Positions 1-64,000 of a stretch of 64,000 nucleotides of DNA are shown here, piece by piece (position 1 is the stretch's first letter; every line of letters starts with the position of its first letter). The position numbers and the translations under genes are program-made. The notes beneath the pieces were generated by a model, which was not told the origin of the DNA, made no database searches, and saw only the letters and a program-made list of their open reading frames with translations. Source of the DNA: Bacillota bacterium (GTDB lineage: Bacteria; Armatimonadota; HRBIN16); the NCBI GenBank assembly GCA_023511455.1, contig JAIMBJ010000005.1, forward strand, positions 1-64,000. Direction: 5' to 3'.

Positions 1-365
1 CGTGTCTGAGTATATGCCCGCTGTGGGGGGGTAGCGGCTGGTAGCCCTTGACAAACAACATAGACTTCAGCATGACAAAGGGCAACACTGTCATTGGGAG
101 TAGAGCGAAGAATCTCCGAACCCTGTAGCCGACGCTCCGGGTGACAGGGATGAGATGCTTCGCTAACGCTTAGCATGACAAAAGGCTGTCATTCGGAGTA
201 GAGCGAAGAATCTCGAAGACCCTTCTCTCACGCTGAGGATGACCAGAGGGTTGGGGCGCTTCGCGAGGCTCTGCGGTCGCGAGTAAGCAGGGCAAACAGC
301 GGCTATTGTCTCAACCGCGTGACTCCTGAGAGGAAGAAATTTGTTCTCGATATCCGCAAAATCAC
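1..365. repeat. Intergenic region with dispersed hairpin-type repeats
   Basis: I see no convincing gene here. Two direct copies of a short motif (gtcatt, then ggagtagagcgaagaatctc) start near 90 and 189. Between and after them lie partly complementary segments such as gatgcttcgct followed by agcatgac. The same arrangement, with the sense gtcattctgagcgaagcg and its complement agcatgac, recurs at 33510-33590. This looks like a family of short dispersed extragenic repeats able to fold into hairpins. Confidence 0.55.
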
Positions 366-394
366 TTGACTTTTCTGCGAGCAGGTGCTAAAGT
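366..394 (+). promoter_or_regulatory. Sigma-70-like promoter of the PEP-CTERM gene
   Basis: TTGACT (366-371) is followed by a 17-base spacer and TAAAGT (389-394). The predicted start near 401 leaves an untranslated leader of about 120 bases before the ATG at 522. I recognise no riboswitch in that leader. Confidence 0.6.
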
Positions 395-521
395 GAAAAG
401 GGAACGAGTAGGTGTGGTGTCTGCGAGTGATGTACCGGTTAATGTCACGGATAAGAGAGCGGCCCTGCTCCTCAAGTACAGCAAGTGCGGTATCCAATCC
501 ATTCTGAAAGGAGGTTGTCGC

Positions 522-1283
522 ATGAAAAGGCTCTTACTGCTGGCCGTGCTGAGCCTGGGACTGGTGACCTGGGCAAATGCACAAATCAATAAGGCGGTGA
601 TCCTGGACCGGGTATTTAACGACGACACCGACTCGATCTCCAGCCACTTCAACGCCTGGCCCTCCATCCTGCTCACCGATAACAAGGTGGATGGTGATGG
701 TGCGGACCCGGAGTGGGCGAACCGTCATGCGTGGTTCGTATCCGGCGATGGAGTCAGCGAATTACAAGTTCCGCTCTCCGTTCCGTGGGTGATGTCGTTT
801 GACCTCACGCTGATCGGCGCGCCAGCTACTCCTCGCAAGGAGGCGGGCTATTTGATTCGCATCGGTATGCCGTGGGGCTACTCGGAAGGACAGTTTATCG
901 TAAACACCGATGCCCATGAGGTGGTGGCCTTTGGCTGGCCCTTCCCCTTCTACAGCTTCAATGCCTCTCACGGACTGTCGTACAACTCCGGTCAGACCAT
1001 CCGTCTGGGGGTCACCTTCTTCAAAGACCCGGGTGATGGACTGTACAAGATTATCTACTCTGCCAACGGCATTTCCAGCCCTGCGCTGGCGCTGGCAGAC
1101 CAGGGGCTTTTCACCGGCTGGATTACTCCCGGTGGCTACCTGCAGGTGCAGATAGACAAAAACAACCCCAGCAACGGCGGTGCTGCGCTCTTTAACAACA
1201 TCGCCGTGGTTCCCGAGCCAGCCACCGTTGCGGTACTGGGTTTGGGCGTCGCTGCACTGGCACTGCGCCGACGGAAGAGGTAA
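522..1283 (+). CDS. PEP-CTERM exported protein of unknown function
   Basis: The start at 522 is chosen because AAAGGAGG lies just upstream and the product then begins with a signal peptide (MKRLLLLAVLSLGL...ANA). The 253-residue protein ends in VPEPATVAVLGLGVAALALRRRKR-type sequence: a VPEP motif, a hydrophobic helix and a basic tail. This is the PEP-CTERM sorting signal, which in other bacteria is processed by an exosortase and goes with envelope or exopolysaccharide matrix proteins. The body is rich in aromatic and Gly residues and probably beta-rich, but I recognise no catalytic family. It is a single transcription unit with its own promoter and a strong hairpin after the stop. Surface location is family knowledge; the specific job is unknown. 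Confidence 0.85.
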   Translation: MKRLLLLAVLSLGLVTWANAQINKAVILDRVFNDDTDSISSHFNAWPSILLTDNKVDGDGADPEWANRHAWFVSGDGVSELQVPLSVPWVMSFDLTLIGAPATPRKEAGYLIRIGMPWGYSEGQFIVNTDAHEVVAFGWPFPFYSFNASHGLSYNSGQTIRLGVTFFKDPGDGLYKIIYSANGISSPALALADQGLFTGWITPGGYLQVQIDKNNPSNGGAALFNNIAVVPEPATVAVLGLGVAALALRRRKR

Positions 1284-1307
1284 GAAGGCTCCATACCGTA
1301 TAGTGAG

Positions 1308-1339
1308 AAAAGGGGGCAGGCATTGGCCTGCCCCCTTTA
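1308..1339. terminator. Bidirectional hairpin terminator
   Basis: A perfect 13-base-pair stem (AAAGGGGGCAGGC at 1309-1321 with its complement at 1326-1338) encloses a four-base loop. The arms begin with AAA and end with TTT, so it can serve both the PEP-CTERM gene and the convergent propeller-dockerin gene. Confidence 0.75.
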
Positions 1340-1369
1340 ACGCTTACTGCCTACCTCTTTCTGTGCAGA

Positions 1370-2707
1370 CTACTCATCCCCGGTGGCTCCGAAGTTCTGT
1401 ACTAGGATTCCAAAGTCAAACAGCGTGACCTCTTCGTCACCATCGAGGTCGGCGTTGGGGTTCCAATTGCTGCTGCCTGGGCTGGAGCCGAAGGCTGCCA
1501 CCAGCTCGCCGAAATCGAACAGGGTCACCTCGTTGTCGCCGTCGATGTCGCCGTTGAGGAGGGTAACGTCCAGCCCTGTCAACCCCGACTTGGGCACTAC
1601 CACGTCGCGCACGACCACCTGCAGCCAGTGGCTGGCTTTAAAGGCGAAGTCGTAGGTGGCCGGCGCCACATTGGGCAGGGTGTAGTTGCCATCGTCATCC
1701 AGAGTGAGCGTGGCGGTGCGCACCAGCTGCCCCGCCTGGTACACCTTGAGCGTGACCGGCACCTGCACCACTTTCGTGGGGTCATACTCGCTCAGGGTGA
1801 CTTTACCCTTCACCGGACGGGGGGTGAACAGGATCATGCCCGGCTGTGTCAGTCCACCTGCTCCCGGCGCGACGAAGGTGCCGATGAACGCCCCGGTGGT
1901 GCCGTCGTAAACCAGGATGGAGTTCCCGCCGTAGCTGGCCAGGTAGAACCGTCCGTCGGGACCCCACTCATAGCCGTACGCCCCGTACAGCCCTCCACTG
2001 CCTGCAGGGATAAAGGCTCCCAGAGGTGCACCCGTCGTGCCATGGTACTTCATCACGCGGTGGAACAATCCGCCGGAGACGTACAGGTGCCCGTCGGCAC
2101 CGAAGCGAACGCCAATCGCCGGATAGAGGTTCACCGGGTCGTTGACAAACACATCGATAAACGCGCCGGTTTGCCCGTGGAAACGCATGACCTGAGCCCG
2201 CTCCCAGGTGCTCACATACAGGTTGCCGTCGGGACCGAAAGTGAGACTCGCCGGCGTGTCCAGCCCGCCGCTGCCTGATGGCACGAATACGTCGATGAAG
2301 GCACCCGTTCGTCCATCGAAGCGCAGCACCGCATCGTTACCGTAGCTGGTAACGTACAGGTTGCCATCGGCACCGAACTCGAGGTCAGCCGGTGAGTTCA
2401 ATCCACCGCTTCTTGGCGGCACGAAAGCGTCGATGAACGCGCCGGTCACTCCGTCGAAGCGCAGGACTGCGTGCTGGTCGTTGCTGCACACGTACAGATT
2501 GCCATCGGGACCGTACTCCATTCCCTGAGGTTCGTCCAGCCCGCCGGTTCGTGCTGGCACAAAGTCCCCCAGATACGCACCGGTGGTTTCATCGAAGCGC
2601 AAGATGCGGTCGCCGTTGACGCTGCACACCAGCAAATCTGCCGGTGCCGCGGACACCAGTACCATCCATCCGAAAGCGAACAGGGTCAAGCGCATAAGCG
2701 ATTTCAT
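1370..2707 (-). CDS. Secreted beta-propeller protein with C-terminal dockerin
   Basis: 445 residues. A signal peptide (about 1-23, ending SAAPA) is followed by at least six copies of a roughly 43-residue repeat with cores like GPDGNLYV and VLRFDGVTGAFID, spanning about 25-300. These resemble NHL or Vgb-type propeller blades. A short Fn3-like or CarboxypepD-like linker follows (about 300-385). The C-terminus carries two dockerin-type calcium loops, DIDGDNEVTLFDFG and DLDGDEEVTLFDFG. Dockerins bind cohesins on scaffoldins; no cohesin is visible here, and in non-cellulosomal bacteria such modules are common in exported proteins of unknown partner. It has its own promoter at 2760-2788 and converges on the PEP-CTERM gene. 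Confidence 0.8.
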   Translation of the reverse strand: MKSLMRLTLFAFGWMVLVSAAPADLLVCSVNGDRILRFDETTGAYLGDFVPARTGGLDEPQGMEYGPDGNLYVCSNDQHAVLRFDGVTGAFIDAFVPPRSGGLNSPADLEFGADGNLYVTSYGNDAVLRFDGRTGAFIDVFVPSGSGGLDTPASLTFGPDGNLYVSTWERAQVMRFHGQTGAFIDVFVNDPVNLYPAIGVRFGADGHLYVSGGLFHRVMKYHGTTGAPLGAFIPAGSGGLYGAYGYEWGPDGRFYLASYGGNSILVYDGTTGAFIGTFVAPGAGGLTQPGMILFTPRPVKGKVTLSEYDPTKVVQVPVTLKVYQAGQLVRTATLTLDDDGNYTLPNVAPATYDFAFKASHWLQVVVRDVVVPKSGLTGLDVTLLNGDIDGDNEVTLFDFGELVAAFGSSPGSSNWNPNADLDGDEEVTLFDFGILVQNFGATGDE

Positions 2708-2759
2708 GTTTTTCTCCCCCTTTCCTTGAGTTTAACGGAAGACACTCGTGACCAAGTAG

Positions 2760-2788
2760 AGTATACAGGGTTCGCCACAGGGAGTCAA
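2760..2788 (-). promoter_or_regulatory. Promoter of the propeller-dockerin gene
   Basis: Read on the minus strand, TTGACT (2788-2783), a 17-base spacer and TATACT (2765-2760) match the sigma-70 consensus well. This gives a leader of about 45 bases before the ATG at 2707, with a GGGGGAGA ribosome binding site. Confidence 0.65.
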
Positions 2789-2945
2789 CAAACAGAGAGA
2801 CAATGCTTATTAACTTCACATTAAATGTGGGCGACGCCGGGCACTCCAGCAAAAGCAGGCGAAATTATGTGAAATTGATACAGTTTTGCTTCGGTGTACG
2901 GTATACTAAGTGTAGATTACAATACATTCCGGAAGGTGTGAACCG

Positions 2946-3647
2946 ATGGTACAGGACCTGGTCAAAGACTTCATTCAGCGAGTCGATATGTTTTCAGCTC
3001 TCGACGGACGCATCGCCCGCAAGCTGGAACAGGAAGCACAGGAGCGATTTGTACGCCGCCGTGATACCGTTTTCGAACCCGGCGACCCTGAGAACGAAGT
3101 GTATATTGTGAAAGAGGGGCGGGTGCGGATTTATCGTCAGTCGCCGGCTGGCAAAGAGATTTCGCTGGCGCTGTTTGATCCCGGTGAGATTTTTGGGGAG
3201 ATGGCGCTGTTCTTCCCGTCGCAACGGGTCAACACGGCGGAGGCTCATGAAGATACCGAGCTCTATGTAGTGCCGGTCGAGACTTTCCAGCGCTGGATGC
3301 AGGAAGATAATGAGATCAAGGAGCTGATTCTTTACATCATGGCGGACAGGCGGCGGGCTATGGAACAGAAGGCGTCAGACCTTGTCGCTCTGGAAGTGCC
3401 CCAGCGCATGGCGAAGACCATCCTGTGGCTGTTCGACCGCTACCGCACCGACATCATTACGGGCAGAATCGCACTGAACATTCGCCTGACGCACCATGAG
3501 CTTGCCAGCCTGTCGGGTACCACGCGCGAAACCGCGACGCTTATCCTGAACCGTTTCCGCCGGGATGGTTACATCGATTTCTTCGGACGGCGGATGATAC
3601 TGCTCAACGAAGCGGAACTGGTTCGCATCGCCACGACGTACGAGTAG
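2946..3647 (+). CDS. Crp/Fnr-family transcriptional regulator
   Basis: 233 residues with the standard two-domain layout. Residues 15-130 form a cyclic-nucleotide-binding fold: GEIFGEMALFF is the phosphate-binding cassette and is followed by QRVNTA, where CRP has an Arg-Ser/Thr-Ala contact. Residues 150-225 are a winged helix (LTHHELASLSGTTRETATLI, then FRRDGYIDF). No N-terminal cysteine cluster is present, so it is CRP-like rather than an FNR iron-sulfur oxygen sensor. The ligand is not determinable. It is monocistronic, with a GGAAGGTG ribosome binding site, and is followed by a hairpin with a T-run. Confidence 0.9.
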   Translation: MVQDLVKDFIQRVDMFSALDGRIARKLEQEAQERFVRRRDTVFEPGDPENEVYIVKEGRVRIYRQSPAGKEISLALFDPGEIFGEMALFFPSQRVNTAEAHEDTELYVVPVETFQRWMQEDNEIKELILYIMADRRRAMEQKASDLVALEVPQRMAKTILWLFDRYRTDIITGRIALNIRLTHHELASLSGTTRETATLILNRFRRDGYIDFFGRRMILLNEAELVRIATTYE

Positions 3648-3712
3648 CGCTCTGGGCGGTGTGGTGCCGGGCGAGTCGGGGACAGGAGTCCTACGGCTTG
3701 GCGGGAGGCTCG

Positions 3713-3738
3713 TGTAGCCGCAGGCTTTAGCCTGCGTT
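3713..3738. repeat. Short palindromic hairpin element (tgtagcc...tgcgtt family)
   Basis: CGCAGGCT and AGCCTGCG (3719-3736) form an 8-bp stem with a TT loop, flanked by tgtagc and tt. A second hairpin with the same flanks but a different stem sequence is at 40146-40171, and related ones are at 7619-7634 and 45011-45034. Confidence 0.5.
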
Positions 3739-3741
3739 GCT

Positions 3742-3782
3742 GGAGGGCGAACCTTTGGCAAGCCGCCCTCCGTGAACTTTTT
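3742..3782 (+). terminator. Terminator for the Crp-family gene, inside a repeat copy
   Basis: GGAGGGCG (3742-3749) pairs with CGCCCTCC (3764-3771), followed by TTTTT at 3778-3782. The arms and the adjacent gaacc are also the termini of the longer interspersed repeat seen at 7740-7809, so a repeat copy appears to have become the terminator. Confidence 0.6.
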
Positions 3783-3786
3783 ATGC

Positions 3787-4845
3787 TTATGGAAACACTG
3801 GCGGCAGCTCTAACCCGCGCGATTCCGCCAGCCCGAACATCAGGTTCATGTTCTGAACAGCCTGCCCTGCCGCGCCCTTCACCAGATTATCTATTACGCT
3901 GGTCACCACCAGCTGTCCCCTCCGTTCATCGACCGTCAGGCTGATGTGGCAATAGTTTGTGCCCGCGACGTGTTTGGTGGCGGGGAAATCGCCCGGGTCG
4001 CGCACCACCACGAAGGTCTTATCCTGGTAGAACCGCCGATAGTGCACGGTGAGCTCGTGCGCGGAGAAGGGGCGCACCAGCTTCGCGTAGGCGGTACACA
4101 GGATGCCGCGCGTGACAGGTATCAGGTGGGGCGTGAAGGTCACCGTGATTGCTCTGCCCGCCACATCCGACAACTTCTGTTCGATCTCCGGCGTGTGGCG
4201 GTGACTGGGTACGCCGTAGGCGCGCATACTTTCATTTATCTCGGCGAAATGGTAGTCCAGCCCGAACTTCGACCTGCCCGCGCCAGACACACCCGATTTG
4301 GCGTCTATCACCAGCGACTCGGTATCCACCCACCCCTGCGCCATTACCGGAGCCAGCGCCAGTAGGGCGGCAGTGGGGTAACAGCCGGGGTTCGCAACCA
4401 GCCTCGCCTCGCGCAGCTGGCTGTGCGGCACCAGCTCCGGCAAGCCGTATACCGCCTCGTCCAGCAGGTCTATCGCGGAGTGCTCGCGCTTATACCACTG
4501 CGCGTAGACGGCGGGGTTGTGCAGGCGGAAGTCGGCGGAGAGGTCAATCAGGCGCACGCCCGCCTCCAGCAAGGGCTTGGCAACTTGCATGGCAAAACCT
4601 GTCTCGCCCGCCAGAAAGAGGATGTCGCTCTTCTGCGCTGCCCGTTGCACGTCGAACTCTTCCAGCGGTGGCAGGTGGTGCGCGGCGAATCCGGGGAAGG
4701 CGGTGCTGATGGATTTGCCTGCATAGGTGTGCGAGCTCAGGTAGGTGATCTGTACGTCGGGATGCTGTAACAGCAGGCGAACGAGCTCGCCTCCTGCATA
4801 GCCCGACGCGCCGCCGATGCCCACATGTATCTTTCGGTGTCTCAT
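3787..4845 (-). CDS. argC: N-acetyl-gamma-glutamyl-phosphate reductase
   Basis: Catalyses the NADPH-dependent third step of arginine synthesis, reducing N-acetylglutamyl phosphate to the semialdehyde, in the cytoplasm. From the ATG at 4845 the protein is 352 residues, normal for the family. The N-terminus is the Rossmann motif GGASGYAGGEL, the catalytic cysteine lies in NPGCYPT, and the conserved SHRHTPE histidines follow. An in-frame TTG at 4902 would add 19 residues that do not fit the family, so 4845 is preferred although its ribosome binding site is weak. No other arg gene is nearby, so it appears unlinked to the rest of the pathway. It lies downstream of the pseudopilin cluster on the same strand but is probably transcribed independently. 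Confidence 0.93.
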   Translation of the reverse strand: MRHRKIHVGIGGASGYAGGELVRLLLQHPDVQITYLSSHTYAGKSISTAFPGFAAHHLPPLEEFDVQRAAQKSDILFLAGETGFAMQVAKPLLEAGVRLIDLSADFRLHNPAVYAQWYKREHSAIDLLDEAVYGLPELVPHSQLREARLVANPGCYPTAALLALAPVMAQGWVDTESLVIDAKSGVSGAGRSKFGLDYHFAEINESMRAYGVPSHRHTPEIEQKLSDVAGRAITVTFTPHLIPVTRGILCTAYAKLVRPFSAHELTVHYRRFYQDKTFVVVRDPGDFPATKHVAGTNYCHISLTVDERRGQLVVTSVIDNLVKGAAGQAVQNMNLMFGLAESRGLELPPVFP

Positions 4846-4928
4846 ACCTTGAGTGTATCGCGGGTGGGCGTGAGTCGTCAAGGGGCGATTGTTCCATAGC
4901 AAATTTTCTCAAGCCCTCTGCCCTTTCC

Positions 4929-5040
4929 GTAGTCGGGTGGCATAGGCAGGTCGGTCAACAGCTCCCACAGACACCGTCCCTGCTCACTGCGATCATTGCG
5001 ATGACGATGAGCAGCTCCAGCACGGTGAACGCCTCCGTTT
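4929..5040 (-). pseudogene. Internally deleted remnant of a pseudopilin gene
   Basis: Read on the minus strand, this stretch first encodes AFTVLELLIVIAMIA, nearly identical to the N-terminus of the pseudopilin at 5572-6255. It then jumps, in another frame, to CLWELLTDLPMPPDYG, which matches the pseudopilin's C-terminal CAWELLTDLPMPSDHG. About 500 bases of the middle are missing, the two parts are out of frame (junction near 4980-4990), and no start codon precedes the first part. It begins exactly at the stop of the membrane-protein gene. I infer a tandem duplicate of the upstream pseudopilin that collapsed by deletion. Confidence 0.8.
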
Positions 5041-5597
5041 TACCCAAGCCATTCCGGTATCTTCCTGCCGAGGAACAAGATAAGTCTCTCCAGCAGCGCC
5101 GCCCAAACGAGATTCACAGCGAACACAAGCCCGATCAACAGCAATAATGCCCACAACCTAACCCCCGGCACGTGTATCAGGCTCCAGAGCGTAGCTGGCT
5201 GGTAATCCGCAACGATTAAGGCGGCGATTGCCAAACCCGGAATCAGCCACGCGCTTCCCAGAATGCTTCCCTCCTTAGCCTCCAAACGTGCGCGTAACAA
5301 CCACCCCGCTGCGGCGCCGCAGGCGATAAACCACAACCACCCCACCCACGTGGTTTGCTGCCACCAACGTAATACAGCGTTCCACATCTCCTGCGTTGTG
5401 GTAAACATCACAATGTGCACGCCAGAAGGCAAAGGAGGCGTCCACACCTGGTACAATGCGCCGTCTAGAACGAGTTGCACATGCTTGCGCAACAGGAATG
5501 TGACAACGCCTGCTATCACCGCGGCAAGCCAGTGCACGCCTTGCATCGTTTGCTGCCCTGCCTTCTTTCTCCTACCTCGTGCAGATAATGGTGCCAT
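5040..5597 (-). CDS. Four-helix membrane protein of unknown function
   Basis: 185 residues from the ATG at 5597, which has GAAGAG seven bases upstream and overlaps the end of the pseudopilin gene by 26 bases. An alternative ATG at 5546 gives 168 residues starting directly at the first helix. A basic N-terminus (RGRRKK) precedes four hydrophobic segments at about 28-50, 76-98, 105-125 and 140-170 of the longer form. I recognise no family. Position and overlap suggest co-transcription with the sigma factor, cysteine-rich protein and pseudopilin upstream, so a role in the same envelope process is inferred. Confidence 0.65.
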   Translation of the reverse strand: MAPLSARGRRKKAGQQTMQGVHWLAAVIAGVVTFLLRKHVQLVLDGALYQVWTPPLPSGVHIVMFTTTQEMWNAVLRWWQQTTWVGWLWFIACGAAAGWLLRARLEAKEGSILGSAWLIPGLAIAALIVADYQPATLWSLIHVPGVRLWALLLLIGLVFAVNLVWAALLERLILFLGRKIPEWLG

Positions 5598-6255
5598 GGC
5601 AAATCTCTTCAGGACCGCCGTCTCTCCCATGATCAGATGGCATAGGTAAATCGGTTAGCAATTCCCATGCACAGCGCCCCTCTTTACCTGAACCCGCGCC
5701 TGTACTGATCTTACGTATCGGCACGTCTTTCGCCTGAATGGAACCATCTCGCCTCACCCGCAGTACCTTTCCACAGAAGGCATGTTCTGTCGGATGAGGC
5801 AAGCCGGGATAGATTAAGCGTCCATGTAGATAGCAAAACAGGAACCCAAAGTTGGGATCCTTTTCGCGGATAGCACGGATGCTCTGGAGCGGTTTGGGCA
5901 GAGGGTCATTGCCAAACATCAACCCCATGTAGTCGTAGCTGATGGGGGTTTGTGCATGCGCAGTCGCATCGGTGTTAAAACCACCATACTGATCCAGCGG
6001 GCACACCAGCACCGCCCGATCCTTGACGTATGGCAGGATAAAGTCAAGTGCTATCGGTGCGGTGTCTTGGTAGTCACTGGTATACAAGCTCCACGCGACG
6101 TATACCTGGTGCAGATTGTTCATGCACTGCGTTTCACGCGCCTTCTTGCGCGCGCTCGCGAACAGTGGGAACAGCAGAGCCGCGATCAACGCGATAATCG
6201 CGATGACGATGAGCAGCTCCAGTACGGTGAAGGCGGTTCGTTTCATGCGAGCCAT
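5572..6255 (-). CDS. Pseudopilin-like protein with type IV prepilin N-terminus
   Basis: 227 residues. The N-terminus has a short basic leader then AFTVLELLIVIAIIALIAALL, a class III prepilin signal with the conserved Glu at +5; Ala rather than Gly precedes the Phe. The helix is followed by SARKKARETQCMNNLHQVYVAW, typical of the DUF1559-type pseudopilins abundant in Planctomycetes and Armatimonadota. A globular domain with paired cysteines follows. The usual C-terminal H-X9-DG motif is not clear; SDHGRDGG sits near the end instead. The ATG at 6255 has GGAGGA eight bases upstream. It should insert in the inner membrane after prepilin-peptidase processing. A decayed duplicate lies at 4929-5040. 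Confidence 0.8.
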   Translation of the reverse strand: MARMKRTAFTVLELLIVIAIIALIAALLFPLFASARKKARETQCMNNLHQVYVAWSLYTSDYQDTAPIALDFILPYVKDRAVLVCPLDQYGGFNTDATAHAQTPISYDYMGLMFGNDPLPKPLQSIRAIREKDPNFGFLFCYLHGRLIYPGLPHPTEHAFCGKVLRVRRDGSIQAKDVPIRKISTGAGSGKEGRCAWELLTDLPMPSDHGRDGGPEEICHGTIICTR

Positions 6256-6343
6256 TTCAGTGTCCTCCTTCTCGGATTCTGCGCTGGGATGCCCCTGCTA
6301 CGCCATTGCGCAGGCCTTGTAACGGGGCGAGTTTGGCAGACCA

Positions 6344-6811
6344 CTATGGACAACTACCGGGAGTTACTATCTCACACAGAATCTCGCCCGTATTGTCACA
6401 TGGTGGCTCCGTATACTGCCCAGGCGCACAGCATAGATTAGTCGATGTCCATTGTCCGCAGGCGACATACGTATTTCCATCTCCGCAATTATACCAGCAC
6501 TTGTTGCGGACCAACATCCTGTAAGTTACAGGGTTCGTCGCACAAGGTAGACTGGCGATACACCAACTGTTATTGGGGTCGTTGCGGGTCTTGCGGCACC
6601 CCCTGCAGTCCACGGATGCTGGTGTCAAGCGCAAACCGTCCTTGTGGTGCATCGCTATCTGCCTATCTACGCCTTCTCCGCACCCACAACCTTCACTTCG
6701 CTGTCCCCCCCACGCGACGGGTACGACGCTGTTTGCGGTGATAGGCAACATCATCAGGTTCGCCAGCGCCAGTATGAGGGCGGTGCTCAAGAGGTAAATC
6801 CGTCGTCGCAT
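6344..6811 (-). CDS. Cysteine-rich exported protein of unknown function
   Basis: 155 residues with an N-terminal hydrophobic signal (MRRRIYLLSTALILALANL) and about 14 cysteines in the remaining 125 residues. Spacings include CGCG, DCRGC, KCWYNC and LCC. The start is well supported by GGAGGAGAG seven bases upstream. Its first 119 bases overlap, in a different frame, the 3' end of the sigma-factor gene. The cysteine density fits a disulfide-stabilised or metal-binding exported protein, but I recognise no family. The gene sits between an ECF sigma factor and a pseudopilin on one strand, so co-expression is likely. Confidence 0.7.
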   Translation of the reverse strand: MRRRIYLLSTALILALANLMMLPITANSVVPVAWGGQRSEGCGCGEGVDRQIAMHHKDGLRLTPASVDCRGCRKTRNDPNNSWCIASLPCATNPVTYRMLVRNKCWYNCGDGNTYVACGQWTSTNLCCAPGQYTEPPCDNTGEILCEIVTPGSCP

Positions 6812-7394
6812 TGCTGTTCTCTCCTCCGTCAGGTGTATAGGCGGTCTCGCCCGCTAGAGTGCTTCCAATAAAGAAATCGTTCGATGGGGAAGATTCGTCA
6901 CAGGTTACGCCCAATTTTTTCCGCGCCTGTTCGATACCTCTTTGAAAGCGCATCTTTGCCGCGCTCACCCCCAAGCCCGTCACCTGGGCAATCTCGTCCC
7001 ATGAACATTGTTCGTAAATGCGAAGATATACCACCTGCCGGCAGTTTTCGGGTAAAGCATCCCAGATCTCATCGGCGAGGAGGAGCATAAAAGCCTGCTG
7101 TTCAGGGTTGCGGGCTACCAGTGCTCTCGTGCATTCCGCTATGGCGCGCTGTTCGCATCTCTGACGCCGATAATGGTCGGCAACCCGTTTTCGGATTACC
7201 GTATCCAGAAAGCCGGGCCTCAGGTGACTTAGCAAACCGTCGGCAGGCTCGTCGGGGTGCTGGGCACGCAAACAGCAAAGGCATGCGGTAAGCGATTCGC
7301 ACACGACATCGGTCGCTTCCTCACAGCTCATGCCATATTGACGCTGCACGCGAACGATACGTCCGCGCAGGCGATCCAGCAGGGTGCGGGACAT
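6693..7394 (-). CDS. ECF-type RNA polymerase sigma factor
   Basis: 233 residues from the ATG at 7394, which has AAAGGAGG at ideal spacing. Region 2 is divergent but ends in the usual basic stretch (RKRVADHYRRQR), and region 4 is clear at about 125-175 (ALPENCRQVVYLRIYEQCSW, then DEIAQVTGLGVSAAKMRFQR). The last 60 residues lie beyond region 4, are hydrophilic and of low complexity, and are the part that overlaps the next gene. No anti-sigma factor follows; the next gene is the cysteine-rich exported protein. The gene likely directs RNA polymerase to envelope genes, possibly including its own downstream cluster. Confidence 0.8.
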   Translation of the reverse strand: MSRTLLDRLRGRIVRVQRQYGMSCEEATDVVCESLTACLCCLRAQHPDEPADGLLSHLRPGFLDTVIRKRVADHYRRQRCEQRAIAECTRALVARNPEQQAFMLLLADEIWDALPENCRQVVYLRIYEQCSWDEIAQVTGLGVSAAKMRFQRGIEQARKKLGVTCDESSPSNDFFIGSTLAGETAYTPDGGENSNATTDLPLEHRPHTGAGEPDDVAYHRKQRRTRRVGGTAK

Positions 7395-7463
7395 AGATGC
7401 CTCCTTTCTGTGCGCAAACCGCAACACACCCTGTAAGCACTATAAAGCAAGAGCACATACCGA

Positions 7464-7492
7464 ACTATAGCAAAATGCTTACCGTCCGTCAA
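7464..7492 (-). promoter_or_regulatory. Promoter of the sigma-factor / pseudopilin cluster
   Basis: On the minus strand TTGACG (7492-7487), a 17-base spacer and TATAGT (7469-7464) form a good housekeeping-type promoter about 60 bases upstream of the sigma gene. Confidence 0.6.
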
Positions 7493-7739
7493 CTTCAAAA
7501 AGGAAGACGGGTTCCGAACGGTTAAAGTTACTACAGGGATGAGCGAACGATTAAGTGGATACGCACAGAGGATTCAACATATCGGAGTTTGCTCCCTCAC
7601 CTAACGGCGCGACCGATCTGCGGCTAAAGCCGCACCTTTCAGAATGACAGGCACGCGAAACTGCTCTACGCATATCCGAAAAATCACGTGTGTTAGACCA
7701 CTAATAGTGCGCCAAGCGATTCCTGGCTTCTTAGCCAGT

Positions 7740-7809
7740 TGGAAGGCGAACCTCCTGGTGAGCCGAAGACCGGTGTACCGCAACGACTCGGCAGGAACCT
7801 CGCCCTCCA
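7740..7809. repeat. Interspersed structured repeat, copy A
   Basis: The 70-base element has inverted ends: TGGAAGGCGA (7740-7749) pairs with TCGCCCTCCA (7800-7809) except for one mismatch, and internal GCCGA pairs with TCGGC. A diverged copy in the opposite orientation lies at 42487-42547, and a shortened copy at 3742-3771. All keep gaacct just inside the first arm. The rest of the gap 7495-7852 holds only a small hairpin (7619-7634) and no gene I can support. Confidence 0.6.
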
Positions 7810-7852
7810 GAAGGTAGTGAATCGTGACAGCCACCAGGGTTGGCGGAACACG

Positions 7853-8620
7853 ATGCTTGAGGTTACCAATCTGTACAAATCCTTTCGGAGCGTGCGGGCG
7901 GTGAACGGACTGAGCCTGCACGTACAGGCAGGAGAGATCGTCGGTTTGCTGGGACCCAACGGCGCAGGGAAGACCACCACCCTGCGCTGTATCTGCGGCA
8001 TCCTGCAGCCCGATGCCGGACAAATCGTGATTGGCGGCTACGACCTCGCGCGACAGGAACGAGAGGCAAAGCAGCTGCTTGCCTTCATCCCTGAAGTGCC
8101 CGGTCCCTACGAATTGCTCACCGTGCGCGAGCATATCCAGTTCGTGGCGATGTGTTACGGCACGATGGATACCTTTCGCGCACGGATCGATGACCTGCTG
8201 CACCGCTTTGACCTGAAGGAGAAGGAACATGCGCTGGTTGCCACCCTCTCCAAAGGCATGAAGCAAAAGCTGGCGGTCGCCTGCGCGTTCGTGCATGACG
8301 CGAAGGTGTTTCTGTGTGACGAGCCGCTGATCGGCATTGACCCCAAAGGGCAACATGAACTGAAGAGTGAGTTGCAACGCCTGCGCGATGAAGGATGTGC
8401 GATTCTGGTCAGCACGCACCAGCTGGACACCGCGGAAAGGTTGTGCGACCGCGTGATTATCATGCAGGCGGGGCGCAAACTGGCGGAAGGCACTCTGGAC
8501 GAACTGCGGGCGCAGGCGCAAATGGCGGACAGCACGCTCGAGCAGGTATTTCTGCGCCTGACCGAGGAGGCGGAAGATGCAGGCACTGTGGTTTCTGACA
8601 TGGCGCCTTCTGGTCAATAG
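7853..8620 (+). CDS. ABC transporter ATP-binding protein
   Basis: 255 residues from the ATG at 7853. The upstream extension of the frame is repeat-derived and not part of the gene. Walker A is GPNGAGKTTT (about 38-47), the Q-loop region follows, the signature is the slightly divergent LSKGMKQKLAVA, Walker B is VFLCDEPL with the catalytic Glu intact, and the switch His is in STHQLD. This is the export-type ATPase class (CcmA/YxlF-like). It overlaps by 44 bases the 566-residue membrane protein that follows, so the two surely form one exporter. The substrate is unknown. Confidence 0.9.
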   Translation: MLEVTNLYKSFRSVRAVNGLSLHVQAGEIVGLLGPNGAGKTTTLRCICGILQPDAGQIVIGGYDLARQEREAKQLLAFIPEVPGPYELLTVREHIQFVAMCYGTMDTFRARIDDLLHRFDLKEKEHALVATLSKGMKQKLAVACAFVHDAKVFLCDEPLIGIDPKGQHELKSELQRLRDEGCAILVSTHQLDTAERLCDRVIIMQAGRKLAEGTLDELRAQAQMADSTLEQVFLRLTEEAEDAGTVVSDMAPSGQ

Positions 8621-10277
8621 TGTGCGCCGTACGTTCACCAACCCTCTGCGGGCAACCTTCGCCGTGCTCGTGATACTGTGGTTCGCGTTCACCATTGGCA
8701 GTAACCTGTTTTTCTCCCTGCGACACGCAAGCGTCACTACGACCCCTCTGCCTGCGGACTTGCGCCAGTTCCACACGGAGTATCTCATCGCGCTGCTCAT
8801 GGGGATACATCTGGTGATGCTGTGGCAGCCGTTGTTTCCTGTGACATTTCGCACGGTGCCTTTATTCACGCAGGCAGATGTTCACTTTGTTTTCCCTGCA
8901 CCACAGCGACGCCTGCTGGTGTTCCTTTTTTTGTTATTCACGCGCGGCTTGGTGAACAGTCTGATGGTGCTGCTGATCCTGCTCATCATGGCGGCAGCGA
9001 TAGGACACGACCTGCTGGCAAGCCTATTGACGGGCAGTGCTCCTTCTCGCGCTCGCCTGGCGTGGGTATATCCCAGTATGTATCTGCTGGCTTTCGTGGC
9101 TTTGCTGATGGCTGGCATTCTCATCGTGCTTCAGGAGGAACGCCAGCCAGGGTTTCATCGCCGTTTGAAGTGGATGTTCTGGGGACTGATGGGGGCGTTA
9201 GCGGCGGTTCTGGGCTGGCACGGCTACCGCGCGTGGCAGGGCGGCACTGACCCGCTGCACGAAGTGGTGTGGCATCTGCTGCATAACCCGACACTGGTGG
9301 TGCCCCTGTTTCCGGTGCGCGCACTGGCAGAGGCGGCACTTGCTTTCACCGAAGGCTGGACGCCTGCTGTAAGTCTGGGTTTTGTGCTGTGGGTAGGGGC
9401 ACTGGCGTGGGCAGTGGTGCTGTTGTGGCGCTACGAATACCTCCTTTACGATGTGGCGGCGCAGATAGCCACTCTATCGAGCCCCTTTGCCTTGCGACGG
9501 CAAAGCCCTGCCCAAGCTGCCTATGAAGCCTCTGTTGCCGCGGCGCAGAAGCGCAAACGGACTGTGCGCTGGCGACTGTTCGAACGCTGGGTGCCGCAGG
9601 GGGCGTGGGCACTGCTGTGGTGCCATAGCCTGCTGATGCTGCGCCTGTCAAACACACTGCAAATACCCGTAACCGTGTTCATCGGTTCGGTGGTGATGGC
9701 AACGGTTTTCATGCTACAAGCGCGAAGTCTCACGCCTTCCGAGCAACTGGGCTTCATGGTGGCTATCCAGTATATGTCCACCGTACTTCTGGTGCTCACC
9801 ACACAGAGCTGGTTAGTGAGCGTCATACGGCGTGCAGAGATGAACAAATCGTTGCCGTTTGCCGCGCGGGTGGTATTGTGGACGGAGGTGCTACCCCCCA
9901 CGCTGATGGTGTGGCTGTTGCAGATACTGTTGTGGGCGGTGTTCAGCTCTGTTTTACCGATGTATCTGCTCGCGCTTGGGTTACACATGCTCATCGCCAT
10001 GTCCTTCGTTCCGTTGCTATTTACGGTGATGCTCACGGTGTACCTGTGGTTTCCCGACCAGAGCGACTACACCCAACGGGTGTTGCTCGGCGTTTTGCTG
10101 TTCCCGGCAATGTTGCTGGCATCGACACCGGCGTTGGTCGCGCTGGGCATCGGTGCGTGGTCTGGGCTGCCGTTTTGGGTACAGACCATAGCCACGACAA
10201 TGTGCAACGTGAGCATATCGTGGTTGAGCATTCTTGTTGCCGCCCAGCAGTATGTGCACATCAACCCGGCAGAGTGA
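8577..10277 (+). CDS. Large ABC exporter permease
   Basis: 566 residues with about 12-14 hydrophobic segments spread along the whole length, and a cytoplasmic basic loop near 310-335 (AAQKRKRTVRW). The start ATG at 8577 has GAGGCGGAAG just upstream and lies within the ATPase gene, giving tight translational coupling. The architecture fits the putative ABC exporter family of double-length permeases that partner a single ATPase. I see no motif that reveals the substrate. The gene is followed by a hairpin terminator at 10347-10380. Confidence 0.75.
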   Translation: MQALWFLTWRLLVNSVRRTFTNPLRATFAVLVILWFAFTIGSNLFFSLRHASVTTTPLPADLRQFHTEYLIALLMGIHLVMLWQPLFPVTFRTVPLFTQADVHFVFPAPQRRLLVFLFLLFTRGLVNSLMVLLILLIMAAAIGHDLLASLLTGSAPSRARLAWVYPSMYLLAFVALLMAGILIVLQEERQPGFHRRLKWMFWGLMGALAAVLGWHGYRAWQGGTDPLHEVVWHLLHNPTLVVPLFPVRALAEAALAFTEGWTPAVSLGFVLWVGALAWAVVLLWRYEYLLYDVAAQIATLSSPFALRRQSPAQAAYEASVAAAQKRKRTVRWRLFERWVPQGAWALLWCHSLLMLRLSNTLQIPVTVFIGSVVMATVFMLQARSLTPSEQLGFMVAIQYMSTVLLVLTTQSWLVSVIRRAEMNKSLPFAARVVLWTEVLPPTLMVWLLQILLWAVFSSVLPMYLLALGLHMLIAMSFVPLLFTVMLTVYLWFPDQSDYTQRVLLGVLLFPAMLLASTPALVALGIGAWSGLPFWVQTIATTMCNVSISWLSILVAAQQYVHINPAE

Positions 10278-10346
10278 ATCGGTGGCAGTTGCGGGTTTGG
10301 GCATGCACCGACGTCGTTGACGGCAAACACACGGTGTAACGTGCTT

Positions 10347-10380
10347 ACAGGGCAGGCGTTGGTCCCGCCCTGTTGCTTTT
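10347..10380 (+). terminator. Hairpin terminator after the ABC exporter
   Basis: ACAGGGC (10347-10353) pairs with GCCCTGT (10367-10373) around a 13-base loop, followed by tgctttt. Confidence 0.5.
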
Positions 10381-10468
10381 GCAGGAGAAATATTGACTCG
10401 CCTCGAAATATCCAAAGCAGAGTACCACCACATACCCCACATACTTCTACTGGAGGGAGGCGAGTCGA

Positions 10469-11440
10469 ATGGAGTACGTGCGTTTAGGTCGTTCCGGTTT
10501 GCGTGTCAGTCGTCTGTGTCTGGGCACAATGAACTTTGGTCCCCACACCAGTGAAGAGGAAAGCCACGCCATCATGGACCGTGCGTTGGAGCTGGGCATT
10601 AACTTTTTCGATACCGCCAACGTGTACGGGTGGAAACTGGGCGAGGGAGTTACCGAAAAGATTATCGGTCGGTGGTTTGCCAAAGGCGGCGGGCGTCGGG
10701 AGAAGGTGGTCATCGCCACCAAAGTGTATAACCCGATGGGCAACTGGCCCAACGAATCGCGCCTGTCCATCCTGCACATCAAACGCGCCTGCGAGGATAG
10801 CCTGCGTCGTTTGCAGACCGATTACATCGACCTGTATCAGATGCACCACATAGACCGCGACTGTCCGTGGGAGGAGGTCTGGCAGGCGATGGAGCAGCTG
10901 TACCGCGAGGGCAAAATCCTCTATGTAGGCAGCAGCAATTTCGCCGGATGGCACATCACGCAGGCGCAGGAGATAGCCAAACAGCGCCACTTCATGGGGC
11001 TGGTCTCGGAGCAGAGCCTGTACAATCTCACCTCGCGCATGATCGAGCTGGAGGTCATTCCTGCGTGCCAGGCGTATGGCATCGGCATCATCCCCTGGAG
11101 CCCGCTGGCTGGCGGACTGCTGGGCGGCGTGCTGCAGGGGGTGCAAGAGGGACGGCGCGCTTCCGAAGGGATGCAGAAGCGCATTGAGCAGATGCGCGAC
11201 AAACTGGAGGCTTGGGAGAACCTGTGCAGGGAGCTGGGCGAGTCGCCCGCAAACGTCGCTCTGGCGTGGCTGTTGCACCAGCCTGCCGTTACCGCGCCGA
11301 TTATCGGTCCTCGCACCATGCAGCAGCTGGACGAGACCATGCGTTGTCTGGAAATCAAACTCAGCGAGGAAGTGCTGAAGAAGCTGGATGAAATCTTCCC
11401 CGGTCCGGGCGGTCCTGCACCGGAGGCGTATGCGTGGTAG
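10469..11440 (+). CDS. Aldo/keto reductase
   Basis: 323 residues, the normal size for a cytoplasmic NADPH-dependent (alpha/beta)8-barrel reductase. It shows the family signature LGTMNFGPHT near residue 20, the catalytic tetrad in FFDTANVYG (Asp and Tyr), VIATKV (Lys) and YQMHHID (His), and the NADP-binding loop IIPWSPLAGGLL. It resembles the AKR11/YajO-type subgroup acting on diverse aldehydes and sugars; the substrate cannot be read from sequence. The start has GGAGGGAGG upstream. It stands alone between the exporter pair and the convergent hydrogenase module. Confidence 0.9.
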   Translation: MEYVRLGRSGLRVSRLCLGTMNFGPHTSEEESHAIMDRALELGINFFDTANVYGWKLGEGVTEKIIGRWFAKGGGRREKVVIATKVYNPMGNWPNESRLSILHIKRACEDSLRRLQTDYIDLYQMHHIDRDCPWEEVWQAMEQLYREGKILYVGSSNFAGWHITQAQEIAKQRHFMGLVSEQSLYNLTSRMIELEVIPACQAYGIGIIPWSPLAGGLLGGVLQGVQEGRRASEGMQKRIEQMRDKLEAWENLCRELGESPANVALAWLLHQPAVTAPIIGPRTMQQLDETMRCLEIKLSEEVLKKLDEIFPGPGGPAPEAYAW

Positions 11441-11479
11441 AAAACCATCCCCCGCAGGCGACCGCCTGCGGGGGGCGCT

Positions 11480-11839
11480 TTACAGCTGGTCTTCCTCTTT
11501 CACTTCTACCGGAGCGCGATAATACTCCTCGGGCTTCGTGTAGGCGGGTGAGTGGTACTGCGGGATTATCTGCGCACAACCGCGCCGACAACCATCCACA
11601 CACGCTCCACAGACGATGCACCGGAAGGGTTCAAAAACCAGTTCACGCTCGGCGCGGTTCACCCGGATGGCGTCGGCAGGGCAGCGCAGGGCACAGGCTC
11701 CGCAGAAGATACATCGGCTGATGTCGAAAATGATTCTTCCACGCGCCCGCACAAAGGCTTCGCGTCGCTTATAAGGATGCGGTCGGGTCGCCGGTTTGGA
11801 GAGCAGGTTACCCACCACAGTTGGTAGCATCTTCGGCAT
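11480..11839 (-). CDS. Hydrogenase-module polyferredoxin, EchF/NuoI-like
   Basis: 119 residues with two [4Fe-4S] motifs, CIFCGACALRCP and CIVCGACVDGC, near residues 43-54 and 74-85. In group 4 hydrogenases and complex I this subunit carries electrons between the soluble donor or acceptor and the small subunit. It is the last gene of the four-gene module, 13 bases after the large subunit, and converges on the aldo/keto reductase. The short N-terminal extension (LPTVVGNLLSKPATRPHPYK) resembles the NuoI region that contacts the rest of the complex. Confidence 0.85.
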   Translation of the reverse strand: MPKMLPTVVGNLLSKPATRPHPYKRREAFVRARGRIIFDISRCIFCGACALRCPADAIRVNRAERELVFEPFRCIVCGACVDGCRRGCAQIIPQYHSPAYTKPEEYYRAPVEVKEEDQL

Positions 11840-11852
11840 GGCTGTTCTCCTC

Positions 11853-12932
11853 TCAACGCTCCGTGCAGCTGATGCACGGGTCGATGGACAGAGTAATCAC
11901 GGGTACGTCGGCAAACTCCGCGCCAGGCAACATCTGCAGCAAGGCTGGCACATTGGCGAGTGTGGGTGTGCGCACGCGCATTCGCTCCAGGTTTTTGGTA
12001 CCGTTGCCCACCACGAAGTACATCAGCTCGCCGCGCGGCGCTTCCACGCGCGCAATGGCTTTCCCGTTGGGGTTGCCACGTGGCTTGGTCTGGATGTCAC
12101 CCTCTGGCAGGCGTTGCAGTGCCTGGCGGATCAGGTCAATGGTCTGGAAACACTCTCGCGCCCTGACCACCGCGCGGGCATAGCTGTCGCCCGCCTGTTC
12201 CACCACAGGCTGGAAGTTCAGTTCGCCATAGGCGGCATAGCCTGTCATGCGCACATCCTGCGCCACACCGCTGGCTCGCAGGGTGGGACCGACAGCGCCA
12301 AGGCGCAGAGCCTGCTCGGCAGTCAACACGCCTTTGCCGACGGTGCGCTTCTTGACGGTATAGTCCTCCAGTATCACGGGCAGGATGGCGTTTAGCTGCC
12401 TCTCGCATTCGGCAAGGGTGTTCAGCGTTTCTTCTATCTGCTCATCGGTCATATCCCGGCGCACACCGCCCAGAGTGTTGACAGAGATAATCACCCGGTT
12501 ACCTGCGGTCTTTTCCAGCACGTCCATGACCATCTCGCGGATACGCCAGATTTGCATGAACAGGCTCTCGAAGCCGAAGGCATCCGCCAGCAACCCCAGC
12601 CACAGCAGGTGGCTGTGCAGGCGATGCAGTTCCGTCCACACCACGCGCAGGTAGTTGGCACGTGGCGGCGGTTCGATGCCCAGCAGTTTCTCCACCGCCA
12701 GGCAGTAAGCCAGTCCGTGTGTGGCGCTGCAGATACCGCAGATGCGCTCGACCAGATACACGTTCAGCGGGTAGTCGTTTTTCTCGCCTGCCTTCTCAAT
12801 GCCTCGATGGATGTATCCCAGTGCGGGCAGTACCTGCCCAATGCTCTCATCCTCCAGGGTGATGCGCAGCTGTATCGCCTCGGGCAGGACGGGGTGCTGG
12901 GGACCAAAGGGCAAAACGGTTTTAACTGCCAT
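11853..12932 (-). CDS. Group 4-type [NiFe]-hydrogenase large subunit, EchE-like
   Basis: 359 residues from the ATG at 12932 (GAGGAGG upstream; it overlaps the preceding gene by 11 bases). Both nickel-binding cysteine pairs are present: RICGIC (C65, C68) and DPCISC (C353, C356). A true hydrogenase active site is therefore possible, unlike NuoD, which lacks them. The protein ends three residues after the last cysteine (TER), so no C-terminal peptide remains for a maturation protease to remove, a state known for CooH-type subunits. Homology to NuoD/EchE runs throughout. The maturation (hyp) genes are not in the window. Confidence 0.88.
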   Translation of the reverse strand: MAVKTVLPFGPQHPVLPEAIQLRITLEDESIGQVLPALGYIHRGIEKAGEKNDYPLNVYLVERICGICSATHGLAYCLAVEKLLGIEPPPRANYLRVVWTELHRLHSHLLWLGLLADAFGFESLFMQIWRIREMVMDVLEKTAGNRVIISVNTLGGVRRDMTDEQIEETLNTLAECERQLNAILPVILEDYTVKKRTVGKGVLTAEQALRLGAVGPTLRASGVAQDVRMTGYAAYGELNFQPVVEQAGDSYARAVVRARECFQTIDLIRQALQRLPEGDIQTKPRGNPNGKAIARVEAPRGELMYFVVGNGTKNLERMRVRTPTLANVPALLQMLPGAEFADVPVITLSIDPCISCTER

Positions 12933-13335
12933 CGCCGTTCCTCCTCTCAGATGCTTCTCTCTTGCGCATGGGAGGCGCAGGCACCTCTTCGGACACCAGC
13001 ATCCTGCCCTGATAGTCCACGTTGAGCCCATCCACGCGCAACCCAAACAGGTCCTTCATCTCGTTTTCCGCGACGAAGGCACAAAAGTAGACTGGCGTGA
13101 TGCTGGGCAACGTCTCGTTCTTGTCGATGGTAACCAGCAGGTGGGTCAACTCCAGATGGTGGTCGAAGTGGTAATACACTTCGAATTGCTCGCCGTTATC
13201 GATGCAGGTGGTGGTGATGAAACGCATGCCCTGCGCGGCGAGTTCTTGCACGCGCTGCAGGAGATGCTGCTTCTCCACCACCTGTACGTTCTCGATATCG
13301 GGCAGCTCCCGATGTTGTACATGCGCCTCGCCCAT
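12922..13335 (-). CDS. Hydrogenase-module subunit, NuoC/EchD-like
   Basis: 137 residues from the ATG at 13335, with GAGGAGAG upstream. It matches the 30-kDa complex I subunit family in the region FEVYYHFDHHLELTHLLVT and ENEMKDLFGLRVDG, where the ends of NuoC are conserved (ErE..DlfGi). It supports assembly of the small and large subunits and carries no cofactor. It lies between the small and large subunit genes, with 8-base spacing and an 11-base overlap respectively, which is the Ech order C-D-E-F. Confidence 0.8.
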   Translation of the reverse strand: MGEAHVQHRELPDIENVQVVEKQHLLQRVQELAAQGMRFITTTCIDNGEQFEVYYHFDHHLELTHLLVTIDKNETLPSITPVYFCAFVAENEMKDLFGLRVDGLNVDYQGRMLVSEEVPAPPMRKREASERRNGDGS

Positions 13336-13343
13336 CGCTCTCC

Positions 13344-13787
13344 TCACTTTCCACGTTTCAGCGGCGTGTGCTCGGACATGCGCTCCACCGCCATCAGCAC
13401 GCCTTCGATAATCGCTTCGGGCTTGGCAGCACACCCAGGAACATAAACATCGACAGGTATCACCTTGTCCACCCCACCGAGGCAGTTATAGCAGTCGCGG
13501 AACACGCCGCCGGAGCAGGCGCACGTGCCCACAGCCACGACCGCCTTCGGAGAGGGCATCTGCTCGTACAGGTTGCGCAGGACTCTGGCTCCCCGATGGG
13601 TTACGGGCCCTGTGACCAGAAGCACATCCGCATGTTTGGGGTTCCCAACGTTCACAATGCCGAATCGCTCGAGGTCATACATTGGGGTCAAGCAGGAGAG
13701 GATTTCTATATCGCACCCGTTGCAGCTGCCGGAGTTGTAGTGCAGCACCCACGGGGATTTCATTCGCGCCTTGTCTATCAGTCTCAT
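13344..13787 (-). CDS. Group 4 hydrogenase small subunit, NuoB/EchC-like
   Basis: 147 residues. It has the proximal [4Fe-4S] ligand set of this family: SGSCNGCDIE near residue 20, GTCACSGG near 90 and VPGCAAKPEAI near 120. The conserved TGPVTHRG loop is present. It would pass electrons from the ferredoxin-like subunit to the NiFe site. It is the first gene of the module and is divergent from the transhydrogenase operon across about 220 bases. The genes encoding the membrane subunits (NuoL/NuoH-like, EchA/EchB) are not adjacent on either side. Confidence 0.88.
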   Translation of the reverse strand: MRLIDKARMKSPWVLHYNSGSCNGCDIEILSCLTPMYDLERFGIVNVGNPKHADVLLVTGPVTHRGARVLRNLYEQMPSPKAVVAVGTCACSGGVFRDCYNCLGGVDKVIPVDVYVPGCAAKPEAIIEGVLMAVERMSEHTPLKRGK

Positions 13788-13958
13788 GTTGGGTTGCCTC
13801 GGTTTCTACTCGCGCCCTTCAGCGAGAGAACTGAACGAACTTATTTTATTTATCGTATGTAATATACCATGTTTTACGAGAAAAAACAAGGGTGGAAAGT
13901 GTTTTCTGTAAGAAATTCACGGTGTCGGTATTGTGCAGGCAGGTATAAGGCTTTCCTT

Positions 13959-13988
13959 TTGAGTAAAGATATACAGGATATCTATTCT
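13959..13988 (+). promoter_or_regulatory. Candidate promoter of the transhydrogenase operon
   Basis: TTGAGT (13959-13964), an 18-base spacer and TATTCT (13983-13988) give a predicted start near 13995, just ahead of the ATG at 14010. The gap to the hydrogenase module is AT-rich (for example ttattttatttatcg near 13840) and probably also holds the opposing promoter, which I cannot place exactly. Confidence 0.4.
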
Positions 13989-14009
13989 ATAAACACAGGT
14001 TACGGCAAG

Positions 14010-15167
14010 ATGCGCATCGGGGTAACACAGGAGACCTTTTCGGGCGAAACGCGAGTGGCGCTGGTGCCTGCCTCCGTGGCTGCGCTGAAGAAGGCAAAGG
14101 CAGAGGTGCTGGTGCAGGCGGGGGCAGGCAAAGGGGCGGGATTTTCCGACATGGACTATGCCGAGGCTGGGGCAAGCGTCCTGCCCACACGTGAGGAGGT
14201 GATTGCTGGCGCGGACATCGTGCTGCAGGTGCGCGCGCTGGGTGCAAACCCCGACGGCTGGAAGGCAGACCTGGCTCTGGCGCGGGAGGGACAGGTGTGG
14301 ATTGCCATGATGGACCCTCTCTGGGCGCCTGAACCGGTCGCCGAAGCCGCTCAGAAGGGCATCATCGCCTTCGCACTGGAGCTGGTTCCGCGCATCACAC
14401 GTGCCCAGCCGATGGACGTGCTCTCCTCACAATCCAATCTGGCTGGCTACAAGGCGGTGTTGCTGGCTGCCACAGCCCTGCCCAAAATCTTCCCCATGAT
14501 GATGACTGCGGCAGGAACGATTACCCCTGCTCGCGTGTTTGTCATTGGAGCCGGGGTGGCAGGGTTGCAGGCGATAGCCACTGCGCGGCGGCTGGGCGCG
14601 GTGGTGAGCGCATACGATGTGCGTCCCGCCGTGCGCGAACAGGTGGAGAGCCTTGGCGCACGATTTGTAGAGCTGCCGCTCGAGGTGCAGGACGCGCAGG
14701 ATGCGGGCGGGTACGCCAAAGCACTGGGCGAGGATTTCTACCGCCGGCAGGCGGAGATGATGAAAGGCGTGCTGCCCGAAAACGACGTGGTGATTACCAC
14801 GGCGGCGGTACCCGGTCAACGTGCCCCTGTGCTTATCACCCGTGAGATGGTAGAGCGAATGCGCCCCGGCTCGGTGATTGTGGACCTTGCCGCCGAGCGC
14901 GGAGGCAACTGCGAGCTGACTCAATCCGGGCAAACGGTGGTGCACCACGGGGTCACTATCATCGGTCCCGCCAATCTGCCTGCCACCATGCCCTATCATG
15001 CCAGTCAGCTCTACGCCAAGAACATCAGCAGCTTCACCCTGAACTTGCTCAAAGACGGGGAGCTGACGCTGGACGTGGAGGACCAGATTATCCACGATAC
15101 GTTGTTAACGCGAGACGGGCAGGTCGTTCATCCGCGCATTCGCGAAAAGCTGGGTTTGAGCGGGTAA
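14010..15167 (+). CDS. pntAA: NAD(P) transhydrogenase subunit alpha part 1
   Basis: 385 residues from MRIGVTQETFSGETRVALVP at 14010; the earlier open frame lacks similarity. It forms the soluble NAD(H)-binding domain I of proton-translocating transhydrogenase, which moves hydride between NADH and NADP using the proton gradient. The nucleotide-binding core is VFVIGAGVAGLQAIATARRL near residue 175, followed by YDVRPAVREQVESLGA. The enzyme is split into three polypeptides as in Rhodospirillum rubrum. The next subunit starts 12 bases after the stop. Confidence 0.95.
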   Translation: MRIGVTQETFSGETRVALVPASVAALKKAKAEVLVQAGAGKGAGFSDMDYAEAGASVLPTREEVIAGADIVLQVRALGANPDGWKADLALAREGQVWIAMMDPLWAPEPVAEAAQKGIIAFALELVPRITRAQPMDVLSSQSNLAGYKAVLLAATALPKIFPMMMTAAGTITPARVFVIGAGVAGLQAIATARRLGAVVSAYDVRPAVREQVESLGARFVELPLEVQDAQDAGGYAKALGEDFYRRQAEMMKGVLPENDVVITTAAVPGQRAPVLITREMVERMRPGSVIVDLAAERGGNCELTQSGQTVVHHGVTIIGPANLPATMPYHASQLYAKNISSFTLNLLKDGELTLDVEDQIIHDTLLTRDGQVVHPRIREKLGLSG

Positions 15168-15179
15168 GGAGGCAACAAG

Positions 15180-15491
15180 ATGGGCATTGAGGATATTCTG
15201 AGCTACCTGTTCGTGTTTGTTCTGGCGACCTTCATCGGCTTTGAGGTGATACGTCGCGTGTCGCCACTGTTGCATACCCCTTTGATGTCGCTCACCAACG
15301 CCATTTCCGCTATCAGTCTGGTGGGCGCGTTGCTGGTGCTGGGGGCGGAGCATGACACGCTGTCGATGGTGCTGGCGGGCGTGGCGGTCACCGCTGCGGC
15401 GGTGAACGTGGTGAGCGGCTTTCTCATCACCGACCGCATGTTGAAGATGTTCAAGCGACGCGAGCCTGAAGATCGGGGGAGGTCGTCATGA
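15180..15491 (+). CDS. pntAB: NAD(P) transhydrogenase subunit alpha part 2
   Basis: 103 residues with three hydrophobic helices, the small membrane subunit (domain II, N-terminal part). The signature VIRRVSPLLHTPLMSLTNAI is diagnostic: HTPLMS is nearly invariant in PntAB. GGAGG lies six bases before the ATG. The stop overlaps the pntB start by four bases. Confidence 0.95.
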   Translation: MGIEDILSYLFVFVLATFIGFEVIRRVSPLLHTPLMSLTNAISAISLVGALLVLGAEHDTLSMVLAGVAVTAAAVNVVSGFLITDRMLKMFKRREPEDRGRSS

Positions 15492-16882
15492 GCACGCAGG
15501 AGATTATCGCGCAATCCAGTTACATCATCGCCGCGGCGCTGTTCATCCTGTCGCTGAAGTGGCTCAGTGCGGTTCCCACCGCCCGTCGCGGGGTGGTGGC
15601 GGGCGAAGTGGGAATGATTATCGCCATTGTGGCGACGCTGATGTTGCCCGAAATCGTAAGCTACAGGTGGATTATCCTGACCCTGCTGATTGGCGCAGCC
15701 ATCGGTATACCCATTGCCTACCTGATGCCGATGACACATGTTCCTCAGCGAACAGCCCTCTCCCACTCCTTCGGCGGCCTGGCGGTGGGACTGGTCGGGA
15801 CCGCCAAGTATTACCTGTGGAATACCCATGAGCCCGAACGCCTCACCACCTTCATCACGGCGGTGCTGTGCTTCGAGGTACTGCTGGGCTTCCTCACCTT
15901 CACGGGTAGCTTGATGGCGTTCGGCAAGCTGCAGGAGATACTTCCCACCCGCCCGATTGTGTACCGTGGGCAGAACTTTGTGAACCTGTCGGTGCTGGCG
16001 ATAGCCCTTGCGATTGGCGTGTATCTGGTCATCAACCCGACGCAGACGCAGTTGTTTCCGATTTACATCGCGCTCGCGCTGGCGTTCGGCGTGATGCTGA
16101 TTTTGCCCATCGGCGGAGCAGATATGCCAACGGTGATTGCCCTGTTGAACTCGTATGCGGGCATCTCGGCGTCGGCGATGGGCTTTGTGCTGGAGAACAA
16201 GCTGCTGGTGGTGGCGGGCGCGCTGGATGGCTCGTCGGGTTTCATCCTGTCGGTGATTATGTGCAAGGCGATGAACCGCTCGTTCACCAACGTGCTGTTC
16301 GGTGCGTTCGGGCAGGTGTCGCCGCAGGCATTGAAAGCGGAGGAGCGCACGGTGCGCAGCGCGACTCCCGAAGAGGCAGCGGACATTTTGCTGGCGGCTT
16401 CGTCGGTGGTGATTATTCCGGGCTATGGCATGGCGGTGGCGCAGGCGCAGCACAAGGTGCGCGAGCTGTTTGACCAGCTCACCCGCCGCGGTATCGATGT
16501 CAAGTTCGGCATCCATCCGGTAGCGGGGCGTATGCCCGGACACATGAACGTGTTGCTGGCGGAGGCGGACATCCCCTATGACCGGCTCTTCGAGATGGAG
16601 GACATCAACTCGGAGCTGGCACACGCAGACGTGGCGCTGGTCATCGGGGCGAACGACGTGGTGAACCCCGCCGCGAAGCACGACAAAAACAGCCCCATCT
16701 ACGGAATGCCCATCATCGAGGCAGACAAAGCGCGCACGGTGATGGTGATTAAGCGCAGTATGAACCCCGGTTTCGCGGGCATCGAGAACGAGCTCTACTA
16801 CATGGACAAGACGCTGATGCTGTTTGGCGACGCGAAGGCGTACCTCGGCGAACTGGTGAAGGTAATCGGGCAGGAGAAGTAG
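15488..16882 (+). CDS. pntB: NAD(P) transhydrogenase subunit beta
   Basis: 464 residues. The first 270 form 8-9 membrane helices, completing the proton channel with PntAB, and the last 180 are the NADP(H)-binding domain III. Typical motifs are ALSHSFGGLAVGLVG, the conserved GADMPTVIALLNSYAG, IVPGYGMAVAQAQH-like IIPGYGMAVAQAQH, HPVAGRMPGHMNVLLAEA and KRSMNPGFAGIEN. All three pnt genes form one operon, divergent from the hydrogenase module. Together they could link hydrogen-derived reductant to the NADPH pool, but that coupling is inference from position. Confidence 0.96.
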   Translation: MSTQEIIAQSSYIIAAALFILSLKWLSAVPTARRGVVAGEVGMIIAIVATLMLPEIVSYRWIILTLLIGAAIGIPIAYLMPMTHVPQRTALSHSFGGLAVGLVGTAKYYLWNTHEPERLTTFITAVLCFEVLLGFLTFTGSLMAFGKLQEILPTRPIVYRGQNFVNLSVLAIALAIGVYLVINPTQTQLFPIYIALALAFGVMLILPIGGADMPTVIALLNSYAGISASAMGFVLENKLLVVAGALDGSSGFILSVIMCKAMNRSFTNVLFGAFGQVSPQALKAEERTVRSATPEEAADILLAASSVVIIPGYGMAVAQAQHKVRELFDQLTRRGIDVKFGIHPVAGRMPGHMNVLLAEADIPYDRLFEMEDINSELAHADVALVIGANDVVNPAAKHDKNSPIYGMPIIEADKARTVMVIKRSMNPGFAGIENELYYMDKTLMLFGDAKAYLGELVKVIGQEK

Positions 16883-16885
16883 TAA

Positions 16886-16914
16886 GGTCGCTCTCCCGAG
16901 CGGGGAGAGCGACC
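16886..16914. terminator. Hairpin between convergent pntB and pseudopilin genes
   Basis: A perfect 12-bp stem, GGTCGCTCTCCC (16886-16897) with its complement (16903-16914), has a five-base loop. There is no strong T-run on either side, so it may act as a two-way transcription barrier rather than a classical terminator. Confidence 0.55.
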
Positions 16915-16924
16915 GGGTTAAAGA

Positions 16925-17788
16925 CTAGCGATATTCGGGGATAGTCTGGCAGCGGTCGCGCCAGTCACGCAGCCACTCGACCTGCTGCGCCGGCTGCCAG
17001 TCCCACAGATAGTCGTCGGTGGGTCCCTGTGCGTTCGTCCACTGTAGCGCACCCATGGTGGCGCAGAGCTTGATGGCTTTCACATGTCCGTCGTGGAAGC
17101 TCCAGTTGCTCACCCCGTTGTGAGAGGTGACCACGCCCTTATTCGAGTCGAACCACACGCGGAACCAGTCGCCGTTCAGCACCCAGGGACCATGGTCGTT
17201 CCAGTACTCGCGCGACTCGAGCAGCTGGAATACCGAAGCGGGGCGTGGGATGGACGCCAGCCGCACGGGGTTGGGCAGGAGCGGGTTGACAATCCAGCCC
17301 AACCGCTGACCGACCTCGTTTTTCTGCGCCCAGTTGGCGGCTCCACCGTACGAGCGTCGGATGCCGATAATCTGCTCCATGGTACTGCCCGTCTCTCCCA
17401 AGCGGCTCATCAGGCTGGACGGGTAGACGCCTTCGGTGTCATGGTAGCACGACCAGTTCCAGATTGGCTCTCCGGGCATCTCGAAGCTGGGGCAGAGATA
17501 GATGCCGGTGTTTTTGATGTAGGGCTGTACCGCATAGCGCCATCCGTGGCAAGCCAGCCCGTTCGGGGTCTCAATGGGCGACCAGCCGGGGTAAGGCAGT
17601 GTCTCATCGTAATCCTGGGCATACTGCAGGATAGCGAGAGACAGCTGCTTCATGTTGGAAAGGCACGAGGTCTTGCGTGCCATCTCCCGTGCGCGCGAGA
17701 ACACGGGGAACAGGATCGCCGCCAGTATCGCGATAATCGCGATGACGACGAGCAACTCAATGAGCGTGAACGCTCTGTAGCGGAACAT
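16925..17788 (-). CDS. DUF1559-type pseudopilin with H-X9-DG motif
   Basis: 287 residues. The N-terminus is the prepilin signal [20 protein letters not shown] with the conserved Glu, followed by [20 protein letters not shown] and a tyrosine-rich DYDETLPY segment. The C-terminal part holds the full H-X9-DG motif, [12 protein letters not shown], followed by HVKAIK. Such proteins occur in dozens of copies in Planctomycetes and Armatimonadota and are thought to be exported by type II or type IV pilus-like machinery; individual roles are unknown. It is the last gene of a LacI / small protein / pseudopilin operon. The start at 17788 has AAAGGAGG upstream. Confidence 0.88.
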
Positions 17789-17829
17789 GTTGGTACCCTC
17801 CTTTTGTATGATGTGTAGTATGCACCTGG

Positions 17830-18087
17830 TTACTCCAGGTTTCTAAAGATGCCGGGTGGGATGATGCGCTTTTCGATAGCATCTTTCACCATGGCGCGCT
17901 CTTCCGGCGAGAGCAATCTGGCATCGCCGCCGGTGCGGTTGACCAGTTCGTTGATTTTCAGCCCTGTCTGTGAGGGGGCGGCGCTGGGGCGGGTGCCGAC
18001 GAACGCCCGATACAGCACGAAGCCAGCGATGAGTAGCGCGACGACAATCACTGCGATAGCCACCGCTGGAGAAACCTCTTTTTTCAT
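17830..18087 (-). CDS. Small single-pass membrane protein
   Basis: 85 residues from the ATG at 18087, with GGAGGT ten bases upstream. One membrane helix (about 8-28, [20 protein letters not shown]) is followed by a Pro/Ser-rich linker and a helical tail ([16 protein letters not shown]...). I recognise no named family. It lies between the LacI regulator (21-base gap) and the pseudopilin (41-base gap), so co-expression is likely and a role as accessory to the pseudopilin is inferred. Confidence 0.7.
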
Positions 18088-18108
18088 GCTTGCCTGCACC
18101 TCCAGATG

Positions 18109-19200
18109 TCAGTAAGTTCGCCTGCGCCGGATACGTCGTACCGCCGCAGGACGTTTGCTCATGTCAGCGGCTTCGGAAGCGAATGCGGTGGTGCTGTCCC
18201 GCTGCACCAGCTCGCCCGGAAATATCACCCGTTCCGGCGTGCGCGTGCCGCTTTCGATTTGCTGAATAAGCAGCTTGGCAGCCCGCATCCCGATCTCTCG
18301 AACGGGTTGCCGAATGGTGGTCAGCGGGGGAGACGCCACTGCTGCCGCCTCCACATCGTCAAAGCCCATGACGGAAATCTCTTCCGGCACACAGATGCCC
18401 TTCCGCCGCAACGCTTCCAGCGCGCCCAGTGCCATCCAATCATTGCAACAGACCACTGCGCTGAAAGGCGGACGCACCTGCAGCAGTTTCTCCATGGCCC
18501 ATCGCCCCGATTCGGTGCTGTAGTTGCCTCGACGGATCCAGTGCGACGAGACAACAATCCCCGCCTCCGAAAGCGCGCGCAGATATCCCTGTTCGCGCTG
18601 GTGGGCGCTCCAGTAGTTCACTGGTCCGGCAATGAAGGCGATGCGTCGGTGTCCCTGCGCGATGAGCCACCGGACCCCCTGGTAGACGGCGTTCTCGTCG
18701 TCCACGTCCACGCAGGCAGCGTGCAGGTCGCGGGGGCTGCTTCCCGCCACCACGCAGGGCAGGGGGCACTCTTGCGCCCATTGCAGCAACGGGCTCTGGT
18801 GCAGGGGGGCTGCCAGGATTGCGCCGTCGATGGAGCCATCTTCGGTGCGCTGGCGCACGTGTTCGATATCCGAGCTGGTCAGGGCGATGATTTTGAGCTG
18901 ATAGCCCGCCTGCACCGCCTCGGCAAGCACGCCGTCCAGTAGCGTGGAGAAGTAGGGGTTGCCCAGCAGCGCGCCGCGGAAGTGTTCCACCACCACGCCA
19001 AGCGTATAGCTGCGCCGTCGCACCAAGCTTCGCGCTACCTGATTGGGACGGTAGCCCAGCGCTTCGACGGCGTGCAGCACCTTCTGGCGCGTCTCTTCCG
19101 AGAAGCGGTGTCCCCGCCCATGCAACACGTTGGTGACGGTCGTGACCGACACCCCCGCGTATGCCGCAACATCTTTAATGGTTGGTGTCTGTTTGGGCAT
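18109..19200 (-). CDS. LacI-family transcriptional regulator
   Basis: 363 residues. The N-terminal helix-turn-helix and hinge are canonical: TIKDVAAYAGVSVTTVTNVL, then the hinge RPNQVARSLVRRRSYTLGVV. The C-terminal periplasmic-binding fold shows SIDGAILAAP, GHRRIAFIAGP and PEEISVMGFDD. The ligand is probably a carbohydrate by family habit, but no sugar enzyme is directly adjacent. The gene is followed by the small membrane protein and the pseudopilin. Its own promoter overlaps a pair of direct repeats 33 bases apart, which suggests autoregulation. The C-terminus ends in an unusual basic tail (RRIRRRRTY). Confidence 0.92.
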   Translation of the reverse strand: MPKQTPTIKDVAAYAGVSVTTVTNVLHGRGHRFSEETRQKVLHAVEALGYRPNQVARSLVRRRSYTLGVVVEHFRGALLGNPYFSTLLDGVLAEAVQAGYQLKIIALTSSDIEHVRQRTEDGSIDGAILAAPLHQSPLLQWAQECPLPCVVAGSSPRDLHAACVDVDDENAVYQGVRWLIAQGHRRIAFIAGPVNYWSAHQREQGYLRALSEAGIVVSSHWIRRGNYSTESGRWAMEKLLQVRPPFSAVVCCNDWMALGALEALRRKGICVPEEISVMGFDDVEAAAVASPPLTTIRQPVREIGMRAAKLLIQQIESGTRTPERVIFPGELVQRDSTTAFASEAADMSKRPAAVRRIRRRRTY

Positions 19201-19212
19201 CGCTCAAGTCCA

Positions 19213-19258
19213 ACGTTCAACTACAAACTGGTGCTTACTGGTTTGACGTTCAACTACA
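19213..19258. promoter_or_regulatory. Two direct operator-like repeats upstream of the LacI gene
   Basis: The 13-base sequence ACGTTCAACTACA occurs exactly at 19213-19225 and 19246-19258. The spacing is 33 bases, about three helical turns. The second copy covers the predicted transcription start of the LacI gene and the first lies in its leader. I infer a binding site for the LacI protein itself. Confidence 0.6.
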
Positions 19259-19263
19259 TCTCC

Positions 19264-19292
19264 ATTATAATCCCCTCTGCCGAAAAAGTCAA
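19264..19292 (-). promoter_or_regulatory. Promoter of the LacI / pseudopilin operon
   Basis: On the minus strand TTGACT (19292-19287), a 17-base spacer and TATAAT (19269-19264) form a near-perfect sigma-70 promoter. Such a strong promoter would need repression, consistent with the repeats just downstream. Confidence 0.75.
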
Positions 19293-19338
19293 TAGATTCT
19301 GAGGGTGTTCGAAATTGGTGGTTGAATGGATGATGACC

Positions 19339-19415
19339 TAACCCCCTTGCCCCCTTCCCTGCGAGGGAAGGGGGAACGCCCCTCTCCTCGTAGGAGAGGG
19401 GGCGGGGGTGAGGTA
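19339..19415. repeat. C/G-rich double-hairpin extragenic repeat, copy 1
   Basis: Two adjacent hairpins, cccccttccc/gggaaggggg and cccctctcct/aggagagggg, are followed by gggggtgagg. Two further copies sit in tandem at 25409-25600. The rest of the 19201-19527 gap holds the two divergent promoters and no gene. Confidence 0.6.
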
Positions 19416-19478
19416 AGAAAAAGGGTAACAAGAACGCCTCTCTCCTTGCGCGACAACCAACTTCGCATTTCATTCCCC

Positions 19479-19507
19479 TTGACAACTCGCCAGCGCTGGC
19501 GTAGTAT
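19479..19507 (+). promoter_or_regulatory. Promoter with a perfect palindrome in its spacer
   Basis: TTGACA (19479-19484), a 17-base spacer and TAGTAT (19502-19507). The spacer contains the perfect 12-base palindrome GCCAGCGCTGGC (19489-19500), a natural place for a repressor or MerR-like activator to bind. It is unlike the repeats in front of the divergent LacI gene. Confidence 0.6.
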
Positions 19508-19527
19508 ATCGCTGTCAGGAGGTGCCA

Positions 19528-22044
19528 ATGAGCGGGGTGAAACGAACGGCTTTGTGGATGCTGTTGCTTTACTGTGCCGCTATTGCTTCGGCACAACCCC
19601 TTCGCCAACCCCATAGCATCGCTGTTGCCTCTGATGGAAAACTCTTCGTGGCAACGATAGACGATACCACGCTGAAGATACTCTCTCCGTCCGGACAGAT
19701 ACTGGCGCAGGCTGCACCGCGCGGTACGGGCGAGCAGGAAGTGCAGTTTCCACAACGTGTTCTGCTAGCAGGGGACGAGGTCTGGATACTGGACGCCTCC
19801 GCCAGGCGCGTTCAGGTCTATGGGGCACGCCCACCCTATCGCTACCTGCGCACCCTATCACTGCCTGTGGAAGAGACGCAGGAAACTGTAGACCTTGCCC
19901 GCGACGCCACTGGACGGCTGTTCCTGCTGACCCGACCTGACAATCTCGTCAGGGTGCTGACTCCAGAGGCGCGGCAGGTTACCGCTTTTGCGGGCGCGGG
20001 GGAGGCGCCGCATCAGCTGGTCAACCCCACCAGTATCACCGTCGACCGACGCGGGCGCATCCTGATTACCGATACCGACCGGCGCATTAACCGGCATCGC
20101 GTGAAGATTTTCCGTTACTCTGCCTTACGTGGCACCGCAGAGTTGCTGAAGGACGTACCTGCATGGCTGGACCCCATGCAGGTGTGTGTCAACTCGCGCG
20201 GGCATCTGGTGACTTTGGGCGCACTGGGCTATTACGAAGACGGCGGCGCGATACGTATCATCACGGAACGGGGTGACCGCGTGGCGCACACGGGGCTGTT
20301 CTCGCTGGGAGGGATGAGCAGGGCAGGCGCGATTGCCCTTCTGCCCGACGACAGGGTGGTGTTGGCGGATGAGGCAAACGACCGCGTGGTCATCCTGCCC
20401 CCTGACCTGAGCGAACCAGACCCGGTAGTTACCTTACGGCAAGGAGAGGCGACCATCCGCTGGCGCAGCCCTGCCCCGGGTACCGAGGCGGTGGTCTGGT
20501 ACGGCACGGACGAAAGCAAACCCGAATCCTGGCGCAGACAGGTGGTGCGCTGGCAGGGAGCGCGACGCGAGATGCTGGTGCGCTTGCGCGGCTTACCTGT
20601 TTCCACGCGCATCTTCTACCGTTTTTCTCCTGCATTGCCAGCTATCGGCAAGGGCGAGGGCAACGTGTCGAAGGTTTACTCGTTCCTGAGCGCGCCGCCT
20701 GCCGGAAAAATGCATGTGCTGACGCTGCACCTGCTGACGGTGGTGTATCTCAAGGCTGATGTGGACGGCACGGTGCATACCCTTACCCGCGAGCAGGTGG
20801 GTGACAAACTGCCAGCGGAGTTCGCGAAGTGTCGCGAGTGGTACTTCCGCAATACCTACTTCCGCCTGAACCTGAACCTGCAGGACTACCTGTACCTGGA
20901 GGAGCCGACCGCCCGCGTGCGGCGCGGCTGGATTGCCCCCGAAACTGTGCGTGAACATGTGCGCCCGATTCTGGAAGCGCAGGGCAAGCGTCTGGAGGAT
21001 TACGACAGCATTATCGCTGTCTGGCCGTCGCCGGGCTACGACTCCAGCAAGCCCGACCAGCTGGGAGAGGTTGGCGGTGGCGGATTCACTACCTTCGGAT
21101 ACTCCACCTTCGCCATCAGCGGTAAGCTGGCGTGGCTTCTGTGCCACGAGTACAGCCACCAGCTGGACTTCTTTTTTGACCGTAGCGGTGTGCAGAAGTT
21201 CTGGCTGAACCATCCCGACCCCACCATCCACCCGGGCAGATACGGGCAACACTGGGATGTGAACGCCTTCATCTGCCGCAGGTGGAACCCCGAGGACTGG
21301 TTCCAGATGCGCTTTGGCAAGGTGTGGCAGGTCGATGACGTCAACGGCAACGGCATCCCCGATGACGACCCGCGCCTGCCGCTGGATGAACGTCGGCTGG
21401 GTCGAACCGCCCGACGTGGCAACGCCCGCCCCGACGACCTGCGTAAGGCAATGGCGGGCATCTTCTTCGGCTACCGGCTGGACAACGGCTTGCCAGATGG
21501 CGTCGGTTACCGGGAAGAGGGTGCAACGTGGCGATTGCCCCGCGAGGCAGTGCTGCTTATCCCCTATGGAAGCCTGCAGGCAACGCCGGACAGGTGGTTC
21601 CGCTACGCGCGGGCGCAGAATCGTTTCCTGTCTGCCGACATCTTTGCCGCGTGGAACGAGCGGGAACTGCAGTTCGGCATCACCTGTCGCGAAGCCTGTG
21701 ATGTGGAAATAGACATCGACGCCGACAATAACGGCTGGTTCACGGGGAACGATAACCTGAACGTGCGTCTGCGCGCACGGGGCATGGATGAACCGCAAGT
21801 GACCGCGCGGGTGTGGGATGGGGCGGTGTGCGGCTGGGTGGAAACCCCTGCCCCTTCGCTGGAGGTCAGGCAGCTGCCCGATGGGCGCACTCTGTATCGG
21901 GTAGGTATTCCGCGCACAACGGGTCGCTGGCAGGCGAACGCACTGGTGGGCGTCCGCATCGCGCTGACGGGCGACAGGGGGTGGGTTTCCGCCTTCGAGC
22001 CATGGGTGCTGATGCAAACCCGTCTGGTGCGCGGGACGCGGTGA
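19528..22044 (+). CDS. Secreted multidomain protein: propeller, Fn3-like, HExxH peptidase-like, CBM9-like
   Basis: 838 residues from the ATG at 19528 (AGGAGGT four bases upstream). A signal peptide (about 1-24, ending IASA) is followed by NHL-like propeller repeats (about 27-310; for example HSIAVASDGKLFVATIDD). An Fn3-like module comes next (about 310-385; TIRWRSPAPGTEAVVWYGTD). A central domain contains HEYSHQLD (H540, E541, H544), an HExxH zinc-peptidase-type motif in a plausible setting after KLAWLLC. The C-terminus (about 690-835) resembles CBM9/DOMON beta-sandwiches (DIFAAWNERELQFGITC, DIDADNNGWFTGNDN). A secreted metallopeptidase or glycan-binding role is inferred; the third zinc ligand is not certain. 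It is the first gene of an operon with the degenerate ABC pair. Confidence 0.7.
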   Translation: MSGVKRTALWMLLLYCAAIASAQPLRQPHSIAVASDGKLFVATIDDTTLKILSPSGQILAQAAPRGTGEQEVQFPQRVLLAGDEVWILDASARRVQVYGARPPYRYLRTLSLPVEETQETVDLARDATGRLFLLTRPDNLVRVLTPEARQVTAFAGAGEAPHQLVNPTSITVDRRGRILITDTDRRINRHRVKIFRYSALRGTAELLKDVPAWLDPMQVCVNSRGHLVTLGALGYYEDGGAIRIITERGDRVAHTGLFSLGGMSRAGAIALLPDDRVVLADEANDRVVILPPDLSEPDPVVTLRQGEATIRWRSPAPGTEAVVWYGTDESKPESWRRQVVRWQGARREMLVRLRGLPVSTRIFYRFSPALPAIGKGEGNVSKVYSFLSAPPAGKMHVLTLHLLTVVYLKADVDGTVHTLTREQVGDKLPAEFAKCREWYFRNTYFRLNLNLQDYLYLEEPTARVRRGWIAPETVREHVRPILEAQGKRLEDYDSIIAVWPSPGYDSSKPDQLGEVGGGGFTTFGYSTFAISGKLAWLLCHEYSHQLDFFFDRSGVQKFWLNHPDPTIHPGRYGQHWDVNAFICRRWNPEDWFQMRFGKVWQVDDVNGNGIPDDDPRLPLDERRLGRTARRGNARPDDLRKAMAGIFFGYRLDNGLPDGVGYREEGATWRLPREAVLLIPYGSLQATPDRWFRYARAQNRFLSADIFAAWNERELQFGITCREACDVEIDIDADNNGWFTGNDNLNVRLRARGMDEPQVTARVWDGAVCGWVETPAPSLEVRQLPDGRTLYRVGIPRTTGRWQANALVGVRIALTGDRGWVSAFEPWVLMQTRLVRGTR

Positions 22045-22050
22045 GAAAAC

Positions 22051-22854
22051 ATGGCGACGCCCATTATTCTGGAAGTGCGCAACCTGAGCGTCCCCCCCCG
22101 ACTGCGGGGAGAGGTCTCCTTCACCCTGCGCGAAGGCCAGCGGCTGTGCGTGTACGGACACAGCGGGGCTGGAAAGACCACCCTGCTGCGCGCTCTTTTC
22201 GGACTGCTCGCCCATCGCGGTTCGGTAGTGTGGCATATCCCGCGAGCCAGTGCGGGTTACGCCGCGCAGTGTCCGCGCCTTATTCCCCGCGCGAACGTCC
22301 TGCAGCAGATACTTTGGTGCAGCGCATTGCACGGAGCCTCGCTGTCGGTACATGGCAGCCGCATCCACGACTTGCTGGAATGGTGGGGTCTGGAGGCGCA
22401 CCGCCACAGGCTGGTGCACCGTCTCTCCATTGGGGAGCGGTTGCGGCTGGAGCTGTGTTGCGCGGCGGCGGTGGCGTCGCGCCTGCTGGTGGTGGACGGT
22501 CTGCTGGAGCAGCTGGACGAACGCACCCGAAGGCGGTTCTGGGAGGAGATGGACGCACGGTGCGCCCGGCGTGAGCTTGCGCTGATATACGCGACGCACT
22601 CTGCCCGCGAGGCGGAGCTGGCAGACCACGTGCTGATGCTTCACGAGGGGCGGGTGCTGGCGATGGATACGCCCGAACATCTGCGTGCGCACGCGGAACT
22701 GCAGGCGGTGTATCTGGAACCCGTGCAGGAGTCCTCCAGATCCGCAGTGCAAGCCACGTTCTGTGCGGATGGGGAGGTGCGTCTGACCATCCATCCCGTT
22801 GCCACTATGGAAGACGTGCTGCAGGCTCTGGTGCGACGTGGAGGGCTGGAGTGA
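22051..22854 (+). CDS. Degenerate ABC transporter ATP-binding protein
   Basis: 267 residues. Walker A is intact (GHSGAGKTT, about 36-44) and the switch His is present (ATHSAREAE). The signature motif is LSIGERLRLEL instead of LSGGQ. Walker B reads LLVVDGLLEQLD, so the catalytic Glu that normally follows the Asp is Gly. Family knowledge predicts ATP binding but very weak hydrolysis. It starts six bases after the secreted peptidase-like protein and overlaps by four bases a 103-residue membrane protein, its only visible partner. The role may be regulatory or in secretion of the upstream product; both are guesses. Confidence 0.8.
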   Translation: MATPIILEVRNLSVPPRLRGEVSFTLREGQRLCVYGHSGAGKTTLLRALFGLLAHRGSVVWHIPRASAGYAAQCPRLIPRANVLQQILWCSALHGASLSVHGSRIHDLLEWWGLEAHRHRLVHRLSIGERLRLELCCAAAVASRLLVVDGLLEQLDERTRRRFWEEMDARCARRELALIYATHSAREAELADHVLMLHEGRVLAMDTPEHLRAHAELQAVYLEPVQESSRSAVQATFCADGEVRLTIHPVATMEDVLQALVRRGGLE

Positions 22855-23162
22855 GCGTACTGCTTCGGCTATCGGGGATGTGCCTGCGCCTGATACTCAC
22901 CAGTCCGTTCTACTGGACGCTGGTGGTGGTGGCGTTCTGGATATGTTGGAGGCACGCTCTGTCCGAGTGGGCATGGGCTGGGTTTTCGGCAATGGCTGCC
23001 GTGCTTGCTCTGGCTCTGGCGATGTTTGTCGACTCTGGCGGGGGGCTGGTGGAGCGCGTGCTTCTGGCGCAGGCGGGATATCTTGTGCTGGCAGCGGGGG
23101 TAGCAGCGGTGCTCGCGCTCTCGTTGTTGACGTGGGCAGCCGGTGTGATGGTGCTTCGGTAG
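22851..23162 (+). CDS. Tiny three-helix membrane protein paired with the degenerate ABC ATPase
   Basis: 103 residues starting at a GTG that overlaps the ATPase stop (GTGA). Three hydrophobic segments are visible, at about 12-32, 40-60 and 72-100, and almost no hydrophilic loop. That is too small for a standard ABC permease (normally six helices per half). I recognise no family. A dimer or oligomer might form a reduced transmembrane unit for the ATPase, but this is speculation from gene order. Confidence 0.65.
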   Translation: MSVLLRLSGMCLRLILTSPFYWTLVVVAFWICWRHALSEWAWAGFSAMAAVLALALAMFVDSGGGLVERVLLAQAGYLVLAAGVAAVLALSLLTWAAGVMVLR

Positions 23163-23176
23163 CGCGGGCGGTCACC

Positions 23177-23986
23177 TCACGCTCCCCCCTCGCCCCGCTG
23201 GGTCACGAGACTGCCCAACACCTCCTGCGCGGCGTTCTCGATGGCTGCCGCCTCCTGCTGCAGTTCTTGAGGGTGCAGGCGCAAGGCGTCGATGTCGAAC
23301 TCTTCCAGACCCTGGGGTGCCAGCTTGAGACGAGAAAGCGATTCGTGAAGGCTCTTCAGCGTCTGCAAAAGGAGCTCCAGATGGGCTTCCATGCGCTGGC
23401 GATGGCTGCTCAGCGCGTCCCGGCTGTGCAGGCGGCGGCGGAGCAGGTCTACGCTCTCCTGCAACGCTCTCCTTGCCTGCGGGTCGGTCGCTTCCGCCAG
23501 ACGCTGTTGCAATGCCTCCAGCTCGCTCTCGCTGGCGGTTCCCATCGCCTCCCTGAGCTGTTCCAGCTGGTCCTGCAGTTCGTAGTAAGTGTCCAGCAGG
23601 CGGTTCAGGTCGGCGATCATCTGCCTGGCTGTCTCTTCTTGCAGGTAAGGGTTTTCAGCAAGCGCGAGCAACGCCTCCAGATAAGCCTTTTCCCCCTCGT
23701 CGAAATGGAACAGGGGCATCAGGCGGCGGATATCCTCGGCAGAAAGGTCTGGACGGGAGCGAGCAAGCTTAAAAGCATAGGCAATGAGCGCGCTGGCGCC
23801 CATCGTGATGACCACCACTGCGCCGGGGTCGGCCACGCCGGGTGAGAACGAAGCAATCGCTCCACCGATGATTGCCCCCGCAACCGTCGCCCCGATGACG
23901 GCGAACGAGAAGCAGCTCGCCTGACCGTACTCCCGCGCCAGCAGGCGGTAAATCTCCTCATGTATCTGCCCGTCGCCCAGTCGCAC
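23177..23986 (-). CDS. Membrane-anchored coiled-coil protein of unknown function
   Basis: 269 residues from a GTG at 23986. Two Gly/Ala-rich membrane segments near the N-terminus (about 26-48 and 52-72) are followed by a long, Leu/Glu/Gln-rich helical region (about 95-260) with heptad-like character (YYELQDQLEQLREAM, EALQQRLAEA, AHLELLLQTLKSLHESL). I recognise no family. It ends 14 bases from the convergent 103-residue membrane protein and lies 21 bases downstream of the orphan sugar-type permease, so the last two may be co-transcribed. Confidence 0.65.
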   Translation of the reverse strand: MRLGDGQIHEEIYRLLAREYGQASCFSFAVIGATVAGAIIGGAIASFSPGVADPGAVVVITMGASALIAYAFKLARSRPDLSAEDIRRLMPLFHFDEGEKAYLEALLALAENPYLQEETARQMIADLNRLLDTYYELQDQLEQLREAMGTASESELEALQQRLAEATDPQARRALQESVDLLRRRLHSRDALSSHRQRMEAHLELLLQTLKSLHESLSRLKLAPQGLEEFDIDALRLHPQELQQEAAAIENAAQEVLGSLVTQRGEGGA

Positions 23987-24007
23987 ATCCGCTCACCACC
24001 TTTCCCT

Positions 24008-25333
24008 TCAGCCCTTGATGCCCGTCAGCGTCACGCCCTCGATAAAGTAGCGCTGGGTGAAGAAGAACAGCATCAACACGGGCAGCATCACCATCGTTGC
24101 CGCCGCCATGAGCATCCCGGGTTCTCCGCCATGCTGGGACTGGAACAGCTGCAGGGCATACGCCAGCGGCATCTTCTCGGGGCTGGAAATGTAGATGAGC
24201 GGACCCATGAAGTTGTTCCACGCGCCCATGAAGGTCCAGATGGTGACTGCCGCCAGCGCGGGCTTAATCAGCGGTAGCATGATGCGCCAGTAGATACCGA
24301 AGTAGCTGCAACCGTCGATCTTCGCCGCGTCCTCCAAATCCATCGGGATGGTCATGAAGAACTGGCGCAAAAGGAAGATGTTGAACGCGCTGCCGAAGAA
24401 AGCGGGAACCCACAGCGGACGCAGGGTATCTACCCAGCCCAGGGCGCGGAAGATGACGAACACCGGCAACATGGTCACCGCGCCGGGAACCATCATTGTC
24501 GCCAGCAGCACCACGAACCAGATGTCCCTGCCGGGCCAGCGCAACCGGCTGAAGGCGAACGCCACCAGCGAGCTGCTCAACACCGTGCCGATGATGCTCA
24601 GGATGGACAGAAACAGCGTGTTCCACAGGAACACCAGACCGTAGTTGGTTTCCGGCGGCAGGAAGCGCAGGGCATCCCAGTAGTTCTCCCACTTGGGGGC
24701 AAACACGCGCACCTTTTGCAGCTGACCGCCGGGCACCAGAAACACCTCGCCGCGCCGCTGTGGCGGCTCCAGCACCTGTACGCGATGCTCGCCCGTCTCC
24801 AGCTCCTCCAGGGTGGCAACCTTCAGCGTCTGCCCGTCCTGTCGCAGGAGGCTCACCCCGCACTCTTTGCCGTGAATGGTGACCTTCACCTGCTGGCGGG
24901 GAACCCATACGGGCGGGAACTTGCTCATATCCTCGTCCTCTTTCAGCGAGGTGACCACCAGCCACGCGAACGGAATGCAAAAGAGAATGGTTCCGCTGAG
25001 CAACACCGTGTGCAGTATCGACTGGCGCAACGCCTGTCCGATGGCGCGGGCGGTTTGTCCCTCTCCGGACTCCCGGGCGCGTCGCACCCGACCACGCACC
25101 AGCTCCATGGCGGGTAGCCACAGAACGAAGTCCCACAGCAACCAGCTAACCGGTGGCTGTGCGACACGGGAAACCACCCAGCCAACCGCCACTGCCAGCG
25201 CGAGCAGTACCAGCAGTCCTCCTGCCAGCGCACCCCTGCCGCGCCTGACGGTGACCGCGTACGTAGCGGTCAGCGCATAAGCCACCGCCGGATAGGTGCA
25301 CGCGAACGCCAGAATCCAGAGAACCGGTTGCAT
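24008..25333 (-). CDS. Carbohydrate ABC transporter permease, MalG-type, with extended N-terminus
   Basis: 441 residues, well above the usual 270-300. The C-terminal 220 residues are a standard MalG-like permease core with the EAA loop (EDAAKIDGCSYFGIYWRIML). The N-terminus adds three extra helices (about 5-70). A hydrophilic insert of about 90 residues (about 135-225, beginning KEDEDMSKFPPVWVP) precedes the core and would face the outside; MalF/MalG-like proteins can hold such loops, but this one is long. The partner permease, binding protein and ATPase are not in the window, so it is an orphan here. The start ATG at 25333 follows GAGGAG almost directly. Confidence 0.82.
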   Translation of the reverse strand: MQPVLWILAFACTYPAVAYALTATYAVTVRRGRGALAGGLLVLLALAVAVGWVVSRVAQPPVSWLLWDFVLWLPAMELVRGRVRRARESGEGQTARAIGQALRQSILHTVLLSGTILFCIPFAWLVVTSLKEDEDMSKFPPVWVPRQQVKVTIHGKECGVSLLRQDGQTLKVATLEELETGEHRVQVLEPPQRRGEVFLVPGGQLQKVRVFAPKWENYWDALRFLPPETNYGLVFLWNTLFLSILSIIGTVLSSSLVAFAFSRLRWPGRDIWFVVLLATMMVPGAVTMLPVFVIFRALGWVDTLRPLWVPAFFGSAFNIFLLRQFFMTIPMDLEDAAKIDGCSYFGIYWRIMLPLIKPALAAVTIWTFMGAWNNFMGPLIYISSPEKMPLAYALQLFQSQHGGEPGMLMAAATMVMLPVLMLFFFTQRYFIEGVTLTGIKG

Positions 25334-25408
25334 CTCCTCACCAGCAGTTTACGGGATGGTACACCATAATTCGCGTCCGAAGCGAGCAAAACCTGCGTCG
25401 CGGAATCC

Positions 25409-25600
25409 AACCCCCCAACCCCCTTCCCCACAGGGGAATGGGCAGTGCCGAACTCCCCTCTCCCGCAGCGTCGGGAGAGGGGCAGGGGGTGAGGGCAACA
25501 TGGGTTCACCTAACCCCCCAACCCCCTTCCCTGCGAGGGAAGGGGGAGTGCCGAACCCCCCTCTCCCGCAGCGTCGGGAGAGGGGCAGGGGTGAGGGCAA
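25409..25600. repeat. Tandem C/G-rich double-hairpin repeats, copies 2 and 3
   Basis: Two units of about 89 bases (25409-25498 and 25512-25600), each with a cccccttccc hairpin and a cccctctcccgcagcgtcgg hairpin, end in ggtgagggcaa. They are about 90 percent alike by eye and related to the unit at 19339-19415. Open frames across them are repeat artefacts. The rest of 25334-25687 shows no gene. Confidence 0.65.
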
Positions 25601-25682
25601 ACCACCCACGACTCTTCAAAAATCTATCCTCGTTCCTGAAAAAATGCCTTGACCACGGCATGACGGGTTTAATGCAGTAACT

Positions 25683-25821
25683 TCAACGTGGAGCAGACGT
25701 CGGAAGACCTGACGGGCAGCCAGTGGCTGCCGAGTGCGCTGTATTTGCAGGGCATCTCGCTGGTGCGTCGGCACAACGAATGGCGTCACTTTGACCCGCT
25801 GGGCACGGCAACGGAAGCCTG
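25683..25821 (+). pseudogene. Rhs/YD-repeat protein fragment
   Basis: This short frame encodes LPSALYLQGISLVRRHNEWR followed by HFDPLGTATEA, closely resembling the end-of-core pattern of Rhs proteins (YxxGxxLVxRR...HxDxLGSxxAxTD). Nothing recognisable extends upstream, and the downstream side runs straight into the stop of the convergent HD-domain gene. It is therefore a relic of a larger gene cut at both ends. Confidence 0.5.
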
Positions 25822-26496
25822 CTACCCCAAATCCACCCCGTTGACGCGCAGGCAGAAGCGGCACTCCAGCTGCTCCGCTGCTTTGCGGCACATCACCATG
25901 CGCGACAGGAATATCTCAAAGTACTCCATCACGCTGGCGAAGGTGGTATCGATCTCTAAATCCAGCCGGATGATGCGCTGGTCGGGTTCCACATACAGGT
26001 TGGAACGCTGTACGGCGTGGTTCACGCGGTCATGGATGTCGAAGGTCTCCGGGCGGGGGTTCTGCACGCGGCTGTAATGCACGTCGGACTTGTCGCCGAT
26101 AATGACCGCGGCGGAGGCGTAATCGATCGGTGTGCCGTCGCCTTCCTCGTGATTGCCGATGGCTGCCACCACCGTCGCAATCTCGCGGGGGTCCATGCCC
26201 ATCTCGTCCAGAATCTGCATGGCGATGATCGCGCCGATTTCAGGGTGGTTATTCCGGTTGACCATGTTGCCGATGTCGTGCAGGTAGGCGGCAATCGCTG
26301 CCAGCTCCGTCTGCCGGGGTGAATAGCCCAGCGACTCACAAATCGTCCGTGTGACCGAAGACACCACCCCCGCGTGGCGATGTCCGTGTTCTGTATAGCC
26401 TATAGCTGCCATCTGCTGGTTTGCGGCATCTATGTAAACGCGCACTTTTGGATAGCTGCGCACGTCTTTCAAGGTGACCTGCTGTAGCGTAATCAC
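25822..26496 (-). CDS. HD-domain phosphohydrolase
   Basis: 224 residues from a GTG at 26496 with GAGGAG upstream. The metal-binding residues of the HD superfamily are visible: GHRHAG (first His), AYLHDIGN (the His-Asp pair, about residue 73) and NHEEGDGTPIDYASAAVIIGDKSD (third His and later Asp). It probably cleaves a phosphoester of a nucleotide or second messenger; the substrate is unknown. It lies six bases after tgt at the end of a six-gene operon. Its stop lies next to an Rhs-like relic. Confidence 0.85.
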   Translation of the reverse strand: MITLQQVTLKDVRSYPKVRVYIDAANQQMAAIGYTEHGHRHAGVVSSVTRTICESLGYSPRQTELAAIAAYLHDIGNMVNRNNHPEIGAIIAMQILDEMGMDPREIATVVAAIGNHEEGDGTPIDYASAAVIIGDKSDVHYSRVQNPRPETFDIHDRVNHAVQRSNLYVEPDQRIIRLDLEIDTTFASVMEYFEIFLSRMVMCRKAAEQLECRFCLRVNGVDLG

Positions 26497-26502
26497 CGTT
26501 TT

Positions 26503-27648
26503 TCACTCCTCTCTGGATAGTCTTTCCTCTTCCGGCATATACTTCTGAAGGAACTCCCGTGTGAATTGTTCCAGATTTCCCCGTCGGATTGCCTGGCGAA
26601 TATCCTGCATGAACCTCTGATAGAAGTACAGGTTATGATACGTCGCCAGGCGCGCCGCCAGTATCTCCTTCGCCTTGAACAGGTGATGCAGATACGCTGC
26701 CGAATAGCGATTGCACACGGGACAATCGCACTCCTGGTCCACCGCGCCGAACTCGTCGGCAAAGCGGGCGTTGCGCAGGTTCACCCTGCCCTGCCGGGTC
26801 ATCATCGCGGCGTTGCGTGCCAGACGGGTCGGCAACACGCAATCGAACATATCCACCCCGCTTGCCACTGCCTGCAGGATGTCGTCGGGTTCGCCCACGC
26901 CCATCAGGTAGCGCGGTTTCTCCTCGGGAAGCAGGGGTGCGGTCAACGCCACGATACGGTGTATCGCCTCTTTCTCCTCGCCGACCGCCACTCCGCCGAT
27001 GGCAACGCCCGGAAAACCAAGTTCACTGATGAATCGCGCGCTCTGCTCCCTCAGGTCTTCGTAAACACTCCCCTGCACGATGCCGAACAACGCCTGCTCG
27101 GTATCATGCGCCTGCTGGCAACGCACCGCCCAGCGGTGGGTACGTTCCATCGCCGCCCGCGCCTGTTCGTAACTGCATGGGTTCGGGGGACATTCATCGA
27201 ACGCCATGATGATGTCCGCGCCCAGCGCGTGTTGTATCTCCATCGCCCGTTCCGGGGTGAAATAGTGGGTGGAGCCGTCGATGTGCGACTGAAACTCCAC
27301 GCCGTCTTCATACACGCGCCGCAGCCCCTGCAGGCTGAACACCTGAAAACCGCCGCTGTCGGTCAGGATATTGCGCGGCCACGCGATAAAACGGTGCAAC
27401 CCTCCCGCGCGGGCAACACGCTCATGTCCCGGGCGCAGGTACAGATGATAGGTGTTGCATAAGATAATACGGAAATCGAGCCGTTCGAGTTCTTCCTGCG
27501 TCATGGCTTTGACGGTACCCTGCGTGCCCACAGGCATAAAGACAGGCGTTTCCACCTCACCGTGCGGCAGGCGCAGGATGCCGCATCGCGCGCGGGTCGT
27601 GGAATCGCGCGCCGTTATCTCAAACTGCAGGGCGGGTGGCAGTCTCAT
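26503..27648 (-). CDS. tgt: tRNA-guanine transglycosylase
   Basis: 381 residues, standard length. It exchanges guanine-34 of GUN-anticodon tRNAs for preQ1 on the way to queuosine. Key residues are all present: the general-base Asp in DSGGFQVFSL, the nucleophilic Asp in FDCVLPTRLARNA, and the zinc site CDCPVC followed 25 residues on by His (ATYHNLYFY). The start overlaps the preceding TPR gene by four bases (ATGA) and there is no separate ribosome binding site, so translation is coupled. queG, the final step of the same pathway, starts at 63496. Confidence 0.96.
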   Translation of the reverse strand: MRLPPALQFEITARDSTTRARCGILRLPHGEVETPVFMPVGTQGTVKAMTQEELERLDFRIILCNTYHLYLRPGHERVARAGGLHRFIAWPRNILTDSGGFQVFSLQGLRRVYEDGVEFQSHIDGSTHYFTPERAMEIQHALGADIIMAFDECPPNPCSYEQARAAMERTHRWAVRCQQAHDTEQALFGIVQGSVYEDLREQSARFISELGFPGVAIGGVAVGEEKEAIHRIVALTAPLLPEEKPRYLMGVGEPDDILQAVASGVDMFDCVLPTRLARNAAMMTRQGRVNLRNARFADEFGAVDQECDCPVCNRYSAAYLHHLFKAKEILAARLATYHNLYFYQRFMQDIRQAIRRGNLEQFTREFLQKYMPEEERLSREE

Positions 27649-28544
27649 GTTGCCGGCGGTTGGAGCAGGGGATTGTCCGGGGCGATTTCCGCCAGACGCT
27701 GCAGAGCCTGTTGCGCTTCCGCTCCTTTGCCCGCACCGCGCAGAGCGAGTACCAGATTCGCCTGCGCTTCCGCATAACGCGGGTTGACCTCCAGAGCACG
27801 GCGGAACGCCTCTTCCGCACCTGCGTAGTCGCCCTGTGCCATGAGCGCCACACCGAGACGGTTGTACAGGTCGGGATAGTCTCCGTTGACGTTGATCGCC
27901 TTGCGGTACTCTTCCGCCGCGTGCGCGTACATGCCGCGCCGGTACAGGTCGTCGCCGAGGCGAGTGTGGAACTGGATATCTTCCACTTCGGAGATGCGCA
28001 CCTGTTCTAAGGCTGCTATCGCGCCCCGCAGGTCGCCTTCCTCACGCAGGTTCAGTGCCTTCTGGTAAGCGGTAGTATGTAAGCGTGGCTCCAGGGCGAC
28101 CGCCTGCTGTGCGGCTTCCCATCCTTTCTCACCCTCGCCGCGCTGAAGATAACAGATACCGAGTTGCAGTTTGGCATAGGCGAAGCGCGGGTTAATCTCC
28201 AGCGCTTTCAGCAAAGCCTCTTCCGCTTCCTGATACCGTTTCTGCTGCCGAAGCACGATACCGAGTTGGCAGTGGAGGTCGGCAAATCGCGGGTGTATTT
28301 CGATGGCGTGGCGCAGAGCTGCCTCCGCGCGCTCCAGCAGTCCGCCCTGCAGGTAACGCTGCCCCAGCTCGGCGTACGCCTGCCCAAGATGAAACCGCGC
28401 CAGACGATACACCGCCGGATCGGCAGTGCCGACCTGCTCGAACTCGGCAATCGCTTCCTGATAAAGCCCCTGGTCCAGCAGGCGCACGCCTTTATCATAG
28501 TGCGGGTTGCGTCCCAGAACCAGCTCGCGGTTGAAGAAACTCAT
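27645..28544 (-). CDS. TPR-repeat protein
   Basis: 299 residues from the ATG at 28544 (GAGGAGAGGAG upstream). After a short N-terminus it consists of about seven tetratricopeptide repeats covering residues 12-285, such as AEAALRHAIEIHPRFADLHC and AEEAFRRALEVNPRYAEAQA. No signal peptide or membrane helix is seen, so it should be a cytoplasmic scaffold. It lies between UDP-glucose dehydrogenase and tgt and overlaps tgt by four bases. Its partner is unknown. Confidence 0.85.
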   Translation of the reverse strand: MSFFNRELVLGRNPHYDKGVRLLDQGLYQEAIAEFEQVGTADPAVYRLARFHLGQAYAELGQRYLQGGLLERAEAALRHAIEIHPRFADLHCQLGIVLRQQKRYQEAEEALLKALEINPRFAYAKLQLGICYLQRGEGEKGWEAAQQAVALEPRLHTTAYQKALNLREEGDLRGAIAALEQVRISEVEDIQFHTRLGDDLYRRGMYAHAAEEYRKAINVNGDYPDLYNRLGVALMAQGDYAGAEEAFRRALEVNPRYAEAQANLVLALRGAGKGAEAQQALQRLAEIAPDNPLLQPPAT

Positions 28545-28564
28545 ACAGACACTCCTCTCCTCGT

Positions 28565-29896
28565 TCAGCGTGTGGATACGCGGGCAAACGGCGCGGCGTT
28601 CGCTGCCCGCCCGATGCCGAAGTACTCCAGCCCCGCCTGCCTGACCTTCGCCGGGTCGTAGATGTTGCGCCCGTCGAACAGCAACGGGCGGCGCAGCACC
28701 TGACGCAGCCGTTCCAGATTCAGCTGACGGAACTCGTTCCACTCGGTGACCACTGCCACCGCATCGCAGCCAGTCGCGGCGTCATAGGCGTTTTCACAGT
28801 AGGTGATGTGCGGAAAGATAGCACGCGCCTTCGGCATGGCGATGGGGTCGTAGGCGCGCACCTCCGCGCCTTCCGCCAGCAATGCCGCGATGACCTGCAA
28901 CGACTTCGCTTCCCGAAGGTCGTCGGTGTTGGGCTTGAAGGAGAGACCAAGGATGGCGATGCGTTTGCCATCCAGTCCGCCCAGCGCGTCGCGCATTTTG
29001 CCCACGAAGTACAGCGGCTGCTCGTGGTTAATCTGTTGCACCGCCTTCAGCAGCTGGAAGTCGTAGCCCAGCGCATCGGCAGTCGCAATCATCGCGCTCA
29101 CGTCTTTCGGGAAGCAGCTGCCGCCCCAACCAAGCCCTGCCTGCAGAAACTGGTCGCCGATGCGCTTGTCCAGCCCCATGCCTTTTGCCACCAGCGTCAC
29201 ATCCGCCCCGCTCCGGTCACAGATGCGGGCAATGGCGTTGATATACGAAATCTTCATCGCCAGGAAGCAGTTGGAGGCGTATTTGATGAGTTCCGCGGAG
29301 TTCACATCGGTGATAATCATGGGGCGTTCCAGCGGGGCATAGAGTTCGATTAACTTCATCGCTGCGTTCTGGTTACGCGCGCCGATCACGATGCGGTCGG
29401 GGTGCAGGGTGTCGTAAATGGCGGAACCTTCCCGCAGAAACTCGGGGTTGGAAACCACTTCGAAATCGGGATGGTCGGGCGGGGCATACTGCTCGATCCA
29501 CTGGCGCACGACATCGCCCGTGCCCACGGGCACCGTGCTTTTGTTGACAATCACTTTGGGCGCGTTCAGGGCGCGGGCGATGTGACGGCACGCTTCCTCC
29601 ACCTGCGACAGGTCTGGCTGTCCATCGGGCAGGCTGGGTGTGCCAACGGCGATGAAAACCACTTCCGAACGGCGCACCGCCTCCTCCGTGTCGGTGGTGA
29701 AGGAGAGGCGTCCCTCGTTCGCGTTGTGGCGCACCATCTCCTCCAGCCCCGGCTCGTAGATGGGCATGATTCCTGCCCGCAGGGCGGCAATCTTCTCCTC
29801 GTCCTTATCCACGCAGATGACCTCGTTGCCCAGGTCGGCGAAGACCGCGCCTGTAACCAGTCCCACATAGCCAGTGCCGATGACGCTCAGTTGCAT
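28565..29896 (-). CDS. UDP-glucose 6-dehydrogenase
   Basis: 443 residues from the ATG at 29896. It oxidises UDP-glucose twice with NAD to UDP-glucuronate, a precursor of exopolysaccharides. Motifs: the NAD site IGTGYVGLVTGAVFADLG, NKSTVPVGTG, NPEFLREGSA, and the catalytic cysteine in GGSCFPKDV. Domain order and length are normal for the Ugd/TuaD family. It lies 97 bases after greA and 20 bases before the TPR gene. Its product would feed the glycan-assembly genes elsewhere in the window, which is inference. Confidence 0.94.
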   Translation of the reverse strand: MQLSVIGTGYVGLVTGAVFADLGNEVICVDKDEEKIAALRAGIMPIYEPGLEEMVRHNANEGRLSFTTDTEEAVRRSEVVFIAVGTPSLPDGQPDLSQVEEACRHIARALNAPKVIVNKSTVPVGTGDVVRQWIEQYAPPDHPDFEVVSNPEFLREGSAIYDTLHPDRIVIGARNQNAAMKLIELYAPLERPMIITDVNSAELIKYASNCFLAMKISYINAIARICDRSGADVTLVAKGMGLDKRIGDQFLQAGLGWGGSCFPKDVSAMIATADALGYDFQLLKAVQQINHEQPLYFVGKMRDALGGLDGKRIAILGLSFKPNTDDLREAKSLQVIAALLAEGAEVRAYDPIAMPKARAIFPHITYCENAYDAATGCDAVAVVTEWNEFRQLNLERLRQVLRRPLLFDGRNIYDPAKVRQAGLEYFGIGRAANAAPFARVSTR

Positions 29897-29992
29897 TTCC
29901 CGTCCCTCTTCGAGATTGCCAAGCCCTGCCAGGTGGCAGGGCGGGCAGCACTTTGTGTTCAATATGGATTATGCCAGTTCTGGGGCGTTCGT

Positions 29993-30481
29993 TCAGGTGT
30001 GAACGGAGAGTATCTCGTAGTCGACGATGCCGCCGGGCGTTTCAACCTGCACAATGTCACCCACCTTTTTGCCAACCAGTGCCTGCCCGAGGGGCGAGGC
30101 AGCCGAGACGTGTTCATATTCCTCGTCTGCCCCGAACACCGCCGCCGAGGCTGTATCCACAATGCGGAAAGCCCACTTCTCGCGATGCTCCAGGTCCTCG
30201 ACGGTTACGACACTGCCCACCGTGACCACCCCATCTTCGTTGGGCAGGTGGTCCACCACCTGTGCGACTTCCAGGATGCGCTGCAACTCCCGAATGCGCC
30301 CTTCCAACATTGCCTGCGCGCGTTTCGCCTCGTGGTACTCGAAGTTCTCGCTCAGATCCCCTTGCGCGCGGGCACGCCGGATGCGCTCGGCGCTCTGCGC
30401 CCGTCCGATGGTCTTCAGGTGCTCCAGCTCCTGTTTCAGCTTCTCATACCCTTCGCGTGTGAGGATAATCTCTTCAGCCAT
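29993..30481 (-). CDS. greA: Transcription elongation factor GreA
   Basis: 162 residues from MAEEIILT at 30481. It rescues backtracked RNA polymerase by stimulating transcript cleavage. The N-terminal coiled coil carries the acidic tip GDLSENFEYHEAKRAQ, and the C-terminal FKBP-like domain contains SPLGQALVGKKVGDIV. A TTG three codons upstream is also in frame, but the ATG fits homologues. It overlaps the upstream glycosyltransferase gene by eight bases. Confidence 0.95.
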   Translation of the reverse strand: MAEEIILTREGYEKLKQELEHLKTIGRAQSAERIRRARAQGDLSENFEYHEAKRAQAMLEGRIRELQRILEVAQVVDHLPNEDGVVTVGSVVTVEDLEHREKWAFRIVDTASAAVFGADEEYEHVSAASPLGQALVGKKVGDIVQVETPGGIVDYEILSVHT

Positions 30482-31253
30482 CGCGAACAACCTCTATACC
30501 GCTTCGATTCGTCATTACCATCCATGCAAAGCGTGGTAATAACATCACTTTGGAGATTTTACGCGGGTTGTGCGCCACGCGCCATAACCACTCCATGCCC
30601 ATCCTCTGCATCCACAGCGGTGCGCGGCGCACCCGCCCCGATAAGACATCGAACGTCCCGCCGACACCGATACTGACCGGCACCCCCAGCACCTGCCGAT
30701 AGCGGTCAATCCATTTTTCCTGCTTGGGAATGCCCAGCGCCACGCACAGCACATCGGGAGCCGCCTGACGGATACGCTCCACCACCGCCTCTTCCTGTTC
30801 GGGAGGGAAGTACCCGTCGTGGCAGCCCGCTATCTGCACGCCCGAGAACCTTTCCTGCAGGTGGCGCGCCGCTTCTTCGGCAACGCCCGGCTGCGCCCCC
30901 AAGAAGTAAAGCCGCAACCCTGTCTGCGCGCTGACCTCTGCCAGCCGCGCCACGATGTCCACCCCGCTGACGCGCTCTGGCATCCTGATACCCTGTCTGC
31001 GACATGCCCACAGAATCCCGATGCTGTCCGGGGTGACCAGGTCCGCGCGGTTGATGATTTCGCGGAGGTGCGCATCCTGCTGCGCCATGACCACCATGCT
31101 CGAATCGGCGGTAACCACCTGCCTCGGGATGCGCTCCTGCACAAAGCACAGAATGTGTCGAATGGCTTCGTCCATACTGACCGCATGGACGCGCACCCCG
31201 AACAGCGAAACCGCCGGTATCTCCTCGCGCACCGATAACGTCGCCGCTTGCAT
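30474..31253 (-). CDS. WecG/TagA/CpsF-family glycosyltransferase
   Basis: 259 residues from the ATG at 31253. Family motifs are present: VTPDSIGILWACR, GCHDGYFPPEQEE, VALGIPKQEKWI and SIGVGGTFDVLSGRVRRAP. Members (GT26) transfer N-acetylmannosamine or related sugars to lipid carriers in teichoic-acid, enterobacterial common antigen or capsule synthesis at the inner membrane face. A TATACT box about 16 bases upstream suggests a promoter very close to the start. It is the first gene of the operon running to the HD hydrolase. Confidence 0.9.
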   Translation of the reverse strand: MQAATLSVREEIPAVSLFGVRVHAVSMDEAIRHILCFVQERIPRQVVTADSSMVVMAQQDAHLREIINRADLVTPDSIGILWACRRQGIRMPERVSGVDIVARLAEVSAQTGLRLYFLGAQPGVAEEAARHLQERFSGVQIAGCHDGYFPPEQEEAVVERIRQAAPDVLCVALGIPKQEKWIDRYRQVLGVPVSIGVGGTFDVLSGRVRRAPLWMQRMGMEWLWRVAHNPRKISKVMLLPRFAWMVMTNRSGIEVVRDG

Positions 31254-31410
31254 GATACTCACGGATATAAGTATACACGAAACCGCCACGTTTTTCCTGC
31301 CCTCTGTGGGGAACATCCTGTGCAGGCTTGACACCCGCGCGGGCAACAGGCTAATCTGTAAGAGCTGGCTTAAAACGGTCGTGGCTTTTGTCTCTTAATG
31401 GCTGATTTTC

Positions 31411-31499
31411 CAACGAACCACGAAGGCACAAAGAACACGAAGGGTCACAAAGGAAAAACTTAGTGTTCTTAGTGTCCTTAGTGTCCCGGTGGTTCGTTC
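31411..31499. repeat. Imperfect inverted repeat with AACGAACCAC ends
   Basis: AACGAACCAC at 31411-31420 pairs exactly with GTGGTTCGTT at 31490-31499. The intervening arms (cacaaagaacacgaagg and cttagtgttcttagtgtcc) are also partly complementary. It looks like a mobile-hairpin or MITE-like extragenic repeat immediately upstream of the pectate-lyase-like gene. Confidence 0.6.
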
Positions 31500-31549
31500 C
31501 CAGAAAAAACAAGAAGGGTCAGGAAAAACCGTTGAGAAGGGAGGTTCAC

Positions 31550-32821
31550 ATGCGACCACAAGATGGTTCCCTGTCCCGTCGGGAAGTGCTGTGGAAAATG
31601 GGCGCATTTGCCGGCGTCGCCTCCCTTGGTGGCGCGCCTTCACAGGCAAGTAAACCTGCTTCCCATGCCCAGGGCATCGATGTGCGCGAGTTGGGGGCGC
31701 AGGGCGACGGCAAAGCCGATGATACGCCCGCCTTCGAGAAAGCGATAGAAGCTGCCCGCTCCGCCGGGCTGGCGGTGTTCGTGCCGCGCGGCGCTTACCG
31801 ACTGACGCGCACCCTGGTGGTAGAAAACATCAGCCTGAGCGGTCCCACTCCCGGCGTGTGGTGCGCCGATACCGACGTGTTGCCCATCCTGCTGCCCGAA
31901 CAGCGAGACCAGCCCTGTCTGCACCTGAAAGCAGGCGGGGGCTTGCAGGCTCTGGCGATTCGCTATGACTGGCAGGGCGAACCGACCTCGGGACCTCCCG
32001 CGATAGTGGTCTCCGGCGTGGGCGCGTACCTTTCGCATGTCAAAATCCTGTACTGCTGGGACGGCGTGCTGGCGGACGGGGTGTCGAACATCGGTCGGTT
32101 TAACATGGAGAACGTGTTCATCGTCGCGCCACGCAACATCGGCGTGCGGGTCACCGGCACGTGGGACGCCCCCACCATCCGCAACGTGGAGGTGTGGAAC
32201 CTTGGTCCCGTGCCGCGCCCGCTGGAGAAGGGCGTCGGCTTCGACCTGGGCAAAAACGACCTGATTCGCCTCAGCGACTGCTTCGTGTTCGCCATGAACA
32301 TCGGCTACTTGCTGCGCGATGAGATACCCGACGCCACCATCAAAGGCGGCACGTGGGGGATGCTGACCGGCTGTTCCACCGACTTCTGCAGTATCGGCAT
32401 CGACGTGCGCGGCGAGCATACGCTGAGCGTCGCGGGCGGGTCGTTTTGGAACCACCACCAGAGCCTGCGGGTGAACGGCAAGAACGCGCGGGTGCGCGTC
32501 GCCGGTGCGGAGATGAAGTCCAACGCCGCCCCCTGCATCGAGGTCATGCAATCGGAACAGGTGGTGGTCAGCGGCTGCAGTCTCCTGCGCCCGATGACGG
32601 AGTACGCCTTCCCCGCCGTCCACCTGAAAGGCGGTCTCACCACGATGACCGGATGCCACATCCATTCAGCCACCGAGGGACTGCGCGTGGAATCGGGGGT
32701 ACGTGCCGCCCTGGTCAGTGAGAACACGATCGAGACGCCAGCCGGCAAGGCGGTGGTCCACGACGCTGGCGACAGCGCCTCCGTGCGGGTTGACAGGAAT
32801 GTCTTTGTCGAGCCAGGGTGA
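31550..32821 (+). CDS. Tat-exported pectate-lyase-superfamily (right-handed beta-helix) protein
   Basis: 423 residues from the ATG at 31550 (GGGAGGT upstream). The N-terminus SRREVLWKMGAFAGVASLGG is a twin-arginine-type signal (SRREVL). It is followed by the Pectate_lyase_3 opening IDVRELGAQGDGKADDTPAF, and then parallel beta-helix rungs to the end. Catalytic residues of true pectate lyases are not identifiable, so it may bind or cleave another polysaccharide outside the cell. It is monocistronic. Confidence 0.82.
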   Translation: MRPQDGSLSRREVLWKMGAFAGVASLGGAPSQASKPASHAQGIDVRELGAQGDGKADDTPAFEKAIEAARSAGLAVFVPRGAYRLTRTLVVENISLSGPTPGVWCADTDVLPILLPEQRDQPCLHLKAGGGLQALAIRYDWQGEPTSGPPAIVVSGVGAYLSHVKILYCWDGVLADGVSNIGRFNMENVFIVAPRNIGVRVTGTWDAPTIRNVEVWNLGPVPRPLEKGVGFDLGKNDLIRLSDCFVFAMNIGYLLRDEIPDATIKGGTWGMLTGCSTDFCSIGIDVRGEHTLSVAGGSFWNHHQSLRVNGKNARVRVAGAEMKSNAAPCIEVMQSEQVVVSGCSLLRPMTEYAFPAVHLKGGLTTMTGCHIHSATEGLRVESGVRAALVSENTIETPAGKAVVHDAGDSASVRVDRNVFVEPG

Positions 32822-32964
32822 AGCCTACTGCCATCAATATAGGTTGGCGCGAATAGCCTGCAGGAGGGTTTCCTGAATTGGCATACAAACTGGCATCATT
32901 CTATGCGGGCTTCTATTAGTACCCCAAGATATTGGGTTTGCGAAGTGGGGAAGGCACAAAATAT

Positions 32965-33040
<76 letters not shown>

Positions 33041-33058
33041 ACCCGTTCAAAAAAATGC

Positions 33059-33134
<76 letters not shown>

Positions 33135-33222
33135 ATCCAACGCACTACTCATTATACAACATCTCGCCAGTAGATGCAAGAAGCACTTGTGCCTTTCAGC
33201 ATACCCAAAACGGCTGCACCCT

Positions 33223-33366
33223 CTACTTGTTGCTACCAATCTTGTAAATCTTGGTTCCGCAGGTCACACAAGTGCCAACGGTCGCGGGGCGTCCGTTCTT
33301 CAGCGTGATAGCGGTCGGATTCTTCATCTCCTTTTTCGCTTTGCACTTCACGCAATAGCCCTCCAT
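33223..33366 (-). CDS. 47-residue zinc-ribbon protein (DUF5679-like)
   Basis: Reading the minus strand from the ATG at 33366, with GGGAGGGG upstream, gives MEGYCVKCKAKKEMKNPTAI and then a C-terminal TCVTCGTKIYKIG. Two CxxC pairs make a compact zinc ribbon. It matches the DUF5679 family of tiny proteins found across Actinobacteria, Chloroflexi and relatives, often next to tRNA genes; function unknown. It ends 88 bases before tRNA-Ala on the same strand. Confidence 0.88.
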   Translation of the reverse strand: MEGYCVKCKAKKEMKNPTAITLKNGRPATVGTCVTCGTKIYKIGSNK

Positions 33367-33504
33367 ATCAGATACCCCTCCCATTGCAAGATTTATACAC
33401 AGCTTTCGCGGGTCAACGCACCGATTCCTACCTCGCCTTATGCTTTCTTATCAGGAGTTACGCAGTTGAAAGGCTGCTGGAGAGTTTGTAACCTGAAGAG
33501 ACAA

Positions 33505-33600
33505 CTTCTGTCATTCTGAGCGAAGCGAAGAATCCCTTTTGTGGCTCTGAGATGCTTCGCTTGCACTCAGCATGACAGAAAATTGTCTCTGCCGTCGTTG
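33505..33600. repeat. Dispersed hairpin repeat (gtcattctgagcgaagcg family)
   Basis: agacaacttctgtcattctg (from about 33508) pairs with agcatgacagaaaattgtct ending near 33590. gcgaagcgaagaatccc and gagatgcttcgct lie between. It is the same family as the copies at 70-230. Otherwise 33367-33739 holds no gene I can support. Confidence 0.6.
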
Positions 33601-33739
33601 AAAAATGCATGAACCGTCAGGTGTCCATCGCAAGTGCGTAAGTCCTGCTTATATCCAGAGCGAAACTTCCTTTCTGCAGCAGGTGAGAGTTTCCCCGAGC
33701 GAGAATCTGACCAAGTAGCTGCTGCGAAGAGGCGACCCC

Positions 33740-36460
33740 ATGTCTGATTGGAAGCGAGAAGGTACCCTGGTGCTCATGGCAGGAACGGTTAACCTGCTGG
33801 CAGGACTATGTGCGTGGATGGGTATCCTGTCAACGCGAACCCTTTCGGGTAGCCAGCATCTGATAGTGCTTCTGGGCGTAGCCCTCGCAGCAGCGTTACC
33901 CCTGTTTGTGCACCGGCTCATGCGCCAGCGCACCTCGCCCGGAGACCCCGTTATCCTGCCCATCACGTTCCTGCTTGGCGGAGTTGGCCTGGCAAACCTG
34001 CTGGGCACTGTGGGCAGCGACGATATCGCCCTTGTCACGAAGCACTGTCTGGGGCTGTTCGCAGGTGGCGTGATCGTAGTGCTGCTCGCAGGCATGAATC
34101 ATACTCAGAGAAAGACCCTGCTGGAGTATCGCTACCTGTGGGCGTTGCTGGCGCTGTTGCTGGGGGTGCTTCTGCTGATTTTCGGCAGGGGTCCGGGAGG
34201 GGCGCGCCTGCAGCTGTTCGGTTTTTTGCCGGTGGAAGCCATGAAACTCTTGCTGGTGCTGTTTGCTGCAGGATACGCCGCACGACGTTTTGGCACGCTG
34301 TCGCCTCCGCGCACCGGTATCCACTGGTGGCAGTTGCGCTGGCAGGAGCTGCTCCCGTTGCTGGTGATGTTCGCCTTCATGCTGGGCATTTTTGTGCTGG
34401 CACGCGATTTCGGTCCTGCCCTGACGCTGTACCTGACCTTGCTGGTGATGCTCTATCTGGTCACGGGAAGGGCGGTGCTGCTGATACCGGCAGTCCTCCT
34501 GATGTTAACAGGCATCCTTCTGGTGGAGGCGCTGGGAATTGGTGTATTGCCTACTCGTGTAGCGATGTGGCTGTCACCCTGGCAGATTACCGAAGACCAT
34601 GCGCGCCATCTGGCGCACAGCCTGTGGGCGCTATCCACCGGAGGTCTGTTCGGCAGCGGTATCGGGCTGGGTAAGCCGCAGAGCGTGCCCTTCGCCCGAT
34701 CCGACTCGGTGTTCAGCATGTGGGGGGAACATCTGGGGTTGGTCGGAACCCTGTCTCTGCTTTGCCTGTACGCCCTGTGGCTCGGGCGATTCATACGCAT
34801 TGCGCAGCGTTCTGCTACCAGTGAAGACTGCCTGCTGGCGGCGGGCATTGCCGTGCTTCAGGGCACTCAGATAGTGCTAATCTGCGCAGGCATTACGGGT
34901 CTGTTGCCGATGACCGGCATGTCGCTTCCCTTCGTGGCTCAGGGCAACTCCGCTCTGCTGGCAAACAGCGCGATGGTGGGTTTGCTCTACAGCATCACCG
35001 CGCACCCATCGCCACAACCTGCTCCCTCCAGCACCGGAAGATATCGTTTCCGCCTGCGCGTGCTGGCATGGGCGTTCACGCTGATTATCCTAGGCCTGAT
35101 TGGCGCGCGCAGTTTCTGGATCCAGGGCATCCAGGCGGACGACATAGCGACACGTCCTCTGATGGTGCGACTGCCCAAAAGCGAACCTCACCGGGTGACC
35201 AACCCCCGACTGACCGCCATTGCCCAGCGCATCCCGAGAGGGCGGATTCTGGACTCCACCGGAGCGGTGCTGGCGGAAACACGGGATGGACGTCGGGTAT
35301 ACCCCTGCGGCGAAGCATGTGCGCAGCTGGTAGGCTGGCTGGATGCCCGCTTTGGAGGTCCATCGGGTGCTGAGGCGCGTTACAACCGACGCCTGCGGGG
35401 ATACGACAGCACGCGCGACCTGTTGCGCCTCTACCGAAGGAAAGACCTGCCCTTCTTCCGCCTGCCGGAGGGACAGGATGTGACTTTGACCATCTCGCGG
35501 GGGGCGCAACAGCGTGCCCTGCGCGCCATTCGGCAGGCTTACCCGAACGGCAATGCGACATTCGTGCTGATAGAGCCTGATTCGGGGCATGTGCTAGTAG
35601 CAGCGGGCACACCAACCTTTGACCCCAACCAGCTGAACCCCACTTTGTGGCAACAGCTGCGAACGCGCAAAGACGCCCCGCTGGTGTTCCGACCGGTGGA
35701 TGGTCTCTACCCACCCGGCTCGGTGTTCAAGGTAGTCACTGCGGCAGCTGCGCTGGAGAAGGGAGTGCCCCTGCGCCACCGATGTCGCCATATCGAGCGC
35801 AACGTGCGCTGGAAGGTGGGCGATAAGACCTTCGTGAAGTCTCGCCTGAGTGACCATCCAACGATGCGGGCGCACGGTACGCTGGGCTTAAGGGATGCCC
35901 TCCGGCTGTCCTGCAACCTCTACTTCGGGCACTTAGCCATCGCCCTGCAACCCGCAACGCTTTATGAGACCGCCACTGCGGTGGGCTTTCAACGTGTCCC
36001 CAAACCCGATGAAATGGCGGCGGAACTGCCCGATTGTGGCTTCGGACAGGGCAAGATACTGGCATCGCCTCTGGAGGTGGCGAACCTGATGGCGACTATA
36101 GCCCGAGACGGCACCTGGCGCAGGGCTGTTTTCGCCCCAGGAAACAACCCGTCCAGACCGGTTCTGAGTGATGCCACCGCCGAGGCTCTTCGGCAGATGC
36201 TGGGCGAGGTGGTGCAAACGGGTACGGCATACGGTATCTTCACCGGAACCGGCTGGGAAGTGTACGGCAAAACAGGCACTGCTGAAACCAGCGAGGGTAA
36301 ACGCAAACCGCACGGTTGGTTTGCCGGCGTGGTGCAAAACGACAACCTGCCCCCGCTGGCGTTTGCGCTCATATTGGAACACGGCGGTAGTGGGCGCGAA
36401 GCTGCCCGCGCCAGCCGAAAAATCCTGCAACAGGTGCTTCCCGTGCTACAGCAGCGATAA
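33740..36460 (+). CDS. SEDS glycosyltransferase fused to class B penicillin-binding protein
   Basis: 906 residues in one uninterrupted frame. Residues 1-430 form an FtsW/RodA/SpoVE-type SEDS membrane domain of about 10 helices. ARDFGPAL, LSTGGLFGSGIGLG and the conserved Asp of the external loop (D322, ARSDSVFSMWGEHLG) match the polymerase site. Residues 450-906 are a class B PBP transpeptidase: RGRILDSTGAVLAET, SxxK in PPGSVFK (S661, K664), SxN as SCN (724-726) and KTGT (from K844). SEDS proteins polymerise glycan strands and class B PBPs crosslink them; normally they are two interacting proteins. Here the peptidoglycan polymerase and crosslinker are covalently joined. The gene stands alone, with a weak ribosome binding site. 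Confidence 0.93.
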   Translation: MSDWKREGTLVLMAGTVNLLAGLCAWMGILSTRTLSGSQHLIVLLGVALAAALPLFVHRLMRQRTSPGDPVILPITFLLGGVGLANLLGTVGSDDIALVTKHCLGLFAGGVIVVLLAGMNHTQRKTLLEYRYLWALLALLLGVLLLIFGRGPGGARLQLFGFLPVEAMKLLLVLFAAGYAARRFGTLSPPRTGIHWWQLRWQELLPLLVMFAFMLGIFVLARDFGPALTLYLTLLVMLYLVTGRAVLLIPAVLLMLTGILLVEALGIGVLPTRVAMWLSPWQITEDHARHLAHSLWALSTGGLFGSGIGLGKPQSVPFARSDSVFSMWGEHLGLVGTLSLLCLYALWLGRFIRIAQRSATSEDCLLAAGIAVLQGTQIVLICAGITGLLPMTGMSLPFVAQGNSALLANSAMVGLLYSITAHPSPQPAPSSTGRYRFRLRVLAWAFTLIILGLIGARSFWIQGIQADDIATRPLMVRLPKSEPHRVTNPRLTAIAQRIPRGRILDSTGAVLAETRDGRRVYPCGEACAQLVGWLDARFGGPSGAEARYNRRLRGYDSTRDLLRLYRRKDLPFFRLPEGQDVTLTISRGAQQRALRAIRQAYPNGNATFVLIEPDSGHVLVAAGTPTFDPNQLNPTLWQQLRTRKDAPLVFRPVDGLYPPGSVFKVVTAAAALEKGVPLRHRCRHIERNVRWKVGDKTFVKSRLSDHPTMRAHGTLGLRDALRLSCNLYFGHLAIALQPATLYETATAVGFQRVPKPDEMAAELPDCGFGQGKILASPLEVANLMATIARDGTWRRAVFAPGNNPSRPVLSDATAEALRQMLGEVVQTGTAYGIFTGTGWEVYGKTGTAETSEGKRKPHGWFAGVVQNDNLPPLAFALILEHGGSGREAARASRKILQQVLPVLQQR

Positions 36461-36503
36461 GAACGATGCGCCTTTGCGAATCTGCTTCTGGACAGTCTGC
36501 GTT

Positions 36504-37598
36504 TCACCCACCAATCGGATACCTTCCGTATTCGTGACAGGCCTCGTAGAATGCCAGCACGTTCTCCAGTGGGGTGGCGGGGTTGACTTCGCTGGAGGAA
36601 CCGATAAAGAAGCCGCCTCCGGGCGCAGCCACTTGCATGGCACGCTTGACCTCGCGCCGAATGTCATCGGGTGTTCCCAGAGGGAGCAGCTGCGAGCAGT
36701 CAATACCGCCCACCAGTATCAATCGGTCTCCATAGCGCTTCTTCAGCGGCTCCAGTTCCATGCCGGCAATCGGCTCCAGCGGGTTCAAGCCGTCGATACC
36801 CGCGTCCAGCAGGTCGTCCATGATTTGCCACAGGTTGCCGTCGCTGTGGAAGATGACCTTGATGCCCGCCTCGTGCAAAGGTTCGATACAACGCCTGAGC
36901 ATCCGGATAAACGTGCGTCGGAGGAAAGCGGGCGAGAACAGCAAGCCGTTCTTGTAGGCGATGTCATCGCCGATGAAATGCAGGGGGCACAGTTGCTCTT
37001 CCGCCGCCACTTTGGCGAAACGGTAGGCGTTCTCACCTTCCAGCTCCAGCAGCGCGTCCACTTCCTTCGGGGCGTCGTAAATCGCATAGGCGAAGCGTTG
37101 CTGCCCCATCAGCCCATAGGCCGCGTGAAAGCCACATCCAGTGGGCGTAATGAACATGGTGTAGGGCGCAAACCGCTCCTGCTCGCGGCGTATCCAGGGC
37201 ACCCATTGCGCGCGTAGCCAGTCCCATGACACCGGCTCCGCCTTGCGCAGATGTTCCCGCAGGTCGTCAATGCTTTCAATCTCGTAATGCACTTTCCACG
37301 CGGTCTGTCCGGATACCAGATGCTGTCCTCTGCCTTCGCCCAGCACGGTGCCGTCCTCGGTTTGATCGAATGAGCGTCCGTAGCCGCGACAGAGGTCGAT
37401 GCCCAAACCGTGATAGACACGCACCATGGTGGTGGGATAGTCGTCGCCCGGTTGCTGGAAATACTGCACTACCGCCGGGTTGTCGATATAGTCCCAGATC
37501 GGCACGCGGTCGCCTTCGCGGAAGTTCATGGAGGCTTCGATGCGCGCCCAAACCGCCTCGTCGATCTCGCCCCCGTATCCTGCGGATGGACGCACCAT
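36504..37598 (-). CDS. Uroporphyrinogen decarboxylase family (URO-D-like) protein
   Basis: 364 residues. It fits the URO-D/MtaA-type barrel superfamily with FHSDGNLWQIMDDLLDAGID and IGSSSEVNPATPLENV (the C-terminal conserved segment of methyltransferase-type members). The N-terminal PIDRxPFG-type motif of true HemE is absent (DRVPIWDY instead), so heme synthesis is unlikely. Members of this branch include corrinoid-linked methyltransferases and many uncharacterised proteins. GGAGGAG lies six bases before the ATG. It lies 14 bases downstream of the STAS-USP gene, so the two are likely co-transcribed. Confidence 0.82.
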   Translation of the reverse strand: MVRPSAGYGGEIDEAVWARIEASMNFREGDRVPIWDYIDNPAVVQYFQQPGDDYPTTMVRVYHGLGIDLCRGYGRSFDQTEDGTVLGEGRGQHLVSGQTAWKVHYEIESIDDLREHLRKAEPVSWDWLRAQWVPWIRREQERFAPYTMFITPTGCGFHAAYGLMGQQRFAYAIYDAPKEVDALLELEGENAYRFAKVAAEEQLCPLHFIGDDIAYKNGLLFSPAFLRRTFIRMLRRCIEPLHEAGIKVIFHSDGNLWQIMDDLLDAGIDGLNPLEPIAGMELEPLKKRYGDRLILVGGIDCSQLLPLGTPDDIRREVKRAMQVAAPGGGFFIGSSSEVNPATPLENVLAFYEACHEYGRYPIGG

Positions 37599-37612
37599 GT
37601 AACTCCTCCTGT

Positions 37613-38398
37613 CTATACTGCCTGCCCTGCGGTTGCCGGCGCACGTACCACCATCACCTCACAGGGGGCTTTCTGCAGTACCGTGGTCAGAAAGCCGTTT
37701 GCCGCCGCCAGGTCGCCCGGCGTGATGCCTAAAATCAGCTGGCTGGCTCTCTCCTGCTCGGCTACGGTGACGATACCTCGCGCCAGGTCGCGGCAGCGCT
37801 CCACGCGCTTTTCCACCTTCACCCGGGCGCGGCGCGCCATCTCTTCCAGTTCGGTCAGGGTGCGCTGGGCGCGCTCCTCCTGCTCGGGCATGGGAGTGGC
37901 AAGAGCCAGTTTCTGAGGCACCAGCAGGATGTACACGATGTGAAGCACCGCGTGCTGATCTTTGGTCATGTGCAGGGCGTGTTGAGCGGCATACGGCGCG
38001 TTCATCCCCTCCCACACGGGCAGCAGCACAATCTTCTCGGAGGGAGCTTCTGAGGTTTCATACGTGCTGGGCAGACCCAGGGAAGCCCGCGCCTGCGCCA
38101 TTGTACAGGCAACGGGCAGTTGCGAACGCACCCCCGGTACGCGGCGGAGCACCTCCATCACGTGGTCCGGAATATCGCACAGCACGATGCGCGCACCGTG
38201 CCTCTGGATATACGATTGAGCATCGGCGAAGGTCTCCGCGCCCTCTTCCGTGCACTCGGTAATGCCCGCGCAGTTGATGATGATGCCAGACGGGTTGCGT
38301 TTCAGTAACAGGTTTGCCGCCGCCTTGATCGTCTGCCAGTGGTTTTTGGTCAGCGCACCGAGCAGGTTGACCGTATCATTGCGTGCTTCTACAATCAT
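37613..38398 (-). CDS. STAS domain fused to universal stress protein domain
   Basis: 261 residues. Residues 1-105 match a STAS/anti-anti-sigma-like fold (GIIINCAGITECTEEGAETF, then ARIVLCDIPDHVMEVLRRV). The usual phosphorylatable Ser is not in its standard place; Cys/Thr residues occupy the loop. Residues 118-255 are a UspA-type fold (KIVLLPVWEGMNAPYAAQHA, ending SQLILGITPGDLAAANGFLT). The ATP-binding GxxG-S/T motif of ATP-binding Usps appears modified. The pairing could join partner-switch signalling to a stress sensor, which is inference. It is followed by the URO-D-like gene. Confidence 0.7.
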   Translation of the reverse strand: MIVEARNDTVNLLGALTKNHWQTIKAAANLLLKRNPSGIIINCAGITECTEEGAETFADAQSYIQRHGARIVLCDIPDHVMEVLRRVPGVRSQLPVACTMAQARASLGLPSTYETSEAPSEKIVLLPVWEGMNAPYAAQHALHMTKDQHAVLHIVYILLVPQKLALATPMPEQEERAQRTLTELEEMARRARVKVEKRVERCRDLARGIVTVAEQERASQLILGITPGDLAAANGFLTTVLQKAPCEVMVVRAPATAGQAV

Positions 38399-38485
38399 GC
38401 CTCATCGCCTCTGCAAAACGTTCTACTCTTCCATTTATTATACGCCATTTGTGATAAGAAATATTTAAAAGTTGCGTTGCCGTCA

Positions 38486-39022
38486 TCACTTCCAGAATCC
38501 TGAAAAATCCACCTCTATCTGGCATTCTTCCAGGTCAAAACGCCATTTCTGGTCATGTAACACGGCTACCTTCTGATACTCGCCACGCTCCAACTCAAGT
38601 ACTTCCGCCTGTTGCACCTGCGGTTCCACCAGAACATAGTATTTGACGCCCTGCGAGGCGTAAAGTTCCGCCTTCAACAGGCGGTCTTTTTGCTCGGTGG
38701 AGGGAGAAAGTACTTCGAACACCAGCACCGGAGGCTTATCGAGGTACGACGGATTGGTCACCTCCCCGCAGACCACCATATTGTCAGTTTGCACCACGGT
38801 GTCTTCGGCGATTTTCCAGTCCACGGGTAGCACGGTGCGGCATCGGGTACAGCCTTCCAGAGCGCGTTCCAGCTCATACGCGATACGTTGGGACACCCGC
38901 TGATGCTGGAAGGAGGGCTGGGGGCTCATGGCAAACGGTATGCCCTGAATGAGCTCCCACCGCCCTTCCCAGTGTTTGTAGTCCTCGTAGGTGTAGTGAG
39001 GCAGATACTTTGGGATTCCCAT
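38486..39022 (-). CDS. Uma2-family (DUF820) putative endonuclease
   Basis: 178 residues with the PD-(D/E)xK-like fold of the Uma2 family: YEDYKHWEGRWELIQGIPFA at the N-terminus, VLVFEVLSPSTEQKDRLLKA as the central catalytic strand with EVLSPST, and GVKYYVLVEPQ. These proteins are abundant in cyanobacteria, Chloroflexi and Armatimonadota and their real substrate is unknown. The gene stands 9 bases downstream of the BMP lipoprotein gene on the same strand. Confidence 0.9.
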   Translation of the reverse strand: MGIPKYLPHYTYEDYKHWEGRWELIQGIPFAMSPQPSFQHQRVSQRIAYELERALEGCTRCRTVLPVDWKIAEDTVVQTDNMVVCGEVTNPSYLDKPPVLVFEVLSPSTEQKDRLLKAELYASQGVKYYVLVEPQVQQAEVLELERGEYQKVAVLHDQKWRFDLEECQIEVDFSGFWK

Positions 39023-39031
39023 TGCCCCCTC

Positions 39032-40084
39032 CTACGGCAGGGCGGGAGGCTGGAATGCCTTCAATTCCTCCTCGCTTTGAGGCACTTTCAGTTTGCCTTC
39101 CGCTATCATCTGGCGCAGGATTTCTATTTTGTCCAGCACCTGCTGGGGCACAAGGTGCTTCGTGTATTGCATGGGGCTGAGACCGACACCGTTCTCCTTG
39201 ATGCCTAAGTCGCGTGTGCCCGGCTGGAAAGTGCCCTCCTGCACAGACTTGCACACCTCGAAAACGGCGTTGTCCACGCTCTTGATCATGCTGGTCAGCA
39301 CGAAGCCGGGCGCGATGTAGTCCTGGTCGGAATCCACGCCAATGGCGAAATGTCCTTTGCCCCGCGCTTTGGCGGCTTCGATGACCCCCAGTCCGCACTG
39401 CCCGGAGGCATGGTACACGATGTCCGCTCCCCGCTCGAACTGCGACAGGGCGAGCTCTTTACCTTTGGCGCTGTCTGTCCAGTTGCCCGTGTATCCGACA
39501 AGCACCTTCGCCTTCGGATTGGTGGTCATCACTCCCGCACGGTAACCCGCCTCGAACTTCTTAATCAGCGGTATCTCCATGCCTCCCACAAAGCCCACCA
39601 CGTCGGTTTTGGTCATGGCACCTGCCAGCGCACCCACGAGGAAAGACCCCTCATGTTCGCGGAACTTCAGCGACACGCAGTTGGGCAAATCGGGGGCGTT
39701 GCCGTCCACGATGGCGAAAACGACGTTCGGAAATTGCGGAGCGACCTTCTTCAGTGCGTCTTCCATCGCGAAGCCGACCGCAATCACCACATCGTACTTC
39801 TGCTGTGCCAGCAAGCGCAGGTTTTGCTCATAGTCGGGCAGTTTGGCGGATTCCAGAAAACGCACTTCGGCACCCAGATCCTTCTGCGCCCGCTGTAAAC
39901 CACGCCACGCCGATTCGTTGAACGAACGGTCTCCGATACCGGCGATGTCGGTGACCATCGCCGCGCGCAACTTTTTCTTCTCCCCCACCGGAGCCTCACC
40001 CGACGTGGGCGCGGATGGCTTCTTTGCGCACGCGCTGAACAGCACGAGCGCACTGAACACAAGCAATAGATGCATACGTCTCAC
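39032..40084 (-). CDS. BMP-family substrate-binding lipoprotein
   Basis: 350 residues from a GTG at 40084 (GAGG upstream); an ATG at 40075 is the alternative. The signal MRRMHLLLVFSALVLFSAC ends in a lipobox (LFSAC), so it should be a lipid-anchored binding protein. The BMP/Med fold is clear: AAMVTDIAGIGDRSFNESAW, then VVFAIVDGN, FLVGALAGAMTKT and VGFVGGMEIPLIKKF. Relatives bind purine nucleosides or riboflavin and feed ABC importers. The permease and ATPase genes are not nearby, so the transporter is incomplete here. Confidence 0.88.
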   Translation of the reverse strand: MRRMHLLLVFSALVLFSACAKKPSAPTSGEAPVGEKKKLRAAMVTDIAGIGDRSFNESAWRGLQRAQKDLGAEVRFLESAKLPDYEQNLRLLAQQKYDVVIAVGFAMEDALKKVAPQFPNVVFAIVDGNAPDLPNCVSLKFREHEGSFLVGALAGAMTKTDVVGFVGGMEIPLIKKFEAGYRAGVMTTNPKAKVLVGYTGNWTDSAKGKELALSQFERGADIVYHASGQCGLGVIEAAKARGKGHFAIGVDSDQDYIAPGFVLTSMIKSVDNAVFEVCKSVQEGTFQPGTRDLGIKENGVGLSPMQYTKHLVPQQVLDKIEILRQMIAEGKLKVPQSEEELKAFQPPALP

Positions 40085-40145
40085 GGCACACCTCACATCT
40101 GTCCGTCTGTTCTGAAAGACGTCGCAGCGTATTTTGGTCAGCCCA

Positions 40146-40171
40146 TGTAGCCGCACCCTATAGGGTGCGTT
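40146..40171. repeat. Perfect 18-base palindrome, hairpin element
   Basis: CGCACCCTATAGGGTGCG (40152-40169) is a perfect palindrome flanked by tgtagc and tt, exactly as in the hairpin at 3713-3738, though the stem sequence differs. It lies upstream of the BMP lipoprotein gene. Confidence 0.5.
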
Positions 40172-40245
40172 AACTACAATGTGTGTTGAACCTTGCGCAG
40201 GCTGAAGCCGGCAGCCACAAAGTTCAAACGGAAGTCAGCAGTTTA

Positions 40246-40740
40246 CTATTCCTCGTCGGACTCTTCTTCCGGTCGGTCTTCTTTGCCTTCTGGTGTCTGA
40301 TACAGAGGTTTCGTTCGCGCGATGAGGCGCTGTTGTACCTCTTTGCCTTTGGCGAGGCTGGTCACCGGCAGGTAGCTCACGTAGCGAGCATCGGGAATGT
40401 CCTGGTTTCGCCAGTGTTCCAGCAACCGCTGTTGCAGGTTCTGCGGTTCAAACCCGACGTACAGCACCTGATACTGCGCATCGCGGAAACGATAAACCGC
40501 CGCGCAGGCAGGTGCGCGTCGCGCGTTCGCCTCGTTCCACTCGATCACCCCAGAGCTCCAGCGGGGGTCGCGTTGCAGCTCGTGGCTGATCCACCGGCGG
40601 AACATCCCCTTGAGCGATGCCCCTGACAGCGCAGCGATATATTCCGCGCGATCCATCACATCGGGTGGCAGACGCAATCCCACCACCAGTGCGCGGCGTA
40701 CCGGAGTTTGCTTGCCTTCCTCTCCTTCCATATCACTCAC
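40246..40740 (-). CDS. Predicted RHH plus GIY-YIG nuclease-like protein
   Basis: 164 residues starting at a GTG overlapping the lpd stop by four bases (an ATG three codons later is possible). The middle looks like a ribbon-helix-helix-type segment (about 20-55, LRLPPDVMDRAEYIAALSGA). Residues 75-150 resemble a GIY-YIG domain: VYRFRDAQYQVLYVGFEPQ, the Arg in LQQRLLEHW, and Glu in KGKEVQQRLIARTKPLYQT. The fused layout would suit a DNA-targeted nuclease. The similarity is weak, so call it predicted. It probably shares a transcript with lpd. Confidence 0.6.
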   Translation of the reverse strand: MSDMEGEEGKQTPVRRALVVGLRLPPDVMDRAEYIAALSGASLKGMFRRWISHELQRDPRWSSGVIEWNEANARRAPACAAVYRFRDAQYQVLYVGFEPQNLQQRLLEHWRNQDIPDARYVSYLPVTSLAKGKEVQQRLIARTKPLYQTPEGKEDRPEEESDEE

Positions 40741-42143
40741 TTGTGAATAGCCATCCTCTCGGTGTCTTCGTAAGCCTCCAGAAGGGCTTCGGTCAGGGTC
40801 GGATGGGCATGAATGGTGTGGGTCATCTCCTCAATGGTACTCTCCAGCTGGATGGCGGTTACCGGCTCGCCGATGAGGTCGGTAGCGTGGGGGCCCACGA
40901 TATGTATACCCAGAATCTCCCCATAGCGGGCTTCCGCTACCACCTTCACCAGACCTTCTCGTTCGCCCATCGCCATCGCCTTGCCCAGTCCGCGGAACGC
41001 ATATTTACCCACGCGCACGTCGTATCCCTGCTCACGAGCTCGCTGCTCGGTCAGCCCGACCGAAGCCACTTCCGGCACCGTGTACACGCAGCTGGGCACT
41101 GCGCGGTAGTTCATGCGTCGCTCCTGCCCCATTGCATTGCTTGCCGCCACAATGCCCTCCATCGACGCCACATGCGCCAGCTGGATACGCCCTGTCACGT
41201 CACCGATGGCGTAGATGTCCGGCACGTTGGTCTCCATCTTATCGTTTACGGCAATGCCTTTCTCGTGCGTCTTGATGTTCACCGTTTCCAGCCCCAGTCC
41301 GTCCAGCACTGCACGCCGTCCGACAGCAACCAGCACGACCTCGCACTCGATGACCTCCTCGCCCTTTTCGGTCTGCACCACCACCTGCTTGACGCCGTTT
41401 TTACTGTGCTTGACCTCGGTGACGCGCGAGTTCAACAGGAAGCGAATGCCCTGGCGCGTGAGGCTGCGCTGCAGCTCGGCGGCGATGTCGGCATCCTCGT
41501 GGGGCAGTATCTGGGGCATAATCTCCACCACCGTCACCTTGCTCCCAAGCCCGTTGTAGATGTAGCCGAACTCACAGCCGATTGCCCCTGCCCCGATAAT
41601 GACCATACGGGGTGGGACCTCTTTCGCCGACACCGCGTCGTCGCTGGTCCAGATGCCGTCGCCTTCCAATCCGGTTATTGGCAGGCGTACCGGCGCGGAA
41701 CCGGTGGCAATCACAATCGCACGGGTACGGATGGTTTCGGTGGAGCCGTCCGATTTCACTACCTCTACCGTGTGATGTCCTGCAATACGTCCGGTTCCCA
41801 CGATGTGGCGCACACCGTTCTTTTTGAAGAGGCTGGCGATGCCGTTGCGCAGGGTAGAAACCACCTTGTCTTTGTGTGCCATCAGCCCGCCGAAATCGAT
41901 ACTTACCTCACCGACCCGGATGCCAAACATCTCCGCGTGTTTCACCTGTTGGTAGCGTTCCACCCCGGCAATCATTGCCTTCGTGGGGATGCATCCCCAG
42001 TTCAGACAACACCCGCCCAGATACTCTTTCTCCACACAAACCACACGCCCCCCGAGCTGCGCGGCGCGAATGGCTCCCACGTATCCGCCTGGTCCTGCGC
42101 CGATAACGGTTACGTCCACATCAAACTGTTCGGAACGTAGCAT
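40737..42143 (-). CDS. lpd: Dihydrolipoyl dehydrogenase
   Basis: 468 residues from MLRSEQFDVDVTVIGAGPGG at 42143, with AGGAGGT ten bases upstream. An in-frame ATG at 42284 would add 47 residues not typical of the family. It is the FAD-linked E3 of 2-oxoacid dehydrogenase and glycine-cleavage complexes. The redox disulfide is in CCLNWGCIP, the NAD domain starts VIIGAGAIGCEFGYI, and the catalytic His-Glu is in HAHPTLTEALLEAYED. E1 and E2 genes are not adjacent. A tRNA-Leu gene lies about 175 bases upstream on the same strand. Confidence 0.95.
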   Translation of the reverse strand: MLRSEQFDVDVTVIGAGPGGYVGAIRAAQLGGRVVCVEKEYLGGCCLNWGCIPTKAMIAGVERYQQVKHAEMFGIRVGEVSIDFGGLMAHKDKVVSTLRNGIASLFKKNGVRHIVGTGRIAGHHTVEVVKSDGSTETIRTRAIVIATGSAPVRLPITGLEGDGIWTSDDAVSAKEVPPRMVIIGAGAIGCEFGYIYNGLGSKVTVVEIMPQILPHEDADIAAELQRSLTRQGIRFLLNSRVTEVKHSKNGVKQVVVQTEKGEEVIECEVVLVAVGRRAVLDGLGLETVNIKTHEKGIAVNDKMETNVPDIYAIGDVTGRIQLAHVASMEGIVAASNAMGQERRMNYRAVPSCVYTVPEVASVGLTEQRAREQGYDVRVGKYAFRGLGKAMAMGEREGLVKVVAEARYGEILGIHIVGPHATDLIGEPVTAIQLESTIEEMTHTIHAHPTLTEALLEAYEDTERMAIHK

Positions 42144-42319
42144 CTGCGGTTGTACCTCCTGCTGGGGAAGACATTGTTCCATCTGCGCGGCGCGCTCCAG
42201 TAACTGTTCCACCTCGACGAGAGGACTTGTTGTTTTCACGGGTGGTTCCATAATAACAGCATCTCGAGCTTCAGGTTGTGGCATGGCTCCTCCTCGCAAA
42301 CGTATTCGCCGGCACCACG

Positions 42320-42401
42320 TGCCCGGGGCGGGACTCGAACCCGCACGCCTTACGGCCCGGGATTTTAAGTCCCGTGCGTCTACCGATTCCGCCACCCGGG
42401 C
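42320..42401 (-). tRNA. tRNA-Leu (TAA anticodon)
   Basis: The acceptor stem GCCCGGG pairs with CCCGGGC, the anticodon loop CTTAAAA holds TAA, a long type II variable arm follows (GGGCCGTAAGGCGT), and the T-loop is GTTCGAGTC. No CCA is encoded. Both the variable arm and the anticodon fit tRNA-Leu. Confidence 0.93.
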
Positions 42402-42486
42402 GCATCCGTTCAAAAGTATAGCACGGTGACACGCGGAAGGCAAGAGGGCACGGGGGTGTCCGGTAAATCCGCCAGAGACCGCCTGC

Positions 42487-42547
42487 AGGACGAGGCTCTT
42501 GCCGAACCGTTGAGCCTCTTTTTTCAGCTCACCGGGAGGTTCGTCCT
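42487..42547. repeat. Interspersed structured repeat, copy B (reverse orientation)
   Basis: AGGACGA (42487-42493) pairs with TCGTCCT (42541-42547). Read on the minus strand it is about 70 percent like copy A at 7740-7809 by eye, including gaacctcc just inside the arm. The arm pair is changed at the same position on both sides (GGCGA/TCGCC in copy A, GACGA/TCGTC here), so base pairing is kept. Confidence 0.6.
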
Positions 42548-42645
42548 CCCAGGAAACGGGGCGAACCCCCTTCAACCGTAGCAGGGATTTCAGAGTGTGT
42601 CGCAAAATCACTTATGCACAGAAAAACCCGGTCAGAGAAAGGGCG

Positions 42646-44427
42646 ATGGAACCAACAGTACACGTTACCACTGTGGACTACGCCATTATCGTGGCGTATC
42701 TGGTGTTCGCGCTGGTAGTGGGTGCGCTGCTGGGAAGGCGTGCCTCGAAGAGCATGGCGGAGTACTTTGCTGCTGGGCGTAACCTGCCCTGGTGGGTGGC
42801 AGGAACGAGCATGGTTGCCACTACCTTCGCCGCGGACACGCCGCTGGCGGTTTCCGGACTGGTTCGTAAGCAGGGCGTGGCAGGGAACTGGTTCTGGTGG
42901 AACGGCGTGTTTGCGAATATGCTGGGGACGTTCCTTTTCGCGCCTTTGTGGCGACGATGCGGTGTGCTGACCGACCTCGAATTCATCCGCATTCGCTATG
43001 ACGGCAGAGCGGCGGACCTCCTGCGTGGCTTCCGCGTCCTGTACTCTTCTCTCGTTTATAACTCTATTGTGATGGGGTGGGTTATTCTGGGCGCGTCCAA
43101 AATCGTCCGGGCGACCTTTGGCTGGGAGCCGTGGGAGACTCTGGGTGTGCTGATTGTCATCACCTTCGTCTACACCCTCAGCGCGGGTCTGTGGGGCGTG
43201 GTGATGACCGACCTGCTGCAGTTTGTTCTGGCAGTCACGGGGGCAGTATGGCTGGGCATCGCCGCACTCAGCGCGGCGGGAGGTAGCACCGGGTTGGTGA
43301 ATCAGCTGGCGGAGCGCGGTCTTCTGGAAAGGCTGGCTATCATCCCGACGCCGGAGATGCGCGACCTCTGGATTGCGTTCCTCACTTATGTGTTGCTGCA
43401 GTGGTGGTCGGTCGGGCGTCCCGATGGGGAGGGGTATATTGCGCAGCGCATCCTCTCGACGCGCGACGAACGCCATGCCACGTTGGCTTTCCTGTGGTTT
43501 GCCTTCGCGCATTACGTCATCCGTCCGTGGTGGTGGCTGCTGGTCGGGCTGGCGTCGCTGATTCTCATCCCGGAGGCTATTCCCGCAAAACTGGGCGGCG
43601 ATGAGGCGGCGTATCCCATGCTGATGGGTAGATTGTTACCCGCCGGCGCGCTGGGCATCATGGTGGCGTCGTTGCTGGCGGCGTTTATGAGTACCATGGA
43701 TACGCAGATGAACTGGGCGGCGAGCTATCTGACGAACGACTTCTACCGCGCCTACATCCGCAAAGAAGCTCCCGACAGACACTATGTGCTGGTTGGCAGG
43801 ATTACCACCGCATTCATCCTTGCCCTGGGGGTGGGTGTGTCGCTGATTACCGAGGACATCAGCAAGGCGTGGATGCTGCTGGCGGGGTTGAACGCGGGCA
43901 TCGGCACGGTGTCGGTGCTGCGCTGGCTGTGGTGGCGAGTCAGCGCGTGGAGCGAGCTGGGCGCGATGCTCACCGCGCTCGCGGTCAACTCGGTGATGTA
44001 CGCCATGGGCTGGATGAAGGTATCCCCGTTTGACATGCTCATCGAAACCGCCGGCTTTCCCTATCGGCTGATGATTATTGTGGGCACCACACAGGTGGCG
44101 TGGCTGGTGATTACCTTCCTCACCGAACCCGTGTCGCGCGAGAGGCTGGTGGAGTTCTATCGGCGTGTACGTCCGCCCGGCTGGTGGGGAGACATCGCGC
44201 GGGAAGCGGGTGTGGAGGGCACGCGCATGGGCTGGCGATGGCTGTTCGGGTGGTTCGGTGGAGTGCTGATGATTTATGGCGGTCTGTTCGCGCTGGGTGG
44301 ACTGCTGTTGTGGCAGGTGGACTGGCTGCTCGGTGGTGGGGTTGCCTTCGCGCTGGGCATTGTGGGCGTGCGCCTCGGACTGAAAGCTACCCTGCAACAG
44401 GCGACGGAGGTACCGCAACAGGCTTGA
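42646..44427 (+). CDS. Sodium:solute symporter family protein
   Basis: 593 residues with about 13-14 transmembrane helices. The SSS family core is visible from the start: DYAIIVAYLVFALVVGALLG, then KSMAEYFAAGRNLPWWVAGT, FAADTPLAVSGL and DLLQFVLAVTGAVWLG. It is probably sodium- or proton-driven uptake of a sugar, amino acid or organic acid; the substrate is not readable. The C-terminus has an extra helix pair near 540-585. The start is the ATG at 42646. It is followed by a hicB-hicA pair on the same strand. Confidence 0.9.
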   Translation: MEPTVHVTTVDYAIIVAYLVFALVVGALLGRRASKSMAEYFAAGRNLPWWVAGTSMVATTFAADTPLAVSGLVRKQGVAGNWFWWNGVFANMLGTFLFAPLWRRCGVLTDLEFIRIRYDGRAADLLRGFRVLYSSLVYNSIVMGWVILGASKIVRATFGWEPWETLGVLIVITFVYTLSAGLWGVVMTDLLQFVLAVTGAVWLGIAALSAAGGSTGLVNQLAERGLLERLAIIPTPEMRDLWIAFLTYVLLQWWSVGRPDGEGYIAQRILSTRDERHATLAFLWFAFAHYVIRPWWWLLVGLASLILIPEAIPAKLGGDEAAYPMLMGRLLPAGALGIMVASLLAAFMSTMDTQMNWAASYLTNDFYRAYIRKEAPDRHYVLVGRITTAFILALGVGVSLITEDISKAWMLLAGLNAGIGTVSVLRWLWWRVSAWSELGAMLTALAVNSVMYAMGWMKVSPFDMLIETAGFPYRLMIIVGTTQVAWLVITFLTEPVSRERLVEFYRRVRPPGWWGDIAREAGVEGTRMGWRWLFGWFGGVLMIYGGLFALGGLLLWQVDWLLGGGVAFALGIVGVRLGLKATLQQATEVPQQA

Positions 44428-44505
44428 GTGTTTTGTGCAAACGCCAGTCATCGTCTGGACGCGACGGCGCGCAGATGCGGTACAATTCAGGAGGGGGTGG
44501 AGACC

Positions 44506-44712
44506 ATGCGCCAGGTACTGCTTTATCAAGACGAGGATGGTTTCTGGATTGCCGAGTGTCCGAGCCTGCCCGGATGTGCGACGCAAGGTAGAACAAAAGC
44601 CGAGGCCCTACAAAACATCCGCGAAGCGATAAAAGGTTATATCGCGGCACTCGAGGAGGATAACCTGCCGGTTCCCGAAGAACGCTTCGAGGCGATAGTC
44701 GTAGCGGTATGA
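44506..44712 (+). CDS. hicB: HicB-family antitoxin
   Basis: 68 residues from the ATG at 44506, with GGAGGGGGTGGAG upstream. It shows the partial RNase H-like HicB fold: YQDEDGFWIAECPSLPGCAT, then EALQNIREAIKGYIAAL. The usual C-terminal DNA-binding domain is missing, so autoregulation by this protein alone is doubtful. The stop overlaps the hicA start by four bases. The antitoxin-first order is the reverse of classic hicAB. Confidence 0.9.
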   Translation: MRQVLLYQDEDGFWIAECPSLPGCATQGRTKAEALQNIREAIKGYIAALEEDNLPVPEERFEAIVVAV

Positions 44713-44930
44713 GTTACCTTCCCCGTATATCAGGACGCCAGTGCGTCAAGGCTTTATCGAAGGCTGGCTTCTACGTCAAACGGCGCGAGGGCAGTCACAT
44801 CATCCTGCGCCGTGACGAACCTTTTGCTCAGGTTGTCGTTCCCGACCATGATGAACTTGCCAAAGGGCTATTGCGGGCGATAATTCGCCAGACGGGTTTG
44901 AGCGTGGATGAGTTTCTCAAACTACTTTAG
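44709..44930 (+). CDS. hicA: HicA-family mRNA interferase toxin
   Basis: 73 residues in the double-stranded RNA-binding-like fold of YcfA/HicA. Hallmarks are ISGRQCVKALSKAGFYVKRR, then GSHIILRR with the catalytic His, and the C-terminal LLRAIIRQTGLSVDEF. It cleaves mRNA when not neutralised by HicB. The ATG overlaps the hicB TGA, giving translational coupling. Confidence 0.92.
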   Translation: MSYLPRISGRQCVKALSKAGFYVKRREGSHIILRRDEPFAQVVVPDHDELAKGLLRAIIRQTGLSVDEFLKLL

Positions 44931-45010
44931 CGCTACAGTTATTGCATTCCTTAGGCGAAGAGGGTGTTGGACAAACAGGTTTTCTCGGCGAGCATGATTT
45001 GCGGCCCCCA

Positions 45011-45034
45011 CCAAGCCTCCTGCGGAGGCTACAA
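45011..45034. repeat. Hairpin element of the tgtagcc family
   Basis: On the minus strand tgtagcctccgcaggaggct forms a 7-bp stem (AGCCTCC/GGAGGCT, 45014-45030) with a 3-base loop. It sits in the gap between hicA and the convergent RseB-like gene, where it may act as a terminator. Confidence 0.4.
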
Positions 45035-45126
45035 ACCTGCCGCGCCGGCTTTTGTGCCTGCGTTGCCAACATCCTTCAGTCGCTGGGGTAGACCTTAAAG
45101 CGGTTTTGGAAACACTCTCTAAGAGA

Positions 45127-46101
45127 CTACTTTATCGCTGTGCGTATCTGCTGAAAGACTTCGGGTGGGGCATTGCCGATGAGCACCAGCGTCACGTCCC
45201 CGTCCCGCCATTTCTGCACCCGCGCATCGAGTGGCGACAGCGACCGCAGTAGCGGCATGTCGTCGCGCAAGGGCAACCGCGTTTGGAACAGCGCCATCGA
45301 GGAGACCCCGTCGCTGTAGTGCAGGCTGACCAGAGGTCGCATCCGAATCAGTCGCAGGCGCACCTCCGTCAGGCGATAACCGCTGGGCAGTTCTCTTGGC
45401 TGACGGATGGGGAAGGGTACCAGCGGCTGTGCCTCGTCCACACTGGCGAACACCCTCGTGGGAGGCAGGATGTTTCGCTGCTGTACCTGCGCGGGGAAGC
45501 GGGGCGCAAAGCGGTCGGGACGGACGTCGGCGGGGATGGTCAGGCGGACGTACTCCGTGCGCATCCGCACCTCGCCGCGAGGGGTCAACTCCTCCATGCG
45601 CAGAATCACCCCATACTCCCGGTCAATCCACCATCGCCGCAGTGGCTTGCCCTGTGCGCTTTTCATCGCCAGAAGCACCGTCTTGCGTCCGGCAACCGGT
45701 TCTGCGTCCTTTGTCTCCAGCACCAGCTCTCCCCAGCGCAGCCGTTGGACCATCTCCTGCCGCCGGCGCAGCATCAGCGGTTGCTCCGAAGGGTACACGT
45801 CTACCTTCTTATGGCGAGGCAAGAAGTGAAACCGTTGCACTCCGTCGTCAATGAGAACTTCGCCACGACGCCCCAGAGGGCGCAGATATTCCACCCGATA
45901 ACGCACGCCGGAACGCACGATATGCTCCTCAACAGGGGGCGTCGGCGTCGGCAGGAAGAACTGCGTGACCCGTACCCCTTCCAGAGACACCGTGCGCTCC
46001 GCGCGCTCCACGCGTTCCAGCCATTGCACGGGCGTTTGCCCCTGTGCAGACGCACACCATGCCAGCGACAACACGGTTATGACCATCAGAAGCCTTTTCA
46101 T
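45127..46101 (-). CDS. RseB/MucB-like periplasmic sigma-regulation protein
   Basis: 324 residues from the ATG at 46101, which overlaps the anti-sigma stop by four bases. A signal peptide (about 1-20, ending CASA) is followed by a LolA-like N-terminal domain (VRVTQFFLPTPTPP... ) and a C-terminal domain ending in ELPSGYRLTEVRL...VSLHYSDGVSSMALFQ. This matches RseB, which binds the periplasmic part of the anti-sigma factor and senses mislocalised lipids or LPS. The arrangement sigma, anti-sigma, RseB-like is the same as rpoE-rseA-rseB. Confidence 0.85.
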   Translation of the reverse strand: MKRLLMVITVLSLAWCASAQGQTPVQWLERVERAERTVSLEGVRVTQFFLPTPTPPVEEHIVRSGVRYRVEYLRPLGRRGEVLIDDGVQRFHFLPRHKKVDVYPSEQPLMLRRRQEMVQRLRWGELVLETKDAEPVAGRKTVLLAMKSAQGKPLRRWWIDREYGVILRMEELTPRGEVRMRTEYVRLTIPADVRPDRFAPRFPAQVQQRNILPPTRVFASVDEAQPLVPFPIRQPRELPSGYRLTEVRLRLIRMRPLVSLHYSDGVSSMALFQTRLPLRDDMPLLRSLSPLDARVQKWRDGDVTLVLIGNAPPEVFQQIRTAIK

Positions 46102-46589
46102 TGTGTCGTCGGCTCCAGACGCAGTGTTTTCCATTGTGCTTCGCGGGCGAGCAACTGCAGTGACGGGTCGGTGAAACCGTCGTTGCTCATCGCGCCTACG
46201 TACTCCTGCACAATCGCCTGGGCGACGGTGGGTTCCTCTACAGGAACGGCAGACACCCTTTCAGGGCGAAGGCTCCCCCACCAGAATGCCAGCAATAGGC
46301 TCGCCGCTACTACCGTTGCAAAGGAGGCACGCGCCAGAAGACGTATTGCTCCCTGGCGACGCAGAGAGCCTCGTGCATGATGCCGGATACGGCGTGATAG
46401 ATAATCCGGGACGTGTTCGTGCTCCAGCTGCCCCACCACCTGCTTCGCCCACCGTTGCACCTTGACAGCCTCCGCGCACGCCTTGCAGGAGGCAAGATGA
46501 GCTTCCAGCGACCGGCGCGGTTGCTCCTCGATCACGCCGTCCACATATTCCACGATGAACTGTTCCCATTCCCGACAGGCTTTCATCAT
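46098..46589 (-). CDS. Anti-sigma factor with zinc-finger domain
   Basis: 163 residues; the start overlaps the sigma stop (TGATG), and an ATG one codon later has better ribosome-binding spacing. The N-terminal zf-HC2-type motif is HLASCKAC (H-x3-C-x2-C), followed by a basic region and one membrane helix (about 82-102, LARASFATVVAASLLLAFWW). The rest is periplasmic. It should hold the ECF sigma factor at the membrane until stress signals pass through RseB-like protein and proteases. Confidence 0.85.
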   Translation of the reverse strand: MMKACREWEQFIVEYVDGVIEEQPRRSLEAHLASCKACAEAVKVQRWAKQVVGQLEHEHVPDYLSRRIRHHARGSLRRQGAIRLLARASFATVVAASLLLAFWWGSLRPERVSAVPVEEPTVAQAIVQEYVGAMSNDGFTDPSLQLLAREAQWKTLRLEPTTQ

Positions 46590-47186
46590 TCAAACTCCGT
46601 ACACATAGTTCGCCAGTGATTCGCGCAGGCGGGCGCGGGCATGGAACAGACGCGACTTTACCGTGCCGAGGGGAACGCCCAATGCCTGCGCAATCTCTTC
46701 ATACGGCATTTGTTCCACATCGTGCAGGATCAATACCTCGCGCATTGCCAGCGGCAGCTGCTCCATCGCCTCGCTCAACATCGCGCCCAACTCTTCACGT
46801 AGCAGAAGCTTCTCCGGATTGAACCTGTCATCTGGAGGGTCTACGATGCCTCCTTCCTCCGTCTCGCTCTGCTCATCCGCCTGCCGCCACAGGGATAACC
46901 ACCCTTTTTCGCGCTGGCGGCGGCGGTGTGCATCGCGGCAAAGATTGGTGGCGATGCGGAACAGCCACGTCTGCAGGCTGCTTTCCTCACGGAAGCGGTG
47001 CAGCGAGTTCAGCGCCTTCAGGAACACCTCCTGAGTGATGTCCTCCGCGTCCGTCTCGTTACCGACCAGCCGCTTCACGTAGCCGTAGATTTTGTGCTGG
47101 TACCGTTCGACGATTTCGTCGAAGGCGGTCAGGTCGTTACCTTTGCACCGCGCCACCAGCACCGCATCGACGTCGCTCAAACGCAT
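46590..47186 (-). CDS. ECF-family sigma factor, RpoE-like
   Basis: 198 residues from the ATG at 47186 (GGAGAG upstream). Region 2 is KIYGYVKRLVGNETDAEDIT followed by QEVFLKALNSLHRF and the basic NLCRDAHRRRQREK. Region 4 is LPLAMREVLILHDVEQMPYE, then EIAQALGVPLGTVKSRLFHA. This is a classical ECF02-like RpoE layout, with the anti-sigma and RseB-like genes downstream. A candidate self-directed ECF promoter lies at 47234-47260. Confidence 0.93.
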   Translation of the reverse strand: MRLSDVDAVLVARCKGNDLTAFDEIVERYQHKIYGYVKRLVGNETDAEDITQEVFLKALNSLHRFREESSLQTWLFRIATNLCRDAHRRRQREKGWLSLWRQADEQSETEEGGIVDPPDDRFNPEKLLLREELGAMLSEAMEQLPLAMREVLILHDVEQMPYEEIAQALGVPLGTVKSRLFHARARLRESLANYVYGV

Positions 47187-47233
47187 CGCCCTCTCCAAGA
47201 GAAGCCCCCCCTTGCGGTTCCGCTTGCATATTC

Positions 47234-47260
47234 TATGACGATTCGCGCGGGCAAAAGTTC
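47234..47260 (-). promoter_or_regulatory. Candidate autoregulatory ECF promoter
   Basis: On the minus strand GAACTT (47260-47255), 16 bases, then TCATA (47238-47234). RpoE-type promoters have GAACTT, 16 bases, then TCTGA-like. The predicted start near 47227 would lie about 40 bases before the sigma ATG. Confidence 0.5.
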
Positions 47261-47268
47261 ACGTGGGA

Positions 47269-47293
47269 AGGGCGGAGATGAACCCTCCGCCCT
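47269..47293 (-). terminator. Hairpin after cysK
   Basis: AGGGCGGA (47269-47276) pairs with TCCGCCCT (47286-47293) around a nine-base loop. It lies between the cysK stop and the ECF promoter. No clear T-run follows. Confidence 0.4.
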
Positions 47294-47312
47294 GTGGGGG
47301 AAATGGACGTGC

Positions 47313-48260
47313 TTACCAGTCGTCGCGCTCAGGCAGATCTGCATAGACCGGTGTGGAGAGGTAACGCTCGCCCGTGCTGGGCACGATGACCACAATCAGT
47401 TTGCCCTCGTTTTCCGGGCGTTTTGCGACCTGCACGGCAGCGTGCACCGCTGCGCCCGACGAGATGCCCGCAAAAATGCCCTCCTCCCGCGCCAGCCGGC
47501 GCGTCATGGCGAAGGCGTCTTCGTTTTCTACGGGGATGATTTCGTCGATGAGGTCTACCCGCAGGATGTCCGGGATGAACCCCGCCCCAATACCCTGAAT
47601 GGGATGCGGTCCGCGCGGCTTGCCAGACAGCACCGCCGATGCAGCAGGCTCCACGGCAATGGCTTTGAACGAGGGCTTTCGCGCTTTGATGACCTCCGCG
47701 ACACCGGTGATGGTGCCTCCTGTGCCAACCCCTGCTACCAGAATGTCTACCTGTCCATCGGTGTCGCGCCAGATTTCCTCTGCGGTGGTGCGCCGATGGA
47801 TATCGGGGTTAGCAGGGTTCTTGAACTGCTGGGGCATGAAGTAGCGGTCGGGGTCGGTGGCGATAATCTCCTCTGCCTTGCGGATTGCGCCGGGCATACC
47901 TTCGGCGCCGGGTGTCAATACCAGCTTGGCTCCCAAAGCACGCAGCAGGCTCCGTCGCTCCACCGACATCGTCTCCGGCATGACCAACATGCATCTGTAA
48001 CCCTTCGCGGCGCACACGAACGCCAGCGCGATGCCCGTGTTGCCCGAGGTGGGCTCGATGATGATGGTGTCGGGCTTGATGCGTCCTTCTCGCTCGGCGG
48101 CTTCGATCATCGCGACGCCGATGCGGTCCTTCACGCTGGAGAGGGGATTGAAATACTCCAGCTTGGCAGCAACCGTTGCTTTTGCCCCGTCGGTAACGCG
48201 ATTCAAGCGCACCAGCGGAGTATTGCCAATCAGTTTGGTCACATCTTCTGCAATGCGCAT
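47313..48260 (-). CDS. cysK: Cysteine synthase A
   Basis: 315 residues, standard length. It makes cysteine from O-acetylserine and sulfide with pyridoxal phosphate. The PLP lysine is in [11 protein letters not shown], the substrate loop is [13 protein letters not shown], and the phosphate-binding loop is [11 protein letters not shown]. It lies 15 bases downstream of an Rrf2-family gene on the same strand. In Bacillus subtilis and Staphylococcus the Rrf2 member CymR works in complex with CysK to control cysteine metabolism, so the pairing is functionally suggestive. Confidence 0.96.
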
Positions 48261-48275
48261 GGAGGAAACTCCCTT

Positions 48276-48725
48276 CTACAGGTATGGTGCGATACTTTGC
48301 GCCTGGTCCAGTAGCTGTTTTTGCTCCAGCAGGTTCTGGATGGTAGTCGAATCCAGTAGCCGCCATATCGCCTCGGCGGTGCGCCGCTGGAAGTTGCGGA
48401 TGCACTGGATGGTGGTGGTGCTGATGCTGTCCCTCACAAGGGCTTCCGACGGTTCGAAGGTTCTGTTTCCGGAGAAGGCGCGCACAATGTCGCCCACCGT
48501 GATTTGCGAGGGAGGCTTTGCCAGCTCATAACCGCCTCCGACACCGCGCAGACTGCGCACCACTCCCTCCCGTTTCAAGACCGCCAGAATCTGGTCAAGG
48601 TAGGGACCTGGAATATGCTCCGCGGCAGCAATTTCATGGCTCTGCACGGGCAAACCGACCGGTTGCTGTGCCAGGTAAAGGATGCCGCGCAGAGCGTATT
48701 CGATCTTTGCGCTAAAAAGTGGCAT
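48276..48725 (-). CDS. Rrf2-family regulator, CymR-like
   Basis: 149 residues. The winged helix-turn-helix is typical of Rrf2: MPLFSAKIEYALRGILYLAQ, then IPGPYLDQILAVLKREGVV and SLRGVGGGYELAKPPSQI. Only one Cys (IQCIRN) is present, so the three-cysteine iron-sulfur site of IscR is missing. This and the position before cysK favour a CymR-like cysteine regulator. Its promoter overlaps a palindrome-like site and the divergent yebC promoter. Confidence 0.9.
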   Translation of the reverse strand: MPLFSAKIEYALRGILYLAQQPVGLPVQSHEIAAAEHIPGPYLDQILAVLKREGVVRSLRGVGGGYELAKPPSQITVGDIVRAFSGNRTFEPSEALVRDSISTTTIQCIRNFQRRTAEAIWRLLDSTTIQNLLEQKQLLDQAQSIAPYL

Positions 48726-48744
48726 CGCCCGATTCCTGACTTTG

Positions 48745-48756
48745 TTGATAAATCAA
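48745..48756. promoter_or_regulatory. Operator-like inverted repeat upstream of the Rrf2 gene
   Basis: TTGAT-AA-ATCAA is a perfect inverted repeat with a two-base centre, placed at the predicted transcription start of the Rrf2/cysK transcript. AT-rich dyads are usual for Rrf2 regulators, so autoregulation is inferred. Confidence 0.5.
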
Positions 48757-48760
48757 TGTA

Positions 48761-48789
48761 ATTTTAACATGTCCTTGCGTGATTGTCAA
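48761..48789 (-). promoter_or_regulatory. Promoter of the Rrf2-cysK operon
   Basis: On the minus strand TTGACA (48789-48784), 17 bases, TAAAAT (48766-48761). The -35 hexamer shares the bases TTGTCAA with the -35 of the divergent yebC promoter. Confidence 0.65.
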
Positions 48790-48812
48790 GGTCAACCGTT
48801 ACATGATATAAT
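48783..48812 (+). promoter_or_regulatory. Promoter of the yebC gene
   Basis: TTGTCA (48783-48788), 18 bases, TATAAT (48807-48812), followed by GGAAGGAGGTG before the ATG at 48846. It overlaps the divergent Rrf2 promoter over its -35 region. Confidence 0.65.
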
Positions 48813-48845
48813 TCGGGCGGTGAAGGAAGGAGGTGTACAGGTTAC

Positions 48846-49595
48846 ATGGCAGGGCATTCGAAATGGCACAACATCCGCCTGCGCAAGGGCAAGCAGGATG
48901 CGGAGCGAGGTAAACTGTTCACCCGACTGGCGCGAGAGATTATTGTGGCAGCGCGAGAGGGGGGCGGAAACCCCGATGCCAACCCGCGCCTGCGCATGGC
49001 GATTCAGAAGGCGCGCGATGCCCACATGCCTCAGGAGAACATCAAGCGTGCCATCCAGCGTGGTACAGGCGAAATTGCCGGTGCCGCCTACGAAGAGGTG
49101 GTGTACGAAGGCTATGCGCCTGGCGGAGTGGCAGTCATGGTCGAGTGCCTGACCGACAACCGCAACCGCACCGTTTCTGATGTGCGCGCTGCCTTCTCGA
49201 AGTGCGGTGGCAGTCTCGGCGAGTCGGGCTGTGTCAGCTGGATGTTCAAACCGCGAGGACTCATCCGCATTCCCAGGGAGGCAGGCGACGAGGATACGGT
49301 GCTGGCAGCTGCGCTGGACGCGGGTGCGGACGATATGAGCACCGAGGAAGAGTTCTATGAGGTCTACACCGAGCCCGAAGACCTGCATCGCGTGCGTGAG
49401 GCGATAGAAAAAGCCGGACTGCCCGTCGAAAACGCGGAGATTACCATGTTACCCACCACCACGGTGCATGTGGAGGGCAAAGAGGCACAGCAGGTTCTGC
49501 GTCTGATGGACATGCTGGACGAACTGGATGACGTGCAGCAGGTGTACGCCAACTTCGACATCGCCGAAGAGGAAATAGAAAGCGCAGTACGCTAG
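48846..49595 (+). CDS. yebC: YebC/PmpR-family protein
   Basis: 249 residues beginning MAGHSKWHNIRLRKGKQDAE, the signature of the family. Conserved ANPRLRMAIQKARDAHMP and GYAPGGVAVMVECLTDNRNR follow. Members are DNA-binding regulators in some bacteria and have more recently been tied to translation and relief of ribosome stalling (TACO1-like). The start has AGGAGGT 11 bases upstream. It is followed 12 bases later by a large membrane protein of unrelated type. Confidence 0.95.
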   Translation: MAGHSKWHNIRLRKGKQDAERGKLFTRLAREIIVAAREGGGNPDANPRLRMAIQKARDAHMPQENIKRAIQRGTGEIAGAAYEEVVYEGYAPGGVAVMVECLTDNRNRTVSDVRAAFSKCGGSLGESGCVSWMFKPRGLIRIPREAGDEDTVLAAALDAGADDMSTEEEFYEVYTEPEDLHRVREAIEKAGLPVENAEITMLPTTTVHVEGKEAQQVLRLMDMLDELDDVQQVYANFDIAEEEIESAVR

Positions 49596-49607
49596 GAGAT
49601 TTCCCCA

Positions 49608-51737
49608 ATGCCTACCCGGCGCGCGATGTGGTGTCTGCTGCTGTGGAGCGTAATTTGGATAACCTCCGCACGGGCGCAGCCGCTGGTGCTGGATGTCGTG
49701 CCGGGCTTCGACGGGGTGTGCCCCGGCGAGGGGTGCTACCCCGTCACCGTGTGGATTCAGGGCAGGCGTGCCAGCTCGACACCTGCCGTCTATGAGGTGC
49801 AGGTAACCGCCACCTCCTGGAAGGGTTCCTCCACCGCCCGAAAAGCGGTTACCCTCGCGGGAGATGCGGTGTCACAGGCGGTGGGTGTTTTATTGTGTAC
49901 TCCGGATGAGCCTTACGAGATAACCGCCCGTCTTTTTCTGCGTGGGCGACTGCTGGCAGCCAGTAAGCCAGTATCCGCGAAGATGGCACAGTGGTATCCC
50001 CTGCTGGTGGGGTTGGGTACGGATAACTCCGCGCTGACATACCTGCCGCAGCGGTCACTGGGCGTGGTAAGCATGGGAGGGAGACTACTACCTGCCGACA
50101 CGTCACGTCCCCAGCCGCCTCCTCCTCTATTCCCGCAAACCGGTGCGGACAACCGCCGCCTTTTTATCGGGAGGACGCGCAACAGCTTGCCGCCGGACAG
50201 TGCCCTTGCATACCGCGGCGTGGCAGCGGTATCGCTGGATGACCGCGCTTGGGATACCCTCACCGAGCGACAGCAGCAGGCGTTGAAAGAATACGTGTTA
50301 GCAGGTGGGCTGCTGGTGGTGCACGGTGTGGACATTAACCGCCTGCAATCGCTGAAGCCGTCGGGATTGCTTCCCGTGGAGCCGCTGGGGCTGTCCAGCG
50401 TACCGGCAGGGGGATTGGCGGACTGGATACCGTCGCTGCGCACAACTGCGGACGCATTGCCTGTTGTTCGCTCGCGCCCGCTCGGTGACGCAAAAGTGAT
50501 TCTGCGGTATCGTGAGATACCGCTGGTGGTTGTTGCACCCAAAGCGCTGGGGCAGGTGGTTTTTCTGGCGTTTGACCCGAATCAGCCTCCCCTCAACGGC
50601 GGTAACGAGTCTCACGCTTTGTGGAGAAAACTGCTGAGCCTGCACGTTCGCCGTTTTGTTCCCCCGTTAGCGGTATTTCCGGAAAGTGAGCGCTGGGCAG
50701 GACCCTTCTGGGAGCAAAAAGGGCTGTATTCGCAGTTCGTGCAGGCGATGGTGAACGCCGTTGCCGCAAAGCCCGTGCCGCTGAACTGGTTGATTGCCTA
50801 TCTGGGCGTATACATCCTGGTACTCATACCACTGAACTACATGGTGCTGCGCAGGCTGGACAGACTTCACCTCTCGTGGTTCACCTTACCAATGCTGGCG
50901 GTGCTAACATCTGTGGGGGGATACCTGATGGCGGCCCGGGTGCAGGTGGGCACGCACCAGATGCGCCACTGGACAGCATGGTACACCACCTCCGGTTCGC
51001 CGCAGGCGATAGTGGAAAGCGACTGGGTGCTGTATAGCGCACGCACACAACGCTACCGCCTGCGGGCGGGGATCGATGGCATCCTGCTGGAAAACTCTCC
51101 AAGCGACCTGCAATCCCGGCGCGTGGCAGAGATTCCACAGGAGACGCCGGCGGAACTGCGTGACGTGCCGATACCGCTGTGGTCGGCGCGAACATTCCAC
51201 CTGAGCGGTACCATGAACCTGATGGGCAGTGTGAACCTCTCCACCGTCCGACAGGGTAAGGACGAGCTCGTTATCAGGGTACATAACAACACTCCCTACA
51301 CGCTTCGGAACATCCGCGTGGTATTTCCTGATGGCTATTATGTCACCACAGCATCGTGCCGACCGGGCGAGCGAAGCAGCATCAGCGTGGCCGAGGCTTC
51401 CGGAACGTTTACTCGGTTTGTCGTTTCGCCACCGCCGCTCCCCGGCTACCCGCAGCCACAGCCTGCCGATGCACCTGGCGGGCAGGGATGGCGCAGGCAG
51501 GCGATGCAAAACTGGTTGAGCCTTGCAGGTATTCGCCTGAGCCGAGAGGCCGGTTCCCAGCGACTGGCACCTGATGCCGTGATGAGCCCGCCACGCCGTG
51601 ACCTCTCTCGGGGGCTACTGGTGGCTGAGGTACAGGATGCACCGCCAGTGGTGGAGGCTTCACCTTTGCCGTCTTCCTCCAGTCAACAGGTGACGGTGCT
51701 GGCAGTCTACTTCGAGGTAGAGGGGGACAAGCCGTGA
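49608..51737 (+). CDS. Membrane-anchored secreted-domain protein, partner of an ABC-2 permease
   Basis: 709 residues. A signal peptide (about 1-24, ending ARA) is followed by a beta-rich N-terminal region and a central ThuA/GATase-like segment (about 205-270, DRAWDTLTERQQQALKEYVL, AGGLLVVHGVD). Two membrane helices near 402-420 and 428-448 (IAYLGVYILVLIPLNYMVLR) split the protein, and another beta-rich soluble region follows. The layout resembles GldG-like or DUF4350-like auxiliary proteins of gliding or surface ABC systems. The stop overlaps the ABC-2 permease start. No ATPase gene is adjacent. Confidence 0.6.
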   Translation: MPTRRAMWCLLLWSVIWITSARAQPLVLDVVPGFDGVCPGEGCYPVTVWIQGRRASSTPAVYEVQVTATSWKGSSTARKAVTLAGDAVSQAVGVLLCTPDEPYEITARLFLRGRLLAASKPVSAKMAQWYPLLVGLGTDNSALTYLPQRSLGVVSMGGRLLPADTSRPQPPPPLFPQTGADNRRLFIGRTRNSLPPDSALAYRGVAAVSLDDRAWDTLTERQQQALKEYVLAGGLLVVHGVDINRLQSLKPSGLLPVEPLGLSSVPAGGLADWIPSLRTTADALPVVRSRPLGDAKVILRYREIPLVVVAPKALGQVVFLAFDPNQPPLNGGNESHALWRKLLSLHVRRFVPPLAVFPESERWAGPFWEQKGLYSQFVQAMVNAVAAKPVPLNWLIAYLGVYILVLIPLNYMVLRRLDRLHLSWFTLPMLAVLTSVGGYLMAARVQVGTHQMRHWTAWYTTSGSPQAIVESDWVLYSARTQRYRLRAGIDGILLENSPSDLQSRRVAEIPQETPAELRDVPIPLWSARTFHLSGTMNLMGSVNLSTVRQGKDELVIRVHNNTPYTLRNIRVVFPDGYYVTTASCRPGERSSISVAEASGTFTRFVVSPPPLPGYPQPQPADAPGGQGWRRQAMQNWLSLAGIRLSREAGSQRLAPDAVMSPPRRDLSRGLLVAEVQDAPPVVEASPLPSSSSQQVTVLAVYFEVEGDKP

Positions 51738-52546
51738 TGGACTGGCGGGAGAACCCACTGCTCCGCCGAGAGCTGCTGTATCGCCTGCGTCCATCGTCGC
51801 CGAACCGTGCGCTGTTTGCGGTGGCAGGCGTGGTGTTCCTCCTGGCAGTGGCGTTGCTCTACTGGGCGGCGTTGCAAAGCGTACGCAACACCAGGGATTT
51901 CCGTGACCTGCTCACTCTCACCCTGGTCATTGAGACCTTGCTGGTGGTGGGAGGTGCTCCCGCTGCCACTGCCAATGCTGTTTCACGCGAGCGCGAACAG
52001 CGGACCTGGGACCTGCTGACCATCACCCTGCTGCGACCACATGAAGTGGTGCTGGGCAAGCTGCTGGGCAGGACGATACCTCTGTTTCTGCTCCTTCTGC
52101 TGGGCGCGCCCATGGTGGTGCTGTGTGTTGCCATCGAGCCACGTTTCGTAGTGTCAGCGCTGCTAGGGACACTGTGCGTGGTGGTGACCCTATTGTTTTA
52201 CAGCACAGCAGCGCTGGCGGCATCCTGTTTCAGCCGAAAGACGGTGACCGCTACCGCACTGGCGTATCTGTTTGCCGGCGTGTGGGTATTCGGTACGCTC
52301 ATCCTGTGGGGACTGACCAGCCTCATCTTCCCCGGTGTTGGGAGCCGTGAAGCCACCTTCTGGTTAGCGGTGAACCCCTTCGCGGTGATTGAACCCATCA
52401 TGAACAATTACGCTCCCGGCGGCTACGCCGACAGCAGCCCTTTGTTCACTCTCAGCCCATGGACATTACTCGTGGTATACAGCGGATTGACTGTGTTGCT
52501 GATTTGGGTGCTGGTCAGCACCTATCGCCATTGGGCTTTCGGATGA
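51734..52546 (+). CDS. ABC-2 type permease
   Basis: 270 residues from a GTG at 51734 (GTGA overlap with the preceding stop; an ATG one codon later is equally possible). Six hydrophobic segments and the ABC-2/GldF pattern are visible: ANAVSREREQRTWDLLTITL, then VVLGKLLGRTIPLFLLLLLG. It should be the membrane half of an exporter working with the upstream protein and an ATPase encoded elsewhere. The gene ends 106 bases before the convergent SLBB gene. Confidence 0.82.
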   Translation: MMDWRENPLLRRELLYRLRPSSPNRALFAVAGVVFLLAVALLYWAALQSVRNTRDFRDLLTLTLVIETLLVVGGAPAATANAVSREREQRTWDLLTITLLRPHEVVLGKLLGRTIPLFLLLLLGAPMVVLCVAIEPRFVVSALLGTLCVVVTLLFYSTAALAASCFSRKTVTATALAYLFAGVWVFGTLILWGLTSLIFPGVGSREATFWLAVNPFAVIEPIMNNYAPGGYADSSPLFTLSPWTLLVVYSGLTVLLIWVLVSTYRHWAFG

Positions 52547-52652
52547 CACGAACTTCGCGTAAAGTGCGTTGCGAAAGAGCATGGGTGGTGCTACCCTCGC
52601 AACGACCTGGACCACTCCCTGTGCCACCCGCGCGACTGGAAGCACACGAGAC

Positions 52653-55600
52653 CTATCTGATCAGGGTTTCGATCAGGCGGAAAGCAATCGCACCTGTGGT
52701 GATAGAGCGTATCACTGCGTCGATCTCCGCCTGTCGGTCGCGCAGTCGCTCTGCCATGACCTTTGTCGGCACGAAGATAATGTCCCCTAACCCCACGCTG
52801 CGTACCTTTTGCGCGGGCAGCACCTCTCCCGTCGCCCGGATAACCAGTATCCTGTCTCGTGCGGCATCGGAGGTAAATCCACCCGCATACTCCACGTAGT
52901 AGGAGACACTCTTGTTTGGCGTGTAAAGCACCGCAGAGGGCACGACCACCGCTCCCGTAACCGCTACGGTAGTGGGCTTTTCGGGAATGTAGATGATGTC
53001 TCCGTCGCGCACCTCCACATCCGCCTCGCTGCCGGGCTTTTGCAGAGCAGTGGCAAGGTCGACACGCACGTTACCCGCAGGGAGCAGGTCTTCTTCCTTC
53101 AGAGGGCGTGCCTGCGACACCAGGTCACGTGTCAGCAGCGTCGCAGCTTCGGCAACCTTCTCGGGTGCAGGAGCGGTTGGTGCAGTCTGTCCGAGCAGAG
53201 CAGACGCACTGGTTGGGATTGGCGGTTGCGCCAGTTCGGCTGCGAACCGCACACGTTCCACGTCTGACCGCGCCAGCGCACGCCGGTACTCTTCCTCGTT
53301 CACGACCTGCAGTACCTGCAGGATGCGCCCCGTCAGTGTCTTTTGCAGTTCGCTGATTACCTGGTCGGGGCGGCGCATCAGGCGAGCTGCCTGGGGATAT
53401 GCGGATTCAAGCAGACCGCCTGCCCGCCTCACGATGTCGCTGAGGCGTTCGGTGGGCGCACGCAAGGTATACGGTCCGGGCTCTTTCACCGCACCGCGCA
53501 GGTAAACCGTCAGCGGTTTCAGACGGAAATCACCCCTTGCCGGCACTGTCACTACATCACCGTCCTCCAGCAATGGGTTGCTGGATTCCATACCAGACAA
53601 AGCCTGATTCAGGTCAACCTCCAAAGGCGGCGTGCCGATCGGTTTCCTCGCTTTGGCAATCTCCACCCGCTCGGCGGCTTCAGGTAGGGGACCTCCTGCC
53701 AGGCGGATCAGGTCAGCCAGGCGCATGTTCTCCGCACGGGGATAGGCGCCCGGCGATTGCACCGCGCCGTCGATGGTGACCACGTTTTCGGGCGTGAACT
53801 GAGCCTGTTCGCGGGTATAGACCATCAGCATGTCACGGTCTTGCAGGAGTACGTTGTGTTCGGGGTCGTTCAGCATTGCCTTGCGCAGGTCGATGGCGAG
53901 CAGCGGACCGTAACTGCCATCGGGGTTGCGCCGTTGCAGGAAGGCGCGCTCGACGTAGGCATTGGGCAGTACCCCTCCCGCCTGCAGCAGCAGGTCCTGC
54001 ACGTGCATGTTGTCGGCGCGATAGTATACGCCTTGCTTCTGTACCGCCCCTCGAACCTGCACGCGACGGTCTCCCATCCACTCCACGTCTTTTAGAGCAT
54101 ATACCACAAGCTTATCGCGTCGCTGCAGGGGGACGTCTGCCTGCGGGTCTCTCTGCAATGCCTGTGCCAGACGCACGGGTATCAGCGTTTGGGTGTTGTC
54201 CGGATTGGTACGGAACAGGTCGGCGCGGTCAACGTAGGCATCTTCCAAGAGCCCTCGCGCCCGCTCCACGAGGTCTGCTACTGTCATGCCTGGGGTCAGC
54301 GCGTAGTTGCCCGGTTGGTCTACTGCTCCCTCGATGGTGACGATGTTGGCGAAAACAGGGCGGATGCTGTAGACCTCTACGGTGTCGCCATCGTAGAGCG
54401 GCGGGTTGTTCGCTTCGTCTGATGCCAGCAGGTTGGCGTCAATGAGCTGGCGTGCCTCACCCGGGCGAACGGAGGTTACAGCCACCCGCTGTGCTACACC
54501 GGAAGGCTTCACGCCACCTGCGAAGGCAATAGCATCGCGCAATCGCTCCGTTGGCAGCAGCTCGTATATCGCCGGGCGATGTACCTCGCCGGATATGCTC
54601 ACCTGCATTTCCACCGGCGGGATAAAGATGACGTCTCCCGGCTGCAGAGGAACATCCTGGCTGCCGTCGCCGTGCAGCAGGAAGCGGTAGAAGTCAAAGG
54701 TATGCACCGAACCATCGGTGCGCTTCAGCTGGATGCGCCTCAGCGAGCCGTTGTCGCTGGGTCCGCCGCAGGCGTACAGTGCGTTGAACAGAGTAGCCAC
54801 AGCGGGCACCTGGTAGCTCCCAGGTGCATACGCTTCGCCAGCGATGATAATCGTCATCGTGCGCAGCTCACGCAGTGTCAGCGTCACCTCTACATTGCGA
54901 ATGACACGCGACAGAGCCTTACGTATTGTCTCCTCCAACTGAGGCAGGGTCTGTCCCCGCGCGATGATTCTGCCACCCATCGGCAGGTTGAGTGCTCCTT
55001 GTGGGTCGATCCGCACGGTCGCCTCTCGTGGTTCCAGTGTCTCGCTCCAGTAGCGCAGGGTAAGCAGGTCACCGGGTCCCAGCTGGTAGCGTTCCGGCGC
55101 AGGCATCAGCACGTTCATCCATAGCATCGCGTCGGGGCCAACGAAGTTCCTTAGCGCATCTGCAGGAGGCAGCACAAAGGGGGTGCCTGGTGCCTGCGGT
55201 GTTCCAGACGGCGGGTAGTACACCGGCGGAAACAGCAACTGTGGTACGCTTTCTGATGTGGTCGGCACCTCAGTACGGCTCGGTACAGGTGGAGTAACTG
55301 GAACGGTTTCCTGCTTCGACGTCTCTTTGGTCACAGGAGTGGCTTTCTGTACCGCGCCGGTAGGTGGAGGGGATTCCTGTTTGTGTGTTGCTTCTGGCGG
55401 CGCGGCAGGAGCCGCTTCTGCTTCTCCCTGAGATGTGACCGGTAATGTAAGCGGAATATTGCTGCGTTGCAGTGTCCCCTGCAGCAACATCTGGAAGTAG
55501 AGCCGGCGCAAGGTGATTGCCTCTCGCGCCTGCTTGAAGTAGCTGTAGCCGAACCTTTCCAGCTGCGTTGTCGGTTGCGGGCGTGTCTCTGTAGACATGG

Positions 55601-55769
55601 CGCGAGCGTTGTTGCCCGTCGCATCCGCAAGGGCATCTTTATCGCGTTTTTGCTCCACAGTGGACAGCTGAGCGGGCGAAGGTGGCAGCGGTGTCTGATG
55701 CCCGGTTTGTGCCCGGGATAGTGTGCTCAGCAGCAACCAGAAGCAAAAAGCAAACCCGATTCTGCGCAC
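52653..55769 (-). CDS. Large polysaccharide export protein with multiple SLBB domains
   Basis: 1038 residues from a GTG at 55769 (GGAGGGG upstream). A signal peptide (about 1-20) and a Pro/Thr-rich linker (to about 200) are followed by a Poly_export domain (about 235-305; YQLGPGDLLTLRYWSETLEP) and five to seven SLBB-like repeats, such as MTIIIAGEAYAPGSYQVPAV, VSISGEVHRPAIYELLPTE, VTIEGAVDQPGNYALTPGMT and VYLRGAVKEPGPYTLRAPTE. Wza-type exporters have two or three SLBB domains, so this is unusually long. It should form an outer-membrane or periplasmic channel for exopolysaccharide. It converges on the ABC-2 permease and diverges from a MerR-like gene. Confidence 0.9.
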   Translation of the reverse strand: MRRIGFAFCFWLLLSTLSRAQTGHQTPLPPSPAQLSTVEQKRDKDALADATGNNARAMSTETRPQPTTQLERFGYSYFKQAREAITLRRLYFQMLLQGTLQRSNIPLTLPVTSQGEAEAAPAAPPEATHKQESPPPTGAVQKATPVTKETSKQETVPVTPPVPSRTEVPTTSESVPQLLFPPVYYPPSGTPQAPGTPFVLPPADALRNFVGPDAMLWMNVLMPAPERYQLGPGDLLTLRYWSETLEPREATVRIDPQGALNLPMGGRIIARGQTLPQLEETIRKALSRVIRNVEVTLTLRELRTMTIIIAGEAYAPGSYQVPAVATLFNALYACGGPSDNGSLRRIQLKRTDGSVHTFDFYRFLLHGDGSQDVPLQPGDVIFIPPVEMQVSISGEVHRPAIYELLPTERLRDAIAFAGGVKPSGVAQRVAVTSVRPGEARQLIDANLLASDEANNPPLYDGDTVEVYSIRPVFANIVTIEGAVDQPGNYALTPGMTVADLVERARGLLEDAYVDRADLFRTNPDNTQTLIPVRLAQALQRDPQADVPLQRRDKLVVYALKDVEWMGDRRVQVRGAVQKQGVYYRADNMHVQDLLLQAGGVLPNAYVERAFLQRRNPDGSYGPLLAIDLRKAMLNDPEHNVLLQDRDMLMVYTREQAQFTPENVVTIDGAVQSPGAYPRAENMRLADLIRLAGGPLPEAAERVEIAKARKPIGTPPLEVDLNQALSGMESSNPLLEDGDVVTVPARGDFRLKPLTVYLRGAVKEPGPYTLRAPTERLSDIVRRAGGLLESAYPQAARLMRRPDQVISELQKTLTGRILQVLQVVNEEEYRRALARSDVERVRFAAELAQPPIPTSASALLGQTAPTAPAPEKVAEAATLLTRDLVSQARPLKEEDLLPAGNVRVDLATALQKPGSEADVEVRDGDIIYIPEKPTTVAVTGAVVVPSAVLYTPNKSVSYYVEYAGGFTSDAARDRILVIRATGEVLPAQKVRSVGLGDIIFVPTKVMAERLRDRQAEIDAVIRSITTGAIAFRLIETLIR

Positions 55770-55809
55770 GCTGTGTCCCCTCCTGTACCAAGATGCAGTG
55801 TGCTCTCTC

Positions 55810-55839
55810 AGTATATCACGCCGGTACGCGTTCCGTCAA
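55810..55839 (-). promoter_or_regulatory. Promoter of the SLBB export gene
   Basis: On the minus strand TTGACG (55839-55834), 18 bases, TATACT (55815-55810), about 40 bases upstream of the start codon. Confidence 0.55.
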
Positions 55840-55944
55840 AACCTTACAGAGCACTACAGACTACGGGGGCGCCTGCCGATAATCTGCGTGGAAGGTACCA
55901 CCTCGCAGGATTGCGAGGGAACATCATTCTCATGGAGGAGAACG

Positions 55945-56229
55945 ATGCGACGGTCGCCATTGTACAACGGAGGGTACATGTCTATTGGCGCGGTCAGCGC
56001 GCTTACCGGAGTGGAAGTGCACACTCTGCGCTACTGGGAGAAGGAGTTCAGCGAGTTCCTCAAGCCCAGGCGCACCGGCGGCAAGCAACGCCGTTATTCG
56101 GCAGACGACGTGACGTTGATTCTGGAGATTAAACGTCTGCTGAAGCAGGAGATGTACAGCATCGCTGGGGCGCGGCGAGTACTGGCGCAGAGTTACCGCG
56201 ATAGCACCTCAGCACGTGCTGCTGCCTAG
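55945..56229 (+). CDS. Small MerR-family regulator
   Basis: 94 residues from the ATG at 55945 (GGAGGAG upstream); an ATG at 55978 is also possible. The MerR helix-turn-helix is clear: YMSIGAVSALTGVEVHTLRY, then WEKEFSEFLKPRRTGGKQRR and YSADDVTLILEIKRLL. There is no effector-binding or dimerising extension, so it resembles the stand-alone MerR-like proteins found near other genes. It is divergent from the SLBB exporter and 47 bases upstream of the giant glycosyltransferase gene, so it may control either; that is inference. Confidence 0.88.
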   Translation: MRRSPLYNGGYMSIGAVSALTGVEVHTLRYWEKEFSEFLKPRRTGGKQRRYSADDVTLILEIKRLLKQEMYSIAGARRVLAQSYRDSTSARAAA

Positions 56230-56276
56230 CCAGCAAGCCGGCGTGGGGAAGATTCAGGATATCAGGAGATCAGCCA

Positions 56277-59200
56277 ATGCCCACCACTTCATGGGATTGT
56301 TTTATCCCGTATTCGGCACGCGATATTCAGGAGTTCATTGCTGCTGGTGCCGACGGCGCCGTTATTCAGCGGATACGTCTGGAGCGTGACCGGCAGGCGT
56401 TGTACACAGCGGATGTATTTCTGTATCACCGGCAGCTGAAACGCCGAATGATCTGGCAGTTTATCGCCGTCAATATCCGTGACGGAAACCTGCACCTGGA
56501 TTTCCCCACGCCGTTCCAGTGCCTCGACGAGGGATGGCAACAGCTGGTCACCCGAGCCTTTATCAGCGCGTTGCAGGCAGCGCAGGCGGACCCGAATGCG
56601 GCGAATGGGCTTATCCTGAATGCCGACTTTCCTGTGCCAGATGACGTGCCTCCGCTAAATGGTGGCGGAGAGAATCGGGTGGCACCAGGCTTCGCCTGGA
56701 ACGAACTGTATATCCACAGTGCCAAACGTTACCTGTTCGCTGCGGAACGGGTGCAGGGAATGCACGTGCTGGATTTAGGCTGCGGGGTGGGTTATGGAGC
56801 AAAGATACTGGCGCGGAGCGCGGCACGAGTAGTCGCCGCTGACGTGGACGAACATCCTCTGCGGTATGGAGAAGAGACCTATCCCCACGCAAGGATACAG
56901 CGCGTACATATCACGCCCATCACTGAGACACAGGGGTTGCCCTTTGCGGACGGCTCCTTTCACTCGGTGGTGAGCTTCGAAGTCATTGAGCATGTACCGG
57001 TAGAACAGATGCAGGCTTTTTTTGCCGAGATCGCACGCGTTCTCAAACCAGACGGCGCGGTCATCCTATCCACTCCGAACAAAAACGTCTATATTCACTA
57101 TCCCGACCCCTATCATGTGTCGCTGATGACGCTGGAGGACTTCTCCCGCCTGCTAAACAGCCAGTTTGAAGACGTGCAGGTGTATGGTCAGTTGCGCTCG
57201 AAGGGACTGCCTCATACGACAATGGAGTTCGACATCGCAGGGGACGCGCGTGACGACCATGAGATTTTTGTGGCAGTCTGTCGCGGCTACCGTGGGCGGC
57301 AAGCTACCATTTCGCTGCCGGAGCCGACCGTGTGGGAGCAGCCGCGGGAGGAGGGCAAAGCCTTGGAGCAACGGTTGCCAGTCAGCGTTATCGTGCATAC
57401 GCGCAACGAGGAACACAACATCGAGCAGTGCATCGAGTGCCTGAAGGACTGGGCGGGCGAGATTATCGTGATGGACATGGAAAGCACCGACCGCACGGTG
57501 GAAATCGCCCGACGATACACCGACAAGGTATATACCCATCCTCTCATCCGTGACTTCGACGCCGCCCGCAACGTGAGCGCACAATACGCCAGTTATGATT
57601 GGGTTTTCTACGTCGATGCCGACGAGCGAGTGCCCCCTGCGCTGGTGGAGGCACTGGCAGAGATGTTGCCTGCGCTGGACGATGAGGTAGCTGCGGTCAA
57701 ACTCACCTATAAGAACTACTTCCTGGGAAAGTGGATACAGTATGCCGGTCAATGGTATCCGGGCTACAAAGCGCCGATGCTGTTGCGCAAGGGCAGGTTT
57801 CAGTGGCTTGGTGGGGCACACGAAGGGGTAAAGGTCTTCGGCAAGATCGCTCTCTTCCCGCCCGACAACCCGGAGTGTGCTATTGAACACCACTCGATGC
57901 CCACTTTGGAACGCTACATGCACAAGCTGAACTACTATTCGCAGAGTGCAGCGCAGCAGATGTTAGATAAACGCGCTCCCTGCTCGTGGCAGACGCTTGC
58001 CGCAGCAATGGCCTACGCCTTCCGCTTTTATTACGACGAGACTCAGGGCTATCAGGACGGTGCACACGGTTTTCTGCTTTCCGCTTGCGCGGCAATGAGT
58101 GCTCTCGCCGACCAGATTCGCTATGCCGAGTTACTCCTGAGTAAGGGATGGGAAGGGAACGACCTGTTGCCTGCCAGTGCAGAAGAGTTTTTCCGCTTCG
58201 CAGCAGACGTGGCTGCGGGCAGGGTGCAGGTTGTCCAGAGGAATCTCTCGCAGATACTGGCACTATCCACCGACGAGCAGAAATCTGCTCCCCCTCCCAA
58301 CTGGTGGCAACGGCTGTGGCTGCGACTGCAACGTTCATCGGGGGGACGTGTGGTTGTGGTTGGACCTGTCGGACCTGCGCTGTCTGCACCGGAATGGCAG
58401 GTAGTCGCGGATAACGAACAGGCAGATGCCCTCATCGCCTTTGGTGAGGGATGGAGTGAGGCAGTGGCTCGGCTGCGGGAAGGCGGTAGCTTCTTCATCG
58501 CTACGCCCCGGTTCCCTGCAGACTCCGAAGCTTGGCGCGCCGAGCTGGAACAGGCTTTCCACGCAACGGTGCATCTGATAGACCCCGAAGCAACGTGCTC
58601 GTGGTTGTTCGCCTTTGGGTGGAAGGGGCAACGCATAGAACCAGTGCGGTGCAGGGTATTGATGCTCACTCACCAGAACGCGCTCCACATGCTGGGCGGC
58701 GGCGAAACGCAGCTGTTCGAGACCCTGCTTGCGCTGCGACAGCAGGGGGTCGTGGCGGATGTCTCCCTATCGCTAAGACTATCCGATGAGCCGTATAACC
58801 TGATGCACGTCTTCAGCCTCTATCATGCAGATAAAGTAGGCCAGCTGAACCGCGCGGAGAAACCCATCGTGGTCTCGACCATCTTCCGCGACAACGCCGC
58901 TTTTTATCCGGTGACGGTCGGCGCGGCGGTGTTCCGGCAGGAGGACGCTGCGCAGGTCGAACGGGCATTGCGGGCGTGGAAGCAGGGCAATCTGCACGTG
59001 CAGGGGCTGGATGCGGCGTCGCTGGATGAGCCGGAAGAGGTGCGGTACGTCAAGCAACAGGTGGTGGAACGTGCGCAGTTGCTTTTGCCGAATTGTCGGT
59101 GGGAGCTGTCCAGTCTGCGCCGATACTTTGGACTGAGCGATAAGCCCGCGCACGTAGTTCCCAACGCTGTCCGTCCAGAGAGGTTCCTTGAGGCGACCCC

Positions 59201-60059
59201 CGATGCCTTCATGCAGCGTTTCGGGTTGCGCGACTTTGTGCTGTGCGCGGCACGGATCGAGCCCTTCAAGAACCAGTTGATGCTGATGTGGGCGTTGCGA
59301 GATACGGATATTCCCATTGTGCTCGCGGGCAAGGTGTCCGACCCCGAATATGGCGTGCTCTGCGAACGCTGGGCGGGCAAGAACGTGCATTTTGTGGGAG
59401 AACTCGCTCCCGACCTGCTGGCGAGCGCGTATGCCGCTGCGCGAGTGCACGCGATGCCCTCGTGGGCGGAAACACCCGGCTTAACCAGCATGGAAGCTGC
59501 GCTGGCGGGTTGTGCTATCGTGGTGGGCAACCAGGGTGCAGAGCGGGAGTATTTCGGCGAGTTCGCTTACTACTGTAACCCCGCAGACATCGACTCGGTG
59601 CGGGAAGCAGTACTGGCAGCGTGGGAGGACAGAGATGTCGCCCGACGCGAAGCGTTCCGCGAATACATCCTGAAGCGCTATACGTGGTCGGAGACGGCAC
59701 GTGTGACTGCGGAGGCATATGAGCAGGTGCTGAGGTGCCAGCAAGCGTTTCTAGCCATGCCCGACTGGAACGAGCCACAGACCTGGCAACCCGTTGTCGA
59801 GCAATATCTCAGGGAGCATTCACCGGGTGACGGCGCGCTATTGCAGCTATATGCCGGAGCCTACAACGCTTTCCGCGCGGAGGTAGCCTACGAGTTGCTG
59901 GCGCAGTTCATCGTTTCGACAGGCTTCGACCCCGAACACTGCGCGGATATCGAGGTCATCGACGATCTGCCCGAGAATCTGCTGGGACGGATATGGTGGA
60001 CGGGCAGTCGCTACGATGGCATTTTGCAGGCGCGTTATCAGGGTCGGACGGCGGCGTAG
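56277..60059 (+). CDS. Trifunctional methyltransferase / GT2 / GT4 protein
   Basis: 1260 residues in one frame. Residues 160-290 are a class I methyltransferase (VLDLGCGVGYGAKILARSAA, then FHSVVSFEVIEHV). Residues 370-640 are a GT2 domain (VIVHTRNEEHNIEQCIECLK, then VMDMESTDRTVEIARRY and VFYVDADERV; the DAD supplies metal ligands). Residues 790-1180 are GT4 (LGGGETQLFETLLALRQQG, PNAVRPERFL, MPSWAETPGLTSMEAAL). It looks like an assembly protein for a complex glycan, with glycan methylation as a guess. The last 80 residues are of unclear class. The next gene is a second giant glycosyltransferase, 19 bases away. Confidence 0.88.
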   Translation: MPTTSWDCFIPYSARDIQEFIAAGADGAVIQRIRLERDRQALYTADVFLYHRQLKRRMIWQFIAVNIRDGNLHLDFPTPFQCLDEGWQQLVTRAFISALQAAQADPNAANGLILNADFPVPDDVPPLNGGGENRVAPGFAWNELYIHSAKRYLFAAERVQGMHVLDLGCGVGYGAKILARSAARVVAADVDEHPLRYGEETYPHARIQRVHITPITETQGLPFADGSFHSVVSFEVIEHVPVEQMQAFFAEIARVLKPDGAVILSTPNKNVYIHYPDPYHVSLMTLEDFSRLLNSQFEDVQVYGQLRSKGLPHTTMEFDIAGDARDDHEIFVAVCRGYRGRQATISLPEPTVWEQPREEGKALEQRLPVSVIVHTRNEEHNIEQCIECLKDWAGEIIVMDMESTDRTVEIARRYTDKVYTHPLIRDFDAARNVSAQYASYDWVFYVDADERVPPALVEALAEMLPALDDEVAAVKLTYKNYFLGKWIQYAGQWYPGYKAPMLLRKGRFQWLGGAHEGVKVFGKIALFPPDNPECAIEHHSMPTLERYMHKLNYYSQSAAQQMLDKRAPCSWQTLAAAMAYAFRFYYDETQGYQDGAHGFLLSACAAMSALADQIRYAELLLSKGWEGNDLLPASAEEFFRFAADVAAGRVQVVQRNLSQILALSTDEQKSAPPPNWWQRLWLRLQRSSGGRVVVVGPVGPALSAPEWQVVADNEQADALIAFGEGWSEAVARLREGGSFFIATPRFPADSEAWRAELEQAFHATVHLIDPEATCSWLFAFGWKGQRIEPVRCRVLMLTHQNALHMLGGGETQLFETLLALRQQGVVADVSLSLRLSDEPYNLMHVFSLYHADKVGQLNRAEKPIVVSTIFRDNAAFYPVTVGAAVFRQEDAAQVERALRAWKQGNLHVQGLDAASLDEPEEVRYVKQQVVERAQLLLPNCRWELSSLRRYFGLSDKPAHVVPNAVRPERFLEATPDAFMQRFGLRDFVLCAARIEPFKNQLMLMWALRDTDIPIVLAGKVSDPEYGVLCERWAGKNVHFVGELAPDLLASAYAAARVHAMPSWAETPGLTSMEAALAGCAIVVGNQGAEREYFGEFAYYCNPADIDSVREAVLAAWEDRDVARREAFREYILKRYTWSETARVTAEAYEQVLRCQQAFLAMPDWNEPQTWQPVVEQYLREHSPGDGALLQLYAGAYNAFRAEVAYELLAQFIVSTGFDPEHCADIEVIDDLPENLLGRIWWTGSRYDGILQARYQGRTAA

Positions 60060-60078
60060 CAAACAGGGGGTGGAACAG

Positions 60079-63000
60079 ATGAAGAAGGCATCAGGTGGTC
60101 AGGCATTGCATATTGTGTGGGAAGGAGCCTTTTTGGCACGGCACAGCCTTGCAGTGGTGAACCGCGAACTGGTGCTGGCGTTGCATCGGGCGTTTCCGGA
60201 GTGGGAGTTTTATCTGGTACCGCATCCCACGGATGACATGGTGCTGCATGGCGACGCCCGCTGGCAGTACATTGAGGATCGCCTGCGTCGTCTGCCTTCC
60301 CGCGTGGATGTGTGGGTTCGGCATCACTGGCCGCCCAACTGGCAACGCCCGGAGGCGGAGCGCTTTATCGTCATACAGCCATGGGAGTTCGGTTCTATCC
60401 CTTTGGATTGGGTGGATGCCATCAACCGCAACGTCGATGAGCTGTGGGTTCCTTCCACTTTCGTGCGCGATTGCTACGTGCGCGATGGGGTGCATCCCGA
60501 TAAGGTGTTCGTGGTACCCAATGGTGTCTCCGAAAGCTTTTTCGAACCCGTTCCGCCGCTGGAACTGCCCACGCAGAAACGGTTTCGGTTCCTGTTTGTC
60601 GGAGGCTCGATCCCTCGCAAGGGTATCGATATCTTGCTGGACGGTTACACGCGCACCTTTACCCGCAACGACGATGTGGCGCTGGTCATCAAAGATTTTG
60701 GCACGAACACGTTCTACCGCGGGCAGAACTTCCTGGAGCAGATTCGCTGGTTCCAGCGGCAGCCCGAGGTGCCCGAAATCGTTTATATCGCCGAGGAGCT
60801 GGACGAGCAGCAGATGAACGCCCTGTATCGCGCCTGCCATGTGCTGGTGCATCCCTATCGCGGGGAGGGGTTCGGGTTGCCGATTGCCGAGGCAATGGCG
60901 TGCGGGCTGCCGGTCATTGTCACCGACTTTGGTGCGGCGAAGGATTTCTGCAACACCGAACGTGCCTTCCTCATTCCCGCGGAGGTGGAGTACTTCCCCG
61001 ACAACCTCGTCGGTGACATGGAAACCGTGAACCGCCCCTTCTGGGCAAAGCCCGACCGCAATGCGATGGAAGCCTTGATAGAACAGGTATTCCACCACTA
61101 CGACGAAGCCACAGCAGTCGGCGAGCGCGCTGCCCGGTGGGTGCGTGAAAACCTGACATGGGAGCGTGCGGCGCAGGTCGCGGCAGCGAGGCTGCGTGCG
61201 CACCGCGAAGAGGCTGCCGGCGCACAAAGCACGGAGACCATCATCCTGCGCGCCGCCGAACATGTTTCGCAGGACAACCCGGATGAGGCGATTGTGCTGC
61301 TGGAGAGGTTGCTTCGCGAGGACCCTGACCAGCTGAAAGCCTATTGCGGGCTGGGGGTTGCCTATTTCCAGGCGGGTAGCATCGCACGGGCGGAGGGCGT
61401 TCTACGACAGGGGTTGCAGCACGGTGAGGACTTCGAACTGCATTATCATCTCGCGTACATCCTGTTGCAGACGGGACGTTCGCAGGAGGCACTGAGGCAC
61501 GCCACCCGCGCCGTGGAACTGAACCCCGACTGCGAGGAGGCAAGGCAGTTGCTGCGCGACCTGGTGCAGAAGCTGCGCCGACGCATTCTCAAGCGGGGCA
61601 GGCAGGCGCACCAGCAGGCTTTACAGCACGCCGAGCGGTTGCTGCAGCAACAGCCAGAAACGCATGCTACTGCCCGTACGACCGTGCTGCAGGCGCCAAG
61701 CCCCGTCCCCCCCAAGAAACACTCTTCCGATGCCCCGCGCCTGTCGCTGTGCATGATTGCGAAAAACGAAGAGCAGTTTTTAGAGGACTGCCTGAAGAGC
61801 GTGCAGGGAGTGGTGGACGAGATTGTGCTGGTGGATACCGGCTCGACCGACCGCACGGTGGAGATTGCGCGACGATATGGGGCGAAGGTGGTGCACCATC
61901 CCTGGCGCGATGACTTCTCCGATGCCCGCAACGTGTCCCTGCAGCACGCCACCGGCGACTGGGTGCTGTGGCTGGATGCCGACGAGCGGCTCGAGAAAGG
62001 ATGCGGTGAGGGACTGCTGAACGCCATCCGCGACCCGCAGTTCGCCGGTTACCTCGTGGAGATAATCAACGATATCGGCGAAGGGCAGAACACCAGCACG
62101 TTTGTCCACCGTACCTGCAGACTGTTCCGTCGCCTGCCCATCACCCGCTTCGAGGGTCGCATTCACGAGCAGGTGACCCCTTCTCTGCAGCGCAACGGCT
62201 ACGAAATCGCCTTCCTGAAAGGCGTGCGCATCCGACATCTCGGCTATCGGCACGACATCGCATCTGCCCGCGGCAAAGACGAGCGCACCATCCGCATGTT
62301 GCGCGAAGAGGTGGCGAAAAACCCCAACGACCTGTTCCAGCGGTTCAATCTGGGCAACGCCTACTATGTGGCAGGGCGTTATGCCGACGCCGCCCGTGAG
62401 CTCGATCCCATTGTGGACGCCATCGAGCCCTACGCCGACCATGCCGTGATGGGCTATGTGCTGCTGGCAAACGCCCTGTTCGCCACAGGCAAGCATGAGC
62501 AGGTGCTGGAGGCCCACCAGCGTGCGCTTCGACGAGGCATCGACCACCCCGGCTTGCACTTTGCTGACGGTTACGCTTATCTGTCGTTGCGCCGATATGC
62601 AGAGGCGGCAGAAGCGTTCCAGCGCGCCATCGCCGCACGCGACAGCGATAGCTTTGTGGGCGGAGACACCAGCGTCAGCGGCTTCAAGGCATACTACGGA
62701 CTGGCACAGGCATATCTGGGACTGGAGCGTCTGGAAGACAGTGAGGCGGAATGTCGTCGTGCGCTGGCGGAAAATCCGAACTTCGCCGAGGCACGCTATC
62801 TGCTGGCGCAGTTGCTGTTCACGCGTGGCGAAAAGCAAACCGCCCTGCAGGAACTGGAGCGAGCCTATCGCGACGCCCCTAAGAACCCCGAAATCGCGCG
62901 GGAGCTGGCAACACGTTATGAGGAGGCGGAGCGATGGGCGGATGCCTATGCCATCTGGCGCAGGCTGGCGAGTGCCTTCCAGAACAACCCCGAATGGCGC

Positions 63001-63456
63001 TGGCACAGTGCCACCTGCGCCGAGAGATTGAACCTCTGGCAGGAAGCGCAAGCGGACTACACCGAGCTGACCGTCACGCAGCCGCAGTTCGCTCCAGCAT
63101 GGGTGAACCTGGGCAGGGTGTATCTGGCGCAAGGGGATTATGAGGGCGCACTATCCTGCTTCACCCGCGCCATCGAGCTGAATCCGGAGGACGCCAACGC
63201 CTTCTTCAACGCCGGGGACGCGCTCTACCAGTTGGGCGCGTATGAGGCGGCGGTGGAAACCTACACGGCAGGCTTACAGCGCGACCCGCACAACGTTCAG
63301 GGCTTTTTCGTGCTGGGCAACGCCTATTTCCAGATGGGCGCGTACGAGGCGGCAATGATGGCTTTTCAGCAGGTGCTTGCCTTGCAGCCCGACCACCACG
63401 CCGCCCGCCACAATCTCGAACTGGTGAAAGAGCAACTGCGCGAGCGCGTGGCTTAG
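60079..63456 (+). CDS. GT4 / TPR / GT2 / TPR multidomain glycosyltransferase
   Basis: 1125 residues from the ATG at 60079 (GGGGGTGG upstream). A GT4 domain (about 10-390: VVPNGVSESFF, RFLFVGGSIPRKGIDILLDG, HPYRGEGFGLPIAEAMACGL) is followed by TPR repeats (about 400-500). A GT2 domain comes next (about 553-760: LSLCMIAKNEEQFLEDCLKS, VLVDTGSTDRTVEIARR, VLWLDADER) and then a long run of TPR repeats to the end (about 770-1120). TPR-GT combinations occur in exopolysaccharide and glycosylation systems. No signal peptide is present, so it acts in the cytoplasm or at the membrane face. It forms an operon with the preceding protein. Confidence 0.88.
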   Translation: MKKASGGQALHIVWEGAFLARHSLAVVNRELVLALHRAFPEWEFYLVPHPTDDMVLHGDARWQYIEDRLRRLPSRVDVWVRHHWPPNWQRPEAERFIVIQPWEFGSIPLDWVDAINRNVDELWVPSTFVRDCYVRDGVHPDKVFVVPNGVSESFFEPVPPLELPTQKRFRFLFVGGSIPRKGIDILLDGYTRTFTRNDDVALVIKDFGTNTFYRGQNFLEQIRWFQRQPEVPEIVYIAEELDEQQMNALYRACHVLVHPYRGEGFGLPIAEAMACGLPVIVTDFGAAKDFCNTERAFLIPAEVEYFPDNLVGDMETVNRPFWAKPDRNAMEALIEQVFHHYDEATAVGERAARWVRENLTWERAAQVAAARLRAHREEAAGAQSTETIILRAAEHVSQDNPDEAIVLLERLLREDPDQLKAYCGLGVAYFQAGSIARAEGVLRQGLQHGEDFELHYHLAYILLQTGRSQEALRHATRAVELNPDCEEARQLLRDLVQKLRRRILKRGRQAHQQALQHAERLLQQQPETHATARTTVLQAPSPVPPKKHSSDAPRLSLCMIAKNEEQFLEDCLKSVQGVVDEIVLVDTGSTDRTVEIARRYGAKVVHHPWRDDFSDARNVSLQHATGDWVLWLDADERLEKGCGEGLLNAIRDPQFAGYLVEIINDIGEGQNTSTFVHRTCRLFRRLPITRFEGRIHEQVTPSLQRNGYEIAFLKGVRIRHLGYRHDIASARGKDERTIRMLREEVAKNPNDLFQRFNLGNAYYVAGRYADAARELDPIVDAIEPYADHAVMGYVLLANALFATGKHEQVLEAHQRALRRGIDHPGLHFADGYAYLSLRRYAEAAEAFQRAIAARDSDSFVGGDTSVSGFKAYYGLAQAYLGLERLEDSEAECRRALAENPNFAEARYLLAQLLFTRGEKQTALQELERAYRDAPKNPEIARELATRYEEAERWADAYAIWRRLASAFQNNPEWRWHSATCAERLNLWQEAQADYTELTVTQPQFAPAWVNLGRVYLAQGDYEGALSCFTRAIELNPEDANAFFNAGDALYQLGAYEAAVETYTAGLQRDPHNVQGFFVLGNAYFQMGAYEAAMMAFQQVLALQPDHHAARHNLELVKEQLRERVA

Positions 63457-63480
63457 GGCACAGAGGCATCCTGAACAGTG

Positions 63481-63486
63481 TATAAT
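63481..63486 (+). promoter_or_regulatory. TATAAT box immediately upstream of queG
   Basis: A perfect TATAAT ends only nine bases before the A of the ATG at 63496. A normal start distance of 6-8 bases would put the transcript start at or next to the initiation codon, suggesting a leaderless or near-leaderless mRNA. No good -35 is visible. Confidence 0.4.
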
Positions 63487-63495
63487 ACCCTCAGG

Positions 63496-64000
63496 ATGTC
63501 TGAACGGGCTGCCATCACTCAAGCGGTTCGTGAGCGTGCGCATTCGCTGGGCTTTGACCTCGTGGGGTTTGCGCCGCTGGACGCCCCTGCCCGTGCCGAC
63601 TTTTTCCGCTGGTGGCTGGAGCAGGGCTACGCCGGCGAGATGCACTACCTGCACCGCACGGCCGATGCCCGCTGTGACCCCCAGCAGGTGCTTCCCGGCG
63701 CGAAAAGCGCGGTGGTGGTGGGGCTGAACTACGCCCCTGCCGTGCCGATAGTGACGAATGACCCCTCACGCGGTGTCTTCGCCCGCTATGCGCTCGGCGA
63801 GGACTACCATGAGGTCATGACCCAACGACTCCGGCAACTGCTGGAGTATATCCGCCAGCTGCGCCCCGACTGTCAGGCGAAGATATATGTGGACGCCGGT
63901 CCGGTGCTGGAGCGCGACCTGGCATGGCGGGCAGGGCTGGGCTGGTTCGGCAAAAACACCATGCTTATCCACACGCGGCGCGGCTCGTACTTTCTCATCG
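63496..64000 (+). CDS. queG: Epoxyqueuosine reductase, 5' part
   Basis: 168 codons are present before the window ends; the full protein is usually about 310-390 residues. It reduces epoxyqueuosine to queuosine in tRNA with a cobalamin and two [4Fe-4S] clusters; the cluster motifs lie beyond the end. Matches are the N-terminal SLGFDLVGFAPL, AGEMHYLHRTADARCDPQQV, the conserved FARYALGEDYHEV, VDAGPVLERDLAWRAGLGWF and GKNTMLIH. tgt, earlier in the same pathway, is at 26503-27648. Confidence 0.95.
   Translation, partial: MSERAAITQAVRERAHSLGFDLVGFAPLDAPARADFFRWWLEQGYAGEMHYLHRTADARCDPQQVLPGAKSAVVVGLNYAPAVPIVTNDPSRGVFARYALGEDYHEVMTQRLRQLLEYIRQLRPDCQAKIYVDAGPVLERDLAWRAGLGWFGKNTMLIHTRRGSYFLI

Follow-up and report, generated by a model that had tools for sequence, protein, structure and literature searches.

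Peptidoglycan polymerization and cross-linking by SEDS–PBP partners are normally studied in two-protein complexes or in engineered fusions, and the catalytic Asp of SEDS proteins sits in an outer loop between helices 7 and 8 (D262 in E. coli RodA). Synthetic single-chain versions, RodA–PBP2 and SpoVE–SpoVD, place the SEDS protein N-terminally and the PBP C-terminally across a short linker and are active (PMC6207328, PMC10449877), while the RodA–PBP2 fusion was reported to be partly cleaved in its linker (PMC6207328). Natural fusions of the two partners in a single open reading frame (ORF) have been mentioned in passing, with the Rhodococcus RHA1 genome cited (PMC10449877), and this was the only treatment of them found in our incomplete coverage of the literature. 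In actinobacteria, rodA and pbpA are adjacent in the locus layout fhaA–fhaB–pstP–rodA–pbpA–pknA–pknB (PMC6554272), and the reported roles of both genes are in forming the septum and setting cell length (PMC8093794; PMC6554272).

In this study, we analysed a 64,000-nucleotide stretch of an Armatimonadota genome (hereafter 'the window'; contig JAIMBJ010000005.1), which contains a gene of this already known, little-studied kind of fusion; the gene is real and well conserved. The natural fusions mentioned earlier (PMC10449877) likewise combine a SEDS polymerase and a PBP in one ORF, although they come from a different phylum and are known here by that mention, without a sequence to compare. The first-pass annotation of this locus had taken it as a rule that FtsW/RodA and class B PBPs are separate proteins, which the same mention of natural fusions contradicts. 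Its broader reading stood in part: the joining of the two enzymes, the intact active-site residues and a confident structural model were borne out, whereas the premise of invariably separate partners and a direct bearing on elongation or division were not.

A SEDS polymerase and a class B PBP in one reading frame

The fused gene is one ATG-start ORF of 906 codons without internal stop at 33740–36460 on the forward strand, the strand of all features given below, and its assignment draws on the ORF, Pfam, homologues and dN/dS. Pfam places FTSW_RODA_SPOVE at residues 96–422 (165.8 bits) and Transpeptidase at residues 607–896 (144.8 bits; 35558–36427), both far over their cut-offs; the short PBPA-type pedestal (residues 500–559; 35237–35416) is PBP_dimer_2-like, with a sub-threshold match of 20.4 bits against a cut-off of 27. 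The N-terminal half thus qualifies as a SEDS protein by its FTSW_RODA_SPOVE domain and ten membrane helices, and the C-terminal half as a class B PBP by its SxxK, SxN and KTG motifs, its anchor helix and its lack of a GT51 domain. These motifs, read from the ORF and the alignment, are S661-V-F-K664 (35720–35731), S724-C-N726 (35909–35917) and K844-T845-G846-T847 (KTG(T); 36269–36280). The ORF therefore joins a SEDS glycosyltransferase covalently to a class B PBP transpeptidase, and the unbroken frame with a complete SEDS domain followed by a complete transpeptidase is as first described, with D322, S661, K664, S724, N726 and K844 onwards all at the positions originally assigned to them. Promoter and terminator scans gave counts near chance.

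AlphaFold2, supplied with the window protein and homologues from genome contigs, yielded the structure prediction that the first-pass annotation had called for, a confident model of the 906-residue protein as a single chain (mean pLDDT 90.8, pTM 0.83). The model has 13 apparent membrane helices: two extra N-terminal helices (residues 2–32 and 37–64; 33743–33931), also seen in the alignment, ten in the SEDS core (residues 72–421; 33953–35002), which Pfam supports as well, and the PBP anchor helix as the thirteenth (residues 431–460; 35030–35119). The last of the SEDS helices is connected to the anchor helix by a nine-residue linker (residues 422–430, HPSPQPAPS; 35003–35029) without internal Met, and in the alignment this linker occupies the gene-junction position of split homologues. 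The predicted catalytic Asp322 (codon 34703–34705), identified from model and alignment, is placed between model helices 245–265 and 324–357, in the large outer loop that connects SEDS helices 7 and 8. Given an inside N-terminus, both D322 and the transpeptidase would lie outside, a reading made from the model and the sequence rather than with a topology program. Lipid II would then be polymerized by the SEDS half, with Asp322 facing outwards, and the new strand would be cross-linked by the C-terminal PBP half, which the thirteenth membrane helix holds in place.

This architecture resembles the RodA–PBP2 elongasome synthase (6pl5, 8tj3) in its SEDS family, its class B transpeptidase and its catalytic Asp in a large outer loop. 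However, RodA and PBP2 are separate proteins in that synthase, and the PBP2 pedestal is a large PBP_dimer whereas that of the window protein is of the short PBPA type. Unlike the engineered fusions, the window protein is natural, has a linker of nine residues by the model and carries the two extra N-terminal helices. Being natural and conserved, with a short linker between its halves, this single chain offers a ready-made model for the structure and kinetics of the coupled reaction.

Conservation of the fused frame

A search for the domain architecture across genomes, as had been suggested, recovered the fusion in the window's genus, in other Armatimonadota families and in other phyla. The fused ORF is present in every one of the ten genus members sampled, at 71–93% identity and with contig ends truncating two of the copies; in the other Armatimonadota families, fused homologues are 33–44% identical. 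Across 205 Armatimonadota genomes of at least 90% completeness, approximately 40, counted from the match table, show both halves within a single in-frame match, and 134 have no match at 1e-30. Three of the approximately 40 fused matches contain a stop codon inside the match region (G200, G029 and G216); in G029, the ORF read from the locus (L025) is intact despite this stop. An assembly or frameshift artefact that joined two genes is ruled out, its probability being negligible, by the identical fused frame in ten genus members, other families and other phyla; there is no stop or frameshift between the domains, either of which would have overturned the original reading, and independent genomes show the same fused frame. 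No place in plasmid records covers 80% of the fused protein, which gives no evidence of plasmid carriage.

Within the genus, dN/dS is 0.10–0.15 for the whole gene and similarly low in the SEDS, junction and transpeptidase regions, indicating purifying selection throughout. Among 34 aligned fused homologues, S724 is kept in all, D322, K664, N726 and K844 in 33 each (the K844 exception being a gap at a contig end) and S661 in 32; with T845 and G846 included, each of these eight residues is kept in 31–34 of the 34. Loss of catalytic residues in homologues, the other outcome that would have counted against the first reading, is therefore confined to exceptions, of which two fusions from family f24 stand out: L035:6912-10214 has S661, K664 and N726 changed, and L037:7011-10373 has D322, R273 and S661 changed. 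Both retain open frames and may be pseudoenzymes, and because they have lost catalytic residues, the fusions are not all active bifunctional enzymes.

Kinase-locus relatives and the place of the fusion in the cell

In both sequence and fold searches with the PBP half, M. tuberculosis PBPA and the PBPA-like proteins 4mnr and 4jbf rank first. This half is PbpA-like, with the PBP_dimer_2 pedestal itself below the cut-off, and the relevant parallel for the fusion is the RodA–PbpA pair of the FHA/PstP/PASTA-kinase locus. Actinobacterial split SEDS homologues (L067, L108) carry an N-terminal extension similar to that of the fusion, and the FHA, PP2C and kinase neighbours of the actinobacterial locus recur around split homologues and one fused gene. 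In Armatimonadota, the split homologues sit among FHA, PP2C and PASTA-kinase genes in neighbourhoods of the FHA/PP2C/rodA/pbpA/PASTA-kinase type, and several split SEDS/PBP gene pairs overlap by 4 bp. Downstream of the one fused gene (L020) come genes of the FhaA-like, PP2C and kinase types, the kinase having no PASTA match, and another fused gene (L021) is followed by an FhaA-like gene. In the window's genus, by contrast with the actinobacterial arrangement, the two genes are fused and are not linked to FHA, PP2C or PASTA-kinase genes: what is conserved beside the fusion is a URO-D-family gene in convergent orientation, and the window's genome has an FhaA-like gene beside a PP2C gene, plus a PASTA kinase, elsewhere and unlinked. 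Separately, the reverse order, with the PBP gene before the SEDS gene, was seen in six loci (L076, L084, L085, L089, L098 and L110) belonging to Chromatiaceae, Verrucomicrobia and one other PVC-group genome.

The fusion most likely arose from a rodA–pbpA pair of the FHA/PP2C/PASTA-kinase neighbourhood type, in which adjacent frames often overlap by 4 bp and a small deletion at the overlap could join them. A concatenated tree of 107 rows places the fusion, with good support, in a clade of 25 fused rows that come from Armatimonadota and Acidobacteriota (support of 100 in a thinned tree), and other fusions, from Coriobacteriia, Lachnospiraceae and another Armatimonadota family, fall among split pairs, so that at least six fused/split interchanges are required. 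The tree, which is unrooted and comes from a quick search, gives these changes without a direction. A single origin of all fusions is disfavoured, as the best tree needs eight changes, six of them forced by well-supported branches (seven and six in the thinned tree). Such repeated fusion of one gene pair suggests that the SEDS–PBP pair works as a stable unit.

If the protein were translated as one chain and then cut in the linker, the two halves would work as a normal two-protein complex present at equal levels. The short, Pro-rich linker and the partial cleavage of a synthetic RodA–PBP2 fusion in its linker (PMC6207328) speak for this. Against it, purifying selection acts on the junction as it does on the domains, and fusing the genes would be a curious way to reach equal levels that a 4-bp overlap already provides; we consider cleavage very improbable. 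We infer instead that the fusion remains uncleaved, and a SEDS:PBP stoichiometry locked at 1:1 would hold only in that case.

As to its place beside other synthases, the host genome has a dcw cluster in which FtsI and FtsW are encoded alongside mraZ, murG and a Mur ligase, and it also encodes a separate RodA, a PBP2 with a PBP_dimer domain, a class A PBP and MreB. Separate ftsW, rodA and PBP2/PBP3 genes, for which the first-pass annotation had recommended a check, are thus present, and the fused gene is the third SEDS gene and one of three class B PBP genes. It follows from the separate FtsW and FtsI, RodA, PBP2 and class A PBP that the fusion is an extra synthase, and a direct bearing on the control of elongation or division was an over-reading. 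That it serves as the main elongation or division synthase of the lineage, replacing a canonical pair, would fit its occurrence in every sampled genus member and its strong constraint; we consider this improbable, given that FtsW and FtsI, RodA, PBP2, MreB and class A PBP are all encoded and that most Armatimonadota genomes have no close homologue.

Taken as a whole, the fusion is likely a single-chain accessory peptidoglycan synthase derived from a kinase-locus rodA–pbpA pair, acting as a third synthase beside FtsW–FtsI and RodA–PBP2. By analogy with actinobacterial RodA–PbpA, it probably acts in division or envelope maintenance and does so under the control of a serine/threonine kinase; for the window's genus, the suggestion of kinase control is indirect because the gene lies outside the kinase neighbourhood there.

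The first outer loop of fused relatives

Of the 34 fused proteins, 14 have an HHH_3 helix-hairpin-helix match, which lies N-terminal to the SEDS domain where its position is known (L021 and L025) and, by alignment, in the loop between the two extra helices. In the window's genus no domain was found in this loop, and our incomplete coverage of the literature returned nothing on helix-hairpin-helix domains in SEDS proteins. We raise as a doubtful possibility that the fusions of Armatimonadota and Acidobacteriota form an old clade of 13-helix single-chain SEDS–PBP proteins whose first outer loop serves as a modular site, occupied by a helix-hairpin-helix or TonB_C domain or left empty, that might sense or tether envelope material and so tune a third, kinase-controlled peptidoglycan synthase.

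The HHH_3 matches are of the ComEA type and apparently outside the membrane, in L021:5805-9017, L025:7313-10567 and 12 further fused homologues. In one other fused homologue, L038:6020-9286, the region ahead of the SEDS domain that holds HHH_3 in others carries a TonB_C match.
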